A stretch of DNA of 55,198 nucleotides, from positions 1-55,198 of the forward strand of contig JAFXQI010000034.1 of the NCBI GenBank assembly GCA_017527155.1. The letters run 5' to 3'. Every line of letters starts with the position of its first letter. The stretch's first letter is position 1. A program made the position numbers and the translations under genes. This DNA is from Kiritimatiellia bacterium. GTDB lineage: Bacteria; Verrucomicrobiota; Kiritimatiellia; CAIQIC01; Lenti-01. The notes below the pieces were generated by a model, which worked only from the letters and a program-made list of their open reading frames with translations, had not been told where the DNA came from and ran no database searches. Below, piece by piece: positions 1 through 55,198 of this stretch.

Positions 1-745
1 CGGGGAAGCGGATGCCGAGGTCGGCGAAGAAGGCGGGCCAGCCGGAGTGGACGGAGGGCGGGTAGTATTCGTGGTTGCCGGTGCAGGCGTAGAGGCCGTC
101 GGGGGCGCGGAGGTCCGCGAGGGGGGCCAGGGCCGGGGCGAAGCGGGCGCAGGAGCCGTCGGCGAAGTCGCCCGTGATGCAGACGAGGTCGGGCGCGGTT
201 TCGTTGGCGCGGCGGACGATGGCACGGGTGCGCCAGGCGCCGGCGATGGGGTCGGCGTGGAGGTCGGAAAGGTGCAGGATGCGGTAGCCGTCGAGGTCGG
301 GCGGAAGGCCCACGACGGGGAGTTCGCGGACGGCCGTGCGGGGCGGGACGACGGCGTTGGCGAAGGCGGTCGCGAGGAGGGCGGCGTTCGCGAGAAGGAG
401 GGCGAGGGCAAGGCGGCGGGCGGGGCGGGGAGAGGGGGCGGGAGGGCGTCGGAGGCGGCGGGCGAGAGCGAGGATGGGCCAGAGGAGGATGGCTTCGAGG
501 AAGAAGAGCAAGGCGAAGCCGCGGAGGAGCTTGAGGGCGGCATAGAGGGGCCCGGGGAGATCGGGCATGAGGTAGCTGTCGCCGAGGTATGAGAGGATCG
601 GCGCCTGCGCGGCGTCAAGCGCGAGGAGCACCGCCAGAAGGATACGCCAGGTTCGCGACGGCCGCAGGGCGCGGACGAGGAGGAACCAGAGGAGGATGTC
701 GCAGAGGAGCGGCCGCACCCAACCGATGAAGTGCCAGAAGAACAT
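1..745 (-). CDS. Membrane-anchored metallophosphoesterase (3' end cut by window)
   Basis: Calcineurin-like phosphoesterase of the YaeI/YkuE type. Reading inward from the ATG at 745 the product begins MFFWHFIGWV and has about four hydrophobic segments in its first ~130 residues. The catalytic core follows with HLSDLHAD (metal ligands D and H), ITGDFADG and GNHEYY, the first three signature blocks. The C-terminal histidine motifs lie beyond base 1, so the gene is partial. It sits 82 bases downstream of the phosphomannomutase on the same strand and may be co-transcribed. No good ribosome binding site precedes the ATG, so the exact start is uncertain. The substrate cannot be told; relatives hydrolyse UDP-diacylglucosamine or small phosphodiesters. 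Confidence 0.85.
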   Translation of the reverse strand, partial: MFFWHFIGWVRPLLCDILLWFLLVRALRPSRTWRILLAVLLALDAAQAPILSYLGDSYLMPDLPGPLYAALKLLRGFALLFFLEAILLWPILALARRLRRPPAPSPRPARRLALALLLANAALLATAFANAVVPPRTAVRELPVVGLPPDLDGYRILHLSDLHADPIAGAWRTRAIVRRANETAPDLVCITGDFADGSCARFAPALAPLADLRAPDGLYACTGNHEYYPPSVHSGWPAFFADLGIRFP

Positions 746-827
746 GGGAGGGAGGAGGGAGAGGAGAGTGGCCGACGGGGCGGCCACTCGCTGGACCTGC
801 TTGGGACGCCGGGGGACGGTGGGCGGG

Positions 828-2156
828 TCAGCCGCGGATGAGGGCGAGGACTTCGTCGCGGCGGGCGGCCATGGCGGCGGGGGTCTTGGCTTCGAGGTTC
901 AGGCGGATCAGGGGTTCGGTGTTGGAGCGGCGGACGTTGAACCACCAGTCGGGGTACTCGAAGGAGAGGCCGTCGAGCTCGCTGATCTCGGCGTCGGAAT
1001 AGCGGTCGCGGAGGCGCGCCAGGACGGCGTCGGCGTCCGCCACCGAGGAGTTGATTTCGCCGCTGGCGCTGTAGCGGCGGATCGGGGCGATCAGCTGCGA
1101 AAGCGTCTTGCCGGACTGGGAGAGGAGGTTCGCGATGTACAGGACCGCCAGCGCGGAGGACTCGGCGAAGGAGTTCTCGCGGAAGTAGTAGTGGCCCGAG
1201 AGTTCGCCCGCGAACAGCGCCCCGACTTCGCGCATCTGCGCCTTGATGAAGGCGTGGCCGACGCGGCTCTTGTGCGGGATGCCGCCCGCTTCTTCGATGG
1301 TTTCGCGCACGGCCCACGAGGAGCGCAGGTCGTAGAAGATGTGGGCGCCCGGGTTCTTCTTGAGGATGGTCTGGGCGATGAGGGCCGTGATCATGTCCAT
1401 GGGGATGATGGCGCCCGTTTCGTCGAGGAAGCCCACGCGGTCGGCGTCGCCGTCGAAGCAGGCGGCGAAGTCGTACTTGCCGGCGCGGACGGCGGCTTGC
1501 GCGGAGGCCAGGGTCGGGGTGTTCAGGGGGTTGGCTTCGTGGTTGGGGAAGGTGCCGTCGAGGGTGTCGAAGAGCGGCGTGACGGTCAGGTTGGGCAGGC
1601 CGAGGAAGACGCCGGCTTCGTAGATGCCCATCGCGTTGGCGTAGTCGCAGAGGATGTGCAGCGGGGACTGGATGTCGGCGAAGGCGCGGAAGTGGGCGAT
1701 GTAGTCGGGGCGGATGTCGTAGGCGGTCAGGGTGCCGGGCGCGGCGGGGGTGGGGCCGTAGGCGCCTTCGTTGACGATGCGCTCGATGTCGAGGATGCCC
1801 GTCGCGCCGGAAAGCGGCACGGCACCGGCGCGGCAGATCTTGAAGCCGTTCCACGGGCCCGGGTTGTGCGAGGCCGTGATCATGACGGAGGCGTCGGCGT
1901 TGAGGAGTTTGTTCGCGTAATAGGACATCGGGGTGGAGCAGAGGCCCAGGTCGATGACGTCGGCACCCTGCTCGAGCAGGCCGCGGGAAAGGGCGTCGAA
2001 GAGGGGCTGGGAGTGCGGGCGCATGTCGCGGCCGATGACGACGCGCTTGCAGCCGAGGAAGGTCTGGATGGCGCGCCCGATCTTGTGGGCGATGTCGTCG
2101 GTGAGGGTGTCGCCGTAGATGCCGCGGATGTCGTATGCCTTGAAAATGCCTGCCAT
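828..2156 (-). CDS. manB: Phosphomannomutase/phosphoglucomutase
   Basis: Cytosolic alpha-D-phosphohexomutase, 442 residues, interconverting hexose-6-phosphate and hexose-1-phosphate for nucleotide-sugar, LPS or exopolysaccharide synthesis. Domain 1 opens with KAYDIRGIYG and carries the phosphoserine loop TASHNP (residues 94-99). The Mg-binding loop DGDADR is at 235-240, the sugar-specificity loop GELSGHYYF follows, and the C-terminal phosphate-binding loop is RRSNTEP. The GELSGH form fits the bacterial PMM/PGM group, which accepts both mannose and glucose phosphates. The start at 2156 has an AAGGAGA ribosome binding site. A much longer open frame extends upstream but is only a high-GC read-through. 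The mutarotase gene diverges from it at 2359, which suits a shared role in hexose-phosphate metabolism. Confidence 0.95.
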   Translation of the reverse strand: MAGIFKAYDIRGIYGDTLTDDIAHKIGRAIQTFLGCKRVVIGRDMRPHSQPLFDALSRGLLEQGADVIDLGLCSTPMSYYANKLLNADASVMITASHNPGPWNGFKICRAGAVPLSGATGILDIERIVNEGAYGPTPAAPGTLTAYDIRPDYIAHFRAFADIQSPLHILCDYANAMGIYEAGVFLGLPNLTVTPLFDTLDGTFPNHEANPLNTPTLASAQAAVRAGKYDFAACFDGDADRVGFLDETGAIIPMDMITALIAQTILKKNPGAHIFYDLRSSWAVRETIEEAGGIPHKSRVGHAFIKAQMREVGALFAGELSGHYYFRENSFAESSALAVLYIANLLSQSGKTLSQLIAPIRRYSASGEINSSVADADAVLARLRDRYSDAEISELDGLSFEYPDWWFNVRRSNTEPLIRLNLEAKTPAAMAARRDEVLALIRG

Positions 2157-2358
2157 GGGTGTCTCCTTGTGGTGAATGGAGCCGATTCTAGCGGGTGGGG
2201 GGAAAAGGGAAAGAGAAAAAAATGACGGTGCGGATGGCGAGTTTGCGGGGATTTGGCGGTTTGAGGATTTGCGACTTGGGGAGGGGGAAAGAAGGAGAAG
2301 GATGGGGAAGGCGGGTTCGGGCTTGCCAGGGCGGGGAGGGGGGCGGCATAGTGGGGGC

Positions 2359-3288
2359 ATGGGCGATTGCGAACAGGATTGGACGGCGGAATGTGCCGCG
2401 CTGGACCGGCGGTGGGGGAGGCCGGGGCGGGTGGCGTTCCGTCCGTCGGCTGTCGGGCCGGTGGTCCGGCTGTCGGGTCCGGGAGGGACGGCGGAGGTGG
2501 CGTTGCTGGGGGCGCAGACGGTGGGCTGGGTTCCGGCGTGGGGCGGCGAGGTGCTGTACTGGCCGGAGGGCAAAGCGGCGATCGGCGAGGAGGTGCATGG
2601 CGGGATTCCGGTATGCTGGCCGTGGTTCGGGCGGATGGGGCCGGAGGGTTCGCGGATGCATGGGGTGGCGCGGTATGGCCGGTTCGAGGTGGTGGCGGTG
2701 GAGGCGGCAGGGGAGCGGACGGAGGTTGGGCTGCGACTGGAGGCCTCGGAGGCGACGCGGGCGGCCTTCCCGCACGGATTCCGGTTGGAGGTGCGGATTG
2801 GGGTAGGGGAGGCGCTGGCGGTTTCGATGGAGGCGGCGAACACGGGGGCGGAGGCGTTTGCGGTGACGGCGGGATTCCATCCGTATCTGCGGGTTTCGGA
2901 TGCGGCCGGGGTTCGGGTGGAAGGGTTCGCCGGGGCGCGGTATCTCGATTGGACGGCCGATGCGGATGGGCGGGAGCAGCACGCCGTGCAGGCGGGCGCG
3001 TACCGTCCGGTTCCCGGCAGCCGGGTTTTCGCGGAGGCGCGGTCCGTGTGCCGTCTGCGCGATGCGGGGCTTGGGCGGACGGTCGTCCTCGAAGCGGCGG
3101 GGCACACGCGGTGGTGCGTGTGGCGGGCGGATGCGGCGACATTGCCGCGGGGAAACCTGCTCCCGGAGGATGCGGCGGAGTTCGTGTGCGTGGAGCCGGT
3201 GGTGTTCCCGCGGTGCGATGCGGTGGTGCTGGAGCCGGGGGGGCGGCAGACGATGTCGCTGGCGTTGCGAACGGAGGGGGTACGGTGA
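2359..3288 (+). CDS. D-hexose-6-phosphate mutarotase (YeaD-like aldose-1-epimerase)
   Basis: Galactose-mutarotase-fold protein, 309 residues, that would interconvert alpha and beta anomers of hexose-6-phosphates. The family blocks GGIPVCWPWFG, MHGVARYGRFEV and GFHPYLRVSD (active-site His) are in the right order, with CVEPVVFPRCD near the C-terminus where the catalytic acid and binding residues lie. The ATG at 2359 gives MGDCEQDWTA and fits family length. The upstream in-frame extension is low complexity and unlikely to be translated. The stop codon overlaps the GTG start of the next gene (GTGA), so the two are translationally coupled. Confidence 0.85.
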   Translation: MGDCEQDWTAECAALDRRWGRPGRVAFRPSAVGPVVRLSGPGGTAEVALLGAQTVGWVPAWGGEVLYWPEGKAAIGEEVHGGIPVCWPWFGRMGPEGSRMHGVARYGRFEVVAVEAAGERTEVGLRLEASEATRAAFPHGFRLEVRIGVGEALAVSMEAANTGAEAFAVTAGFHPYLRVSDAAGVRVEGFAGARYLDWTADADGREQHAVQAGAYRPVPGSRVFAEARSVCRLRDAGLGRTVVLEAAGHTRWCVWRADAATLPRGNLLPEDAAEFVCVEPVVFPRCDAVVLEPGGRQTMSLALRTEGVR

Positions 3289-4355
3289 ACGCGGGCGCGG
3301 TGGAATTGGCGATCGTCGGCGGCGGGGCGGCGGGACTGTTTGCGGCGGCGGTGGCGCGGGACCGGGGCGTCGGGTGCGTGCTGATCGAACGCAAGGCGCG
3401 GGTGGGGAGCAAGATGCTGATGACGGCGAACGGGCGGTGCAATTTCACGAAAGACCTGCCGCCGGAGCGGATGCTGGCGGACATCGGCGAGCCGGTGGCA
3501 TCGTTCGTGCGGCCGGCGCTGGAGGCGTGTCCGCCGGCGGCCATCGCGGCGGCGTTGCGGGACTGCGGGCTGCGCACCCGGCGGATGGAGGACGGGCGGC
3601 TGTTCCCGGCGAGCGGGAAGGCGGCGGACGTGGTACATGTCTTCGGCGACCGCTTGCGGGAAGGGGCGGTGCCGCTGCTGACGAACGCGCCGGTGTGCGG
3701 CTTGCGCCGGGAGTCAGGCGGGGGATGGACCGTGCAGTTGCAGGACTTTTCCGTGTCCGCGGCGAACGTGCTGGTCGCCACGGGGGGGATGTCCTTCCCG
3801 AAGACGGGATCGGTGGGGGACGGCCAGACGTTCGCCCGCCAGCTCGGTCTGGCAATCGAGCCCTGCCGCGCGGGCCTGGTGGGGGTCGAGACGGACGAGA
3901 GGACGGTGCAACGTCTGGCCGGACGGCGCTACGAGGAGGGGGCGACGGCGGCGGTGGTGCTGGACGGGCACGGGCGTGTCCGGTGCGCCGGAGAGGTCGA
4001 ATTCGAGCCGTGGGGCGTGTCCGGGGCGGCCGTCTACGACTGCACGCGCTGGGTGGCCCGCCACCGTCCGCACGCCTGGGAGCTGCGGTTGGAGACGGCC
4101 GATGGTGTGTTCATGCTGCGCCATCCGCGTCCGCGGCCGCTGAAGGAGGCCATCGTGACGGTCGGCGGGGTGTCGCGCGACGCGGTGGACCCGCGGACGA
4201 TGGGCGCGCGGGGGCTGCCGGGACTGTACTTCGCCGGGGAGGTTCTGGACATCGACGGGCCGACCGGAGGGTACAACCTGACGCTGGCTTTCGCGACGGC
4301 CTCCCTGGCCGTGGAGGCCATCGCCGGCAGGCGGGGTGGGGGACGACGGGCGTAG
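3285..4355 (+). CDS. YhiN/HI0933-family NAD(P)/FAD-dependent oxidoreductase
   Basis: Flavoprotein of the BaiN/RdsA (YhiN) family. The N-terminus has the dinucleotide-binding GGGAAGLFAA (about residues 12-21) and the family hallmark MTANGRCNFT. The middle has VLVATGGMSFPKTGS and the C-terminus LYFAGEVLDIDGPTGGYNLT, typical of the FAD-closing segment. At 356 residues it is shorter than usual (about 400), with the central insert domain trimmed. The GTG start at 3285 has ribosome binding site GGAGGGGG and overlaps the mutarotase stop by four bases. The substrate is unknown; characterised relatives reduce bile-acid intermediates or act on rRNA. Confidence 0.85.
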   Translation: MNAGAVELAIVGGGAAGLFAAAVARDRGVGCVLIERKARVGSKMLMTANGRCNFTKDLPPERMLADIGEPVASFVRPALEACPPAAIAAALRDCGLRTRRMEDGRLFPASGKAADVVHVFGDRLREGAVPLLTNAPVCGLRRESGGGWTVQLQDFSVSAANVLVATGGMSFPKTGSVGDGQTFARQLGLAIEPCRAGLVGVETDERTVQRLAGRRYEEGATAAVVLDGHGRVRCAGEVEFEPWGVSGAAVYDCTRWVARHRPHAWELRLETADGVFMLRHPRPRPLKEAIVTVGGVSRDAVDPRTMGARGLPGLYFAGEVLDIDGPTGGYNLTLAFATASLAVEAIAGRRGGGRRA

Positions 4356-4404
4356 CCAGATCGGTTTGCGGAATGGGGTGGCCGCCCCGCGGGGAGCCCA
4401 CGAC

Positions 4405-4430
4405 GCGCGGGGAACGCGTACGTTCTCCCC
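4405..4430. terminator. Possible bidirectional terminator between convergent genes
   Basis: Between the convergent flavoprotein and sigma-54 regulator genes lies an imperfect hairpin, GGGGAACG and CGTTCTCCCC around CGTA, without a clear T-run on either side. It is placed where a shared terminator would be expected but is not convincing by itself. Confidence 0.3.
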
Positions 4431-4434
4431 GTCC

Positions 4435-5952
4435 TCACCCGCCCAGCTTCTCGCGGACCGTGTTGCGCGAGATGCCGAGGACGCGGGCCGTCTCCGTCGC
4501 GTTCTTCCCGTGGCGTTCCCATACGCCTCGGACGTGGGCGCGGACGATTTCGTCCAGCGGTACGTCTCCGCCGATTGCGGGGGCGTCCGTCTTGGTTGAC
4601 GCGGTGAGGCCGGAGCGTGTGCGTTCTTCTTCCAGCAGTTCGGGGATCGTCCGGTCGGGGAAGAGCGCCGCCCGTTCCAGGACGTTGCCCAGTTCGCGGA
4701 CGTTGCCGGGCCACGACCACGCGGCCAGCGCGTCCAGGTCGGCGGCGGAGAGGGACTTGCGGCCCGGGGCCATGACCCGCCACATCTCCCGTGCGATCGG
4801 GCGCAGGTCCTCCGGCCTTTCCCGGAGGGGCGGCACCCGCAGCTCGGCCACGGCCAGGCGCCAGTACAAATCTTCCCGGAAGCTTCCTTCCCGCACCCGC
4901 GCCGCCAGGTCGCGGTTGGTTGCGGCGACGACGCGCACGTCCACCGCGATTTCCCGCGCGCTGCCGACGGGCTGGATGCGTCCCTCCTGCAGCACGCGCA
5001 GGAGGACGCCCTGGACTTCCGGCGGCAGTTCGGCGATTTCGTCGAGGAACAACGTCCCGCCGTCCGCCTCCCGGAAGAGGCCCGGGCTGTCCGACGCCGC
5101 TCCGGTGAACGCCCCCCGAACGTGGCCGAACAGGCGGCTTTCGAGCAGGTCGCGCGCCACGGTCGCGCAGTTGAACGCCAGGAACGGCCCCTTCCGCTCC
5201 GACTGCACGTGGAGCTGCTGCGCGACGGTTTCCTTGCCGACGCCGCTTTCGCCGGTGACCAGCACCCGCATCGCGCCGCTGCGCGCGACGCGCCCGATGT
5301 CCTTGCGCAGCCGCCGCATGGCCGGACTTTCCGCCACCAGCCGCCGGTATCCGAACGACCGGTACGACGCGACCAGCCGCCGCGCCGCCGCATCCCACGC
5401 CTCCGGTCCCCGGCCCGCCGCGAGGTCCCGCGCGAGGCTTTCCAGCGGTTCGAGTCCGCGCGTGTTGGCGAAGCTCCACTCCGCCGCGGCCATCCGTTCC
5501 CGCCAGGACGCCGCCGCGCCGCCGCCCTTCCCGTCGTGCAGGGCCAGCAGGTCCGGGGCCTCCGCGCCGGCGGTGCGGGCGGCCACCCGTACGAGGTCCT
5601 CGTCCTCCCCGCCGACGCGTGCGTCGAAGAGCCGCCGGATGTCGTCCGGCAGCCCGGCCGGGACGCCGATGCCGTACGCGCTCAGCCATTCGATTCCGGC
5701 GCCGGCCTTTTTCGCCGCCCGCAGCGCCTTCCGCAAGCGCTCCGGCTCGGCCGACAGCCCCACGCCGAGCAGCAGGACGCGGCGCCACTCCCGCCCGTCC
5801 ATCCGCCCCTCCAGCACGTCCGGCAGCATCTGCCGGCTCGCGAACGCCAGCTCCGCCCCCGGATGCCGCCGCAGCACCGCCGCCGCCGCCACCAGGTATT
5901 CCTCCAGGGCCCCGAGCCCCGACACGACCAAGATCCGTCCGTTCTTTTCCAT
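4435..5952 (-). CDS. Sigma-54-dependent transcriptional activator with unknown N-terminal sensor domain
   Basis: Enhancer-binding protein of 505 residues that would remodel sigma-54 RNA polymerase by ATP hydrolysis. The AAA+ core has Walker A GESGVGK (234-240), the sigma-54-contacting loop GAFTGA (280-285), Walker B GGTLFLDEI, and sensor and arginine-finger region RVVAATNRD and FREDLYWRL. A Fis-type helix-turn-helix ends the protein (ATETARVLGISRNTVREKL). The first ~200 residues look like alternating helix/strand (GRILVVSGLGAL, RRVLLLGVGLSA) and are not a response-regulator receiver, since no phosphorylatable Asp pattern is seen, nor an obvious GAF or PAS domain. Ribosome binding site AGGGAGGGG precedes ATG 5952. 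Three sigma-54 promoters in the next 13 kb are candidate targets (inference). Confidence 0.9.
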   Translation of the reverse strand: MEKNGRILVVSGLGALEEYLVAAAAVLRRHPGAELAFASRQMLPDVLEGRMDGREWRRVLLLGVGLSAEPERLRKALRAAKKAGAGIEWLSAYGIGVPAGLPDDIRRLFDARVGGEDEDLVRVAARTAGAEAPDLLALHDGKGGGAAASWRERMAAAEWSFANTRGLEPLESLARDLAAGRGPEAWDAAARRLVASYRSFGYRRLVAESPAMRRLRKDIGRVARSGAMRVLVTGESGVGKETVAQQLHVQSERKGPFLAFNCATVARDLLESRLFGHVRGAFTGAASDSPGLFREADGGTLFLDEIAELPPEVQGVLLRVLQEGRIQPVGSAREIAVDVRVVAATNRDLAARVREGSFREDLYWRLAVAELRVPPLRERPEDLRPIAREMWRVMAPGRKSLSAADLDALAAWSWPGNVRELGNVLERAALFPDRTIPELLEEERTRSGLTASTKTDAPAIGGDVPLDEIVRAHVRGVWERHGKNATETARVLGISRNTVREKLGG

Positions 5953-6197
5953 GCCCCTCCCTCTACCCGGCCCATTCCGCGCCGTCAAGCCCCATGTGCC
6001 CAGTATTTGACCTGCCGCTCAATTCTTGTGCGAAATCCCGGCAACCTCCGTGTCTCCGTCCTCCGCGCGCTCCGTGTTTGGCGCCGCCAGCCCGAGGCGG
6101 AACAGCCCACTTCCCTTCCACTCCCCTTCCACTCAAGCGGGTCTGCCGAGCCTTTTCTTCGTTCACTGCGCGCCCGCAGGCGCGCCTCCTTGCGGTG

Positions 6198-6635
6198 TCA
6201 CGCAAACGGATCGGACAGAACCCTGAAGCCGGCATCCCGGAAATCGCGGACATTGCGGGTGTGGAACTCGTCCACGCCCCAGTACTTGAGCGTCTCGGCG
6301 AGCCGCATGTCATGGATGCGGCGGCGGGCGAACCCGGAGGCGGCGGCGCGGCGCCACACGGCGTTCATGGCGGATGGCGAGGGCGGAACGTCCACGACCG
6401 TCCACGCCGGATTTCCCCGGTACGCGCCCACCACGGCCGCCGCCTCCCCCGCCGAAAGCGGATGCTTCTGCACGACCGGGTTGCGCAGCAGGCAATACAG
6501 CTCCACGAGCACCTGCTCCGCCACCGCGAACTGCGGATCGTCGGCATGGGCGGCGATGAAAGCGTATGCGGCCTCGTGGTTGGCGTCATCGGGGTTGCAG
6601 GCCGCGAAGAAAACGTTGGTGTCGCAGGAAACCAT
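6198..6635 (-). CDS. PIN-domain toxin (VapC-like ribonuclease)
   Basis: Putative Mg-dependent RNase toxin of 145 residues. MVSCDTNVFFAACNPDD carries the first acidic residue of the PIN active site, AVAEQVLVELYCLL the central acidic helix, and the tail IHDMRLAETLKYWGVDEFHTRNVRDF the last acidic residues, with the usual 'RNxxDF' ending of PIN toxins. ATG 6635 has a GGAGG ribosome binding site. It starts 10 bases after the stop of the RHH antitoxin gene, the standard antitoxin-first order. A VapC-type tRNA or mRNA target is likely but not shown. Confidence 0.85.
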   Translation of the reverse strand: MVSCDTNVFFAACNPDDANHEAAYAFIAAHADDPQFAVAEQVLVELYCLLRNPVVQKHPLSAGEAAAVVGAYRGNPAWTVVDVPPSPSAMNAVWRRAAASGFARRRIHDMRLAETLKYWGVDEFHTRNVRDFRDAGFRVLSDPFA

Positions 6636-6645
6636 GCCGCCTCCG

Positions 6646-6900
6646 TCAATCGTCCCGGTCCGCGTAGATGCGTTCCCGCCAGTCCCCGTCCGCGAACGGA
6701 TCGGCGGCGAGCCCGGTGGGGCGGCAGAGCGGCGGCTTCCAGCGTACGGGTTCCTCCCCCACGCCCTCGACGGCATGGACGGTGATGTACAGTTCCAGCG
6801 CGTTGCGGCAGACCTCGGCCACGCTGCTTTCCCGGCTTTCCGCAAAGCGGCGGACCCGGCTGAACAGCGCATCGGACAGTTGGACTTGCGTGCGTGTCAT
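6646..6900 (-). CDS. Ribbon-helix-helix (CopG-like) antitoxin
   Basis: An 84-residue partner of the downstream PIN toxin. MTRTQVQLSDALFSRVRRFAE is the classic ribbon followed by helix of RHH DNA-binding antitoxins, then SVAEVCRNALELYI. The C-terminal half (GLAADPFADGDWRERIYADRDD) is acidic and disordered-looking and would thread into the toxin. The start is fixed at 6900 by the family pattern. No Shine-Dalgarno precedes it, and the promoter lies so close that the message may be leaderless (see promoter entry). RHH antitoxins normally repress their own promoter. Confidence 0.85.
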   Translation of the reverse strand: MTRTQVQLSDALFSRVRRFAESRESSVAEVCRNALELYITVHAVEGVGEEPVRWKPPLCRPTGLAADPFADGDWRERIYADRDD

Positions 6901-6936
6901 GGTGTAAAAAATACATCGCCATCGTTTTGATGTCAA
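6901..6936 (-). promoter_or_regulatory. Strong sigma-70 promoter of the RHH/PIN pair, possibly leaderless
   Basis: On the minus strand a perfect -35 TTGACA (6936-6931) is followed after 17 bases by -10 TATTTT (6913-6908). Transcription would start about 6901, immediately at the antitoxin ATG at 6900, where there is no ribosome binding site. This suggests a leaderless antitoxin transcript. Confidence 0.7.
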
Positions 6937-6988
6937 TCGCCCATCCCCGTTTCCCGCCCCTGCCGGCGCGCGGGCGCCCGCCTGGGCA

Positions 6989-7096
6989 GGTTGAAAGGTT
7001 GAAAAGTTGAAAGGTTGAAAAGTTGAAAGGTTGAAAAGTTGAAAGGTTGGTGGAATTTGTTGAACGGCCATTCTTCAACTTTTCAACCTTTCAACC
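6989..7096. repeat. Octamer tandem repeat with facing inverted copy
   Basis: Alternating octamers TTGAAAGG and TTGAAAAG run seven times from 6989 to 7047. After a 25-base gap the complement (TTCAACTTTTCAACCTTTCA) follows at 7073-7096, so the block can fold into a long hairpin. It lies upstream of the antitoxin promoter. Confidence 0.9.
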
Positions 7097-7140
7097 CTCG
7101 CGGCGGCCACCGTGCCGCGCGCGCGTGAGCGCACCGCACA

Positions 7141-7171
7141 CTCGTCTCTCGTCACTCGTCTCTCGTCTCTG
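7141..7171. repeat. Heptamer tandem repeat (CTCGTCT/CTCGTCA)
   Basis: Four or more heptamers of CTCGTCT with CTCGTCA variants. A second array of the same unit is at 20706-20737, and both are preceded by GCGCACCGCA, so they belong to one dispersed family. Confidence 0.85.
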
Positions 7172-7646
7172 TGCGCCACTTGTCACCCATCCCATTCTTT
7201 ACAAAACCAAAATTGGACTTTGATTTTGTAAATAATTGCCAAAGACCTTTCTGGAGAAGTATTGCAAGCGACATTCAACAAATGTGTTGAAGAGGCCTTG
7301 GCTGGCATCCATTAATCCTTGGGATTTTCCCGGTCATTGGGAACCTGGCGCCGCGGCGTCAAGCCAGCGATTGTGCAAAACCCGCTGGTGTTTTCGACAG
7401 GATTTACAAGATTCACAGGATTGGAATCCATGTTTTTTCCCCTCCAAGCAATCCTGCCCATCCAGTAAATCCTGTCCAAAACTCCTCCCGCCACAGGCTG
7501 CCCAAAAACTGACCACCCCGCCCAAAAACTTCCCACGCACCTCCCTCCCGCCCCATCTTCACCCGGCTGTTCCTCCCCCGTTTCCGCCCCCATTCCCCCG
7601 TAAATCCTGCCCATCCTGCAATCCTGTCGAAAAAACTTTCCGCCGT
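7172..7646. other. Gene-free leader region of the tandem-AAA+ gene, filled with repeats
   Basis: No credible gene. The region contains an AT-rich stretch at 7198-7235, a GCCAGCGATTGTGCAAAACC motif shared with 17707-17726, one direct copy (7394-7423) and two inverted copies (7450-7481, 7600-7633) of the GACAGGATTTACAAGATT repeat, and the CCGCCCAAAAACTGACCA block also found at 16010 and 17799. It resembles a diverged version of the promoter cassette duplicated at 15939 and 17728. Confidence 0.7.
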
Positions 7647-7662
7647 TGGCACGCCTCCTGCT
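7647..7662 (+). promoter_or_regulatory. Sigma-54 (-24/-12) promoter of the tandem-AAA+ gene
   Basis: TGGCACGCCTCCTGCT matches the -24/-12 consensus TGGCACG-N4-TTGC, with the invariant GG and GC ten bases apart. The flank TTTCCGCCGT is identical to that of the two other sigma-54 sites in the window. The predicted start is near 7673, about 30 bases before the ATG. Confidence 0.8.
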
Positions 7663-7703
7663 TCTCCGTTGTCGGAACCAAACGACAACACAGGAGACAC
7701 CCC

Positions 7704-9947
7704 ATGCCCATAGGCGAACCACTCGGATTCAGGATGACCACCGGCAACCTCTGGCTGCTGCGCCAGGCGCTGCGCCTCTTCCGCAACGCCATGCGCTACT
7801 GGAAAAACGACGTGGAAGACGACGACTTCTTCGCCCTCTTCCGCGATCCCGTCCTCACAAGCGTCCGGGAAGCGAAAACCATGCTCAGACGGCATTTCAC
7901 CCTCGACGAACTCGCCGTCTGCCGGGATGTGGAAGTCGTGCGTGCCAAGGGCAAAGGTGGCGACCGCATCACCGATGTCACTATCTCGGGAACCGTTTCC
8001 AAGGTCATCCGGGAACTCTGGAACCGCGGCAAGAAAGAGCGTTCCCGCTGCCTCCGCATGCTGGAGGAATGGTGCGATGCCATCGCGCGGAACAAATTCC
8101 GCCCCCGGAAGCACAAGGACCCGATGGAAACCCGCATGGACGAAATCTGCCACCTGTTCCAATTCGACGAAACGGCCCGCGGCATCTTCCTCTTCGCCGT
8201 CCTGCGCGACCAGAGCCTCTTCTACCACCCCCACTGCTACAGCCGCAACCGGCGCCAGTGCCAGATGACCATCGCCATGGCCATCGACCGCCCCTTCCGC
8301 GCGGTGGAGCGGGCGCTCACGGGGGACTCCCCCCTGCTCCGCTACGACGCCGTGGATGGCGACGGCGACCTCTCCTCCCGTGTCTACCGCGACTACCTCT
8401 TCGGCGGCACCCGCAAGATGCTGGAGGACAAATTCTACGGCCAAGTCCCCACCGCCGACGCCCTTCCCCCCTCCTACTACGGCAAACTCGAAGAAGACCA
8501 CGGTTCCCTCCTGCGCGACATGATCAGCGCCTCCTCCTCCGGCGGCCGCGGCGTGAACATCCTCTTCCATGGCGCCCCGGGCTCCGGCAAGACCAGCTAT
8601 GCCAAGACCCTCGCCCGCGAACTCGGCCTCTCCCTCTACGAAATCCGCCAGAACGACGCCGGCCGCGGCGACTGCGACTCCCCCCAGAGCCGCATGGCGG
8701 GCCTCCGCCTCTGCAACGAGCGCCTGCCCCGCGCCGAGAGCCTCGTGCTGGTGGACGAAGCCGACCAGCTCCTCCGCACCGGACGCACCTTCTTCTTCCC
8801 CGGCTTCGGCGCCCCCGCCTCTTCCGGCTCCGAAAAAGGCGTCATCAACTCCATCCTCGACGACACCGTCGTCCCGACCATCTGGATATCCAACGCCCCC
8901 GCCTCCGAGATGGACGAATCCGTCCGCCGCCGCTTCGACTACTCCGTCCGCTTCGGCCCGCCCGGCGCCCGCCAGCGGCGCGCCATCTGGCGCAACTGCA
9001 TCGAAAAACTGCGCATGGGGCGCCTCGTCCCGCCGGACATGGCCGACCGCCTCGCCGCCCGCTACCGCACCAGCGCCGGCGGCATCTCCATGGTCCTCGC
9101 CAACGCCAAGCGCCTGCGCCCGCGCCCCGGCGAAGTCGAGGACCTCGTCGCCCGCCTCATGGCGCCCCATTGCAGCCTGATGGGCGGCGGCGCCGCCGAG
9201 GGGCGCTTCGCCCCCACCCGCGACTACACCCTCGACGGCCTGAACATCCGGGGCACCGTACCGCCCGCGAGCATCCTCGAAGCCCTCCGCCGCCACCGCG
9301 ACGACCCGCCCCCGTCCACCGAGCCCGATCCCTTCCACGCGACCCTGCTCCTCTGGGGCCCGCCCGGGACCGGCAAGACCGAGTACGTCAAGCACCTCGG
9401 CCGGGCCCTTGGCTGTCCCGTGAACGTCCGCATGGGCGGCGACCTCCTCTCCATGTGGGTGGGGGGCACCGAACACAACATCAAGGCCGCCTTCGAAGAA
9501 GCCGAAGCCGACGGCGCCATCCTCTTCCTCGACGAAATCGACGGCCTGGTACAGGACCGCGCCGGCGCCGCCCGCAGCTGGGAAGTCACGCAGGTCAACG
9601 AACTCCTCCACCGCATGGAAGACTACCGCGGCATTCTTGTCGGCGCCACCAACACCCTCGACCGCCTCGATCCGGCCATCCTGCGGCGCTTCACCTACAA
9701 ACTTGGCTTCGACCACCTCGACACCCGTGGCAAGCGCCTGTTTTTCGAGCGCATCTTCCGCTCCCCCCTGACCCCGGACGAAGCCGCCCGACTCGACGCC
9801 ATCCCCGCCCTGGCCCCCGGCGACTACCGCACCGTCCGCCAGTCCCTCGCCCCCCTCGGCCCCGACGTCACCAACGCCATGCGGCTCGACGCACTCGCCC
9901 GCGAAAGCTCACTCAAGAAAGGCCTCTCCCGCCCCATCGGCTTCTGA
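7704..9947 (+). CDS. Tandem AAA+ ATPase, unknown role
   Basis: A 747-residue protein with two AAA+ modules. Module 1 has Walker A GAPGSGKT (290-297) and Walker B LVLVDEAD (347-354), with a DESVRRRFDY arginine-finger region. Module 2 has GPPGTGKT (552-559), pore-loop-like MWVGGTEHNI, Walker B AILFLDEID (605-613) and DPAILRRFTYKL. The ~280-residue N-terminus is rich in Arg and Trp and matches no domain I recognise. The architecture recalls Cdc48/ClpA-like remodellers, but neither a Clp N-domain nor a Cdc48 N-domain is visible. The ATG at 7704 has an AGGAGA ribosome binding site, and translation upstream would cross repeats. It lies directly behind a sigma-54 promoter, so it should be induced by a sigma-54 activator. 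Confidence 0.85.
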   Translation: MPIGEPLGFRMTTGNLWLLRQALRLFRNAMRYWKNDVEDDDFFALFRDPVLTSVREAKTMLRRHFTLDELAVCRDVEVVRAKGKGGDRITDVTISGTVSKVIRELWNRGKKERSRCLRMLEEWCDAIARNKFRPRKHKDPMETRMDEICHLFQFDETARGIFLFAVLRDQSLFYHPHCYSRNRRQCQMTIAMAIDRPFRAVERALTGDSPLLRYDAVDGDGDLSSRVYRDYLFGGTRKMLEDKFYGQVPTADALPPSYYGKLEEDHGSLLRDMISASSSGGRGVNILFHGAPGSGKTSYAKTLARELGLSLYEIRQNDAGRGDCDSPQSRMAGLRLCNERLPRAESLVLVDEADQLLRTGRTFFFPGFGAPASSGSEKGVINSILDDTVVPTIWISNAPASEMDESVRRRFDYSVRFGPPGARQRRAIWRNCIEKLRMGRLVPPDMADRLAARYRTSAGGISMVLANAKRLRPRPGEVEDLVARLMAPHCSLMGGGAAEGRFAPTRDYTLDGLNIRGTVPPASILEALRRHRDDPPPSTEPDPFHATLLLWGPPGTGKTEYVKHLGRALGCPVNVRMGGDLLSMWVGGTEHNIKAAFEEAEADGAILFLDEIDGLVQDRAGAARSWEVTQVNELLHRMEDYRGILVGATNTLDRLDPAILRRFTYKLGFDHLDTRGKRLFFERIFRSPLTPDEAARLDAIPALAPGDYRTVRQSLAPLGPDVTNAMRLDALARESSLKKGLSRPIGF

Positions 9948-9994
9948 CCCCGACCGGCTTTGGGCCAATCCGCTGGCTCATCTGCAAACGGCGG

Positions 9995-10050
9995 TTTTTC
10001 AAACGATTGGCAAAATATTTCGCCACTATTCCAACGATTGGAAAAAATTT
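9995..10050. repeat. Diverged copy of the double TTCCAATNRTTGGAA palindrome
   Basis: Two imperfect arms with cores CGATTGGCAAAATATTT and TTCCAACGATTGGAAAA. Better preserved copies are at 17651, 28421 and 38865. It is placed between the AAA+ gene and the following repeat-protein gene. Confidence 0.7.
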
Positions 10051-10098
10051 TCAGAGTCCCTGCCTCCCTCTCGACCGCCCCCAAAAAAGGAAGACCCC

Positions 10099-10842
10099 AT
10101 GACCTCCCACCCCCTGTCCCCCCTGCAAACCGCATACCGCGCCCTGCATCCCCACAGCGACTGGATTCCCCTGTCCTGGAAGGCCCTGAGCGCCGACGAC
10201 TGGAGCAACCTGCTCCCCGACCACCCCGAATTCGCCCCGCATTGCCCCTGGCACCGTTTGGATGGCGACGCCTGGTTCTGGATCCTGAAGGAGCAACCCC
10301 AATTCGCGGACAGATGCCCATGGTCCCGCTTGAAGCCATATCACTGGCCTTTGTTGTTGCTCCGCCATCCGGAGTTTGCCGACCGCTGCCCATGGCCGGA
10401 ACTGACCCCCGCGGACTGGGCACTCCTGCTGGCCGACCATCCCCAGTTCGCCGACAAATGCGACTGGTCCAAGATGCGAGCCGAAGGCAAACGCCCCATC
10501 AGCGATCTTTGGGTGTATCTGTTCAAGGCCCAGCCGCAATTCCTGGATCGCATCGACCTGGATTCGCTGGACATCGACAGTTGCATACTGCTGCTCGCCC
10601 ACCTCCCCGAAGCGGCCGCGCGCTTCACGCGCTGGGACGAAATCACGCCCGAAGCCTGGTTGCAGGACATCTTGCCCCACCAACCCCAATTCGCCGACAA
10701 ATGCGACTGGACCAAACTCGCCCCGCAGGATTGCTTCACCCTTTTTGACACCCCCCACGCCCCCTCCCTCGCCGCCTACTGCCCCGAAAACATCCTCGCC
10801 TACTGGCGTCAGCGCGGCTTCGCCCTCAAGGGGCGCACCTGA
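10099..10842 (+). CDS. PQFADKCDW-repeat protein, unknown function
   Basis: A 247-residue protein built from about eight ~25-residue repeats. Each repeat has a tryptophan or aromatic pair, a leucine-rich helix (DWALLLADH) and the motif HPQFADKCDW or HPEFADRCPW followed by a conserved Leu. I do not recognise a characterised family; proteins with PQFADKCDW repeats are familiar from PVC and gut genomes and look like short helical solenoids. There is no signal peptide or membrane segment. An AAGGAAG ribosome binding site precedes the ATG. It follows the AAA+ gene by 151 bases on the same strand, and whether it belongs to the same sigma-54 unit is unknown. Confidence 0.7.
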   Translation: MTSHPLSPLQTAYRALHPHSDWIPLSWKALSADDWSNLLPDHPEFAPHCPWHRLDGDAWFWILKEQPQFADRCPWSRLKPYHWPLLLLRHPEFADRCPWPELTPADWALLLADHPQFADKCDWSKMRAEGKRPISDLWVYLFKAQPQFLDRIDLDSLDIDSCILLLAHLPEAAARFTRWDEITPEAWLQDILPHQPQFADKCDWTKLAPQDCFTLFDTPHAPSLAAYCPENILAYWRQRGFALKGRT

Positions 10843-10853
10843 ATCGGAGCTTT

Positions 10854-11010
10854 GGACAGGATTCACAAGATTGGCAGGATTCTTTTGGAGAGCCGATGGG
10901 GGCGCCTGTCCGGATTCCAATCATTCCGAAGTGTGGGCAATCGGGAGAAAATGGGTACGGCTTTTCCTCTGGTTTCCCAATCCTGTCAATCTTGCAAATC
11001 CTGTCCAAAA
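10854..11010. repeat. GACAGGATT repeat pair in inverted orientation
   Basis: A direct copy (10854-10882) and an inverted copy (10978-11010) of the GACAGGATTYACAAGATT repeat enclose about 95 bases and could pair. The same arrangement recurs at 11458-11537 and, more widely spaced, at 7394-7633 and 17744-17982. Confidence 0.85.
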
Positions 11011-11071
11011 AATTTTACAACCCCGCCCCTCCCCGCTACACTTGCCGCAAATCCAAAAGGAGCCCCATCCC

Positions 11072-11452
11072 GTGACCATCGACGAACTGACCCATGCCGT
11101 CATCGGCGCCGCCATGACGGTCCACACCCGCCTCGGCCCCGGCTTCCTCGAAGAAGTCTACCAGAACGCCCTCCTCCTGGAACTCGCCAAACAAAACCTC
11201 CCCGCCCAAAAAGAAGTCCCCCTCGACGTCCGTTACGACGGCGTCTGCGTCGGGCATTACCAGGCCGACATCATCGTCGAGCGCCGCCTCATCCTCGAAC
11301 TCAAGGCCGTCAGCGACCTCCACCCCCGCCACGAAGCCCAACTCGTCAACTACCTCGCCGCCACCGGCATCGACGACGGCCTCCTCCTCAACTTCGGCAC
11401 CCCCTCCCTCCAAGTCAAACGCAAATACCGGCTCTACAAGAAAACCAAATGA
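11072..11452 (+). CDS. GxxExxY family protein
   Basis: A small protein of 126 residues. The family signature GFLEEVYQNAL (G-x-x-E-x-x-Y) is at about residues 25-35. It is followed by QADIIVERRLILELKAV, which has the strand and E-x-K pattern of a restriction-endonuclease-like (PD-(D/E)xK) fold, and ends LLNFGTPSLQVKRK. The family is widespread in PVC bacteria and has no established function; the nuclease-like fold is inference. The start is GTG 11072 with an AAGGAG ribosome binding site. The open frame extends further upstream across repeats, which I do not regard as coding. Confidence 0.85.
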   Translation: MTIDELTHAVIGAAMTVHTRLGPGFLEEVYQNALLLELAKQNLPAQKEVPLDVRYDGVCVGHYQADIIVERRLILELKAVSDLHPRHEAQLVNYLAATGIDDGLLLNFGTPSLQVKRKYRLYKKTK

Positions 11453-11457
11453 ATTCT

Positions 11458-11537
11458 TTCGACAGGATTTACAAGATTCACAAGATTTCCTGTCCCCCCA
11501 TCCCCCCAAGAAAAATCCTGTAAATCCTGTCCAAAAA
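11458..11537. repeat. GACAGGATT repeat pair forming a hairpin between genes
   Basis: A direct copy (11458-11491) and an inverted copy (11512-11537) about 20 bases apart, a potential long stem between the GxxExxY and macro-domain genes. It could end the first transcript. Confidence 0.85.
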
Positions 11538-11553
11538 CACCCCCTCCAAGCCC

Positions 11554-12108
11554 ATGATCAAAATCATCCACTCCGACATCACCACCCTTCCCGTCGATGC
11601 CATCGTCAACGCCGCGAACGAGCGGATGCTCGGCGGCGGGGGCGTGGACGGCGCCATCCACCGCGCCGCGGGCCCCGACCTCTACAAAGCGTGCCTGACG
11701 GTCCCCGAAGTCCGTCCCGGCGTGCGCTGTCCCACCGGCGAAGCCCGCATCACGCCCGGCTACCGCCTTCCCGCCCGCTGGGTCATCCACACCGTCGGCC
11801 CCGTCTGGCGCGGCGGCACCCACGGCGAACCCGAAAAGCTCGCCGCCTGCTACCGCAACTCCCTCGCCCTCGCCGCTGAACACGCCTGCCGCTCCGTCGC
11901 CTTCCCCTGCATCTCCACCGGCGTCTACGGCTATCCCCTCGAACCCGCCGCCCGCATCGCCATCCGCGAAGCCCGGGAATTTCTGGCTCACACAGAGGCA
12001 CAGAGGCACGGAGAGAGGGAGATGGAGGTGGTGATTTGTTGCTTCTCGGAGAGGGACTTCAATGTATACAACACATTGCTAACACAAGAGGTGTCTCATG
12101 ACTATTGA
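11554..12108 (+). CDS. Macro-domain (ADP-ribose binding/hydrolase) protein with chimeric C-terminus
   Basis: A 184-residue macro domain of the YmdB/TTHA0132 type that binds ADP-ribose and may remove it from nucleic acid or protein. [19 protein letters not shown] and [15 protein letters not shown] are the ligand-binding loops, and [17 protein letters not shown] is the phosphate loop. Near the C-terminus the translated repeat [12 protein letters not shown] replaces the usual helix. It comes from a CACAGAGGCACAGAGGC element at about 11987-12013. After it the DNA changes from GC-rich to distinctly AT-richer, like the following DUF262 gene, whose start overlaps this stop by 11 bases. The gene therefore looks chimeric. 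No good ribosome binding site precedes ATG 11554. Confidence 0.85.
11987..12013. repeat. CACAGAGGCACAGAGGCACGG repeat inside a coding region
   Basis: A short dispersed-type element read in frame as HTEAQRHGE within the macro-domain gene. It marks the abrupt drop in GC content at the left edge of the DUF262 segment. Confidence 0.75.
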
Positions 12109-13930
12109 TAGGGATACAATCATTCGATGGATTTCCGGATGGGCAAAATCAGTTGGGCTCCATGTGGCGGATGAAACGGATGCCTCAAGGCTGGGTAACT
12201 ATGTTCAGGTCATCCCCTGGCAGGGAGAAGATCCTTATCAAGGGTATGTTCATTACGAGGTTATCAAGCATAATGAACTGTGGTTTGCCGAATTCCATAT
12301 GGAGCTTTACAAAAGCCAAGGGCGCGACGCTTTGGAAAAGAAAATAGACGATGTCCTGTGGAGACACGATTATAGCCGAAGGATAATTCGCGATTCCTCT
12401 TATGCCAGTCGTTATTGGAAAAGTCGTTGTCCAATACTCACGGAAGACGATTTGAAAAACGATCTTGCACTTCTCAAGAACTTGGTTGATGAGTCGAAAA
12501 TACGGGAATCCAGTACCGGCACGAGGAAGAATGCTGATGAAGAGGCACCTGTTTCCATAAAGACTATGCCACTTCTTGAAGTGCTTGCAGACAATTTGAA
12601 AGTGCCAAACTATCAACGAGGATACTGCTGGCGGATGGAAGATGTTCGGCGCATGGTGATTGATATCCATGCATGGCAAAGCAAACATCCCGTCGGAATC
12701 TATAACATGGGCACCATTGTCCTGAAACGACAGGCATCAAAGAAAGAAGTTTATACTATCATCGACGGGCAACAACGTCTAACAACCTTTGCTATCTTGT
12801 CCAGATTGCCACAACAAACAAGGCCAGAAGAACTGGGGGAGTTTGACCTTGGCGAAAACAATACACAACAGAAATCAATAGGCTTCCTTGTACGAGCAAG
12901 AGATATTTTGCGAGCACTTATCGGAAAAGGCCGAAAAATAGATTTAAACAGGATATCCGTAAATGTTGTTCGTTTGAGCGCCGCTGCATCAGACGATTTG
13001 GCTTATCTGTTTTTCAACCACACAAACTCCTTGGGGCGAAAGCTGACAGATTATGAATTGCTCAAGGGACATCATCTTCGATTTGTGGATACCACAAGCC
13101 AATCGGTGGATTGCAGTGTTGCGGCGCAGAAGACGGTCGAGATTTGGAATAGACTGGCTCGACCGCTCGAAGTTTCCAAATCCAGCAAAAACGGACACTC
13201 GGCAATCGTTGGGAAAGGGACGGAAGAAGTGTTGCATAAATTGCTATTCCGTCTGCGCAAATGGGGCGCTGGAGAAAAGTTTTCTCCGTGGGCAGATGAC
13301 TTGCCTACCCACGACTTGTTCCATCATTTTTCAATGGAGGACGAACCTCTGGACGGGGTCCTTTCGTCTGCCCGTGCCGTCGATTATGACTCGATTGTAC
13401 GGGACGGCCCTGAATTCTTTAACTATGCCGAGACATATCGATGGAAATTCGCGGCGTATCTTCAAACGGCTGCCGTCGGCTTGTTGTATGAAAACTTGAA
13501 AGGACACTCTAATGATGTCTTGTTCGATATCATCAATGCGTTGGGATTCTTGTTTTACGACAAATTTGGGGAGAAGTATTTGCCAGAAGCTTTGTACTGC
13601 ATAACTTACCGGGTTTCCGAAATTCGCAACAAGTCACGCGTAATGCAGAAGTATGTTGGAGTCACCGACATCCCCGATATTTCCCAATGGGCAATGCCCA
13701 GTCTCTTGTCTTCACAAATTATTCGTTCAAATCATGAGAGCATTCTCTTCCCCATCCTGACGGATCCTTCTCGTGATTATGAGCTGCTAGACAATCCAAC
13801 GCCTAGGATGAAGGCATATTGGAATTCAATCATAAGATTGTGCGAGGCATTGGAAGGAAAGATGGAAATTGAAGCGGTGAAGCGGCGTGTCGAAGAACAT
13901 TTGTCGCAGATAGGCCCGAAACTCAAGTAA
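12098..13930 (+). CDS. DUF262 (GmrS-like) protein without HNH domain
   Basis: A 610-residue protein. The DUF262 domain begins around residue 165 with [19 protein letters not shown] and holds the NTP-handling motif IDGQQRLTT at about 223-231, then [19 protein letters not shown]. The first ~150 residues ([17 protein letters not shown]...) are unlike DUF262 and not recognised. No DUF1524 HNH motif is visible, so it would be the regulatory or NTPase half, with the next gene supplying the nuclease. DUF262 proteins include GmrSD, BrxU and SspE anti-phage enzymes. GC is low for the window, indicating horizontal transfer. It overlaps the macro gene by 11 bases and lies 22 bases before the next DUF262 gene. 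Confidence 0.85.
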
Positions 13931-13952
13931 CCCAAAACTCAAGAGGCCATAA

Positions 13953-15878
13953 ATGAAAATGGATGGTTTTAATTCCCCTGTCACTCCTGCAAAGATTGTC
14001 GGAGACAATTGGTGTTTCTCAATTCCAATTTATCAACGGTTGTTTGTTTGGGAAAGCGAACAGATCGATCGCCTGCTGGATGACCTGTGGGCGGCAAGTG
14101 CTTCAAGTACTCCATATCATATCGGTGTGATTACGACTGTTGAAGGCAATGATGAAAAAAGCGGACGCGTTTTCAGCGTGGTTGATGGGCAACAGCGCTT
14201 GACCTTCTTGTTGCTCTTCTTCTGTGAGCTCCTTTCCAGAAATGAATGGCCTGAAATGGCTAAACGATTTGTTTTCCTTGATCGTGCGGCACAGACTTCA
14301 AAAGATCTTCGCATAAGATTCTTGGGGAGAACAGATGACGAGAATGACATTCGGAACTATGCAACAATTGCTGGAGCTAAGAAATGGGATGAGATCAAGA
14401 ATTCGAATTTTCTGCAATTTCATTATCGAATGGAATCATTTATCAAGAAGCACAAAGATAAATGGGAATTCCAAAAAGGCTCTTTCATTGAGTATGTTTT
14501 CAATCAAACATCCTTTTTAGTGAATGAATTGGTTGGGTATTCCAATTCTGACCTTAACTTGTACTTTGAGAAGATGAACTCTACAGGGCGTCAACTCTCG
14601 CCGCTTGATCAGTTGAAAGGATGCTTTGCAGAATATGCATCGGACTGGAATGATTGTTTCAACTTTGAAAAAGCCAGAATAGAAACAAAGACAGCACATT
14701 CAAAAGAAACAAACACTTCCCTGCCACCCGACACGAAAATTGATATTCGGGTAATAGTCGATTGGAATGCCGAGGTCGAAAAAGAGCCACCTCAAAACCA
14801 AGATTCCAATTTGTTCTCCCGGCTCCCCATGCGCCCAGAGGTTTTTGCGTTGCAGACCTTGCGCTTGGCCGTAGGCAAGGAAAAAGGAAAGGAAATCGAC
14901 TTGTCTCCGCGGCATCTATTGGATTCATTCAAATCGGTACTGGATTCGAAAGAATTGCAGGATCCTGCCAAACGGAAAGAGTTTCTTAAGCACTTTGTGG
15001 CAGAATTGAAAACCTATCGTGACTGGATTGACAACAATATCATTTACTTGAAGGGGGAACTTGAAGGTGATGACGGAGAGGAGAGTGACTCTTCCGGACT
15101 ACGATATGCCTTTCGAGGCATACAACTTCGGCAATACAATGAAGAATATTTCAAACTCAATAAAATGTTGCAACTTCAGTCGATGCTTTATGTTTCATCA
15201 GGGACAAGTCAAGATTGGATATTGGATGCGTATAATGAACTCAAGGGGGCTCATTTGCACCTTGAGGCCTTAAGGAAAATCGCCATGTCCCGTTTGGAAA
15301 AGGTTAGACAAAACGTGGATGAGCTGTTTTACAATCCAGGCATGGACCGACTCCCGTTCTGGATGCTCGACTACCTCCTGTGGGAGAAAGTTTATGAGGC
15401 AAAACAGCAAGGCGGTGTTTCCAATATTTCATTTTGTGATGGTGTGGAGCTAGAGTTGTCCAAGGAACAGATTGATGCCATAGCAAATTACCGTTTTACT
15501 CAAAACCGTTCTGTCGAACATCTCCATCCTCAAAACCCGTCTGAAGAAAGCAAAGCTTGGGAAGAGGATCGCAAGAAAGGGGACGTAATCCGTAATAGTT
15601 TTGGAAATCTATGCATGATTGCCCAAGGGGCAAATTCATCGTTGGGCAATGATCCAGTTGACGTCAAGTTTGCAAAAGTTCGATATGCCCTTCAAGGCCA
15701 TCCGTTGCAGAGCATAAAACTCTTGCTCATGTTTGCCGATTGTGGGGGACAGGATTCCAAATGGACACCAGCGCAAGCGATTAAACATGGTTGTGAAATG
15801 CTGCAACTTCTGGGGTTTGGTGCGAGTACAATCGAAGAATGGAAAACGTATTTGGAGACTGGTTCCAAAGGCGAATAA
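13953..15878 (+). CDS. DUF262-DUF1524 (GmrSD-like) nuclease
   Basis: A 641-residue protein with both halves of a GmrSD-type enzyme. The N-terminal DUF262 has FSIPIYQRLFVWESEQIDRLLDD and VVDGQQRLTFLLLF (DGQQR motif). LNLYFEKMNSTGRQLSPLDQLKG is the conserved 'N-x-G-x-x-L' segment. The C-terminal DUF1524 carries the HNH-like NRSVEHLHPQNP followed by SFGNLCMIAQGANSSLGND. Such enzymes cut modified or foreign DNA and depend on NTP binding at the DGQQR motif. Codon use and AT-richness match the preceding gene, so the pair probably arrived together. A truncated paralogue follows at 16608. Confidence 0.9.
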   Translation: MKMDGFNSPVTPAKIVGDNWCFSIPIYQRLFVWESEQIDRLLDDLWAASASSTPYHIGVITTVEGNDEKSGRVFSVVDGQQRLTFLLLFFCELLSRNEWPEMAKRFVFLDRAAQTSKDLRIRFLGRTDDENDIRNYATIAGAKKWDEIKNSNFLQFHYRMESFIKKHKDKWEFQKGSFIEYVFNQTSFLVNELVGYSNSDLNLYFEKMNSTGRQLSPLDQLKGCFAEYASDWNDCFNFEKARIETKTAHSKETNTSLPPDTKIDIRVIVDWNAEVEKEPPQNQDSNLFSRLPMRPEVFALQTLRLAVGKEKGKEIDLSPRHLLDSFKSVLDSKELQDPAKRKEFLKHFVAELKTYRDWIDNNIIYLKGELEGDDGEESDSSGLRYAFRGIQLRQYNEEYFKLNKMLQLQSMLYVSSGTSQDWILDAYNELKGAHLHLEALRKIAMSRLEKVRQNVDELFYNPGMDRLPFWMLDYLLWEKVYEAKQQGGVSNISFCDGVELELSKEQIDAIANYRFTQNRSVEHLHPQNPSEESKAWEEDRKKGDVIRNSFGNLCMIAQGANSSLGNDPVDVKFAKVRYALQGHPLQSIKLLLMFADCGGQDSKWTPAQAIKHGCEMLQLLGFGASTIEEWKTYLETGSKGE

Positions 15879-15938
15879 TCCTCCCTCCTGTCCACTCTGG
15901 CACACGAATAGAGCACAAGTTTCCGCCGTTGGACAACC

Positions 15939-16123
15939 GGGGGCGTTTCCGTTTTTCGACAGGATTTACAAGATTTACAGGATTTTGGAAGACCGTCCTC
16001 CACAGGCCGCCCAAAAACTGACCATGCCGCCCAAGAATTGACCCCTCTCAATCCTCCCGCTTCCCGTCAGCATCCAGAAAACGCCTTGTTCCGCCTGTTT
16101 CCGCCGTTGGCACGGAACGTGCT
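15939..16123 (+). repeat. Promoter cassette, left copy of a ~186-bp direct repeat
   Basis: Matches 17728-17913 with about seven differences over 186 bases (about 96%). It contains a GACAGGATTTACAAGATT repeat, the block CAGGCCGCCCAAAAACTGAC and, at its right end, a sigma-54 promoter. The two copies bracket one small gene and a truncated DUF1524 gene. Confidence 0.9.
16108..16123 (+). promoter_or_regulatory. Sigma-54 promoter upstream of an acidic small protein
   Basis: TGGCACGGAACGTGCT matches the -24/-12 pattern with GG and GC at the correct spacing. The flank TTTCCGCCGT is shared with the sites at 7647 and 17898. The predicted start is near 16134, giving a ~30-base leader before ATG 16165. 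Confidence 0.8.
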
Positions 16124-16164
16124 ATTGGGAGAACAGAAGACAACCCCAACCCAAGGAGCAAAAC

Positions 16165-16581
16165 ATGACCGACGACAAGAAACCGACGATGGCCGAACGG
16201 GCCACCTGGCCTCTCGGCGGACTCGTTCTCAAGGATTTCACGATCCGCGATCCCAGCGAAGACGACGAAGAGACATTCACGCTCGAAAAGAAGTTGGCGG
16301 ACGGGAGCGAAATCGAGTGGCGAATCGCCCTCCCGCTGAAGGCCATCCTCCGGCTCTGCCAAGCGGAAGGGCTCGAGCTTGGAGACGAGTGGGAACACGC
16401 CTTCAAGAAGGCCCCGATACGCGTTGTGGCCTGGTCGGGTTCCTTCGACGGTTCATCCTGCTACGCCTATTGCGACTTCCCCGGCATGGACGCAAAGGAG
16501 ACCGACTTGGACACGCTGACCCCGCCGGAAGAGCAGGAGACCGAAGCGGACGAGGACATTTCCGAAGACGACTGGCAATAG
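16165..16581 (+). CDS. Small acidic protein of unknown function behind a sigma-54 promoter
   Basis: A 138-residue soluble protein not recognised. The N-terminal half forms alternating strands (LGGLVLKDFTIRDPSED, EIEWRIALPLKAILRLC), and the last 30 residues are strongly acidic (TPPEEQETEADEDISEDDWQ). There is no signal peptide or membrane segment. The start has a good AAGGAG ribosome binding site. It sits between the two promoter-cassette copies, and its higher GC contrasts with the flanking DUF262-family genes, so it was inserted or brought in separately. Confidence 0.7.
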   Translation: MTDDKKPTMAERATWPLGGLVLKDFTIRDPSEDDEETFTLEKKLADGSEIEWRIALPLKAILRLCQAEGLELGDEWEHAFKKAPIRVVAWSGSFDGSSCYAYCDFPGMDAKETDLDTLTPPEEQETEADEDISEDDWQ

Positions 16582-16607
16582 GTCTGGTTGGGTCTGGCCC
16601 CTTTTCT

Positions 16608-17627
16608 ATGGATAACAAGAAATACAAACAGGTTTATAATGTGGGCAAGATCGCTGATGCGAACTCGCCACCGATGAGTCGCCTAGTTATGCGTCCAGAA
16701 ATCCTAGCGCTGCATGCATTGTGTTGCCTCTACAAAAAGAAGGGTCTGACTGAGCCCGCCATCCAGCGTCACAAGTTGATTTCAACGTTTCAGACGGCCT
16801 TTGGGGAAAAATACGGGTTTACGCGAGAAGACTACCTTGCAGAACTTGAAGCCTACCGCAAGTGGGTGGATGCCAACATCATCTATCTTCAAGAAACTGA
16901 AAGAGAGTTGGACTATGCATTTCGTGCTAAGGCCGCTGGTGGGGACGAGAATGAGCGAACCCGAATGAAGCAGTTCCAGACCATGCTCCATGTTTCATCA
17001 GGAGAATCACAAGATTGGGTTCTGAAAGCCTATTTCGAATCAAATCATGGTCCCTTGACCTATGATGCTTTGCGCAAGATGGAAAAAGATTGGCATGGGA
17101 AGGATTCTCTGGACTCGAAATCTCTGATGTACGGAACGATTTCTCGATACTGGTTTTGGAAGCTGGACTATCTGCTTTGGGAAATGCATGAGCTGGATAA
17201 GAACAACAAGCTTTTTGCCGGCTTGGACAAAAACGAACATGATGCCATTCATGAATACCGCTTCCGGGACAATCGCTCTATCGAGCATTTGTATCCACAA
17301 GCCCAAGGCAATGCAACGTCACCGTGGGAAAGTCGTGAAAATCCCGCTGCGGCCATGCATTGCTTTGGGAACGTGGCCATGATGTCGGTAGAGGGGAATT
17401 CCTCCCAGCAGGACGATCCCTTTCAGGTTAAATTTGCACGAGTGAGAGTGTGGTTGGAACGTGGGCGATTGGAGAGCATCAAAATGCTGCTTATGTTCCA
17501 TCTCGCCGACAAGATGGCGGATGGTTGGACAGTCAAAGCGGATGGTTGGACAGTTGAAAAAGCCCTGACTCATGAAACAGCTATGATTTCTCTCTTGCAA
17601 GAGGATCTAAAGAAGTTTGAACCATAA
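16608..17627 (+). pseudogene. 5'-truncated DUF1524 paralogue of the 13953 gene
   Basis: The reading frame of 339 residues aligns with roughly residues 300-641 of the upstream GmrSD-like protein: RLVMRPEILALHAL against RLPMRPEVFALQTL, AYRKWVDANIIYLQ against TYRDWIDNNIIYLK, and NRSIEHLYPQ against NRSVEHLHPQ. The whole DUF262 half with its DGQQR motif is missing, and no ribosome binding site precedes the first Met, so it is probably a remnant. The C-terminus carries a small internal duplication (ADGWTVKADGWTVEKA). The HNH motif is intact, so a stand-alone nuclease cannot be excluded. GC is low, like its paralogue. Confidence 0.7.
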
Positions 17628-17650
17628 GACGAAGTGAAATTCTCTGTTCT

Positions 17651-17690
17651 GCAACCATTGGAAACATTTTTTCCAATCGTTGGAAAACTT
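17651..17690. repeat. Double TTCCAATNRTTGGAA palindrome
   Basis: CAACCATTGGAAACATTTT followed by TTCCAATCGTTGGAAAACTT, a copy of the paired palindrome found also at 9995, 28421 and 38865. Confidence 0.85.
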
Positions 17691-17727
17691 GCGCCGCGCC
17701 GGCGGGCCAGCGGATTGTGCAAAACCC

Positions 17728-17913
17728 GGGGGCGTTTCCGTTTTTCGACAGGATTTACAAGATTTACAGGATTTTGGAAGACCGTCCTCCACAGGCCGCC
17801 CAAAAACCGACCATGCCGCACAAGAATTGAACACTCTCAATACTCCCGCTTCCCGTCAGCATCCAGAAAGCGCCTTGTCTCCGCCTGTTTCCGCCGTTGG
17901 CACGGAACGTGCT
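17728..17913 (+). repeat. Promoter cassette, right copy of the direct repeat
   Basis: Near-identical partner of 15939-16123, again ending in a sigma-54 promoter, here upstream of the 17996 gene. Recombination between the copies would delete or duplicate the intervening 1.8 kb. Confidence 0.9.
17898..17913 (+). promoter_or_regulatory. Sigma-54 promoter upstream of the 17996 gene
   Basis: TGGCACGGAACGTGCT, identical to the site at 16108. The predicted start is near 17924, leaving a ~70-base leader that contains an inverted GACAGGATT repeat (17950-17982) before the ATG at 17996. Confidence 0.8.
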
Positions 17914-17995
17914 TGATGCTTGGGGTGTTTGAGTTGTTGCCAAAACCGGAAATCCTGTCCATCCTGTAAATCCTGTCCAAAGGAAAGGTCCCACC

Positions 17996-18691
17996 ATGAA
18001 GAAGTCCCCTCCGTTAGCCATCCGCTCCATCCGGCTCGACCTCGGCGAAGCGCTCGGGGAGCTGGAAGAACTGTGGGCGCGCATCCAGATTGCCGCCTTC
18101 GGGAAGATCCTCGCCAAGGAACTCGAACCGCGCAAGGAATACGCCGACCGGCTGGCCAAGCGGCTGCCCCTGACGGACAGCGACCTCTTCTACTCACTGG
18201 ACCACGCCTACCACCACCTCAACTTTGCCTGGAACTGCCGCCGCGCGCCGGAAGAGCGGGTCCGGGCCTGTGCGGATGCCGACTTCGTCCGCTGGTCGCG
18301 CTTCCCCACGGGCGCGCCGTTCCTCGACCTCCAGCCCCTGCCGCGCCGCGCCAAGGGCCCGCCGCGCGAAGCCGGTCTGGCCCTCGTCCGCCCCACCTGC
18401 ATCCTGCATGCCTACGCCCAACTGGCCGTGCGGCACCTCGGACTGCTCCGCGACATGGCCACCGCCGCCGCCGGGGAAGGCTCCATCCTCGGATGCAAAC
18501 CCGCGGTCCCGCTGCTGGAACCCTTCACCGAGGAAACCTTCGGCCGCCACCTCCACCGCATCTACCGCGACCTGGACACCCTCTGGGCCTGCCGCCGCCG
18601 CGCCGACGCCGCCGTCACCCGGCGAACCCACCTCCGCCGCGCGCGCTTCCCGTGGGTTTTCGTCGTTGCGGCGAGGCACCGTTTGGGGTGA
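17996..18691 (+). CDS. Unknown protein with AYHHLNFAWN motif (two-lobed)
   Basis: A 231-residue protein not recognised. It has two related halves. The first ends HAYHHLNFAWNCRRAPEERV then RWSRFP, and the second ends HRIYRDLDTLWACRRRADAAV then RARFP, each preceded by a long helix. It is rich in Arg and His, with no signal peptide or membrane segment. A shorter relative with the same motif is encoded just downstream at 18829. An AAGGAAAGG ribosome binding site precedes ATG 17996. It is driven by a sigma-54 promoter at 17898. The helical pattern with paired His/Tyr could be a nucleic-acid-binding or HEPN-like fold, but that is speculation. Confidence 0.7.
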   Translation: MKKSPPLAIRSIRLDLGEALGELEELWARIQIAAFGKILAKELEPRKEYADRLAKRLPLTDSDLFYSLDHAYHHLNFAWNCRRAPEERVRACADADFVRWSRFPTGAPFLDLQPLPRRAKGPPREAGLALVRPTCILHAYAQLAVRHLGLLRDMATAAAGEGSILGCKPAVPLLEPFTEETFGRHLHRIYRDLDTLWACRRRADAAVTRRTHLRRARFPWVFVVAARHRLG

Positions 18692-18716
18692 TGAAGCCCG
18701 AGCGAAAACTCCCCTC

Positions 18717-18812
18717 CGCCGGGCGGAGTTGTCTGCCCGGCGCCCTTGAAAAAGTTGTCCCGGGTTGTCCAAGTTGTCTCCAAAAAACAATTGTCGGAAA
18801 TTGTCATAATGG
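18717..18812. repeat. Dispersed repeat: GCCGGGCGG hairpin plus TTGTCC-rich block
   Basis: A GGGCGGAGTTGTCTGCCC hairpin followed by GGGTTGTCCAAGTTGTCTCC and ATTGTCGGAAATTGTC. Copies are at 19313-19365 (block only) and 48588-48697 (both parts). It lies between the two AYHHLNFAWN genes. Confidence 0.8.
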
Positions 18813-18828
18813 CCTGAAAGATTCCAAG

Positions 18829-19173
18829 ATGAAGAAACACAAATGCAACCTGGATTTGCTGTGGTTCCACGTGAACGAAGCGAAAGAGGAACTGGAATCC
18901 CTTCTGCGGGACATCCGCTGCGCGCAAGGGGAGAAGCCCGAGGGGGACGACATGTGTCTTCTGCCCCCGCAGGGCTTCACCGAAGAGCATCTGGCCGGGA
19001 GCCTTTCCCATGCCTACCACCATCTGAACTTCGCCTGGAACGGCCGGAACAAGACGATGCTCGAAGCCGATTCCCATTTCTCCCGCAACGAAAAATTCCC
19101 CCGCCATTTCGTCCGCTACTGGCCCCGCACCGCCCAAAACAAGCGGCAGAAATCCAGCCAAGGACTTTGGTGA
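18829..19173 (+). CDS. Short AYHHLNFAWN-motif protein
   Basis: A 114-residue protein. MKKHKCNLDLLWFHVNEAKEELESLLRDI is a helix like the start of the 17996 product, and SHAYHHLNFAWNGRNKTML then NEKFPRHF matches its first lobe (AYHHLNFAWN, then RFP). It is thus a single-lobed version of the same unknown family. The start is chosen at 18829 from the shared MKK start pattern; no clear ribosome binding site is visible. The 137 bases between the two genes hold a dispersed repeat. Confidence 0.65.
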   Translation: MKKHKCNLDLLWFHVNEAKEELESLLRDIRCAQGEKPEGDDMCLLPPQGFTEEHLAGSLSHAYHHLNFAWNGRNKTMLEADSHFSRNEKFPRHFVRYWPRTAQNKRQKSSQGLW

Positions 19174-19561
19174 CAGGCATTGCGTTCCGGAACTCCGATT
19201 TGTCCTGATTCCTGCGCCAAAGTTCCTACAAAGTCTCCTTCTGGATCATCCTGAAAGCAAAATGAGCAACCTGCTTGCCTTTACTCCCCTCCAACAATCC
19301 CATCCGCAGGATTGTCCAAGTTGTCTCCAAAACCATTGTCGGAAATTGTTGGTATTGTCTGACAATCTCTTTCCATCCGCATCCCTCCCGCCTTTCCATG
19401 TCCGCGAAGCGGTTTTCAGGGTTTTCAATGCAGATTCCATCCCACGCCAAGCCGTTCAAGTCCGCGAAGCGGGGTTCGAGATGTTCTTGTAGTTTCCCTC
19501 CTCCCGTTTTCCTCCCGCTTTCCCCTCCTTGCCAAGATGCCGGTCATCTGTCCGTTTAGGC
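19174..19561. repeat. Gene-free region with a compound dispersed repeat
   Basis: No credible gene. From 19313 it holds TTGTCCAAGTTGTCTCC, ATTGTCGGAAATTGTTGG and GTCTGACAAT, followed at 19391 by CTTTCCATGTCCGCGAAGCG, GGTTTTCAATG and a second TCCGCGAAGCGG near 19460. The same order recurs at 48630-48835, and its second half recurs at 20362. Confidence 0.8.
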
Positions 19562-19606
19562 TTGAAGCCACCTTTCACACGTATAGAATGGCAGAAGAAA
19601 ATACGT
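19562..19606 (+). promoter_or_regulatory. Promoter and possible operator of the second RHH/PIN pair
   Basis: -35 TTGAAG (19562-19567), 16 bases, then -10 TAGAAT (19584-19589). A six-base inverted repeat, ACGTAT (19579-19584) and ATACGT (19601-19606), straddles the -10 and start region, as expected for antitoxin self-repression. Confidence 0.5.
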
Positions 19607-19624
19607 ACAACGGAGCCTTGATCC

Positions 19625-19888
19625 ATGAGCACCATGAAGCTGACCCTCAGCATCCCCCGTCCTGTCCTGGAGAATGCCCGGCGGCTTTCGAAAAGGCGCC
19701 GGGAAAGCATTTCGTCGATGTTTTCCCGCTTTGTCGAGGCTGCGGGGCGTGAACTGCCGGCGGAACCGAGTTATCCACCGAAGACGCTCCGGGCCTTGTC
19801 ATTGGCCCGCGGAGCCCGTTCCGTCCCGGGGGACCTGGACTGGCGTGCCATCCGCGATGAACGCCTGGCGGAAAGGTTCGCCCCGTGA
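19625..19888 (+). CDS. DUF6364-like ribbon-helix-helix antitoxin
   Basis: An 87-residue antitoxin. MSTMKLTLSIPRPVLENARRLSKRRRESISSMFSRFVEA gives a basic ribbon followed by the two RHH helices. The remainder (LSLARGARSVPGDLDWRAIRDERLAERF) is the toxin-binding tail. The ATG at 19625 follows ACGGAG; the ATG at 19634 is an alternative start. Its TGA overlaps the GTG start of the PIN gene by four bases, so the two are translationally coupled. Confidence 0.8.
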   Translation: MSTMKLTLSIPRPVLENARRLSKRRRESISSMFSRFVEAAGRELPAEPSYPPKTLRALSLARGARSVPGDLDWRAIRDERLAERFAP

Positions 19889-20310
19889 AGCCGAAACTGT
19901 TCTTCGACACGAACGTCCTCCTCGACGTCGTGTTGCGCCGTCCGGAATTCTTTGTCCCCGCCGCCTCGGCGTGGGCCCTGTGTGAGACGGGTGCCGCCCG
20001 CGGCTATGTCTCGGCCATCTCCCTCAACAACGTCCACTACGTTGCGGCGAAGTTCATCGGCCGCGAAAACGCGCTCTCGGCCGTCCGCCTGATTCTCGGC
20101 ATCTTCTCCGTCGTTCCCCTCGACGCCCCCATCCTCCGCGAAGCGGCCGACATTCCGCACAAGGACTTCGGGGACGACATCCAGCTGGCCTCCGCCCTGC
20201 GCTGCGGCGCCACGTGCATTCTCTCGCGCGACCGCGCCCATTATCCTCCGGGCGTGCTCCCCGTACTCTCCCCCGCCGATTACCTTGCCTCCTCCGGCTC
20301 CCCCGGATGA
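19885..20310 (+). CDS. PIN-domain toxin (VapC-like)
   Basis: A 141-residue PIN ribonuclease. KLFFDTNVLLDVVLRRPEFF has the first catalytic Asp, AISLNNVHYVAAKFIG is the central segment, and KDFGDDIQLASALRCGATCILSRDRAHY has the clustered acidic residues and the CILSRD core strand of the family. The GTG start at 19885 overlaps the antitoxin stop. It is a different PIN lineage from the 6198 toxin and a complete pair in its own right. Confidence 0.85.
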   Translation: MKPKLFFDTNVLLDVVLRRPEFFVPAASAWALCETGAARGYVSAISLNNVHYVAAKFIGRENALSAVRLILGIFSVVPLDAPILREAADIPHKDFGDDIQLASALRCGATCILSRDRAHYPPGVLPVLSPADYLASSGSPG

Positions 20311-20756
20311 GGTTGTTCCCCGCCGCGGCTCCAAGTCGGTCCATTCCATCCGCTTCCCTCCCGCTTTCCATGTCCGCGAAGCGGTTTCCATGGTTTTCAA
20401 TGTTGATTCAAACCCCGTCCATACCAAACCATTCGAGACATTCTTGTAGATTCCCCTGCTCTCCTCCCGCTCCCTTGGCGGCCTTGGCGGACTTTGCGTG
20501 AGACATTCTTCCGCCCTCCTCCCGCTCTCCATCCGCTAGGCGCGGCAAGATGCCGCACCCCCGGAAGCGGCGCCGGACCCACTGAACAACCATCGCGCTA
20601 CTTCCAGGAGGTGCGGCTTCCAGCCGCGCCCCGACGGCTGGGAAGCGGGAGTCAAGCGTCTGTCCTGCAGCACCGCGGGCACCCCGCCCGCAGGGCGCAC
20701 CGCAAACTCGTCACTCGTCTCTCGTCACTCGTCACTCCGCCCGCAGGGCGCCCTCG
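20311..20756. repeat. Gene-free region of mixed dispersed repeats
   Basis: No credible gene. It contains CTTTCCATGTCCGCGAAGCG from 20364 (second half of the compound repeat), a GGCGCGGCAAGATGCCGCAC hairpin near 20540 (relatives at 28622 and 48900), GGTGCGGCTTCCAGCCGCGC at about 20611, and a CTCGTCA/CTCGTCT heptamer array at 20706-20737. Confidence 0.75.
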
Positions 20757-21278
20757 TCACTCCAGCGGGCAATCCCCGCAGAAGCCCCGCCTCCCGCAGC
20801 CGGGGCAGAAGTCGCCGCGCCATACCGCGTCGAACTGGCCCGCCAGCGGCTCCACCAGCGACGGGTCGTCCGTCAGGATGCCGTTCTCGAAGTTGCGTTT
20901 CCGCACGCTCTTCGCGCCCATGCCCGCGCCCGTCAGGTTCGCGCTGCCGAAGTAGGCCCGGCGGCCGTCCGCGATGACGCATTTGAAATGCACGCGCGGG
21001 CACAGCATCCGCTCCATCCCGCCCCACAGGGCCGGATACCGGTCGAAATCCTCCCGCCAGTTCGGCCCCGGCTCCTTCGCGTGGACCAGCCGAACCTCGA
21101 CGCCCCGCTCCACCAGCCCCGCCAGCACCCCCAGGAACGGCACCATCGCCCGCCCTCCCGCCTCCACGTGCAGATCCTTGATGTCCGCCGTCGCGATCCA
21201 CAGCCTCTTCCGCACCTCCGGCACGAGCCCGCACACCACCCGCTCGTAGATTTCCCGGTCGCTGACGAATTCGATCAT
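20757..21278 (-). CDS. Phospholipase D-like protein with C-terminal cysteine cluster
   Basis: A 173-residue single-HKD protein. MIEFVSDREIYERVVCGLV and KRLWIATADIKDLHV form the first strands, and HFKCVIADGRRAYFGSANLTGAG is the catalytic HxK(x)4D segment with the conserved GSANLT. The tail CPGCGRRGFCGDCP has four cysteines suited to bind zinc or an Fe-S cluster. Small PLD-fold proteins of this kind act as phosphodiesterases or nucleases, probably as dimers. A candidate promoter (TTGTTT, 16 bases, TATGAT) lies upstream of ATG 21278. A decayed inverted copy of its 5' half and upstream region lies at 21605-21925. Confidence 0.85.
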   Translation of the reverse strand: MIEFVSDREIYERVVCGLVPEVRKRLWIATADIKDLHVEAGGRAMVPFLGVLAGLVERGVEVRLVHAKEPGPNWREDFDRYPALWGGMERMLCPRVHFKCVIADGRRAYFGSANLTGAGMGAKSVRKRNFENGILTDDPSLVEPLAGQFDAVWRGDFCPGCGRRGFCGDCPLE

Positions 21279-21925
21279 GTTGCCGCCCGCCTTGTTTGGT
21301 CCATTGCTTTCATCCCGGCCATCATACCGCCCATGGCCTCGAAAACAAGGACACGGAATCCTCGTGTGGACAGGGAATCATTGGCACAAAAGAACAGAAA
21401 GCTTTTGGCCCGGCATTCGCAAGGCGCCCGCCGCCTTTGCCCGGCCTTTGCCTGACTTCATCACCCCAGGCGGCGCGTGGCCGCCGTGACGAACCCCCAC
21501 GGGATGCGCACGCGGAGGAGGTGTGTCCGCCGCAACATCCCGAATGCCGCTCCGCGGACTCGAACGGCTTGGAAGGGGAAGCAATCAACATTGAAAAGCA
21601 TGAATTTTTGTCCTTTTGTGCCAGTGATTCCCTGTCCACACGAGGATTCCGTGTCCTTCGTTTTCGAAGGCATGGGCGGTATGGTGGCCGGGATGGGAAC
21701 AATGGGCCAAACAAGGCGGGCGGCTGCATGATCGAATTCGTCAGCGACCGCGAAATCCAGGAGAGGGTGGTGTGCGGGCTTGTGCGGAGGTGCGGCAGAG
21801 GCTCTGGCGCGCGACGGCGGACATCGAGGATCTGCACGTGGAGGCGGGAGGGCGGACGATGTGCCGGCGGGGCTGGTGGAGCGGGGCGTCGAGGTGCGGC
21901 TGGACCACGCGAAGGAGCCGGGCCG
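21072..21925. repeat. Large inverted repeat with ~330- and ~320-bp arms around a ~200-bp spacer
   Basis: Arm 1 (about 21072-21402) covers the 5' half and upstream DNA of the PLD-like gene. Arm 2 (about 21605-21925) is the same sequence in reverse orientation with point changes and small deletions. For example CCTCGTGTGGACAGGGAATC (arm 1) faces GATTCCCTGTCCACACGAGG (arm 2). The spacer has no gene but includes TCCGCGGACTCGAACG and AATCAACATTG, fragments of the compound dispersed repeat in inverse orientation. Confidence 0.85.
21728..21925 (+). pseudogene. Decayed 5' fragment of the PLD-like gene
   Basis: It begins MIEFVSDREIQERVVCGLV like the intact gene at 21278, then a one-base deletion shifts the frame. 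The second part resumes in another frame as VRQRLWRATADIEDLHVEAG, an internal deletion of about 15-18 bases follows, and homology ends after HAKEPG. The HKD half is absent, so it cannot be functional. Confidence 0.85.
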
Positions 21926-22052
21926 TCCCCTTCGGCAATCCGCTCCCCGCTGGCGGTTGCGCCTTGTGTTTTGCCGCGGGGCGGGGTACAAGGGGGCATG
22001 GATCGGGTCCGCGCGGGCGCGCTCCGGAAAAGAAGCACACGGAGGATCATGC

Positions 22053-23279
22053 ATGAAGGACAAATACACCAGCGAGCTTGAACCCGGCTTCACGCCGGTG
22101 ACCATCGGAGGGGAGGCGGCACGCTGCCTGCTCTGCCACGACGCGCCTTGTTCCAAGGCCTGTCCCGCGGGGACCGACCCGGCGAAATTCATCCGGTCGG
22201 TGCGGTTCCGCAACTTCAAGGGCGCCGCGGAAACCATCCGCGAAAACAACGTGCTCGGCGCGGTCTGCGCGCGGGTCTGCCCCCAGGAGAAGTACTGCCA
22301 GATGGGATGCTCGCGCAGCGGCATCGACCGGCCCATCGAAATCGGGCTGATCCAGCGGTACGTGACGGACATGGAGGCGGCGCTCGGGATGAAGGTCCTC
22401 GAAAAGGCCGCCCCCAACGGCAAGAAGGCCGCGGTCATCGGCGGCGGGCCCGGCGGGCTCGCGGTCGCCGCGGAGCTGCTCAAGCGGGGGTGGGTGGTGG
22501 AACTCTTCGAGAAGGACGCGAAGCTCGGCGGGTACCTGCGCTACGGCGTGCCGGAGTACCGGCTGCCGTCCAAGGTGCTGGATTTGGAAATCCAGCGCAT
22601 CCTCGACCTCGGGCTCGTGGCGCACACGGGCGTGGAGGTCGGCAAGGATGTCACGGTCGACGGGCTCAAGGGCCAATTCGACGCGGTGGTGCTGGCGATC
22701 GGCCTCTCGGCCGGGAAGTGGCTGCCGATGTTCGAGGGGAATCCGGCGGTGGAGACGGCGGTGTCGTTCCTGCGCCGCGCGAAGGAGGCCGGCGGGGAGA
22801 TCGACATCCCGGCGAACGTGCTGGTGGTCGGCGGCGGCGACGTCTCGATGGATGTCTGCACGACGCTCAAGCTGCTCGGCGCGAAGAACGTCACGGCGGT
22901 CGTGTACGAGGAGCTCTGCGAGTTCAAGGCCAGCCGCAAGGAGCTCGCCGGGGCGCGCGAGGCCGGCGTGTCGATCCACGACGGCTACGTGCCCACCGCG
23001 GTCGACGGCAACAAGGTCACGTTCCGCCACCGCAAGATCGACGCGGAACTCTCCTACACCGCCGACCGGATCATCCTCGCCATCGGCCAGGAGGTCGCCG
23101 CGGGCGGCCTCGGGCTCGCGTTCGAGCGCAACCGGATCGGGGACGAATCCCTGAAGGCCGGGGACAAGCTGTACGTCGTCGGCGACGTCTCGGCGGACCC
23201 GGAGAAAACCGTGGTCGGCGCGGTCGCGGGAGCGAAACGCGCGGCGGCCCTCATCGACGAAGAGCTGGGAGGAAAGTGA
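22053..23279 (+). CDS. preT: NAD-dependent dihydropyrimidine dehydrogenase, subunit PreT
   Basis: A 408-residue flavin/Fe-S subunit that takes electrons from NADH and passes them to PreA for reduction of uracil or thymine to the 5,6-dihydro form. The N-terminal cysteine region ([16 protein letters not shown], then [15 protein letters not shown]) binds iron-sulfur clusters as in glutamate-synthase small subunits. [16 protein letters not shown] is the FAD site and [13 protein letters not shown] the NAD site, and the C-terminal [20 protein letters not shown] closes the FAD domain. The start has a GGAGGA ribosome binding site. It is one base away from preA, so they are co-transcribed. Confidence 0.92.
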
Positions 23280-23280
23280 G

Positions 23281-24528
23281 ATGATCAAGAAAGATTTGTC
23301 CGTCGAGTTCCTGGGGGTGCGTTTCGAGAACCCCTTCTGCCTGTCGTCCTCGCCGGTCGGCAACTGCTACGAGATGTGCAAGAAGGCCTACGACACCGGC
23401 TTCGGCGGCGTGGTCTTCAAGACCATCGGCCCCAAGAGCTACTTCATCGACGAGGTCTCCCCCCGCTTCGACAAGCTCGACAAGGAATGCACCCCCTTCG
23501 TCGGCTTCAAGAACATGGAGCAGATTGCCGAGCATCCGCTCGAGCAGAATCTCGCCGACATCCGGCGGCTCAAGGCCGAGTACCCGGACAAGGTCCTCAT
23601 CGCCTCCATCATGGGCAACGACGAGGCCACCTGGGAGGAACTCGCCCGCCTTGCCGAAGAAGCCGGCGCCGACATGCTCGAGCTCAACTTCTCGTGCCCG
23701 CAGATGACGTCCCACGCCATGGGCTCCGACGTCGGGTCCAACCCCGACCTGTGCCGGAAGTACTGCGCGGCCGTCAAGCGCGGCTCCAAGCTGCCCGTCC
23801 TCGCCAAGATGACCCCGAACATCACCGACATGGTGCCCGTCGCCATCGCCTCCCTCGAAGGCGGCGCCGACGGCATCGCGGCCATCAACACCATCAAGTC
23901 CGTCTGCAACGTCGATCTCGCCCGCGAAATCGGCATGCCGATCGTCGACGGCAAGTCCTCCATCTCCGGCTACTCCGGCAAGGCCGTCAAGCCGGTCGCC
24001 CTGCGGTTCATCCAGCAGATGCGCGCCGACCCGCGGCTCAAGGACCTGGCGATCTCCGGCATCGGCGGCATCGAGACGTGGGAAGACGCGGCGGAGTTCA
24101 TCCTGCTGGGCGCCACGACCCTGCAGATGACGACCTCCGTCATGCAGTACGGCTACCGGGTCGTCGAGGATCTCAAGAACGGCCTGATGCACTTCATGGC
24201 CGAGAAGGGCGTCGACCGCCTGCAGGACCTCGTCGGGCGTGCCACCGCCAACATCATCCCGGCAGAGGAACTCAACCGCGACTACATCGTCTATCCCGAG
24301 ATCGACTCCGACGCGTGCGTCGGCTGCGGGCGCTGCTACATCAGCTGCTACGACGGCGCGCACCAGGCCATGAAGTGGGACGAGGCGGACCGCCGCCCCT
24401 TCTGCGACCACGAGAAGTGCGTCGGCTGCCACCTCTGCGCCCTGGTCTGCCCCGTCGGCGCCATCTCCAAGGGCGAGATCGAGATCAAGCCCGGCCGCGC
24501 CACCAAGGCGGAGAACGTGCGGGTGTAG
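23281..24528 (+). CDS. preA: NAD-dependent dihydropyrimidine dehydrogenase, subunit PreA
   Basis: A 415-residue catalytic subunit with a dihydroorotate-dehydrogenase-like FMN barrel and two 4Fe-4S clusters. [33 protein letters not shown] and [15 protein letters not shown] are the substrate and FMN segments and closely resemble E. coli PreA as I remember it. The C-terminal ferredoxin domain has [19 protein letters not shown] and [16 protein letters not shown]. With PreT it forms the reductive pyrimidine degradation (or reverse) enzyme. No dihydropyrimidinase gene is nearby, so the rest of the pathway lies elsewhere or is absent. Ribosome binding site GGAGGAAAG. Confidence 0.95.
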
Positions 24529-24553
24529 ACCGGACAGGCATGGAATTGCCCGA

Positions 24554-24580
24554 GGGCGGCCGGCTTCCGGCCGCCCTTTT
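24554..24580 (+). terminator. Rho-independent terminator of preTA
   Basis: A perfect 10-bp stem, GGGCGGCCGG and CCGGCCGCCC, with loop CTT, followed by TTTTCC, 26 bases after the preA stop. Confidence 0.92.
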
Positions 24581-24723
24581 CCGTACGGGAGGGTAGGGGA
24601 GGGACGTGCCCCGCTCCGCGTCCGGAGCGCTCCCCTTGGGAATGGACCGACGGGGCCCCATCATTTTTCAAGTGCGGAAAGGCCGCAAGTCGGTTATAAC
24701 CGCATGCGATCAAGGAGACGGCG

Positions 24724-25251
24724 ATGAAGACCATCCATTTTCTGCTCGGACTGTTCCTGTATCTGGCGCTCGTGGCGGCCGGCCTCGGGCTGATTCTGGC
24801 CCACCAGTTCCCCGCGCCCGCGCACACGGCGCTGGACTGGACGTGCGGCCTCGCCCGCTGGCAGCACGTGCTGCTCGGCGCCGGCATCCTCGTCTGGCTC
24901 GCGCTCTACTTCGTCACCGGCCTCCCGCGCCGCCGCCCGCAGTTCATCCGCTTCGAGAACGAGACCGGCAGCATCAACGTCAGCACCGACGCCGTCCGCA
25001 AGTACATCGACGGCATCCGCTCCGACTTCGCCGCCCTCGCCTGGCTCAAGTCCGCCCTCCGCGTCCGCCGCGGCGCGCTCGAAGTCGGCATCGTCGTCGG
25101 CGTCAAGTCCGGCACCCAGATTCCCGAACTCTGCCGCATGATCCAGAAGCGCGTCGGCGAAGTCCTCGCCGAGCACCTCGGCACCTGCGACCTCGCCGGC
25201 ATCGGCGTCGAAGTCAACGAAATCCGCCCGCGCAACGCCGCGGCCGACTGA
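24724..25251 (+). CDS. AmaP/Asp23-like small membrane protein
   Basis: A 175-residue protein. Two membrane helices (IHFLLGLFLYLALVAAGLGL and VLLGAGILVWLALYFVTGL) are followed by an Asp23-like domain starting INVSTDAVRKYIDGI, with a basic stretch and ending GIGVEVNEIRPRN. This is the arrangement of AmaP, the membrane anchor of the Asp23 envelope-stress complex, although most members are Gram-positive; PVC homologues are uncharacterised. AAGGAG precedes the ATG. A perfect palindrome CGGTTATAACCG (24691-24702) just upstream could be an operator or part of the promoter. Confidence 0.7.
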   Translation: MKTIHFLLGLFLYLALVAAGLGLILAHQFPAPAHTALDWTCGLARWQHVLLGAGILVWLALYFVTGLPRRRPQFIRFENETGSINVSTDAVRKYIDGIRSDFAALAWLKSALRVRRGALEVGIVVGVKSGTQIPELCRMIQKRVGEVLAEHLGTCDLAGIGVEVNEIRPRNAAAD

Positions 25252-25270
25252 CCGCCCCGGAGGCTCCGCG

Positions 25271-25846
25271 ATGGACTGGGACCGCTTTGCCGAAAGCCAC
25301 CTCGACGTGGCCAACGAAGTCTTCACCCGCCTGCGCCCCGCCGTCGAGGCCGTCGCGGAGCGCATGGCCGACCGCCTGCGCGCCGGCGCCAAGATCCTCG
25401 CCTGCGGGAACGGCGGCAGCGCGGCCGACGCCCAGCACTTCGCGGCCGAGCTGGTGAACCGCTTCCTCCTCGAGCGCCGCCCCTACGCCGCGCTCGCCCT
25501 CACCACCGACTCCTCCGTCCTGACCTCCATCGCCAACGACTACCGCTACGACGAAGTCTTCTCCAAGCAGGTCGAAGCCCTCGGCCGCCCCGGCGACATC
25601 CTCCTCGCCATTTCCACCAGCGGCAACGCCCCCAACGTGTGCCTCGCCGCCGAAGCCGCGAAGAAGGCCGGCGTATGGAGCGTCGCCCTCACCGGCGGCG
25701 CCGGCGGCCGCCTCGCCGCCCTTGCCGACGAAACCCTCCGCGTCGCCTCCACCACCGTGACCGCCCGCATCCAGGAGGGCCACGAAATGATGATCCACGC
25801 CATCTGCCAGCTCGTCGAGGAGCGCCTCGCCTCCTCCAACGCCTGA
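25271..25846 (+). CDS. gmhA: Phosphoheptose isomerase (SIS domain)
   Basis: A 191-residue sedoheptulose-7-phosphate isomerase, first step of ADP-heptose synthesis for LPS inner core. The SIS-domain phosphate loop CGNGGSAADAQHFAAELVNRF, then LTTDSSVLTSIANDY and GDILLAISTSGNAPNV, are diagnostic. The active-site His and Glu of the C-terminus (QEGHEMMIHAICQLVE) are present. It is 19 bases downstream of the AmaP-like gene and 16 bases upstream of the PfkB kinase, so it is probably in one operon. It supports a Gram-negative envelope. Confidence 0.92.
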   Translation: MDWDRFAESHLDVANEVFTRLRPAVEAVAERMADRLRAGAKILACGNGGSAADAQHFAAELVNRFLLERRPYAALALTTDSSVLTSIANDYRYDEVFSKQVEALGRPGDILLAISTSGNAPNVCLAAEAAKKAGVWSVALTGGAGGRLAALADETLRVASTTVTARIQEGHEMMIHAICQLVEERLASSNA

Positions 25847-25862
25847 CCCAAGGAGCCCTCCC

Positions 25863-26795
25863 ATGACCGAACCCTCCGCCCCCGCCCCCGCCCCCTCCGT
25901 CGTCGTCGTCGGCTCCATCGCCTTCGACACCGTCGAGACCCCGAAAGGCCGCCGCGAAAAACTCCAGGGCGGCTCCGCCAGCTATTCCGCCATCGCCTCC
26001 GCCCTCTTCGCGTCCACCGGACTCGTCGGCGTCGTCGGCGACGACTTCCCCGACGCCTACACCGCCGCCTACGCCCGCGCCGGCATCGACCTCGCCGGCC
26101 TCGCGCGCGCCCCGGGCAAGACCTTCCACTGGGACGGCACCTACTCCGCCGACATGAACTCCCGCCGCACCAACTGCACCGAACTCAACGTCTTCGCCGA
26201 CTTCTCCCCCGACCTCCCCGACTCCTACCGCACGGCCCCCTTCCTCTGCCTCGGCAACATCGCCCCGTCCCTCCAGGCGCGCGTCCTCGACCAGATGTCC
26301 TCCCGGCCCTTCACCATGCTCGACACCATGGAACTGTGGATCGACACCGCCCGCGCCGAACTCCTCGACGTCGTCAACCGCGTCGACCTCCTCACCGTCA
26401 ACGAACACGAAGCCCGCGCCCTGACCGGCAAGACCTCCCTCCTCGAAGCCGCCCGCGCCATCCTGCGCCTCGGCCCCGCCTGGGCGCTGGTCAAGAAGGG
26501 CGAACACGGGGCCTTCCTGATGGGCCGCGATGGCGGCGACCCCGTACTCGTCCCCGCCTGGCCCCTCGAAGACGTCACCGACCCCACCGGCGCCGGCGAC
26601 ACCTTCGCGGGCGCCCTCATCGGCTCCCTGGCCTCCGGCGGCGCCGTGGACCGCGAAGCCTTCCGCCGCGCCCTCCTGCGCGCCACCGTCGCCTCCTCCT
26701 GCACCTGCTCCGCCTTCGGCCTCGAAGGCCTCTCCGCCCTCACCCGCGCCGACCTCGACGCCCGCTCCGCCCGCTTCCGCTCCATGCTCCCCTAG
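25863..26795 (+). CDS. PfkB-family sugar kinase
   Basis: A 310-residue ribokinase-fold kinase. VVVGSIAFDTVETPKG and LQGGSASYSAIASALF form the substrate lid and first motif, GVVGDDFP follows, and DPTGAGDTFAGALIG contains the catalytic Asp and anion hole (second PfkB signature). Its position right after gmhA invites the idea of a heptose-7-phosphate kinase (HldE-like). However, its N-terminal motif resembles the broader nucleoside/sugar kinase group rather than HldE, and no nucleotidyltransferase domain is attached. AAGGAG ribosome binding site. Confidence 0.85.
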   Translation: MTEPSAPAPAPSVVVVGSIAFDTVETPKGRREKLQGGSASYSAIASALFASTGLVGVVGDDFPDAYTAAYARAGIDLAGLARAPGKTFHWDGTYSADMNSRRTNCTELNVFADFSPDLPDSYRTAPFLCLGNIAPSLQARVLDQMSSRPFTMLDTMELWIDTARAELLDVVNRVDLLTVNEHEARALTGKTSLLEAARAILRLGPAWALVKKGEHGAFLMGRDGGDPVLVPAWPLEDVTDPTGAGDTFAGALIGSLASGGAVDREAFRRALLRATVASSCTCSAFGLEGLSALTRADLDARSARFRSMLP

Positions 26796-27237
26796 TGCAC
26801 CGTAAAGCTCATTCTTTCGCATCTCTTTTGGGTAGGGCGGCGAGTCCCTTCGCCGCCGGGTGTCTGGCAAGCGCATGGACAGCTTCCCATTTGCCTTCTT
26901 TCCACGTACCTTTCGCACGGCGGGCAGGGGACTGCCCGCCCTACCCGGGCCCTGCAAAGACGAATGTTTTGACCTTGTGCTGTACTCGGGCGGCTCAAGG
27001 AACAGAGAGTCTGCTGTCGGTTGTGTTGCCCTCCATGAACGATCTTCTCCATAGCGGACGCGCAGAAGCGCGTCCCTCCCGGTGCGTTCTCCACGGGGAG
27101 GGTCGCGCTTCCGCGCGACCATGCGGCTGGGCAGCCTCCGAAAAGCCACAGCATCTCCGCCAGCCACCTATCCCGTCCACCCCCCTCCCCATGCCCCTCC
27201 CGTCCTTTGCGCCCTTTGTGTCCTTTGTGGCTGAAAC
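26796..27237. repeat. Gene-free region of palindromic repeats
   Basis: No gene. It holds GTAGGGCGGCGAGTCCCTTC (26831) and the facing CAGGGGACTGCCCGCCCTAC (from 26925), whose relatives are near 49170. A ~125-bp element at about 26997-27121 with GGACGCGCAGAAGCGCGTCC and GTCGCGCTTCCGCGCGACC recurs inverted at 38709-38850. CCTTTGCGCCCTTTGTGTCC, a common short repeat, lies before the next gene. Confidence 0.75.
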
Positions 27238-28377
27238 ATGACCCCCATGCCTTCCCCCCCCCTCCGCATCCTCTTCGTCAACCGCATGGCCTGCCTCGAA
27301 CGCGGCGGCGGCGAAACCTTCGACCTCGAAATCTCCCGCTGCCTCGCCTCCATGGGCGTCCAAGTATCTTACCTCTCCGGCGCCCCCCTCTTCTCCGCGC
27401 CGCCCCTTCCCCTCCCCGACGCCACCTGCCTGCACACCCCCTGGCTCCGCCGCTTCCCGTGGGACAAAGTCCGCGGCGGCTGGCGCGTCCGCCAGGCCGA
27501 ATTCGACTGGTTCCAACGGCGCGCCGCCCGCTGGATCGCCCGCCGTCCCGGCTGCTGGGACGTCATCCAGATCTGCGAACTCCCCGAACTCGTCTGCCAC
27601 CTCAAGCGCGCCGCCTATCCCACCCCCCTCGTCATGCGCCTCACCGCGCCCAACTACTACGACCCCCACGGCGGCGTCGAAAAGGCCGACGCCCTCATTG
27701 CCAGCGGCACCAGCATCCAGAAAATGCGCGCCAACGGCCTGACCCGCGTCCACGACATCCCCAACGCCGTCGATCCCGGCCTCTTCAAGCCCCAACCCAC
27801 CGCCTTCCGCGCCGACCACGCCATCCCGCCGACCGACACCGTCGCCGTCTACGCCGCCCGCTTCCAGGCCTTCAAGAACCACGACATGCTCCTGCGCGCC
27901 TTCGCCCTCCACCTGCGCGACTGCCCCGACTCCCGGCTCGTACTGGCGGGCGACGGGCCCCTGCGCCCCCGCTGCGAAGCCCTGGCCGCCGAACTCGGCA
28001 TTGCGCCACGCGTCCACTTCCTCGGTGCCGTCCCCTATCCCGACCTCCCGGCCATCCTCGCCGCCGCCGACCTGGCCGTCGTCTCCAGCGACTACGAATC
28101 CTTCTGCTTCTTCGCCATCGAAGCCATGTCCACGGCCCTCCCCGTCCTGACGACCGACTGCGGCTGGGTTCCCCGCCTCGTCGCCGACGGTGCCGGCCTC
28201 GTCACCCCCGTCTCCGACCCCGCCCCCTTCGCCGCCGCCTGGACCCGCCTCGCCACCGACGCCCCCCTCCGCAACCGCCTCGGCGCCACCGCCCGCACCC
28301 TCGTCCTCTCCCGCCACACCTGGACCTCCTCCGCCCAGAAACTCCTCGCCCTCTACCAATCCCTCCTCCCCCGCTGA
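27238..28377 (+). CDS. Family 4 glycosyltransferase
   Basis: A 379-residue GT-B fold enzyme, probably adding a sugar from a nucleotide donor in envelope polysaccharide or LPS synthesis. The N-terminal acceptor domain starts RILFVNRMACLERGGGETFDLE. The C-terminal donor domain has VYAARFQAFKNHDMLLRAF, LVLAGDGPLRP and the E-x7-E-type motif SSDYESFCFFAIEAMSTALPVL. ATG 27238 or ATG 27247 may be used; neither has a strong ribosome binding site. It is not part of an obvious gene cluster. Confidence 0.85.
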   Translation: MTPMPSPPLRILFVNRMACLERGGGETFDLEISRCLASMGVQVSYLSGAPLFSAPPLPLPDATCLHTPWLRRFPWDKVRGGWRVRQAEFDWFQRRAARWIARRPGCWDVIQICELPELVCHLKRAAYPTPLVMRLTAPNYYDPHGGVEKADALIASGTSIQKMRANGLTRVHDIPNAVDPGLFKPQPTAFRADHAIPPTDTVAVYAARFQAFKNHDMLLRAFALHLRDCPDSRLVLAGDGPLRPRCEALAAELGIAPRVHFLGAVPYPDLPAILAAADLAVVSSDYESFCFFAIEAMSTALPVLTTDCGWVPRLVADGAGLVTPVSDPAPFAAAWTRLATDAPLRNRLGATARTLVLSRHTWTSSAQKLLALYQSLLPR

Positions 28378-28840
28378 CCCCTTTTTTTCCCCCCCCGGTT
28401 CCGCACCTCCGCCAACCGCAAGTTTTCCAATGATTGGAAAATATTTTTCCAATGGTTGGAAAACTTTTGCCGCGCCCACTGGGGGCGCGGGAGCCCCACC
28501 CGCGGGTCTTCCCCCATGCAAAACCCTTCAGAAAAGTCCACTTTTTCCATAATCTCACGCCAGCCCCCACCTCACCCGCCTCCCGCAACACTTCAGGAAA
28601 AACTTCCGCGTCACTTCCGGGGGTGCGGCATCCTGCCGCGCCCTTGCGCTGGACGGACGCGGTGCCCGTCCCAAAAGAATCCATCCGCTTCCCTTTCTCG
28701 CCCCTCCCGCACGGCCAATCCCCTCCCATTTCCTCCTGACAAACGTTTGCCGGATGTTTCCGTCGCGCGAAGAAGAATTCTTGTTCTCGATTGGCGGACC
28801 GCCTGCGCCCCGGCATTGGGGATGGAGCGGCGGATGCCGC
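28378..28840. repeat. Gene-free region with paired palindromes
   Basis: No gene. It contains a good double palindrome at 28421-28466 (TTTTCCAATGATTGGAAAAT then TTTCCAATGGTTGGAAAACT), a GGGTGCGGCATCCTGCCGCG hairpin at 28621 and otherwise low-complexity pyrimidine-rich DNA. Confidence 0.8.
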
Positions 28841-29899
28841 CTACGGTTCCGTCCTGGCGTAAAAGCGGATGCGCCGGCCGCCCGTCTCGGGGTGCAGGAA
28901 GCCGGCGCGGACAAGGCCGGCACACCAGTTGATGATGGTCCGGTTCGTCACGCCCAAGGGCTTGGCAAGGTCCACCGGGGCGAAGCGGCGGATGCCTTCC
29001 GCCTCCAGGTGCGCGAGGAACGCCCGCTCGCGTTTCCCCAGGTGCGAGAGGGCGACGGCCCGGCGTTCCCCGTCCGAGGCCTCCGCGATGCGCAACGCCC
29101 CCGCCGCGTGGAGTTCCATCATGCGCGCGAAGTAGGCGAACCAGATTTCCGGGTGGGGGGGATTGTCGCGCCCGTCGTAGTAGAGCGCGGGGAGGCCCAT
29201 CTGGAGGGAGCGGTAGTATTCGTCGGCGTCGTAGGCGAAGTATTCTTCCAGCGAGCCGATGCCCCCGAAACCGTAGCCGTTCGCGCCGAGCACGAAATCG
29301 GAGAGCAGCCGCGCGGTCCGTCCGTTGCCGTCCTCGAAGGGGTGGATGGTCGCGATCTGGTAGTGCACGACGGCCGCCTTGATGACCGGATGGTCGTCGG
29401 ATTCCGCCACGTAGGCGGCCAGTTCGTCCACGAGCCCTTCCACGTCCTTCGCTTCCGGGGGGATGTATTCCACCTGCCGTGTCGCGTCGTCGTAGACCGC
29501 GAAAAGGACTCCCGGGGGCATGGGGCCGCGGAACCCGCGTTTTTCCGCGCTCTCGCCCCGCACGACGATGCGTTGCGTCTCCAGGACCAGCCGTTTGGAA
29601 AACGGCCGTCCCTCCGCCACGGCCTTCTCCAGGAATCCCAGGGCATCGAAATAATTGCGGATTTCCTGCTCGGGTTTGAGGTAATGCCGGCGCGAGGACT
29701 CGACCGCCGCGTCCGCCTGGACCTCATCCAGCGGGTTTCCCTCGATTTTGTTCGAGGCGTAGGAACTCTTTTTCTTCGAACTTTTCCGCAACTTGCCCGC
29801 CATGGAAGGAGGCAAGCGGATTCCCCCGAACTGGCCCCTTGCCCGCTCGATGGCCAGCAGGCGGGCGAGGATTTCGTTGTTCAAGACGGATTTGATCAT
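28841..29899 (-). CDS. Fic-domain protein (class II, self-inhibited) with C-terminal winged helix
   Basis: A 352-residue putative AMP-transferase. The Fic motif is HPFEDGNGRTAR (186-197). The N-terminal inhibitory helix motif is SNKIEGN (49-55, S-x3-E-G), so activity is autoinhibited as in class II Fic proteins. KKSSYASNKIEGNPL and GFRGPMPPGVLFAV are typical of the Fic_N/Fic family that also carries a C-terminal winged helix, here VDLAKPLGVTNRTIINWCAGLVRAGFL. The DNA-binding tail suggests self-regulation, consistent with two direct repeats upstream. The target protein is unknown. Confidence 0.9.
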   Translation of the reverse strand: MIKSVLNNEILARLLAIERARGQFGGIRLPPSMAGKLRKSSKKKSSYASNKIEGNPLDEVQADAAVESSRRHYLKPEQEIRNYFDALGFLEKAVAEGRPFSKRLVLETQRIVVRGESAEKRGFRGPMPPGVLFAVYDDATRQVEYIPPEAKDVEGLVDELAAYVAESDDHPVIKAAVVHYQIATIHPFEDGNGRTARLLSDFVLGANGYGFGGIGSLEEYFAYDADEYYRSLQMGLPALYYDGRDNPPHPEIWFAYFARMMELHAAGALRIAEASDGERRAVALSHLGKRERAFLAHLEAEGIRRFAPVDLAKPLGVTNRTIINWCAGLVRAGFLHPETGGRRIRFYARTEP

Positions 29900-29928
29900 G
29901 TCGGCATCCTACACCTTCCGACGGGAAA

Positions 29929-29959
29929 TTTCACTATGATTTCCCTATTGTTTCACTAT
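29929..29959 (-). promoter_or_regulatory. Direct repeats upstream of the Fic gene
   Basis: Two identical 9-mers, ATAGTGAAA on the minus strand (29937-29929 and 29959-29951), are spaced exactly 22 bases, two helical turns, 30-60 bases before the Fic start codon. They are plausible operator half-sites for its winged-helix domain. Confidence 0.5.
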
Positions 29960-30166
29960 GTGTCGCAGCCCAGGGCATGGCGGGGGATATTCGTGCGGTA
30001 GAAGGCACGGAATTCGATGTCGAAAACACGACTTCATGCACGAAATCCACTCTTCAAAACAGATTCTTTTTCACAGAAATCAATCTCAAGGAGAACAAGA
30101 AACCGGCAACGCCCCCCCCCGCTACCGCCCCCACGTACCCTCCTCCCCTACGCCCCGCGCCCCGGT

Positions 30167-31513
30167 TCAATCCACGAACACCTCGTCGAAGCCCGCCGCG
30201 TCCAGGCGCGCAAGGCACTCCGCCAACGCCCCGAGCGAGACATCCGCGTCCACCCGCAGCTCCACCGGCGCACGCTCACCGGACAGCACCTCCTCCAGCG
30301 ATGACGCGACCGCCAGCACCGTCTCGTTCTCCGCCAGCCCCCATCCCCTCTCGTCCAGATCCGACGGCGCGAACGTCCGCAATCCGCCCGCCAGGCCCCC
30401 TTCCCGCGACAGCCGCAGAGCCCAGTACGGCGTCCCCGGCCGCAGATGAACGTCGGGCGACCGCACCGCCAGGACCCCCTCTGAACGCGGACGAATGGAG
30501 TGCATCACCCCGCGCCGGATGGGCAGCAATCCCTCCGGCGTCCGGAAAAAATACCCGCCGTAATGCCGCATCAGCGCGCTGTACGCCATCGCCGCGCCCA
30601 CCTCCGCCTCCGGGCCCGCCGCCAGCGGCACCACGAACACCTCCCGCCCGCCCGTCCACGGCAGGTCAGACCGCTTCCGCAGCGCGCGCGCCGAAGGCGA
30701 ATCCCCCAGCCGCGTTCCGAACTCGTTCCTCCCGTCCGTCCAGAACCACAGCCACGCATCCTCCCCGCCCACCTCCGGCCGCTCCACCCAGAGGTCGTAC
30801 CACGCCAGCATCGCCGCATGCCGCCAACTGCGCACCGCCGGGAGCGGCTCCTGTCCCGACCACAACCGCTGCCCCGCCCGCGGCGTCTGCCCGTCCCACC
30901 CCATGAACACCCAGAGCGCGACCGCAGCCGGCGCCAGCAGCAGCTTCCAGCCCAGCCGCCACCGCCGTCCGTCCAGCCACGCCGTCCACGCCGCCGTCAA
31001 CACCCCCGCCAATGCCACCGTGGCCATCAGCACCCCATCGTCGGCCACGCTCGAAGTCTGCCACACGTCCCTCCCTCCCGTCACGGTGCCCACAATCCAC
31101 AGCGCCCCGCAAGCCACCCCATACGGCGCGAAAAACCACAGCGACCGGAGCGTCCTCTTCCCCAAACCCGCCCCGTCCGGCGACTTCTTTCGCTCCGCTG
31201 CCATCCACAGCGTCAGCAGCCACGACGCCACGACCAGATACACCACCCCCGCCAACGCCACCGACGCATACATCGCCCCGCCGCCCTCATCCGTCCCCCC
31301 TTGAAGGAACGGCATCCACTCCGCGTGCGGCCCCGTCTCCGCCGGAATCCACCCCGGCCCCGGCCAGCTCCCGGCCCGCCCGGCCCGTCCGGCCACCCAA
31401 GCCACCCCCATCAACAGCACAAGCGCCGCCAGCCCTCCGACCACCCCCAGCTTCACCAGCCCGACCGCCCGACGCACCGCCCCCGTCTCCTTCCGTTTTT
31501 CCGTCGCATTCAT
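30167..31513 (-). CDS. Polytopic membrane protein of unknown function
   Basis: A 448-residue protein starting MNATEKRKETG with an AGGATAGGGA ribosome binding site. It has about five hydrophobic segments (LGVVGGLAALVLLMGVAWVA, VALAGVVYLVVASWLLTLWM, LWFFAPYGVACGALWIVGTV, VLMATVALAGVLTAAWTAWL, LLLAPAAVALWVFMGW) and then a ~240-residue soluble part. The extreme C-terminus (VELRVDADVSLGALAECLARLDAAGFDEVFV) resembles the periplasmic tail of ExbD/TolR, which is only a hint. No family recognised. Confidence 0.6.
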   Translation of the reverse strand: MNATEKRKETGAVRRAVGLVKLGVVGGLAALVLLMGVAWVAGRAGRAGSWPGPGWIPAETGPHAEWMPFLQGGTDEGGGAMYASVALAGVVYLVVASWLLTLWMAAERKKSPDGAGLGKRTLRSLWFFAPYGVACGALWIVGTVTGGRDVWQTSSVADDGVLMATVALAGVLTAAWTAWLDGRRWRLGWKLLLAPAAVALWVFMGWDGQTPRAGQRLWSGQEPLPAVRSWRHAAMLAWYDLWVERPEVGGEDAWLWFWTDGRNEFGTRLGDSPSARALRKRSDLPWTGGREVFVVPLAAGPEAEVGAAMAYSALMRHYGGYFFRTPEGLLPIRRGVMHSIRPRSEGVLAVRSPDVHLRPGTPYWALRLSREGGLAGGLRTFAPSDLDERGWGLAENETVLAVASSLEEVLSGERAPVELRVDADVSLGALAECLARLDAAGFDEVFVD

Positions 31514-31598
31514 GTCCCTATCCTGCCCATTCACCCTCCCCCTGTCAACCGCTGCCCCGTCCCGTTCCCGACCCGGCTCCACCACTCGCGAGATTATG

Positions 31599-31615
31599 GA
31601 AAATCAAAGATTTTC
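31599..31615. terminator. Short perfect inverted repeat between two minus-strand genes
   Basis: GAAAATC-AAA-GATTTTC lies 155 bases downstream of the secreted-nuclease stop codon. The stem is AT-rich and weak and lacks a T-run, so it could be a weak terminator or an operator for the following gene. Confidence 0.3.
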
Positions 31616-31769
31616 ATCCGGTTTTCCGTCACATCTCCCTGCATGAAAAATACAAGAGGGAATCAGCGGCCAACCAGCCGTGCGGCAGCCCCATGCAGAC
31701 GGGAATGACGCGGTGACAACGGGAAGCAGGGCGGCCGCCGCAAACGGCGGAACGCTCCGGCAAATGCTT

Positions 31770-34700
31770 TTACGGAAGGGTCGTCTTGAGCAGACCGAAT
31801 CCGCCGGTGGAGAGGATGCCGGGAATGGTCATGGTGGGGGTGCCGGGACCCAAGTCGAGGACTTGTCCTTGCGCCTCGGCATCTTCCACGGGGGTACCGC
31901 TCCGGAATTCGTCCCAATGCACCCACCAGTAACGCCGGTTCGGGCTGGCCAACGGCACCGTGAGCACCAGCGAGCCGTCGGCGCCGGGTTCCATGTGCGT
32001 CACGTCGAGGGTGTTCTCGTTCGTCGGCGAGATGTCCCAGACGTAATTCTTCCAGTTCTCGCAGCCGTTCGCTCCCAGGGAGGCGGCCGGATAGTCCGCC
32101 GCCGACAGCGGCGGATGGAACCCCGCCAGCCACGTCGCGTAAGGGTCTTCCGGCGCCTGGGGGCCCGACACCGTGAAGGTCTGGCTGGCCGAGGCCGGAC
32201 GCCAGGCCTCGTTCCCCGCCTGGCTGGCCGTCACCGTCACCCGGCCCGGGCCCGTGAAGGTCAGGGTGTCTCCATCCAGTTGCGCAATCTCGCGGCCGCC
32301 GGCAATCGCGAAGGTCACGGGCAAGCCGCTGCTGGCCGTTGCGTGCAGCGTAACCGTGTCGGTCGTGAGTGGGGCGCCGATGGGGTCGAACGCGATGGTC
32401 TGGTCGTTCTGGACCCGGAAGGTCTGGCTCGCCGAGGCCGGGCGATAGGTCGCATTTCCTTCCTGAACCGCCGTCACCGTCACCATGCCCGTGCCCGTGA
32501 AGGTCAAGGTCGTCCCGGACAGTTGCGCGATGTCGTCGCCGGAAAGCAGGAAAGTCACGCCCTGGCCGCTGCTGGCCGTCGCTTGCAGCGTCACGCTGCT
32601 GGTCGGATTCTGGTCGCCGATGGGGACGAACGCGACGGTTTGCACGGTCTGCGCGGAATTCACCTTCTTCTTGTAAAGTTCGAGCAACTTGTTGCCGGTC
32701 GTGGTGTAACAGGCAAAACGTTCAGCCCCCGTGGTCGCGTAAAAACGAAGGGTCCGGTTGGTGACCGCGACGTTCCGTACCTCGAAAAGACCGCCGTTGA
32801 CGGCAAACGTCCAGCGGGTGTTGGGGGTGACGACATTCGTGATTTGCGCGGAGTTTTTAGTCCCGTAATAGCCCACGTATCCCGCGCCCTCGTTGAAGAT
32901 CGTCCAACCATTGGCGCCATCCTCGGCCAAGGTCCACACGATGGAGGAATCCGACGTGAGAATGCGCGTGTTCGCGGGTGTCACGCCATTGGTCTTGATG
33001 TAAGGCTGTGTCCCTCCCTGGAATTGGTTCAGCATGGCATATTCTTCGCCGGAAGTCTTCTTCCCGGTGATGATGTACTCGCCCGGTTCCAGCGCGGCCA
33101 GTGTCGTGATCTTGGCAAATTCCGCGTCCGCGGTGTCGTTGACGGTGAAGGTGGCGGTCGTTTCGGCCGGTTCCCAGAGGTCGTTTCCGGCCTGGGTGGC
33201 CGTCACGGTGACCGTTCCGGGGACGGTGCAGGACAGCGTGCTGCCCGCGAGAACCGCCCCCGAGACGGAACAGACGACCGGCAACCCGCTGCTGGCGGAG
33301 GCCGACAGCTCCACCGTCGCGCGGACGGGCTGGTCGCCGATGGGATCCGGATCCAGCGTGATTTCCTGTGGCGCCTTCGACACCTCGAACGACACGGTCA
33401 CGCTCTGGGCGGGGGCATAGGTTTCGTTGCCGTCTTGGGCGGCCCGGACGGTCACCGTGCCCGCGCCCGTGAAGGACAGCGTGTTGCCCACGAGCACTCC
33501 GGGGCCGTCGCCCGCCAATTCATACGTCACCTGCAAGCCGCTGCTGGCCGTCGCTTCCAACGTCAACGGATACGGCGCAAGCTGTCCGGCAATGGGCGGG
33601 AAGGTGATGGTCTGGCTCCGCCGCCCGCTTTCGTCGGCATCGGTGGAGACGAACACGGCCGCGCACCACGGGCCGGCCTCGCCGGCCGCCGTTTTGCCGC
33701 GCACCGCGACGGCGTATTCCGTTCCCGGCGCCAGCCCCGCCGCAATCCACGAATTGCCCGGAGCCGTTCCCGCGAGCACGGTCGGACCGGCGGTTTTGAC
33801 CACCACGTCGTCCAGATGGCGTTGGGCCACGCCGCTGCCTTCCCGGGCGTCGCGGAGGCGGACGAGGACCGTCCGGTCGCGCCACGCCGAGAGGTCGGTG
33901 GAATGGGACTGCGCATTGGCCTTGGCGTCGGAGACGCTGTCCACCGCCAGCTCCCAGGTCGCCCCGCCGTCCGTGCTGACGTCGATGGCCAACGTCCACT
34001 GGTTGGTGTTGCTCGATTGCTTGTATTGGAACTCCAGAGCGGAAGGGTTTTCCACCGGCGGCGACACCAGCCACGCGCCCTTGGCGGAGAAGGTCAGACC
34101 GTGCGTCCCGCTCGCGGCCGCGGTGGTCCGCACTTCCGCCCCCGCCGGCGACACCACCCAGCCGGAATCGACGCCTCCGCTTTCGAACCCCGCCGACGCC
34201 GCTTCGACCGCCGCCGCCGAGCACACGACGGCGCGGTATCCGGCGTATCCGTCCCGCGGTTCCCAGGCCAGCGTGAAGCCTGTGCTGTCCGTCGACGCCG
34301 CCCGCAGGCCCGTCACCGGACGGAGCACGGCCGCGGCCGGGTCGGTCCCGTTCGCGTATTCCTCCCAGTTGAGAATACCGTCGCCGTTCCAGTCTTCCTG
34401 CTCGGCCGTGTCCCAGTTCCCGCCCTGGACCGACGGCCGGCCGGCGCCGTACTGTTCCAGCCACCACAGCGGAGTCCCCTTCGCGGCCACCATGGCCGTG
34501 AAATCCACCGCCAGCGTCGAATTGGCGGTCACCTCCGGCGATTCGTAGGAACAAGATTCCTCCGGGTTCGCGGGATGCACCGGGTCCTCGTCGTTCCACT
34601 GGATGCTTCCGATGCGGTGATGTCGGGCTGGTGCGACGTGGAACGTCTTCGTCAGGCCGCGTGTCACCTCCTGCACGTACGGAGCGGCGTTCGAATCCAC

Positions 34701-36929
34701 CGAACCCGCTCCCTGCCACGTCACGTTCACGTTCCACGCAATGGTTTCGTTCGTGAAAGCCGTCGGATCGAACACCGCGCGGACCCATGTCGGGTGGTCG
34801 ATGAACGGGTTGCGGTTGAACTGGTAGGTCGAGTAGATCAGCTCGTTGCGCCGCCGCTCGAAGTCGTCCGGCGGATCGAGTTCGTTCCACTCAATCAACG
34901 TGGCGAGATTTCCCAGCTGGTTTGCGCCCGGGTTCAAGCCATTGGTGAGAACCAGATCCACTTTCGTGTTGCAGGTGTTTTCGTAGCGCACGTCCATGTA
35001 GAGCACCGCGCGGGCCACGTCGCCCTTCGCGGAGTCCGGCGGCTCCCAGGCGTCTTCGGGCGTGGTGGTGTACCAGCATCCGTTCATCTCCACCGCTCCG
35101 GCCACGTTCCGCCGGTAGTCGTAGTTCTTGTTGTTGCGGGTGCTGTTCATGGTGCTGTCGCACGCCCGGATGTGGTGCAAATCCCCCTGCGCGGGAGCAT
35201 TCTGGCAACCGCGCGATTGCGGCCAGATGTGTTCCTTGTTGAAACTGCCGATGCCCCGTTGCAGATAGATGCACTGCACCAGCGAGCTGTCGGACGGGCA
35301 CTCGTCGAGCTTGGCCAGGATGGGGTTGAGGGCGGCCCCGTACTCGTTGACCTTGACGTTCTCGTTGAGAATCATGCACAGCTTCGCCCGGAGGTCGGTG
35401 TCCGTCAGCAGCGTGCCGCCATCGGTATAGCATCGCGTGTAGTAATTGGCGTCCTTGTCGTCGTCGACGATGGTCACCGTGCACGTCTCCGCCGCCCCCA
35501 GCGTGGCCCCTCCGAGGGGAGAGGTGAGGGTGACGGTGAACGTCTTGTCATGGTCTTCGGGAAGGATGTCGTCCAGCAGCGGCACCGTCAGCGTCGCCTC
35601 CGTCTGTCCGGGGGCGAAACCCAGAGTCCCGCCCGATGCCACGTAATCCACTCCGTTCGAGGCCGTCCTGTTGGCCGTTTCCCACGACACGGAAACCGCC
35701 CCCGCCGCGCCGCCCGTGCGCAGGACCGCCAATGTCACCTCCCGCGAACTTTCCCTGACCCGCGCCCCTTCGCTCTCGAAACCAAGGACTCCCGGTCCCT
35801 CCGGCACCACCGTGAGCGTCACTTCGACCGTGTTCGTGCCGTCCTTGTCCACCGCCGAAATCGCCATCGTGCACGTCCCCGTCGTTTCCGGCGTCCACCG
35901 GAAATCGCCCGCCACGCTTCCCGTTCCCGGCCCGTCCGCCGTCCACGAGGCCGTTTCCGGAACCCCGGTAGCCGACAGCGTGATGGTGTCCCCGTCGTAA
36001 TCCGTCGCCGTTGCTTCCAGTTCGAAGGGTTTTCCCGCGACCAGCGTCGCTTCCGTTCCTTCGGGCGTGAGGTCGATGGTGGGCGGCTGGTTTTCTTCCA
36101 CCATCCACGGGACGTACAACTTCACGTCATCGAGATAGAAACGGAGGTTTTTGTTGGTGTTGGACCACTTGAAGGCCACCGTCTCGCTCGCCGGCACGTC
36201 CACGCTGTAGTATTTCGCCGAAGGCTCCAGGCCGGAATACGTCGCCAACGGAAGCCAGTTCGTTCCGCCATCCACGCTCCGCTCCAATTTCACCGATGCC
36301 TTGCTGTCGTGGTACCACATCCAAAACTCCAGTCTGCCCGTGGTACCTGCTCCCAGGATCGCATTCGTCGATGCCGCATGCCCGTTCGTGCTGCCACTGC
36401 CGATTCGCAGGGCATGGTCGACGTGGAACCATGATTGTCCGGTCCACCCGTGGAACTCCTTCCCCACGGAGGTGCCGCCGGTCATGTCCAGTTCCGAGAA
36501 ATCCTCGCCCCAGACCAGCGTCTCGCCGATCTGGATCGCCTTGGCGCCCTTCCCCGCGGCGCCTTGGGCCGGGGCCACGCGGAAGCGGATTTGGCCGGTG
36601 TACACGCCGTCGGTGCCGTCGCTGGCCCCCGTGGCCTTGACCCAGTAGAGGCCGGGCACGCTCGTGTCGAGGACGAACGACTCATGGTTGGGGCCCGTCA
36701 CGCGGCCCCCGTTGTTGCTCTCCCAGCGGTCCTCCAGGAACCAGATGCCGCCGCTGCCGCCCGCCAACGTCGCGCTGAGCGTGGCCTCCTCGCCCTGCCG
36801 CACGGTGAAGCCGCCCGGACGGTCGAACACCACCCGCGGACGCACTCCTTCCGCGCCCCATGCCAGGCCGGGGCCAGTCATGCACAGCATTCCCGCCATC
36901 CATCCCATCCACCAGCTTGCGCGCTTCAT
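31770..36929 (-). CDS. Very large secreted endonuclease-I-type nuclease with adhesive repeats
   Basis: A 1719-residue exported protein. The signal peptide is MKRASWWMGWMAGMLCMTGP ending near AWG. Next come beta-rich domains, a cadherin/He_PIG-like segment (NQPPTIDLTPEG) and a Calx-beta domain ending VTIVDDD (about 400-490). The nuclease domain at about 500-730 has FNKEHIWPQS and GDLHHIRACDSTMNSTRNN, the His-Me finger site of the EndA/Vvn endonuclease I family. Then follow a thrombospondin-3-like DWNGDGILNWEEYANGTDP calcium motif, a fibronectin-III-like region and several MBG-like repeats (TVTVTATQAGND). It probably degrades extracellular DNA. No sorting signal recognised at the C-terminus (GGFGLLKTTLP). 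Confidence 0.9.
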   Translation of the reverse strand: MKRASWWMGWMAGMLCMTGPGLAWGAEGVRPRVVFDRPGGFTVRQGEEATLSATLAGGSGGIWFLEDRWESNNGGRVTGPNHESFVLDTSVPGLYWVKATGASDGTDGVYTGQIRFRVAPAQGAAGKGAKAIQIGETLVWGEDFSELDMTGGTSVGKEFHGWTGQSWFHVDHALRIGSGSTNGHAASTNAILGAGTTGRLEFWMWYHDSKASVKLERSVDGGTNWLPLATYSGLEPSAKYYSVDVPASETVAFKWSNTNKNLRFYLDDVKLYVPWMVEENQPPTIDLTPEGTEATLVAGKPFELEATATDYDGDTITLSATGVPETASWTADGPGTGSVAGDFRWTPETTGTCTMAISAVDKDGTNTVEVTLTVVPEGPGVLGFESEGARVRESSREVTLAVLRTGGAAGAVSVSWETANRTASNGVDYVASGGTLGFAPGQTEATLTVPLLDDILPEDHDKTFTVTLTSPLGGATLGAAETCTVTIVDDDKDANYYTRCYTDGGTLLTDTDLRAKLCMILNENVKVNEYGAALNPILAKLDECPSDSSLVQCIYLQRGIGSFNKEHIWPQSRGCQNAPAQGDLHHIRACDSTMNSTRNNKNYDYRRNVAGAVEMNGCWYTTTPEDAWEPPDSAKGDVARAVLYMDVRYENTCNTKVDLVLTNGLNPGANQLGNLATLIEWNELDPPDDFERRRNELIYSTYQFNRNPFIDHPTWVRAVFDPTAFTNETIAWNVNVTWQGAGSVDSNAAPYVQEVTRGLTKTFHVAPARHHRIGSIQWNDEDPVHPANPEESCSYESPEVTANSTLAVDFTAMVAAKGTPLWWLEQYGAGRPSVQGGNWDTAEQEDWNGDGILNWEEYANGTDPAAAVLRPVTGLRAASTDSTGFTLAWEPRDGYAGYRAVVCSAAAVEAASAGFESGGVDSGWVVSPAGAEVRTTAAASGTHGLTFSAKGAWLVSPPVENPSALEFQYKQSSNTNQWTLAIDVSTDGGATWELAVDSVSDAKANAQSHSTDLSAWRDRTVLVRLRDAREGSGVAQRHLDDVVVKTAGPTVLAGTAPGNSWIAAGLAPGTEYAVAVRGKTAAGEAGPWCAAVFVSTDADESGRRSQTITFPPIAGQLAPYPLTLEATASSGLQVTYELAGDGPGVLVGNTLSFTGAGTVTVRAAQDGNETYAPAQSVTVSFEVSKAPQEITLDPDPIGDQPVRATVELSASASSGLPVVCSVSGAVLAGSTLSCTVPGTVTVTATQAGNDLWEPAETTATFTVNDTADAEFAKITTLAALEPGEYIITGKKTSGEEYAMLNQFQGGTQPYIKTNGVTPANTRILTSDSSIVWTLAEDGANGWTIFNEGAGYVGYYGTKNSAQITNVVTPNTRWTFAVNGGLFEVRNVAVTNRTLRFYATTGAERFACYTTTGNKLLELYKKKVNSAQTVQTVAFVPIGDQNPTSSVTLQATASSGQGVTFLLSGDDIAQLSGTTLTFTGTGMVTVTAVQEGNATYRPASASQTFRVQNDQTIAFDPIGAPLTTDTVTLHATASSGLPVTFAIAGGREIAQLDGDTLTFTGPGRVTVTASQAGNEAWRPASASQTFTVSGPQAPEDPYATWLAGFHPPLSAADYPAASLGANGCENWKNYVWDISPTNENTLDVTHMEPGADGSLVLTVPLASPNRRYWWVHWDEFRSGTPVEDAEAQGQVLDLGPGTPTMTIPGILSTGGFGLLKTTLP

Positions 36930-36980
36930 GTCCTGTCGCTCCTTTCCGTCCAGTTTTGCTTCACCATCGCCCCATCCGCC

Positions 36981-38063
36981 TCACGGCAGACCCAAATCCG
37001 CCTTCCGCGCCTCCCCGTCGTGCACCGCGCCCGTCGACAACCGGAACCGGACCCTCACCCGCCCCGCCGCCGTCGCGTCGCCGTGCACCTGTACCGCCAT
37101 CCCCTCCTTCAGGCGCCCCATCGGCGCGGCCGCCAGGGAAGCCCCCGCCGGATAGATGTACAGCGGCTTCGTCGTCCGCACCTCCAGCGGATAGCCCGCC
37201 GGCGATGCGGCGGCGGCCGCCCCGGTTGCCGCCGCCGCCGCCCCGAGTCCCGTCGCCAACCCGCCACCGTACGCCGGCAACGGCGCCCGCAACCGCGGAC
37301 CGACCGTGCCACGGCCGTGGAGCGTCCGCGCCCCGGCGTCGCCCGCGGCGATGCCGATTCCCCCGGCGTCCCCGGCCGCGGCCCGGGCGCCCTTTTCGCC
37401 CGAATACGCCCAGCAACCTTTCTTTTCCCGCTTCGCGAGCGCCTCCGCCTGCCGCAGCTTCTCCCACCAGGCGTTCGCCGCCGCCGACCGGTACTCCTTG
37501 AGCCCGTCCAGGTCCGGCCCCTTCCCGTACACCCGCGCCAGGCCGTTCCGCACCAGTGCGCAGCCCAGATCCTCCCCCTCCACCGACAGCATCGCATAAT
37601 GGCGCCCCATCTTCGTCCGCCCCATCGCGGTCTCCCAGCGCGTGTGGATCTCGAAGCGGCTCCCGAGGAAATGCTTGGTGAACTGCTTCGCCTTTTCCCC
37701 GCATTTCACGACCGTCTGGACGTTCGGCAGATTCCAGTACGCCCGCTGATCCTCCAGCCGTTCCGGCAGCGACTCCTCCGATTCCGGCGTGTCCACGTAA
37801 TACAGCCGGAACACCTTCAGGATGTCCTTTTCCGGCTTCAGGTCCGGGCACTTGATCAAGAAACTGTCCCCGTCGTTGCCGTCCCACGCCTCCAGCGAAC
37901 AGCCCCCGAGCGTCACCCACGGCGAAACCGCCGATGCCGCCGCCGCCGCCGCCAGCCAGACCCCCAGGGCTGCCGTCAACGCCAGCGCCGTGCGTCCGCG
38001 GGGCCCATGCCGCCGCATGCCGCCCGGCCCCGCCTGTCCGACCGATTTCCTGTCTGTAGTCAT
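36981..38063 (-). CDS. Secreted SNase-like (thermonuclease family) nuclease
   Basis: A 360-residue protein. The signal peptide core is ALALTAALGVWLAAAAAASA (about 26-45). The staphylococcal-nuclease domain runs from about 60 to 225: DGDSFLIKC, RLYYVDTPE (catalytic Arg 86 and Glu 94) and KMGRHYAML (catalytic Arg 154), then LVRNGLARVYG and a Trp-Ser-like ending CWAYSGEKG. All three catalytic positions of SNase are kept. The C-terminal ~130 residues are Ala/Gly-rich, then an SH3-like domain (VRTTKPLYIYPAGAS...). CAGGAGA precedes ATG 38063. It is 51 bases upstream of the other secreted nuclease, so they are probably co-expressed. Confidence 0.88.
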   Translation of the reverse strand: MTTDRKSVGQAGPGGMRRHGPRGRTALALTAALGVWLAAAAAASAVSPWVTLGGCSLEAWDGNDGDSFLIKCPDLKPEKDILKVFRLYYVDTPESEESLPERLEDQRAYWNLPNVQTVVKCGEKAKQFTKHFLGSRFEIHTRWETAMGRTKMGRHYAMLSVEGEDLGCALVRNGLARVYGKGPDLDGLKEYRSAAANAWWEKLRQAEALAKREKKGCWAYSGEKGARAAAGDAGGIGIAAGDAGARTLHGRGTVGPRLRAPLPAYGGGLATGLGAAAAATGAAAAASPAGYPLEVRTTKPLYIYPAGASLAAAPMGRLKEGMAVQVHGDATAAGRVRVRFRLSTGAVHDGEARKADLGLP

Positions 38064-38375
38064 GGTGTTCTCCTGTTTGGGTTGTGTTCGAAATCCACGT
38101 CTGCAGGGCGGCCGGACATCCAGTCCGCACCATCCCTCACCCGAATGCTCGCTTTGCCCTCCCGGAATCTTTCACCTGCCCCCGGAAAAATTTCTCCGTC
38201 CCCGCCATCGCCTCCCCGCCATGCCCCACCCCAGCCGGGCTCCATACCGCATCTACCGGATTTTCCCCCGCGAAAGAAAAAACAAACTGTCCTTGTCCGA
38301 AATCCCGGGCGCATCTCCACTTTGTGCAACGGGCACCCTCGAAAGCGGACAGGGAGGGCGGGAGCGGCGGGGAAG

Positions 38376-38610
38376 ACTCCGATTTTTCCGATTCCCTCCG
38401 CTACCGCTCCGGGTTGCGAAAAACCATGTCGTACCATGCCCGGACCCGGATGGACACTCCGATGGATCCGATTGGCCGTATCGGCGAACGGAGGCGCGTC
38501 ACCGGCAGGCCCATCGGAAAAACCGGAGTGGCCATCGGCTCTCCGGAAACGGTTCCGGCATGACAACCTCCTTCCACCGCGGCAGCGGAGGGAATCGGAC
38601 CAATCGGAGT
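38376..38610. repeat. Long imperfect inverted repeat with internal hairpins
   Basis: 32-base arms (38376-38407 and 38579-38610) match at 29 of 32 positions, with core CCGATTCCCTCCGCT. Inside are further stems: CTCCG...CGGAG enclosing CCGAT...ATCGG (about 38457-38495), CCGGAG...CTCCGG and CCGGAAACGGTTCCGG. It has the form of a MITE-like element or a branched RNA. No second copy is present in the window. Confidence 0.75.
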
Positions 38611-38650
38611 TTCGTTCTCTCCCCCCCCCCCTTGTTCGGCTATACTGTTT

Positions 38651-38675
38651 CTTGAACCACTCAGAGCGGTTCAAG
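38651..38675. repeat. Perfect 8-bp hairpin
   Basis: CTTGAACC and GGTTCAAG around a 9-base loop, followed by ATTTTC and preceded by TATACTG. It may be a small terminator. Confidence 0.45.
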
Positions 38676-38708
38676 ATTTTCTGTGGCCACTCGGGAGTTT
38701 CCCTCCCA

Positions 38709-38850
38709 CAAGGTCGCGCGGAAGCGCGACCGGGACGCGCTCCACGGGGAGGGACGCGCTTCTGCGCGTCCGCAGCGGAAATGGCGAACGCGACAATGGA
38801 CGGCGTCCAATCTGTTTCTGAAACCGCTCTGTGTTCTGTTTGTTTTCCGG
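38709..38850. repeat. Inverted copy of the 26997-27121 palindromic element
   Basis: GGTCGCGCGGAAGCGCGACC and GGACGCGCTTCTGCGCGTCC flank a CCACGGGGAGGG core, as at 27056-27121 in the opposite orientation, and the homology continues weakly through the GAACAGAG-type tail. Confidence 0.75.
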
Positions 38851-38864
38851 AAGCGGTGCGGAAA

Positions 38865-38910
38865 AGTTTCCAATCATTGGAAAAATATTTCCAATCATTG
38901 GAAAACTTGC
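38865..38910. repeat. Double TTTCCAATCATTGGAAA palindrome (best copy)
   Basis: Two TTTCCAATCATTGGAAA palindromes are separated by AATA-rich DNA, and the whole unit is itself palindromic. Other copies are at 9995, 17651 and 28421, always outside genes. Confidence 0.9.
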
Positions 38911-39018
38911 GGTTGGCCGGTGGGCGGGCGGATTCATGCCGGTTCGTTCCGGGTTTTGCGGAGGTCGAAGCCTTTTCCGAAGGTCCCTCCCGCTCCCTTC
39001 CCCGTCCGGCCCAAAGGT

Positions 39019-40566
39019 CTACTCGAGATACTCCTTGAGGAAGTCCCGCTCCATGAGTTCGCGGATCATGGGGGATTCCCGTTCGCTCCGGGGGCGTTCG
39101 CAGGTTTCCCACCAGAGGTTGTGGAGGTCCTGGAAGGTGGCGTCAGGGTGGTCGGCGAGTCGGGGTTCCCAGACCGGGACGGGTTCGCAGAGCAGGAAGA
39201 CGGCTTCGGGGTACGGGGTGTCCGCGGGGAGCATGGCGATGGCGGCGCGGGTGGTACGGGAGAGGGCGGGCGCCCCATCGGGATAGGCCGGGTCGCCGGG
39301 GGCGGTCGCGGGGGTGTTCCCCTCGTCGGCGGGGACGAGGGGACAAAGGCGCCAGGGCATGGGGCCGTCCCACTCGGCCTCGGGATCGTAGGCGGGGTCG
39401 TCCGGGGGGAGGACGAGCAGCAGGGCGGCGTCTTCGGCGGTGATGGAGCCGTGCAGGGGCAGGCCGACGCGGATGCGGTCGGTGTAGAGTTGGAGGAAGG
39501 CGCCGTCTTCGGCCATGTCCCGGGAAATGTACAGGGGGCGGTTGCCGGATGGCGCGACCGGGGCGGGCGCCGCGGTTGCGGGGGCGGATGGGGAACTCGG
39601 TCCGGCCGCCCGCGGGCGGAGGACGTGCCGGAGGCCCGCCACGGTTCCGCCGATGGCGCACAGGACGAGGAGGAGGGCTGCCAGTGCCAGACGCCGCCGC
39701 CATCGGGTGGGCGGGCGGGGTTCGCGCAAGGCGCGCAATTCCCCGAGAAACGCCCCGGCGGTCTGGGGACGGCGGGCGGGGGAGGGATCGGTCGTCCGCC
39801 GCAGGAGGTCGAGCCACCGGGGAAAGAGCGGATGGTGGCGGTCGGATTCGGCGACGGGCGCGAATCCGGCTTCGCCGGCTCGGCGGCCGGTGGAGGCTTC
39901 GGCGAGGAGGACGCCGAGGGAGTAGAGGTCGGCGGGAAATTCGCCGTGCTGCTCCTTCGGGACGTATCCGGGGGTGCCGACGACGGACCCGGCCTCGCGG
40001 GTGTCGGCCAGCAGCCCGAAGTCGGCCAGCACGGGGCGCCCCTCCAGGAACAGGACGTTGGACGGCTTGAGGTCGCGGTGGACGAGGCAATGCCGCTGGA
40101 GGAAGGCGAGGCCGGAGGCCAGCGCCTCGGCGAGATCGAGGCATTCGCCGAGCGGCAGGGTCCGGCGGGCGACGAGTTCGGCGGCCAGGGTGCGCGGCCG
40201 GTATTGCGCGGGATCGTCGCGCCAGTTCGGGCGCAGGGCATCGGCCAGGGGCATGGCATAGGCGAACGCGCCGGGCCGCTCGCGGAGGTCGGCGACCGGC
40301 ATGAGCGCGGGGTGGAGCGGCGCGTCCGGCGCCCCGGGGTCGGACAGGGAGCGCAGCAGGTGCAGGGCCCGGCGTTCGCGTTCCGCCGCGGCGGTGTCCC
40401 CCTCCACGAATTTCACCGCCCGCCACGCATCCCCCGGGAAGCGCGCCAGCCACACTTCGCCGTACGCGCCCGCGCCGATGGCCGCCACGAACGCGGCCTC
40501 CGGGAAGAGCCCGGCGAGGGACGCGGGGACGCCGGGCGGCGTGAGCATGGAATGCGCCCCGTCCAT
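39019..40566 (-). CDS. Transmembrane Ser/Thr protein kinase
   Basis: A 515-residue Hanks-type kinase. The glycine loop is GAGAYGEVWLA (31-41), the catalytic Lys is in AVKFVEG (50-56), the catalytic loop is HRDLKPSN (163-170), the Mg site is DFG (182-184), and GTPGYVPKEQ is the activation segment end. Residues 291-312 (RRLALAALLLVLCAIGGTVA) are a single membrane helix, followed by a ~200-residue extracytoplasmic part not recognised. It begins three bases after the ECF sigma factor stop, so they form an operon. Sigma factor plus kinase pairs occur in PVC bacteria, where the kinase probably controls the sigma factor. Confidence 0.9.
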   Translation of the reverse strand: MDGAHSMLTPPGVPASLAGLFPEAAFVAAIGAGAYGEVWLARFPGDAWRAVKFVEGDTAAAERERRALHLLRSLSDPGAPDAPLHPALMPVADLRERPGAFAYAMPLADALRPNWRDDPAQYRPRTLAAELVARRTLPLGECLDLAEALASGLAFLQRHCLVHRDLKPSNVLFLEGRPVLADFGLLADTREAGSVVGTPGYVPKEQHGEFPADLYSLGVLLAEASTGRRAGEAGFAPVAESDRHHPLFPRWLDLLRRTTDPSPARRPQTAGAFLGELRALREPRPPTRWRRRLALAALLLVLCAIGGTVAGLRHVLRPRAAGPSSPSAPATAAPAPVAPSGNRPLYISRDMAEDGAFLQLYTDRIRVGLPLHGSITAEDAALLLVLPPDDPAYDPEAEWDGPMPWRLCPLVPADEGNTPATAPGDPAYPDGAPALSRTTRAAIAMLPADTPYPEAVFLLCEPVPVWEPRLADHPDATFQDLHNLWWETCERPRSERESPMIRELMERDFLKEYLE

Positions 40567-40569
40567 CGG

Positions 40570-41202
40570 TCACCCGGGACCGGCGGCCGGCGGTGGCGGC
40601 GGCGGATCGAGTTCGGCCTGGACTTCCTGGAGAATCCCGCGCCAGAGGGGCGCGAGGATGTACTTGGCCTGGTACACGGCGGCGCGGGTGGCCCCGTACG
40701 CCTTCATGGTCTCCGCCGTGGGCCACCCCTCGATGACGGAGGCATGGAAGAGTTCGAACCGGCGCCGCGACGACCGTTCGCGGAGGCGCTCCAGCGCGAC
40801 GCGTTGGACGTGGTTCCGCCACTCCTCCTCGACCATGGCCCCGAAGTCGTCGGGCGCCTGCGCATCCGGCTCCGGATCGGCCAGTTCGCGGGCTTCGCGG
40901 CGGGCGTTCCGGCGCTGCATGTCCTGGATGCGGAAGCGCGCCGCCTCGGCCAGCCAGTTGTGGAAGCGCCCCCGGGAGCGGTCGTAGTCGAAGGTCCGGA
41001 TGCGGACCGCCAGCTCCGCGAACACCGTCTGCACGAGGTCTTCCGCGTCGGCGTGGCGCAGTCCGTTGCGCTTGGCCAGCGCCAGGACGTACGGCGCGTA
41101 CTGCGCATGGAAACGCTCCCACGCGGAACGGTTCCCGGGGTCGCGGATGCCCTCGAGCACGCTCGAATGCGTGGAACCGGGCTGGTTGGGGAAAGTCGCC
41201 AT
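40570..41202 (-). CDS. ECF-type RNA polymerase sigma factor
   Basis: A 210-residue sigma-70-family factor. Region 2 has FHAQYAPYVLALAKRNGLRHADAEDLVQTVFAEL and the -10-recognition part RGRFHNWLAEAARFRIQDMQRR. Region 4 appears as VIEGWPTAETMKAYGATRAAVYQAKYIL. The tail is proline-rich (DPPPPPPAAGPG). The start at 41202 fits the family; the open frame continues far upstream through the structured-element region but without coding features. No anti-sigma factor is encoded; the adjoining kinase is the likely partner. Confidence 0.88.
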   Translation of the reverse strand: MATFPNQPGSTHSSVLEGIRDPGNRSAWERFHAQYAPYVLALAKRNGLRHADAEDLVQTVFAELAVRIRTFDYDRSRGRFHNWLAEAARFRIQDMQRRNARREARELADPEPDAQAPDDFGAMVEEEWRNHVQRVALERLRERSSRRRFELFHASVIEGWPTAETMKAYGATRAAVYQAKYILAPLWRGILQEVQAELDPPPPPPAAGPG

Positions 41203-41420
41203 GCCCGCGAGAGTACGGCCCCCGGACGGAACGTGGCAAGGGGAAAATGGGAACCTTCCGCGGCGGCTGTGAGATTTCTTCCTCCCCCATCGGATATACG
41301 GATAGAGGCCGTGGAGCCACCGCCTCCGGGAAGCTCCCTCCCGCTCTCCTCCATGAACCGCCATCCATCCATTGCCCGAAGGCGCGTCCCGACCGCCGAC
41401 CGCATGCAAGCGCTTTTCGC

Positions 41421-41451
41421 TTGCTCCGGCGGCGGGGAGGCGTGCTACAGT
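41421..41451 (+). promoter_or_regulatory. Possible promoter of the structured element/KAP operon
   Basis: TTGCTC (41421-41426), 19 bases, TACAGT (41446-41451). The -10 TACAGTCG is identical to that of the better promoter at 49606, but the spacing is wide. A transcript from here would begin at the first stem of the structured element. Confidence 0.4.
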
Positions 41452-41452
41452 C

Positions 41453-41680
41453 GTGTCCATCGGGCCGCAAGGCCCGGTGACACTCGAATCCCGAACGTTT
41501 CTTCCGTCTGGAAACCGCCAAACTTTGGACTGGGAAGAAGCCTCGCGTCGGGCGTGCCCCCCGGGCGCGCCTTCGGCTTGCTTTCTTCCCACGGCGCTTG
41601 GCGGTGCCTCAGACGGAGAGCCCGGAAGCGCGCTTTTTCTTTCCCCGCGTTGCCGGCCCCTCCACCCTGGGAAGGAAAGA
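41453..41680 (+). ncRNA. Structured element copy 1 (candidate RNA with covarying helices)
   Basis: Stems that can be traced: GTGTC/GACAC (41453-41457 with 41479-41483) enclosing CGGGCC-GCAA-GGCCCG; P1 CCGTCTG/CAGACGG (41504-41510 with 41610-41616); P2 CGCCAA/TTGGCG (41516-41521 with 41598-41603); P3 TGGGAAGAA/TTCTTCCCA (41531-41539 with 41583-41591); and P4 GGCGTGCCC/GGGCGCGCC (41551-41559 with 41563-41571) with loop CCC. GAAAC between P1 and P2, GTGCC on the opposite side and CTTCGGC after P4 are shared with copy 2. There is no protein reading that explains this. The DNA strand meant is inferred from the downstream operon. Confidence 0.6.
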
Positions 41681-41819
41681 CAGTCCACCGCCACGCAACA
41701 AACCGCCAAAATCATTTTCCCCCTTCCCATGCCGGAGACGCTTCCGGGAGGAACCGCGGAACATTCCGCTTTCCACCGTGGCGCAAATGGGATAAGAAAG
41801 AGTTGCCAACGGATTGCGC

Positions 41820-42075
41820 GCCATACGGCCTGCAAGCCCGCGGCAGACAACTTCGATCCCTGTCTGACAAGGCTTCCCATGAAGAGAAACGGCCAAACGT
41901 CGCCCGCGAGGGCTACGGTTTCGCATTGGAAAAGAGCCTGTCGGAATGCGCCCCCTGGCGCGTCTTCGGCATGTTTCTTTTCCAAGGCGCTTGGCCGTGC
42001 CTTCTTCATGGAACATCCAACGGGCGCGCCTTTCCTTTTCCCCGCGCCCCGCGGATGTACCGACACCCGGGAAAA
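41820..42075 (+). ncRNA. Structured element copy 2 (candidate RNA with covarying helices)
   Basis: Same architecture with different bases in the stems: P1 CCATGAAGA/TCTTCATGG (41877-41885 with 42003-42011); P2 GGCCAA/TTGGCC (41891-41896 with 41991-41996); P3 TTGGAAAAGA/TCTTTTCCAA (41926-41935 with 41976-41985); and P4 ATGCGCC/GGCGCGT (41946-41952 with 41957-41963). It carries an extra hairpin CGTCGCCC-GCGA-GGGCTACG between P2 and P3, and a 3' hairpin ACATCC/GGATGT enclosing GCGCG/CGCGC around a CCTTTTCCC loop. It ends about 20 bases before the KAP gene start, so it would form its leader. Confidence 0.6.
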
Positions 42076-42095
42076 GGGGAATCAAGGAAACGCGC

Positions 42096-44048
42096 ATGAA
42101 ATCCAACGTCGTTGACCAACCCGCGAAAGCCGAAGGGGACCGCCTCAACATGAAGGCGTATGCCGCGGCCCTGACCGATTTCGTGAAAGAGGCCGAAGCC
42201 CCGCTGACGATTGCCCTGCAAGGTGAATGGGGGAGCGGCAAGACATCCCTGATGAACTCCCTCAAGGCCAGCCTGGTGGATGCGCCGGACGCCCCTTATC
42301 TCGGCATCTGGATCAACACCTGGCAGTACGCGCTGATGTCGAATCCCGAGGAGGCCATCCTCAACATCCTCATGGGCATCTCCGGGCAAGTCTCCGTCTT
42401 TGCCAAGACGTCTGCCGAAGACCGTAAGCGCTTCCTGGGCAAGCTCGCGACCTTCGCCGGAAGCGCCTGCTCCCAATTCTTCACCAAGCAGTTCGGGATC
42501 GATTTCAAGAAGAACATCGAGGAATGGAACGGCCCGGATGCCGAGACGGCCAAGTCCGGGGTGGAAAACCTCAAAAGCGAACTGGCCGCCGCCGTCAAGA
42601 AGGCACTGGAAAACGCGAAGGGCAAGCGCGGCTTCCTTTTCTTCATCGATGACCTCGACCGCATCGACCCGCCCGTGGCCGTGCAGATCCTCGAACTGCT
42701 GAAGAACGTTTTCGACCTGGAAAACTGCATCTTCATCCTCGCCATCGACTACGGCGTCGTGGTCAAGGGCCTCAAGCCCAAGTTCGGCGCCATGACGCCC
42801 GAGAACGAGCGCGAATTCCGCTCCTTCTTCGACAAGATCATCCAGCTGCCCTTCGCCATGCCCGTCAACAGCTACAAAATCGACGACTTCCTAATGGATT
42901 CCCTCACCGACATCGGATATCTCGACGACAAGGACAAGGATGACAAACTCCGCGAAGCCCTCACGTTCTACTCCCAGCATTCGGTTGGGAAAAATCCCCG
43001 CTCCCTCAAACGCCTCATCAACTACCTTTCCCTTATCCGCCTCCTTATCGAGCGCACCCCGACCCAAGAGGACGACGACGATTTCAAAACCTGGAAGGAC
43101 GTCCTCTTCGCCCTCGTGAGCCTCCAAGTCCAGTATCCGAAGGTCTATGAAGCACTCCTGGCTGACCCGGATTTCCCCGCGTGGAGCGAGGCATTTGAAC
43201 AGAAGTGGCGTCTCCCGGCTTTGAAGGAGGACGAAAAAGGCAAGCTGGAGAAGATGGAAGAATTCGACGAGCCGTGGGAGCAGATGCTCTTCCGTTTCTG
43301 CCGGCGCGACACCTTCCTCGAAGCCCGCGCAATCAACATCTCCCGGATTCTCAACCGCATCAAGGCCCGCATCGCCGACGCCAAGCAGCCGGTTGGCGAC
43401 ACCGTCGAATGGCTCTCGCGCCTCTCCGCCGTCACCAGCGTCAAGAGCGAGCCCGAACAAACGGCTGCCCCGGAGGAGTTCAACCGCTCGGAAACCCTCA
43501 AGGAGTTCCGTTGGCACACCCTTGGCTTGCGGCCGATTCCCGGCAAGAAAGGCTGGGAAACGCTTCTGTCCGACGGTTGCTACCTCTCCTCCTGGCAGGC
43601 ACGGGTGCAGACGAATCTCCTGTGCGAACTCTGGGCCGGAAAGAAGACCTACAACGACAAGGCCGATGACGGATTCCTGACCGAACCCCACTTCCACGTC
43701 TGCCATGACGGGAAGTCGTTCCAACTGAAAATCGGGGGCGAATTCTGGGGCAACTGGCCAAAGGAGAAGTATCGGGGAATCGACTTCTCGTCCGAGTCGA
43801 TCCAGGCCGATCTCGCGGCGGCGGTAAACGCCTTCTGCGCCGCCTGGGCGCCTCTGGGCATCACCCCGGCCGTTGACAAGAACATCGGCCACTGGAAAGA
43901 AGACATTTGGTACCACGCATCAATCCCCTTCAAGAATCTCGACGACCTCGTTTCGGACGATTTCTCCCGAAAACTCCGCACTTGCCTCTCCGCCGTGGCA
44001 GCCGCCTTCGCCTCGCTGTTGAAGTACCGAATCCCCGTGGATTCGTGA
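42096..44048 (+). CDS. KAP-family P-loop NTPase
   Basis: A 650-residue KAP NTPase, a class of STAND/AAA-like ATPases common in anti-phage systems and often membrane-associated. Walker A is GEWGSGKTS (43-51), INTWQYAL (73-80) is the KAP-specific strand, and Walker B is FLFFIDDLDRI (180-190). NPRSLKRLINYLSLIRLLIE is the C-terminal helical lid with sensor Arg. The last ~180 residues (LGLRPIPGKKGWETLL to the end) form an additional domain I do not recognise. AAGGAAACGCGC precedes ATG 42096. It is the first gene of a six-gene operon, with the next start 28 bases downstream. Folded element copy 2 lies immediately upstream. Confidence 0.88.
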   Translation: MKSNVVDQPAKAEGDRLNMKAYAAALTDFVKEAEAPLTIALQGEWGSGKTSLMNSLKASLVDAPDAPYLGIWINTWQYALMSNPEEAILNILMGISGQVSVFAKTSAEDRKRFLGKLATFAGSACSQFFTKQFGIDFKKNIEEWNGPDAETAKSGVENLKSELAAAVKKALENAKGKRGFLFFIDDLDRIDPPVAVQILELLKNVFDLENCIFILAIDYGVVVKGLKPKFGAMTPENEREFRSFFDKIIQLPFAMPVNSYKIDDFLMDSLTDIGYLDDKDKDDKLREALTFYSQHSVGKNPRSLKRLINYLSLIRLLIERTPTQEDDDDFKTWKDVLFALVSLQVQYPKVYEALLADPDFPAWSEAFEQKWRLPALKEDEKGKLEKMEEFDEPWEQMLFRFCRRDTFLEARAINISRILNRIKARIADAKQPVGDTVEWLSRLSAVTSVKSEPEQTAAPEEFNRSETLKEFRWHTLGLRPIPGKKGWETLLSDGCYLSSWQARVQTNLLCELWAGKKTYNDKADDGFLTEPHFHVCHDGKSFQLKIGGEFWGNWPKEKYRGIDFSSESIQADLAAAVNAFCAAWAPLGITPAVDKNIGHWKEDIWYHASIPFKNLDDLVSDDFSRKLRTCLSAVAAAFASLLKYRIPVDS

Positions 44049-44076
44049 CCATCAAGGAAAGAAAGGAAAACAACAA

Positions 44077-46551
44077 ATGTTCAAAACAATGCACAACACG
44101 ATATCGTTCACATTGAGCGACATTGCAGAATGGGCGCAAGGAAAGGGCTTGGTGGAACTTCCCGCATTCCAGCGCGGGCTGGTGTGGAACGCGGCCCAAA
44201 TCGAGGTGCTGTGGGATTCGCTGATGCGCAACATTCCCATCGGCACTTTCTCTCTCCTGCCGATGCGCGGGAACGAGCGCTATTCGAAGCAAAGGGCAAC
44301 AGATGGGGGCAAGGTGGACGGGGAGCGGTATTTCCTGCTGGATGGTCAACAAAGGGCCAACGCGATTTCCCTGGCGTTCCAAGCGTTCCCGGAAGTCGGG
44401 GATACGGAGTCCTCCATTCTCTGGGTTGACCTTTTGCCCGCGACCCAGCGGTCCAATCGGAAAACCTTTTTCTACGCAACGACGCCTGCTCGTCCGTGGG
44501 GTTACCGGATCGACGATGCAAACGGAGAAAACCGTTCGGGGAACGTCCCCGTGGCGCAATGGAGGGCGGCACTGGAGGAAATCGAGTGGCCCGAGGAAGC
44601 CGGCACAAAACCCTCTCCGGCACAACTCTGGCCGGTTTGTGCGCGGTTCCCGGTCCCCGTGGCGGCATTACGCAAGCACGGGAACCTCCGCGATGCGGTG
44701 TCGGATGGCGAGAAAAACGCCCCCTGGGCGAAGCATCTCTTGTGGATGGCTCAAACTGTTTCGATGGATGAACTGGACGTCACCGCCAAGGAGCTGGCTG
44801 AGCGGTTGGAGAGCGTGATCAAGAACACATGCGTCACGGCGACCGTCGCGCCAGACGGTCTGTCCACCGACCGAGGGGACGGCGAGAATTCGGAAATCGC
44901 CCTCTATTTCACCCGCCTCAACCGGGGCGGCACGACGCCTTCGCGGGAGGATCTGGACTATTCCATCCTGAAGAGCATCCTGCCGGAACTCCACCAGATC
45001 GACGAATGCGCGAAGGGGCGGATGCATCCGGCACGGCTCGCGAACCTCGCGATGCTTTCGTTCCTCTCCAACGGGGAAAAGGACGGCTGGAAACGCACAC
45101 TGTCGCAACACGACATCTTCGGCCTCAAGGACAAGGCGGACTTCGCCCGTTTCGTCGCGGAGGGACTCGCTCGGGACGTGGACACCGTCGATGCCTGGCT
45201 GCTGGGAACAGGCAATGGCATGGATTACGGCCTGCCGCCATATCTCAGAACACGACTGGCGCGTTCGCAACCGAACCTTTATCGCTTCCTCTTGATGCTG
45301 GCCGCACGGATGCGGGCGAAAGGCACAACCGGCAGAGAGGGATTTGCCAAGACACTGGTGGCTTTCTGCACGGCGCTGGCGTGGTTCGGCAAAGATGGCG
45401 GAATGGACTTTGCGCCGTTGGCGGGATGCCTTGGCGAACTCGCGTCCAATGCGGGGGACGTTGCCGCGGCACGCAAGATTCTGGGCGGATGGATGGCCGC
45501 ACAGATGGAAAACGGAGTGCTGCTCGTTCCCCCGCCGCCGTCCTATTTCGAAGGCATTGAAAGGGCAACGGAGAGCGGAGAGATGGATGCCATCAAGAAG
45601 GCATGGTCGGACCCTTCGCATGTGACGGGTGCAAACGCCATCTGGAACTGGTACGACAAAGCTGAGGCGGGGCGCGGACTTGTGCTCTACGCATGCCGTA
45701 AATACCTCTCCAAGACCTTCGGAAGTTACGACCCGGCGACCGCCGTCTGGAACGAAGATGCACGTCCTTGGGACTACGACCACATCGTTCCGCAGTCATG
45801 GCTGAAGGGAACCTATCACGGCGATTGGCATGAACTGGTCGCGGAATTGCTGAACTCCATCGGAAACATCGCCCCGATCCCCTTCGGCGCAAACCGTTCC
45901 AAGAACAACGTCCCACCCGGAGAAGTCGCACTCTACGCCGATGCGGGAAAGGCAAAGGATCTGTTTGTCGATTTCGGATTCGGCGGACGGACGCCTCGCT
46001 TCGTACACGAGTATGTACTCCCGGAGTGCGACAAGGAGGTCGCCTTCGACTTCGCCCGCGTGATCGCGCACCGCCTGGACGTACTTTACCGGGAGTGGTG
46101 GAACACGCTCGATATCGGTTCGTTGCTCGCGGAATGCGTTCCCGTGCGGCGGAAGAAGGACATCGAAGCGCTCGCCGAAGAATTGCGGCGGCGTTTCCCC
46201 TCTGTGGCCAAGGTCGTCCGGATTGTGTACAACGCAAAGGACGGAACCCAGAGGGATGTGGCGGCTCCGTGGGATTGGGCGCGGCCCTGGGTTTCTTGTG
46301 GCATCGCGGGGTGGTGGATTCCAAAAGGATCGGACAAGCGCATCCGCTGCTTCCTCGCTCGGACTTTCCAAGAGGGATGCTTCGAGATGGGACTTCGCCG
46401 TCACCCCAATGAAAGCACGCTTGATGGAACAGACGCGTGGTGGATTGAGCGTCAGTTCCACAACAACGGCGACTTCCTTGACTATGCCGCCGTGTTGCTC
46501 AGGACCACTGTATCGCCAGATGCAACGGGCGTTTTTGTGCCAGAGGTGTAA
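44077..46551 (+). CDS. DUF262 protein with C-terminal HNH nuclease domain (GmrSD-like)
   Basis: An 824-residue protein. The DUF262 N-terminus has LVELPAFQRGLVWNAAQIEVL and the NTP motif LLDGQQRANAI (about 88-98), then YFTRLNRGGTTPSREDLDYS, the 'N-x-G-T' segment. A nuclease-type HNH lies at about 564-600: WDYDHIVPQSWL, NSIGNIAPIPFGANRSKNN. A further ~180 residues with many Trp follow. It is larger than the GmrSD-like protein at 13953 and not closely similar to it, and its GC is normal for the window. AAGGAAAG precedes the ATG. Probably a DNA-cleaving effector controlled by the KAP ATPase (inference from operon position). Confidence 0.87.
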   Translation: MFKTMHNTISFTLSDIAEWAQGKGLVELPAFQRGLVWNAAQIEVLWDSLMRNIPIGTFSLLPMRGNERYSKQRATDGGKVDGERYFLLDGQQRANAISLAFQAFPEVGDTESSILWVDLLPATQRSNRKTFFYATTPARPWGYRIDDANGENRSGNVPVAQWRAALEEIEWPEEAGTKPSPAQLWPVCARFPVPVAALRKHGNLRDAVSDGEKNAPWAKHLLWMAQTVSMDELDVTAKELAERLESVIKNTCVTATVAPDGLSTDRGDGENSEIALYFTRLNRGGTTPSREDLDYSILKSILPELHQIDECAKGRMHPARLANLAMLSFLSNGEKDGWKRTLSQHDIFGLKDKADFARFVAEGLARDVDTVDAWLLGTGNGMDYGLPPYLRTRLARSQPNLYRFLLMLAARMRAKGTTGREGFAKTLVAFCTALAWFGKDGGMDFAPLAGCLGELASNAGDVAAARKILGGWMAAQMENGVLLVPPPPSYFEGIERATESGEMDAIKKAWSDPSHVTGANAIWNWYDKAEAGRGLVLYACRKYLSKTFGSYDPATAVWNEDARPWDYDHIVPQSWLKGTYHGDWHELVAELLNSIGNIAPIPFGANRSKNNVPPGEVALYADAGKAKDLFVDFGFGGRTPRFVHEYVLPECDKEVAFDFARVIAHRLDVLYREWWNTLDIGSLLAECVPVRRKKDIEALAEELRRRFPSVAKVVRIVYNAKDGTQRDVAAPWDWARPWVSCGIAGWWIPKGSDKRIRCFLARTFQEGCFEMGLRRHPNESTLDGTDAWWIERQFHNNGDFLDYAAVLLRTTVSPDATGVFVPEV

Positions 46552-46569
46552 TCCCGAAAGAAGCGAATC

Positions 46570-47088
46570 ATGGCGGGCAGGAGTAGAAAAGAAGAGCAAG
46601 AGCGGATCCTTCGGGAGAAACGGGCCGCAGCTGAAGTAGGACAGCTGGGCGGCATGGCCGTCGCGACAGTCATCATGGGCCTCGTTTACGGCCTTTTCTT
46701 CAGCAAAAGCAAGTTCGTCCGAATCTTGACCTTGAGTGTCCTGGTGGTGGGTATCTGGTGGTTTTTCGGCGATGCCATTTCCGCAAAGATACACCTTCCC
46801 CCGGAATGGGGCCATAAGGTCTCAGTTTTCCTTTCTGGCACACGAGACTTTTGCGCTAAAGCGAACAAGAACATCCATGCATCAACTGGCCCCCTCGCGG
46901 AGGACGGTAGGGAGGGCTCTGATGCGCTTGCCGTTGACGAAGCGGATACGGAAGACGTTGCTACCGGGAAGCGTCCACAGTCTTCCATCGCTCAGGCACC
47001 GGAAATCCAACCGCTGGATGAGTCTCTGTCCCCGTCACAGGAAAAAGAACAGTCAAGAGACGGGTGGTCCGCCCCATGCGTCTGGTGA
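46570..47088 (+). CDS. Small two-helix membrane protein of the KAP operon
   Basis: A 172-residue protein not recognised. A charged N-terminus (MAGRSRKEEQERILREKRAAAE) precedes two membrane helices (GGMAVATVIMGLVYGLFF and FVRILTLSVLVVGIWWFFG), then a long polar, probably disordered tail rich in Glu, Asp and Ser ending SAPCVW. It lies 18 bases after the DUF262 gene. With two other small membrane proteins in the operon it suggests a membrane-linked complex. Confidence 0.75.
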   Translation: MAGRSRKEEQERILREKRAAAEVGQLGGMAVATVIMGLVYGLFFSKSKFVRILTLSVLVVGIWWFFGDAISAKIHLPPEWGHKVSVFLSGTRDFCAKANKNIHASTGPLAEDGREGSDALAVDEADTEDVATGKRPQSSIAQAPEIQPLDESLSPSQEKEQSRDGWSAPCVW

Positions 47089-47115
47089 AAAACAACACAA
47101 CAGGAGAACAACAAA

Positions 47116-47547
47116 ATGGCAAAAGACAATGAATGGCAGGATGCCCTCAAGGCAATACGGGTACTCGTGGCCTTGGTGGGGTTTGTGTTCCTGCTTCTCA
47201 AATTCCTGCTTTTCAGCAAGAGCAACGCGGGTGCAATCCTGTCGTTCCTTGTGCTGGGGTTGGGGCTTTGGGCGGTGCGCGAAGTGGCACCCCCAGAAAT
47301 CCATGTCTGCGATGTATGCGGGCTAGAATACACGTATACGGACTTGGCTAGGCATCCTTTGCCCACATACTGCCCGGTGTCGCCATCACACAAACATCAT
47401 GGAAAGGCCCTTCCGTGCTTCGACTTCCGTCACGGTCTGAATCAGGTTCGCACTTGGATGAAGACAGACGCCGAAAGCTTGATGAAGGCATTCGAGGAAG
47501 AGGAGGAGGAAGGGAACGCCACTGGGGCCAACAGAAACGACGGCTGA
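47116..47547 (+). CDS. Small membrane protein with CxxC motif of the KAP operon
   Basis: A 143-residue protein. It has two close membrane helices (AIRVLVALVGFVFLLLKFLL and AGAILSFLVLGLGLWAV), then HVCDVCGLEYTYTDLARHPL and TYCPVSPSHKHHGKAL. The C-x2-C...C-P-x-x-P...GK pattern is a variant of the repeat found three times in the last gene of the operon. The C-terminus is acidic (EEEEEEGN). AGGAG ribosome binding site. No family recognised. Confidence 0.75.
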   Translation: MAKDNEWQDALKAIRVLVALVGFVFLLLKFLLFSKSNAGAILSFLVLGLGLWAVREVAPPEIHVCDVCGLEYTYTDLARHPLPTYCPVSPSHKHHGKALPCFDFRHGLNQVRTWMKTDAESLMKAFEEEEEEGNATGANRNDG

Positions 47548-47560
47548 AAGGAGAAACACC

Positions 47561-48112
47561 ATGTCCAACGAAATCAGAAAAATCGCATTGAATCCGCAAC
47601 GGGCCCGCTACATGGTCGCCCACTGGGACGATGATCCCATGTCAGATGATGACTCCATTCCCGTGCAATTTGATGTCTCCAACATCCGCATCAAAATCGG
47701 GGAGCTGGCCAAGGAGCGCCCGGATTTCCGTGAAGGGCTGGCCCAACTCCATCAAGCCGTCGCGACGAAGGAATTCTGGGAACAACTGGCGGAAAATATG
47801 GAAGGGACGCAGTTCAGCGCATGTGGCCTGTCCTTCAAGAAATTCACATACTTCAGCGCATTGAAACCCCTTTGGGCACTGGGGGAGGACGTGGCGGGGG
47901 AGGAGGAAAGAGGCGGTGACAAGGGAAGAGCGAAGAGAAAACGGAAAGGAGCGGGGTGCCTGGGATTCCTCTTCCGAGGGCTGCTTGTGGCCTGGCTTGT
48001 CTGGTATGCCTTCAAACTCTGGGGACCACGGCCTGGTGACCTCTCTGCCCCCGCAACCGAACAGCAAACGCTGGACAACAATCTGGAAACACAAACAGGA
48101 GACAAACCATGA
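47561..48112 (+). CDS. Single-helix membrane protein of the KAP operon
   Basis: A 183-residue protein. A soluble N-terminal ~120 residues (PVQFDVSNIRIKIGELAKER, FREGLAQLHQAVATKEFWEQL) is followed by a very basic stretch (KGRAKRKRKGAG) and one membrane helix (CLGFLFRGLLVAWLVWYAF) near the C-terminus, so the bulk should lie in the cytoplasm. GAAAGGAGA precedes the ATG. Its TGA overlaps the next ATG (ATGA). Not recognised. Confidence 0.75.
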   Translation: MSNEIRKIALNPQRARYMVAHWDDDPMSDDDSIPVQFDVSNIRIKIGELAKERPDFREGLAQLHQAVATKEFWEQLAENMEGTQFSACGLSFKKFTYFSALKPLWALGEDVAGEEERGGDKGRAKRKRKGAGCLGFLFRGLLVAWLVWYAFKLWGPRPGDLSAPATEQQTLDNNLETQTGDKP

Positions 48113-48486
48113 GCGAATACTGCAAATACTGTGGAACATCGGCGAGGGACGCCCGTTCGTTGCTGGCTGGCAACTGCCCCAAACACCCTGCCGGGGCCTA
48201 CAAGGGAAAACATGCCTTGTATGAAGGCGGCGAGCGCGCCGAATACATCTGCGTGTATTGCGGCACCCGAAACCGCTCCTTGAGTTCATTGTTGTCCGGC
48301 AGTTGCCCCAAGCATCCCGATGGCAGTTACAAAGGCAAGCACTCCGCCTACGACGGGCGTGAATCAGGCCCTTACGAGTGCAAGTACTGTGGACAATCCT
48401 ATCGGGAAATATCGAGCATGGTTTCCAGTTCTTGCCCGAAACATCCCGACGGCAACTACAAGGGCCGCCACAGCCCTGCGCGGTAG
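48109..48486 (+). CDS. Triple zinc-ribbon repeat protein
   Basis: A 125-residue protein consisting almost wholly of three ~43-residue repeats: CKYCGTSARDARSLLAGNCP, CVYCGTRNRSLSSLLSGSCP and CKYCGQSYREISSMVSSSCP, each continuing KHPxGxYKGKH. Every unit offers C-x2-C, a later C and one or two His (for example C5, C8, C23, H26), so three zinc sites are expected. This resembles the short 'CxxCG...CPxxPxGKH' ribbons seen singly in many gut bacterial proteins. Zinc ribbons of this kind bind nucleic acid or proteins; the role here is unknown. It is the last gene of the operon and overlaps the previous gene by four bases. Confidence 0.8.
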   Translation: MSEYCKYCGTSARDARSLLAGNCPKHPAGAYKGKHALYEGGERAEYICVYCGTRNRSLSSLLSGSCPKHPDGSYKGKHSAYDGRESGPYECKYCGQSYREISSMVSSSCPKHPDGNYKGRHSPAR

Positions 48487-48507
48487 CGGTAACACGCAGA
48501 TAACGTG

Positions 48508-48545
48508 GGGACACCGAAGAGGAAGTTTTCGGTGTCCCTTCTTGA
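48508..48545 (+). terminator. Rho-independent terminator of the KAP operon
   Basis: A perfect 11-bp stem GGGACACCGAA/TTCGGTGTCCC with a 9-base loop, followed by TTCTTG, 21 bases after the last stop codon. It defines the end of the six-gene unit. Confidence 0.9.
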
Positions 48546-49582
48546 TTCCGACACTTTTCTTCCCTCCCTCGTCACATTGGCAACCTTCCGCCGGGCGGGA
48601 TTGTCCGCCCGGCACCTTGCAAGAGTGGTCTCGGGTTGTCCAAGTTGTCTCCAAAACCATTGTCGGGAATTGTTGGAATTGTCTGACAATCCCTTTCCAT
48701 CCGCCCTCCTCCCGCCTTTCCATGTCCGCGAAGCGGTTTTCATGGTTTTCAATGTTGATTCTACCCCCCTGCCCGGTATCCGAGTCCGCGGAGCGGCATT
48801 CGGGACAGTCTTGTGGATTTCCACCTCCCGTTTCCCGGCCGCGATCTTGTCCGCTTTTGCCCTGTTTGTCTTTTTTCCCTCCCGCCCTCCATCCGCAAGA
48901 GCGCGGCAGGAGGCCGCACCTCCTTGTTTTGCCTGCGGCGCATCGGCCAAGAGGTGCATGCACGCGGCGACTTTTGCACAAAAGGACAAAAAGCGGAACC
49001 CGCCAAACGGAGCCGTTTGGAGATCGGTTCCGGCCCGGACAGCGCCAAGCCTTGCATTGTTTTTGGGGGGAATCGGGCAACCACGGCCCCTCCGGGCACA
49101 TGGAAATCCCATGCCACGAAAGGGAGTTGTCAGGCGAAAAACTCGCGATTCCCCATGTGCGTGGAGGGGTAGGGCGGGCAGTCCCTGCCCGCCGGGGCCC
49201 GGGATGCCGAAGGACGGCGTCGGAAATGGGCGGTCGCCCGTTTCCCTGGGTCCTGGCCGGATGGCAACCGCATCTCCAATGACACTCCAAGCGGTGCTTG
49301 CATGGGCAATGGCTTTGGGCACGGGAGGGCTCAAAGGAACAGGTTGTTGCGGGCTCCGTTCCCGGGGGAAGGGTAGGGGATGGTGGTTCCTTGCTGGTTC
49401 CCGGCAGGGGGTGGGGTGGGGGATGCCGCGACTGTTCCCGGAAGGCGAAACCACTTTTGGAAACAGGAAAATCCTTGAATATTCCACCTGTTTCCCCCCT
49501 GCCGACGGACCATGAACATGCGGGGGCTGACCAGACAGCAGGAGACGGGAAAAACGCTTTACCCGCCCCCCTCCCCCCGGCA
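48546..49582. repeat. Gene-free kilobase with the compound dispersed repeat
   Basis: No credible gene. 48588-48697 carries GGGCGGGATTGTCCGCCC and the TTGTCC block, and 48718-48835 carries CTTTCCATGTCCGCGAAGCG and a second TCCGCGGAGCGG, matching 19313-19500. A GCGCGGCAGGAGGCCGCACC hairpin is at 48902 and GTAGGGCGGGCAGTCCCTGC at 49170 (relatives at 26831). The rest is unremarkable. Confidence 0.75.
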
Positions 49583-49611
49583 TTGTCAAGGCCCCCTCCG
49601 CGGGGTACAGT
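49583..49611 (+). promoter_or_regulatory. Sigma-70 promoter of the 49687 gene/comEC unit
   Basis: -35 TTGTCA (49583-49588), 17-base spacer, -10 TACAGT (49606-49611). The predicted start is near 49618, giving a ~70-base leader before ATG 49687. Confidence 0.65.
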
Positions 49612-49686
49612 CGGGGAGTAACGATACGAGAGAAACACGGGTCCGCGGCGTTCGCGGGCCGAACAGCAGGAAGGAAGAGGTACGGC

Positions 49687-49923
49687 ATGGAGCAAGGGTC
49701 GCGGTCGCTGATGATCATATTGTGCGTGGCGCTGGTGCTGGGAGCGCTGGTGGTGGGGTTCCATCCGGCTTACCGGAACGCCCTGCTGTCCATCGCCGGC
49801 GGCCACCCCGAGGAATCCCCCATCTGGCAGGCCAACCGCGACTACTATCCCGACGTCTCGCTCCCGGCCGCCCCCGCCGCCGCCGGAGCGGAAGCCCCGG
49901 CCGCCCCCGCCGAGTCCCTCTGA
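49687..49923 (+). CDS. Small single-helix membrane protein
   Basis: A 78-residue protein with one N-terminal membrane helix (LMIILCVALVLGALVVGF) and an Ala/Pro-rich tail (PAAPAAAGAEAPAAPAESL), likely extracytoplasmic. GGAAGAGG precedes the ATG. It lies 37 bases before comEC, so it is probably in the same transcript. Family not recognised. Confidence 0.65.
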   Translation: MEQGSRSLMIILCVALVLGALVVGFHPAYRNALLSIAGGHPEESPIWQANRDYYPDVSLPAAPAAAGAEAPAAPAESL

Positions 49924-49960
49924 TTCCCGCCCGTTCCCCCCTGATACCCGGAGAGTCCCC

Positions 49961-52900
49961 ATGACCCAGAACAAGCTCATCGCATTCTGCTACCTGTTCA
50001 TCATCGGCATCGCCGTGGCGATGGCCTTCCCGCTGGCGGCCTCGGCCCTGGCGCCGCTGTGGCTGCTGACGGTGCTCCTCGGCGCGGCGAGCCTGGCGGC
50101 GCTGGCGCTGCTGCGCAAGTGGCGTCCCCCGGTGGAGAGCGAGAGCGTGTACGACGCGCCGTTCCGCTTCGACGGCCTCCAGACGGGCGTATGGGCGCTG
50201 GTCCTCGTGACGGGCTTCGTCTTCGGCTACACCCGCTACCTGGCGATGATCCAGTCCCCCGACCGCCTCATCGCGCACGTGACGGTGGAAGACGGCCGCG
50301 CCATGATGGAGGAGCCCCGCGATCTGGGCGAAACCGGTTTCCTGGCCATCCGCCTGGCGTCGCGGGCGGAGAGCGAAATCCGCCTGCGCCTGGTGGGCGA
50401 GACGGACGCGCTCCTGCCGGTCCCGGACGCCGCGGGCAAGCCGACCCTCGACGCCGACGGCCGCTGGGCCTTCACCCAGACGACGCTCCCGCAGCCGGGC
50501 AACGAGATCGTGATTCCCGAGGGTTCGCGCCCCGGGACGGTGGTCGTGGTCGAGCAGCCCTACACGCGCCTGAAAGGCATCGAAGTGGTGTCGGCTCCCG
50601 CGCGCGCGCGTTTCGATATCGTGAAGCCGGTGAACACGGTCTCCCTCTTCGCCCGCCACGGCCGCAACGTGGTGCCGGTGAGCGTGTTGGGACGGATCAC
50701 GGCGGACCCGTGGGTGTACTCGTTCAAGACGGTGCTCTCCATCACGCCGGCCTTCATCCAGTACCAGCCCGACGGCCCCTACCTCCCGATCGACCGCCAG
50801 ACCATCCGCGTCACCGTCGAGCCCGACCTCCCCGGCTACTCCGAAATCGCCCGCAGCGCCGCCTACGGCTACGACGTCGCCTTCGGCGGCCAGCTCATCT
50901 CCCCCTCCGGCGCCGCGACGGCGGGCTCCTTCGACCAGGCCAAGTACCTTCGCAACTACAACATCGGCGGCCAGGTCACCCTCAAGGCCACCCAGAACGC
51001 GTTCGACGTGATCGTCCCCCGCGGCGCGACCGCCCCGCGCGAAGGCAACGGCCTCGTCGAGTTCTCCCTGTACCTGCGCGACGAAATCGTGCGGGTGATC
51101 AAGCAGACGATGCCGCAGCCGAACAGCGCCTTCCTGGGCGCCCTGACCCTCGGCCTCCGCTACGGCATGCAGAACACCCGCTCCATCGCCTCGGGCGACT
51201 ACGACGACGCGACCGTCGCGCCCATCCTGGACTTCGGGTCCGGCAGCGACGAACTGATCGCCGACGAATTCAAGGCGTCCGGCATCAACCACGTCCTGGC
51301 CGTCTCCGGCCTGCACGTCACCATCATCACCATCATGTTCATGGGCATCTTCACCCTGCTGAAGATTTCCAAGAAGGTGTACGTCCCCTTCGTCGTCTTC
51401 GCCCTCGTCGTCTTCGCGATCATCACCGGCGCCCGTCCCTCGACCCTGCGCGCGGTCATCATGAACTCCCTCTTCCTGCTCACCTGGGGCTACATGGGCC
51501 AGGGCGTCCGCTCCTCCGCCCTGCTCGGCGTGCCGGTCGCGGCGTTCATCATCCTGATCCAGAACCCCGCGATGGCGGTCGACCCGTCCTTCACCCTCTC
51601 CTTCGGCGCCATCCTCTCCCTGGCGCTGCTCACGCAACCCTTCTTCGACCTCTTCAAGAAGGCGCAGGGCAACGACTTCATCGCCCTGTGCATCCTCGTG
51701 GCGGTCCTCACGTGGGTCTTCGCCGCGCACTGGCTGCTGGCGACGACGGTCCGCTTCTGGATTCTCTTCGCGGTGCTGGCGGCGGTCCTCTTCGGGCTCT
51801 CCAAGGCCCTGACGAAGCACGGCTTCACGCCCATCGGCAACTACGGCTTCGCGGACATCCCCGTCGGCATCTCCGGCTTCATCGCCGCCCAGTTCGGCAT
51901 GCAGATCGGCATGATGATCCCCCTGAGCGCCTACTACTTCTACCGCTGGCCCGTCGCCGGCGCCTACGCCAACCTTCTGGCCATCCCGCTCGTCGGCGTC
52001 GTCCTGCAGCTGTCCATGCTGGCGGGCCTCATCGGCCTGATTCCGGGCATCGGCATCTACATCGCCCTCTTCCTGAACGCCGCCAACTGGATCTTCTCCA
52101 CCGGCTTCCTCCTCATCGGCCGCTACTTCTCCAGCTGGTTCGTGTACCCCTTCGTGACCAAGCCCACCCTCGCCTGGCTCTTCGCCTACTACGCCTGCTG
52201 CGCCCTCTTCGTCTGGTGGCGTCCCCTCTGGTACCGCCACGCCCGGCCCGTCTGGCGCCGCGCCTCCGCCTCCGCCCGCGTCTTCTCCGTCGCGGCGCTC
52301 CTCGCCGTCGTCCTGCTCGCCGCCTGCGGCCTGCGCGCCCAGAAGACCGCCATGCTCGACGAAGGCCGCCTCGACGTCGCCGTCCTCTCCGTCGGCTACG
52401 GCTCCGGCATCTACGTCGGCACCCCCGACGGCAAATCCATCCTGATCGACACCGCGTTCGTCCAGACCGACCGCGGCCGCCGCAACGACGCCGAGCGCAC
52501 CATCATGCCCTTCCTCTGCTCCCGCCAGATCAAGCGCCTCGACGCCCTGATCGTCACCTCCGGCGCCCCCGAGCACACCGCCGGCCTGCCGACCCTCCTC
52601 GAATACCTCGACATCGACGAACTCCTCTATCCCGCCTCCGCCGCCACCGCCCTCGAGCGGCCCGAAATCGTGTCCATCCTGACCGAGCGCTCCGCCTTCC
52701 GGCACCACCTCTCCGACACCGAGATCCCGCGCCGCGTCCTGGCCGCCGGCGAACGCCTCTTCGAGACCGAATACGACGGCAAGCCTTTCGCCATCGAAGT
52801 CCTCGGCCCGGCCGCCGGCGACGCTTCCGCGCCCCTCACCCTCCGCCTCGTCTACGGCGACGCCTCCCTCCTCCTCTGCGGCGAACTGACCTTCGCCCAG

Positions 52901-53317
52901 CAGCAGGCCCTTCTCGACCGCGTCCCCGCCGACGCCCTTGCCGCCGACGTCGTCATCGCCCCCGCCCACGGCACCGCGGGCCTCGACGAAGTGACCGTCG
53001 GCATGCCCAACGACTACGACACCCGCCTCGCCACCGTCACCGGCGAACTCCTCAAGCGCAGCGGCGCCGGCACCGTCATCTACGAATTCGGCAACCCGCG
53101 TCCCGTCGTCCAGGACAAATACAAGATCGCCGTCCGCCTCCACGGCGCCGCCAAGCGCGCCGCCGAAGAAGCCCTTCCCGAGGCCGACATCCTGGCGACC
53201 GACATCGCCGGCTCCATCACCCTCCTCACCGACGGCACCGCCTGGACCGTCTCCACCCGCTTCCTCACCGAAGCCGGCGACACCGACGCCCCCACCTCCC
53301 TCGAAGTCGGCTGGTAG
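49961..53317 (+). CDS. comEC: ComEC/Rec2 DNA-uptake channel with degenerate MBL domain
   Basis: An 1118-residue polytopic membrane protein, large for ComEC. An N-terminal membrane and OB-fold region precedes the competence domain with the family signature NHVLAVSGLHVTIIT (about 441-455), then VVFAIITGARPSTLRAVIM and ~10 helices. The C-terminal 310 residues are metallo-beta-lactamase-like (LDVAVLSVGYGSGIYVGTPDGKSILIDT, about 802-830). The usual DVGQGD reads SVGYGS and the usual SHxDxDHxGG reads TSGAPEHTAGL, so metal ligands are missing. It imports single-stranded DNA in transformation. A prepilin peptidase gene follows, fitting a pilus-dependent uptake system. Confidence 0.9.
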   Translation: MTQNKLIAFCYLFIIGIAVAMAFPLAASALAPLWLLTVLLGAASLAALALLRKWRPPVESESVYDAPFRFDGLQTGVWALVLVTGFVFGYTRYLAMIQSPDRLIAHVTVEDGRAMMEEPRDLGETGFLAIRLASRAESEIRLRLVGETDALLPVPDAAGKPTLDADGRWAFTQTTLPQPGNEIVIPEGSRPGTVVVVEQPYTRLKGIEVVSAPARARFDIVKPVNTVSLFARHGRNVVPVSVLGRITADPWVYSFKTVLSITPAFIQYQPDGPYLPIDRQTIRVTVEPDLPGYSEIARSAAYGYDVAFGGQLISPSGAATAGSFDQAKYLRNYNIGGQVTLKATQNAFDVIVPRGATAPREGNGLVEFSLYLRDEIVRVIKQTMPQPNSAFLGALTLGLRYGMQNTRSIASGDYDDATVAPILDFGSGSDELIADEFKASGINHVLAVSGLHVTIITIMFMGIFTLLKISKKVYVPFVVFALVVFAIITGARPSTLRAVIMNSLFLLTWGYMGQGVRSSALLGVPVAAFIILIQNPAMAVDPSFTLSFGAILSLALLTQPFFDLFKKAQGNDFIALCILVAVLTWVFAAHWLLATTVRFWILFAVLAAVLFGLSKALTKHGFTPIGNYGFADIPVGISGFIAAQFGMQIGMMIPLSAYYFYRWPVAGAYANLLAIPLVGVVLQLSMLAGLIGLIPGIGIYIALFLNAANWIFSTGFLLIGRYFSSWFVYPFVTKPTLAWLFAYYACCALFVWWRPLWYRHARPVWRRASASARVFSVAALLAVVLLAACGLRAQKTAMLDEGRLDVAVLSVGYGSGIYVGTPDGKSILIDTAFVQTDRGRRNDAERTIMPFLCSRQIKRLDALIVTSGAPEHTAGLPTLLEYLDIDELLYPASAATALERPEIVSILTERSAFRHHLSDTEIPRRVLAAGERLFETEYDGKPFAIEVLGPAAGDASAPLTLRLVYGDASLLLCGELTFAQQQALLDRVPADALAADVVIAPAHGTAGLDEVTVGMPNDYDTRLATVTGELLKRSGAGTVIYEFGNPRPVVQDKYKIAVRLHGAAKRAAEEALPEADILATDIAGSITLLTDGTAWTVSTRFLTEAGDTDAPTSLEVGW

Positions 53318-53328
53318 TTCCCCCCCCC

Positions 53329-53400
53329 GCGACTTGCGACGGGCGACTTGTTTGTCCCCGAACCCCCTCCAAGCCCAAGTCGCAAGTCGCAAGTCGCCAA
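53329..53400. repeat. Heptamer repeats in inverted orientation (GCGACTTG/CAAGTCGC)
   Basis: GCGACTTGCGACGGGCGACT at 53329-53350 faces AGTCGC heptamers repeated three times at 53376-53397, forming a potential hairpin in the 97-base gap between comEC and the prepilin peptidase gene. Confidence 0.85.
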
Positions 53401-53414
53401 GTCCTTCCCATCCC

Positions 53415-54242
53415 ATGCTCCCCCTCCCTCCCCCCGCCTACGCCATCGCCTCCGCCTTCGTCTTCCTGACCGGCCTCTGCATCGGCAGCTTCCTGAACGT
53501 CTGCATCTGGCGCATCCCCCGTGACGAATCCATCGCCTGGCCCGGCTCCCACTGCCCCGCGTGCAACCACCCCCTCTCCGTCCTCGACAACATCCCCCTG
53601 CTCTCCTGGCTGTTCCTGCGCGGACGCTGCCGCTACTGCAAGGCCCCCATCACCCCGCGCTACTTCCTCGTCGAACTCCTGACCGGACTCCTCTTCTTCC
53701 TCCTCTGGTGGACCCGCGGCATCACCTGGACGACCCCCGTCTACATCCTCTACGCCTGCGCCCTCGTGGTCGGCGCCTTCATCGACATCGAACACCTGAT
53801 CCTCCCCGACCGCATCACCCTCGGCGGCATGGTCGCCGGCCTCGTCCTCTCCCCCCTCTGTCCGCCACTCCAAGGCGAAACCGCCCGCCTTCCCGCCTTC
53901 TGTTCCTCCCTCCTCGGCCTCGTCCTCGGCTACGGCCTCCTCTGGCTGGTGGCGGTCCTCGGCCGCGCCGCCCTCAAGCGCGAAGCCATGGGCATGGGCG
54001 ACTGGAAACTCCTCGGCGCCATCGGCGCCTGCCTCGGCTGGAAGGCGGTCCTCTTCACTGTTCTCGTCTCCTCCCTGACCGGCACCCTCACCGGCTTCTC
54101 GTTCATCCTCCTCGGCCGCAAGGAATGGCAAAGCCGCATCCCCTACGGCCCCCACCTCTCCCTCGCCGCCATCCTCTGGCTCCTCTGCGGCCCCGAACTC
54201 CTCTCCCTCTACCTCTCCTGGGCCCTCCCCCCCGCCCCCTGA
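53415..54242 (+). CDS. pilD: Type IV prepilin peptidase (A24 family)
   Basis: A 275-residue membrane aspartic peptidase that cleaves type IV prepilin leaders and N-methylates the new end. The N-terminal methylase region has GSFLNVCIWRIP and the zinc cysteines CPAC (47, 50) and CRYC (72, 75). The catalytic aspartates are in GAFIDIEHLILPD (D124) and GMGDWKLLGAIGACLGW (D196). About seven further helices. The ATG at 53415 (MLPLPPPAYAIAS) fits the family; the longer in-frame start would be hydrophilic and cross the repeat. Part of the pilus/competence context with comEC. Confidence 0.92.
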   Translation: MLPLPPPAYAIASAFVFLTGLCIGSFLNVCIWRIPRDESIAWPGSHCPACNHPLSVLDNIPLLSWLFLRGRCRYCKAPITPRYFLVELLTGLLFFLLWWTRGITWTTPVYILYACALVVGAFIDIEHLILPDRITLGGMVAGLVLSPLCPPLQGETARLPAFCSSLLGLVLGYGLLWLVAVLGRAALKREAMGMGDWKLLGAIGACLGWKAVLFTVLVSSLTGTLTGFSFILLGRKEWQSRIPYGPHLSLAAILWLLCGPELLSLYLSWALPPAP

Positions 54243-54276
54243 CCCGTCCTCCACCCCGAACGGGAAAACGGGCCCG

Positions 54277-55198
54277 CTACTCCGGCAAGGCCACGCGCAC
54301 CTGGAAGAACCTCCACCCTTCCGCGACCCAATCCCCGGCGTCCGTCACCTCCGTCCATTCCGTGCTTTCCATGACCTTTTTGCCCATCACCCGGTATGCG
54401 CGTTTGTCGGATGCCCGGCTCAAATCCGGCGTCCACTCCAGGCTGGCCGCCCCGCCATGGGAGACCAGACGCACCTTGAAATCCGAAGCCGGGTTCGTCG
54501 GATCGAGCCCCGCCACATAACACTCCCAAGCCGGCCGCTGGTTCGCTGCCGCCCCTGCCGCCGCCTTTTCGTAATCCCCGTCGCGGGCCAGATCGTATTC
54601 ATCCAGCCACACCACCGGCACGTTCCCCGTTTCCGTCCGCTCCTGGGGCACGGCCTCCCCGCGCTCGGCATACTCCGCCGCCCCCCATCGCCGGATGGAG
54701 CGTCCCTGCCAGGTTTCGGGCAATGCCAGACTTCCCGCATTCCCGTTCCATCCCGTGCTGCCGCCTTCCACCCAGCTCGTCAGGCCTTCGGGTGTCCCCT
54801 CGTACATGTCCCGCCCCGCCGTCGGTGCATTCCCCGAATACGATACATGGGACAAGACCGGACACCCGGCAAACGCCGCCGCGCCGATGGCCCTTGCGCT
54901 GTCCGGCAACGTCACCTTTTCCAACCTCGGCCAGAAAGCGAAATATTCCCCCGGTATGCTCCTCGCACCCCTGCCGAGATGGAAAGACACGATGTTCGGA
55001 TGTTGCCCGAATGGATGCCCCTCCACGGAGCCAAGATCCCGAATCCCGCCCCCGACCATGACCGTTTGCAGGTTTTCGCATCCCTCGAAAAGCCCCGCCG
55101 GCAACGATTCGACCCGGCAATCCAGTCTCGCTTCCCTCAGGCTGCTGCACCCGGCGAACGCGCGGACGCCCAGCGATTCGATCGACTCGCCCAATTCC
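54277..55198 (-). CDS. BspA-like leucine-rich-repeat surface protein (5' part beyond window)
   Basis: At least 307 residues, open to the window edge; the apparent TTG start at 55194 is only an internal codon. LRR_5-type repeats are seen: SLGVRAFAGCSSLREARL, SLPAGLFEGCENLQTVMV and AIGAAAFAGCPVLSHVSY. After them comes WVEGGSTGWNGNAGSLALPE, typical of BspA-like proteins, and a C-terminal domain with WECYVAGLDPTNPASDFKV and WRFFQVRVALPE that I associate with secreted proteins of Kiritimatiellota/Lentisphaerota. Likely exported; the signal peptide would be outside the window. Confidence 0.8.
   Translation of the reverse strand, partial: ELGESIESLGVRAFAGCSSLREARLDCRVESLPAGLFEGCENLQTVMVGGGIRDLGSVEGHPFGQHPNIVSFHLGRGARSIPGEYFAFWPRLEKVTLPDSARAIGAAAFAGCPVLSHVSYSGNAPTAGRDMYEGTPEGLTSWVEGGSTGWNGNAGSLALPETWQGRSIRRWGAAEYAERGEAVPQERTETGNVPVVWLDEYDLARDGDYEKAAAGAAANQRPAWECYVAGLDPTNPASDFKVRLVSHGGAASLEWTPDLSRASDKRAYRVMGKKVMESTEWTEVTDAGDWVAEGWRFFQVRVALPE

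Follow-up and report, generated by a model that had tools for sequence, protein, structure and literature searches.

Tandem folds in the leader of a KAP-GmrSD operon belong to a new RNA family and are probable transcription attenuators

The leader of a KAP operon in a Kiritimatiellia bacterium carries two tandem folds that belong to a new RNA family, which occurs in many gut-type bacteria of the Bacteroidota, the Verrucomicrobiota and their relatives. Both lie in a 55,198-nt stretch of contig JAFXQI010000034.1 (GCA_017527155.1), hereafter the window. Family membership, covariation, position in cis and alternative base pairings, all of them computational observations, suggest that each copy is a transcription attenuator in which a terminator competes with an antiterminator, a reading to which we assign, from sequence, a probability of about 0.8.

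The two copies are paralogous folds on the + strand and have four helices in common, P1 (9 bp), P2 (8 bp), P3 and P4. The core of copy 1 spans 41502-41618 (P1, 41502-41510/41610-41618; P2, 41514-41521/41598-41605; P3, 41531-41539/41583-41591; P4, 41547-41559/41563-41577), with GGCGC at 41593-41597. It scores 106.4 bits (cmsearch) with a covariance model of the window's two copies (R1) and 96.8 bits with a model of 91 sequences (R2), scores that are not independent since both models were built from copy 1. The core of copy 2 spans 41877-42011 (R1, 98.5 bits; R2, 91.0 bits). Minimum free energies compared with shuffled sequences give z-scores of -4.6 and -7.6 for copies 1 and 2, respectively. 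A preliminary description of the window had reported tandem folds with compensatory changes, outlined by P1-P4, the motifs GAAAC, GTGCC and CTTCGGC, a five-base bulge and a CCC apical loop, and all of these are present in the copies, the bulge as GGCGC and the apical loop as a C-rich one. P2 reads AC[C/G]GCCAA/TTGGC[G/C]GT in the two copies, and copy 2 has, in addition to that outline, a hairpin GCCC-GCGA-GGGC between P2 and P3 (J2/3).

Compensatory change is already visible in an alignment (A5) of the window's two copies with copy 2 from a genome of the same genus (G001). This alignment was edited by hand: the J2/3 hairpin was taken out of copy 2, together with a few bulged bases. In 16 of 39 pairs, both partners have changed and still pair (seven in P1, one in P2, three in P3 and five in P4), compared with a mean of 5.2 in shuffles and 1-4 with slid partners; the share of cells that pair is 99.1%. 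In G001, the stretch that holds copy 1 and its flanks (about 41395-41656, ~260 nt) is 100% identical, and the surroundings are ~93.5% identical. A DNA search of the window's own genome with copy 2 returned no match except copy 2 itself. As a separate observation, G001 contains ~1.7 kb of extra sequence (C102, 8769-10484, against 41252-41269 in the window) between the upstream neighbor and the RNA leader.

The covariance model built from the two copies recovered homologs with strong covariation in related genomes, and the selection on an RNA fold that had been proposed from the window is borne out by them on a massive scale. An alignment of 91 sequences shows double changes at 37 of 39 pairs and pairing in 93.5% of cells; double-changed cells number 955 compared with 290 in shuffles, and the covariation score is 0.683 compared with 0.08-0.10 for slid partners. 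These pair counts favor the structure of R1 because the alignment (A7) was fitted to it, but the margin is nonetheless large. The preliminary description had left the choice between an RNA and a single-stranded DNA fold. G-U pairs exceed A-C mismatches on the + strand (277 vs. 59), which argues for RNA of the + strand as the acting molecule and against single-stranded DNA. The near-invariant letters are AAA, GGC/GCC and the ends of P2, several of which are explained by the alternative pairing described below and part of which were imposed by the search pattern.

Within the window's class, R1 alone, with no sequence pattern, finds about 80 places, spread over 57 of 288 genomes. R2 finds members in over a quarter of the genomes sampled from the window's phylum (54 of 195) and in about a sixth of the sampled Bacteroidia (41 of 247), whereas none of 143 Gammaproteobacteria has a member and none was found by R2 in the named Thalassospira, Bradyrhizobium, Azoarcus, Mycolicibacterium, Herpetosiphon, Phormidesmis and Legionella genomes. 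Judged by identical match coordinates, the phylum sample includes Victivallis vadensis, so the window's phylum is presumably the Verrucomicrobiota of GTDB. Members outside the class were first gathered with a DNA pattern based on P2 and adjoining sequence (GAAA...CCAA, TTGG..GTGCC) and then scored with R1; they include Prevotella, other Bacteroidales, Bacteroides faecalis, Alistipes, Chitinophaga, Mucilaginibacter, Ignavibacteria, Kapaibacteria, Victivallis vadensis and a planctomycete, and the conservation of the P2 and GTGCC letters in these named members is partly imposed since the collecting pattern contained them. Cultured carriers are V. vadensis, B. faecalis and Chitinophaga arvensicola. 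Another pattern, TTCGGC..GGCGCTTGG, was tried in 56 relatives and gave chance-like matches beyond the copies in the window's genome (G000) and G001; a covariance model is thus needed to find the family.

Genomes carry one to seven divergent copies. The window's own genome has five, and the three outside the window precede a 1517-aa protein with papain and lectin domains, a 909-aa lipoprotein-like protein and a 411-aa secreted-looking protein. Tandem pairs are also found in Bacteroidia, at L285 (5802-6201, - strand) and L286 (2396-2893, + strand), the latter consisting of two very similar copies 369 nt apart upstream of a 1303-aa reading frame. Two viral contigs (L250 and L252) carry members as well; hence, the leader may also serve, or travel with, phages or prophages.

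Despite its presence in the sampled Bacteroidia and in the window's phylum at the rates given above, the family is missing from Rfam 15. The window has no match at the gathering threshold, the two copies match nothing plausible at E ≤ 10 and 26 homologous loci match nothing plausible at E ≤ 0.5, in keeping with the earlier statement that no such family had been described. No RNA with this outline was found in the literature, including the parts covered of three discovery surveys of 50 genomes (PMC11109978), 26 genomes (PMC8632094) and 104 motifs (PMC2864571). Some motifs of the last survey (Bacteroides-2, GUCCY-hairpin and Rhodopirellula-1) have no Rfam entry and lie outside this comparison; the family is new relative to Rfam 15 and the texts covered.

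P1-P4 are real, yet the four-helix outline is probably not the sole state, as a predicted terminator constitutes an alternative fold. Complementarity links strand A0, the last bases before P1, to strand A, the 5' strand of P3/P4. It likewise links strand T, the tail that follows P1 and leads into a U-tract, to strand B, the 3' strand of P3/P4. Outside the covariance models, the duplex energy of each sequence's own strands was compared with that obtained with strands of other sequences. Cognate specificity is confined to A:B, B:T and A0:A (p from 1e-11 to 1e-29). The B:T duplex reaches -30 kcal/mol for cognate and about -20 kcal/mol for non-cognate strands (p = 1e-27 and 1e-23 in two groups), and A0:A is likewise stronger when cognate (p = 1e-11 and 3e-15 in two groups), whereas the control combinations A0:T, A0:B and A:T show no cognate effect in this test. 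The family thus has an antiterminator that competes on the same strand, since A:B and B:T are both cognate-specific and the A:B helices covary.

Folded alone, the 3' half brings the tail and B together by at least 8 pairs (median 18 pairs) in 118 of 120 leaders, and a U-rich stretch (at least 5 T in 8) follows it in 114 of 120. By sequence, the family therefore has a GC-rich hairpin and a U-run, as in an intrinsic terminator, before the gene. In the window's copies, the tail:B hairpin is capped by a further helix, P5 (GGCGC/GTGCC around the 3' strand of P2), or a variant of it. The P5 partners 286-304 covary, with 12 double changes, even though they are mutually unpaired in P1-P4, and the triple C14/C291/G302 changes to U/U/A in nine sequences.

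The functional unit is hence larger than the core and includes ~15 nt upstream as well as the tail and U-run downstream. All four strands and the U-run are present in both copies of the window. In copy 1, strand A0 (41488-41504) complements the 5' strand of P3 and its duplex with A has an energy of -15.0 kcal/mol; the predicted terminator (41563-41638) comprises the 3' strand of P4/P3, the tail (41619-41635), the P5 cap and five T (41634-41638), and this 3' half folds at -37.5 kcal/mol. In copy 2, strand A0 (41863-41879) pairs weakly with A (-10.6 kcal/mol), and the predicted terminator (41957-42039) comprises the 3' strand of P4/P3 and the tail (42013-42030), followed by T3CCT4, with the 3' half folding at -36.7 kcal/mol. 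The better U-run is that of copy 1, and the terminator of copy 2 should be the weaker one because its U-run is interrupted.

According to the attenuator reading, the four strands in the order A0-A-B-T would form two mutually exclusive folds. In the ON state, A:B (P3/P4) would stack on P2 and P1, leaving T free, and RNA polymerase would read into the gene. In the OFF state, A0:A and B:T would form, the latter as a long hairpin with the P5 cap that together with the U-run would act as an intrinsic terminator. The small conserved core at P1/P2 (AAA, GGC...GCC) might be the site where a signal in trans, such as a metabolite or an RNA-binding protein, biases the choice. Termination itself, the state favored by the signal and the nature of the signal are the parts of this scheme that we infer. 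The computed stability of the P1-P4 state exceeds that of the two half folds together by ~14 kcal/mol; hence, termination would need co-transcriptional folding and kinetics or a bound factor. A scan for promoters of the sigma-70 type found none. The two alternative states are explicit enough for a direct test.

The RNA family is a cis leader. Among 98 leaders with a called downstream frame, 85 have a start codon on the same strand within 100 nt after the core (median 63.5 nt). KAP orthologs (at least 57% identity) are present eight times in 288 genomes, and in all eight cases the RNA lies directly upstream. This position bears on the possibility of a stand-alone small RNA acting in trans, 6S-like or antisense, that has its own terminator and lies upstream of genes by chance. 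The compact shape and terminator-like 3' end would suit such an RNA, as would the fact that copy 1 is followed by copy 2 and not by a gene. However, a small RNA gene would be independent of the gene downstream, which is at odds with the distances to start codons and the retention by the KAP orthologs, and it would need no alternative pairing of its terminator strand with an antiterminator. We consider it unlikely.

The genes behind the RNA are diverse. Defence-type genes include the KAP NTPase, GmrSD (as second gene), an EcoRI methylase, a type IIG enzyme, a DrmD-like helicase (DISARM-like), a Z1/MzaC protein and PD-(D/E)XK and FRG proteins, while surface-type proteins include those with BspA leucine-rich repeats and TSP3 repeats. 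According to a crude hydrophobicity rule, 48 of 91 first proteins have a signal-peptide-like start compared with 25 of 156 control genes of the same loci (p = 3e-9). The leader is thus a general one, found in several phyla before both defence and surface genes, whose diversity points to no ligand. An element specific to KAP was ruled out by the unrelated genes downstream of other copies. A recurring secreted family with a common N-terminal region, several members of which have TSP3-like repeats, was also seen directly behind the RNA (L065, L079, L084, L088, L093, L104, L108, L110, L111, L317 and L325).

A complex conserved RNA that precedes long operons and surface-protein genes of great length also brings to mind processive antitermination, as by put of HK022 or EAR of Bacillales, in which a modified RNA polymerase passes later terminators in accessory and often long operons. 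In the family described here, however, the first terminator consists of strands of the element and cannot coexist with it, which fits an attenuator, and many of the controlled genes are short and single. Moreover, the taxa differ from those of put and EAR and there is no match to them in sequence or structure in Rfam. A put/EAR-like function appears improbable to us.

The pairing logic itself (1:2/3:4 vs. 2:3), with a terminator before the gene, is identical to the one known from the trp attenuator, where the fold depends on a ribosome that stalls in a short frame. No short translated frame over strand 1 was seen in upstream flanks inspected by eye, and those flanks that show a promoter-like sequence leave, by eye, little room for one upstream of A0. 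Furthermore, P1 evolves through compensatory change and not as codons, and a conserved P1/P2 core lies between the strands, unlike in the trp attenuator. From the flanks as inspected by eye, a leader-peptide mechanism seems very unlikely; the trp-type logic without a visible leader peptide suggests that the attenuator is driven by some other factor.

Hairpins acting as mobile or recombining DNA (REP/RAYT repeats, IS ends or integron attC sites) might account for tandem copies and for the spread across unrelated accessory genes and phyla, but this is hardly tenable given the few divergent copies per genome (REP/RAYT repeats being numerous, near-identical and often in inverted pairs), the fixed orientation and distance to the start codon, the strand bias, the U-run after the tail, the position before genes (attC sites being downstream of cassettes) and the absence, by eye, of the attC motifs RYYYAAC/GTTRRRY from the two copies.

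The attenuator reading places the family closest to transcription-attenuating riboswitches and orphan candidates, with which it shares the 5' leader position, an exclusive terminator and antiterminator, in some cases a tandem arrangement and, as far as the letters were not imposed by the search pattern or explained by alternative pairing, a core that seems conserved. It differs from them in that no Rfam family matches, that its tail terminator carries a further conserved hairpin (P5) as a cap and that the targets are defence and surface genes and not one pathway. RNA-level regulation of most defence systems is poorly known, and described riboregulators are few in Bacteroidota and Verrucomicrobiota. 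We tentatively suggest, as a possibility below even odds, a new class of riboswitch or protein-sensing RNA in the superphyla of the Bacteroidota and Verrucomicrobiota, in which one signal would control a regulon of defence and surface genes. If so, the RNA might be an alarm or a surface-remodeling switch with tandem copies for tight control, and the trigger, once found, would tell which signal joins phage defence to the expression of surface proteins.

In the window, the two leaders precede a KAP operon, as had been proposed; its first gene (42096-44048, + strand) starts 84 nt past copy 2 and encodes a KAP P-loop NTPase of 650 aa (Pfam PF07693, E = 2.5e-36) with PADLOC matches to PDC-S20, PifA and QatA. 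The second gene (44077-46551, + strand) encodes a GmrSD-type (DUF262) nuclease of 824 aa (GmrSD_N, E = 2e-16; GmrSD_C, E = 1.7e-5; Pfam). Two complete attenuators in series might keep the KAP-GmrSD operon more tightly OFF until the signal arrives, and would plausibly tighten its control; tandem riboswitches are described in a review as giving more complex gene control (PMC9481103).

The controlled operon resembles KAP defence-type systems (PDC-S20, QatA, PifA) in its KAP NTPase, joined by a GmrSD nuclease, whereas most copies of the RNA have no link to KAP. To our knowledge, the RNA leader is part of no known KAP system. Further downstream, a 125-aa protein (48109-48486, + strand) with three zinc-finger-like CxxCG...CPKHPxG repeats recurs in the module, and relatives of it lie behind KAP in G001, L064, L275, L278 and L279. 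The KAP module (42096-48486 in the window; L033, L064, L275, L278, L279 and L280) looks like a cassette system, with the KAP NTPase first, a recurring protein of 117-125 aa with three zinc-finger-like repeats downstream, and variable genes that separate or flank the two. The variable genes are GmrSD in the window, other genes in G001, whose operon diverges from that of the window at about 43484 to 48073, and a GmrSD-like protein of 465 aa in L280.
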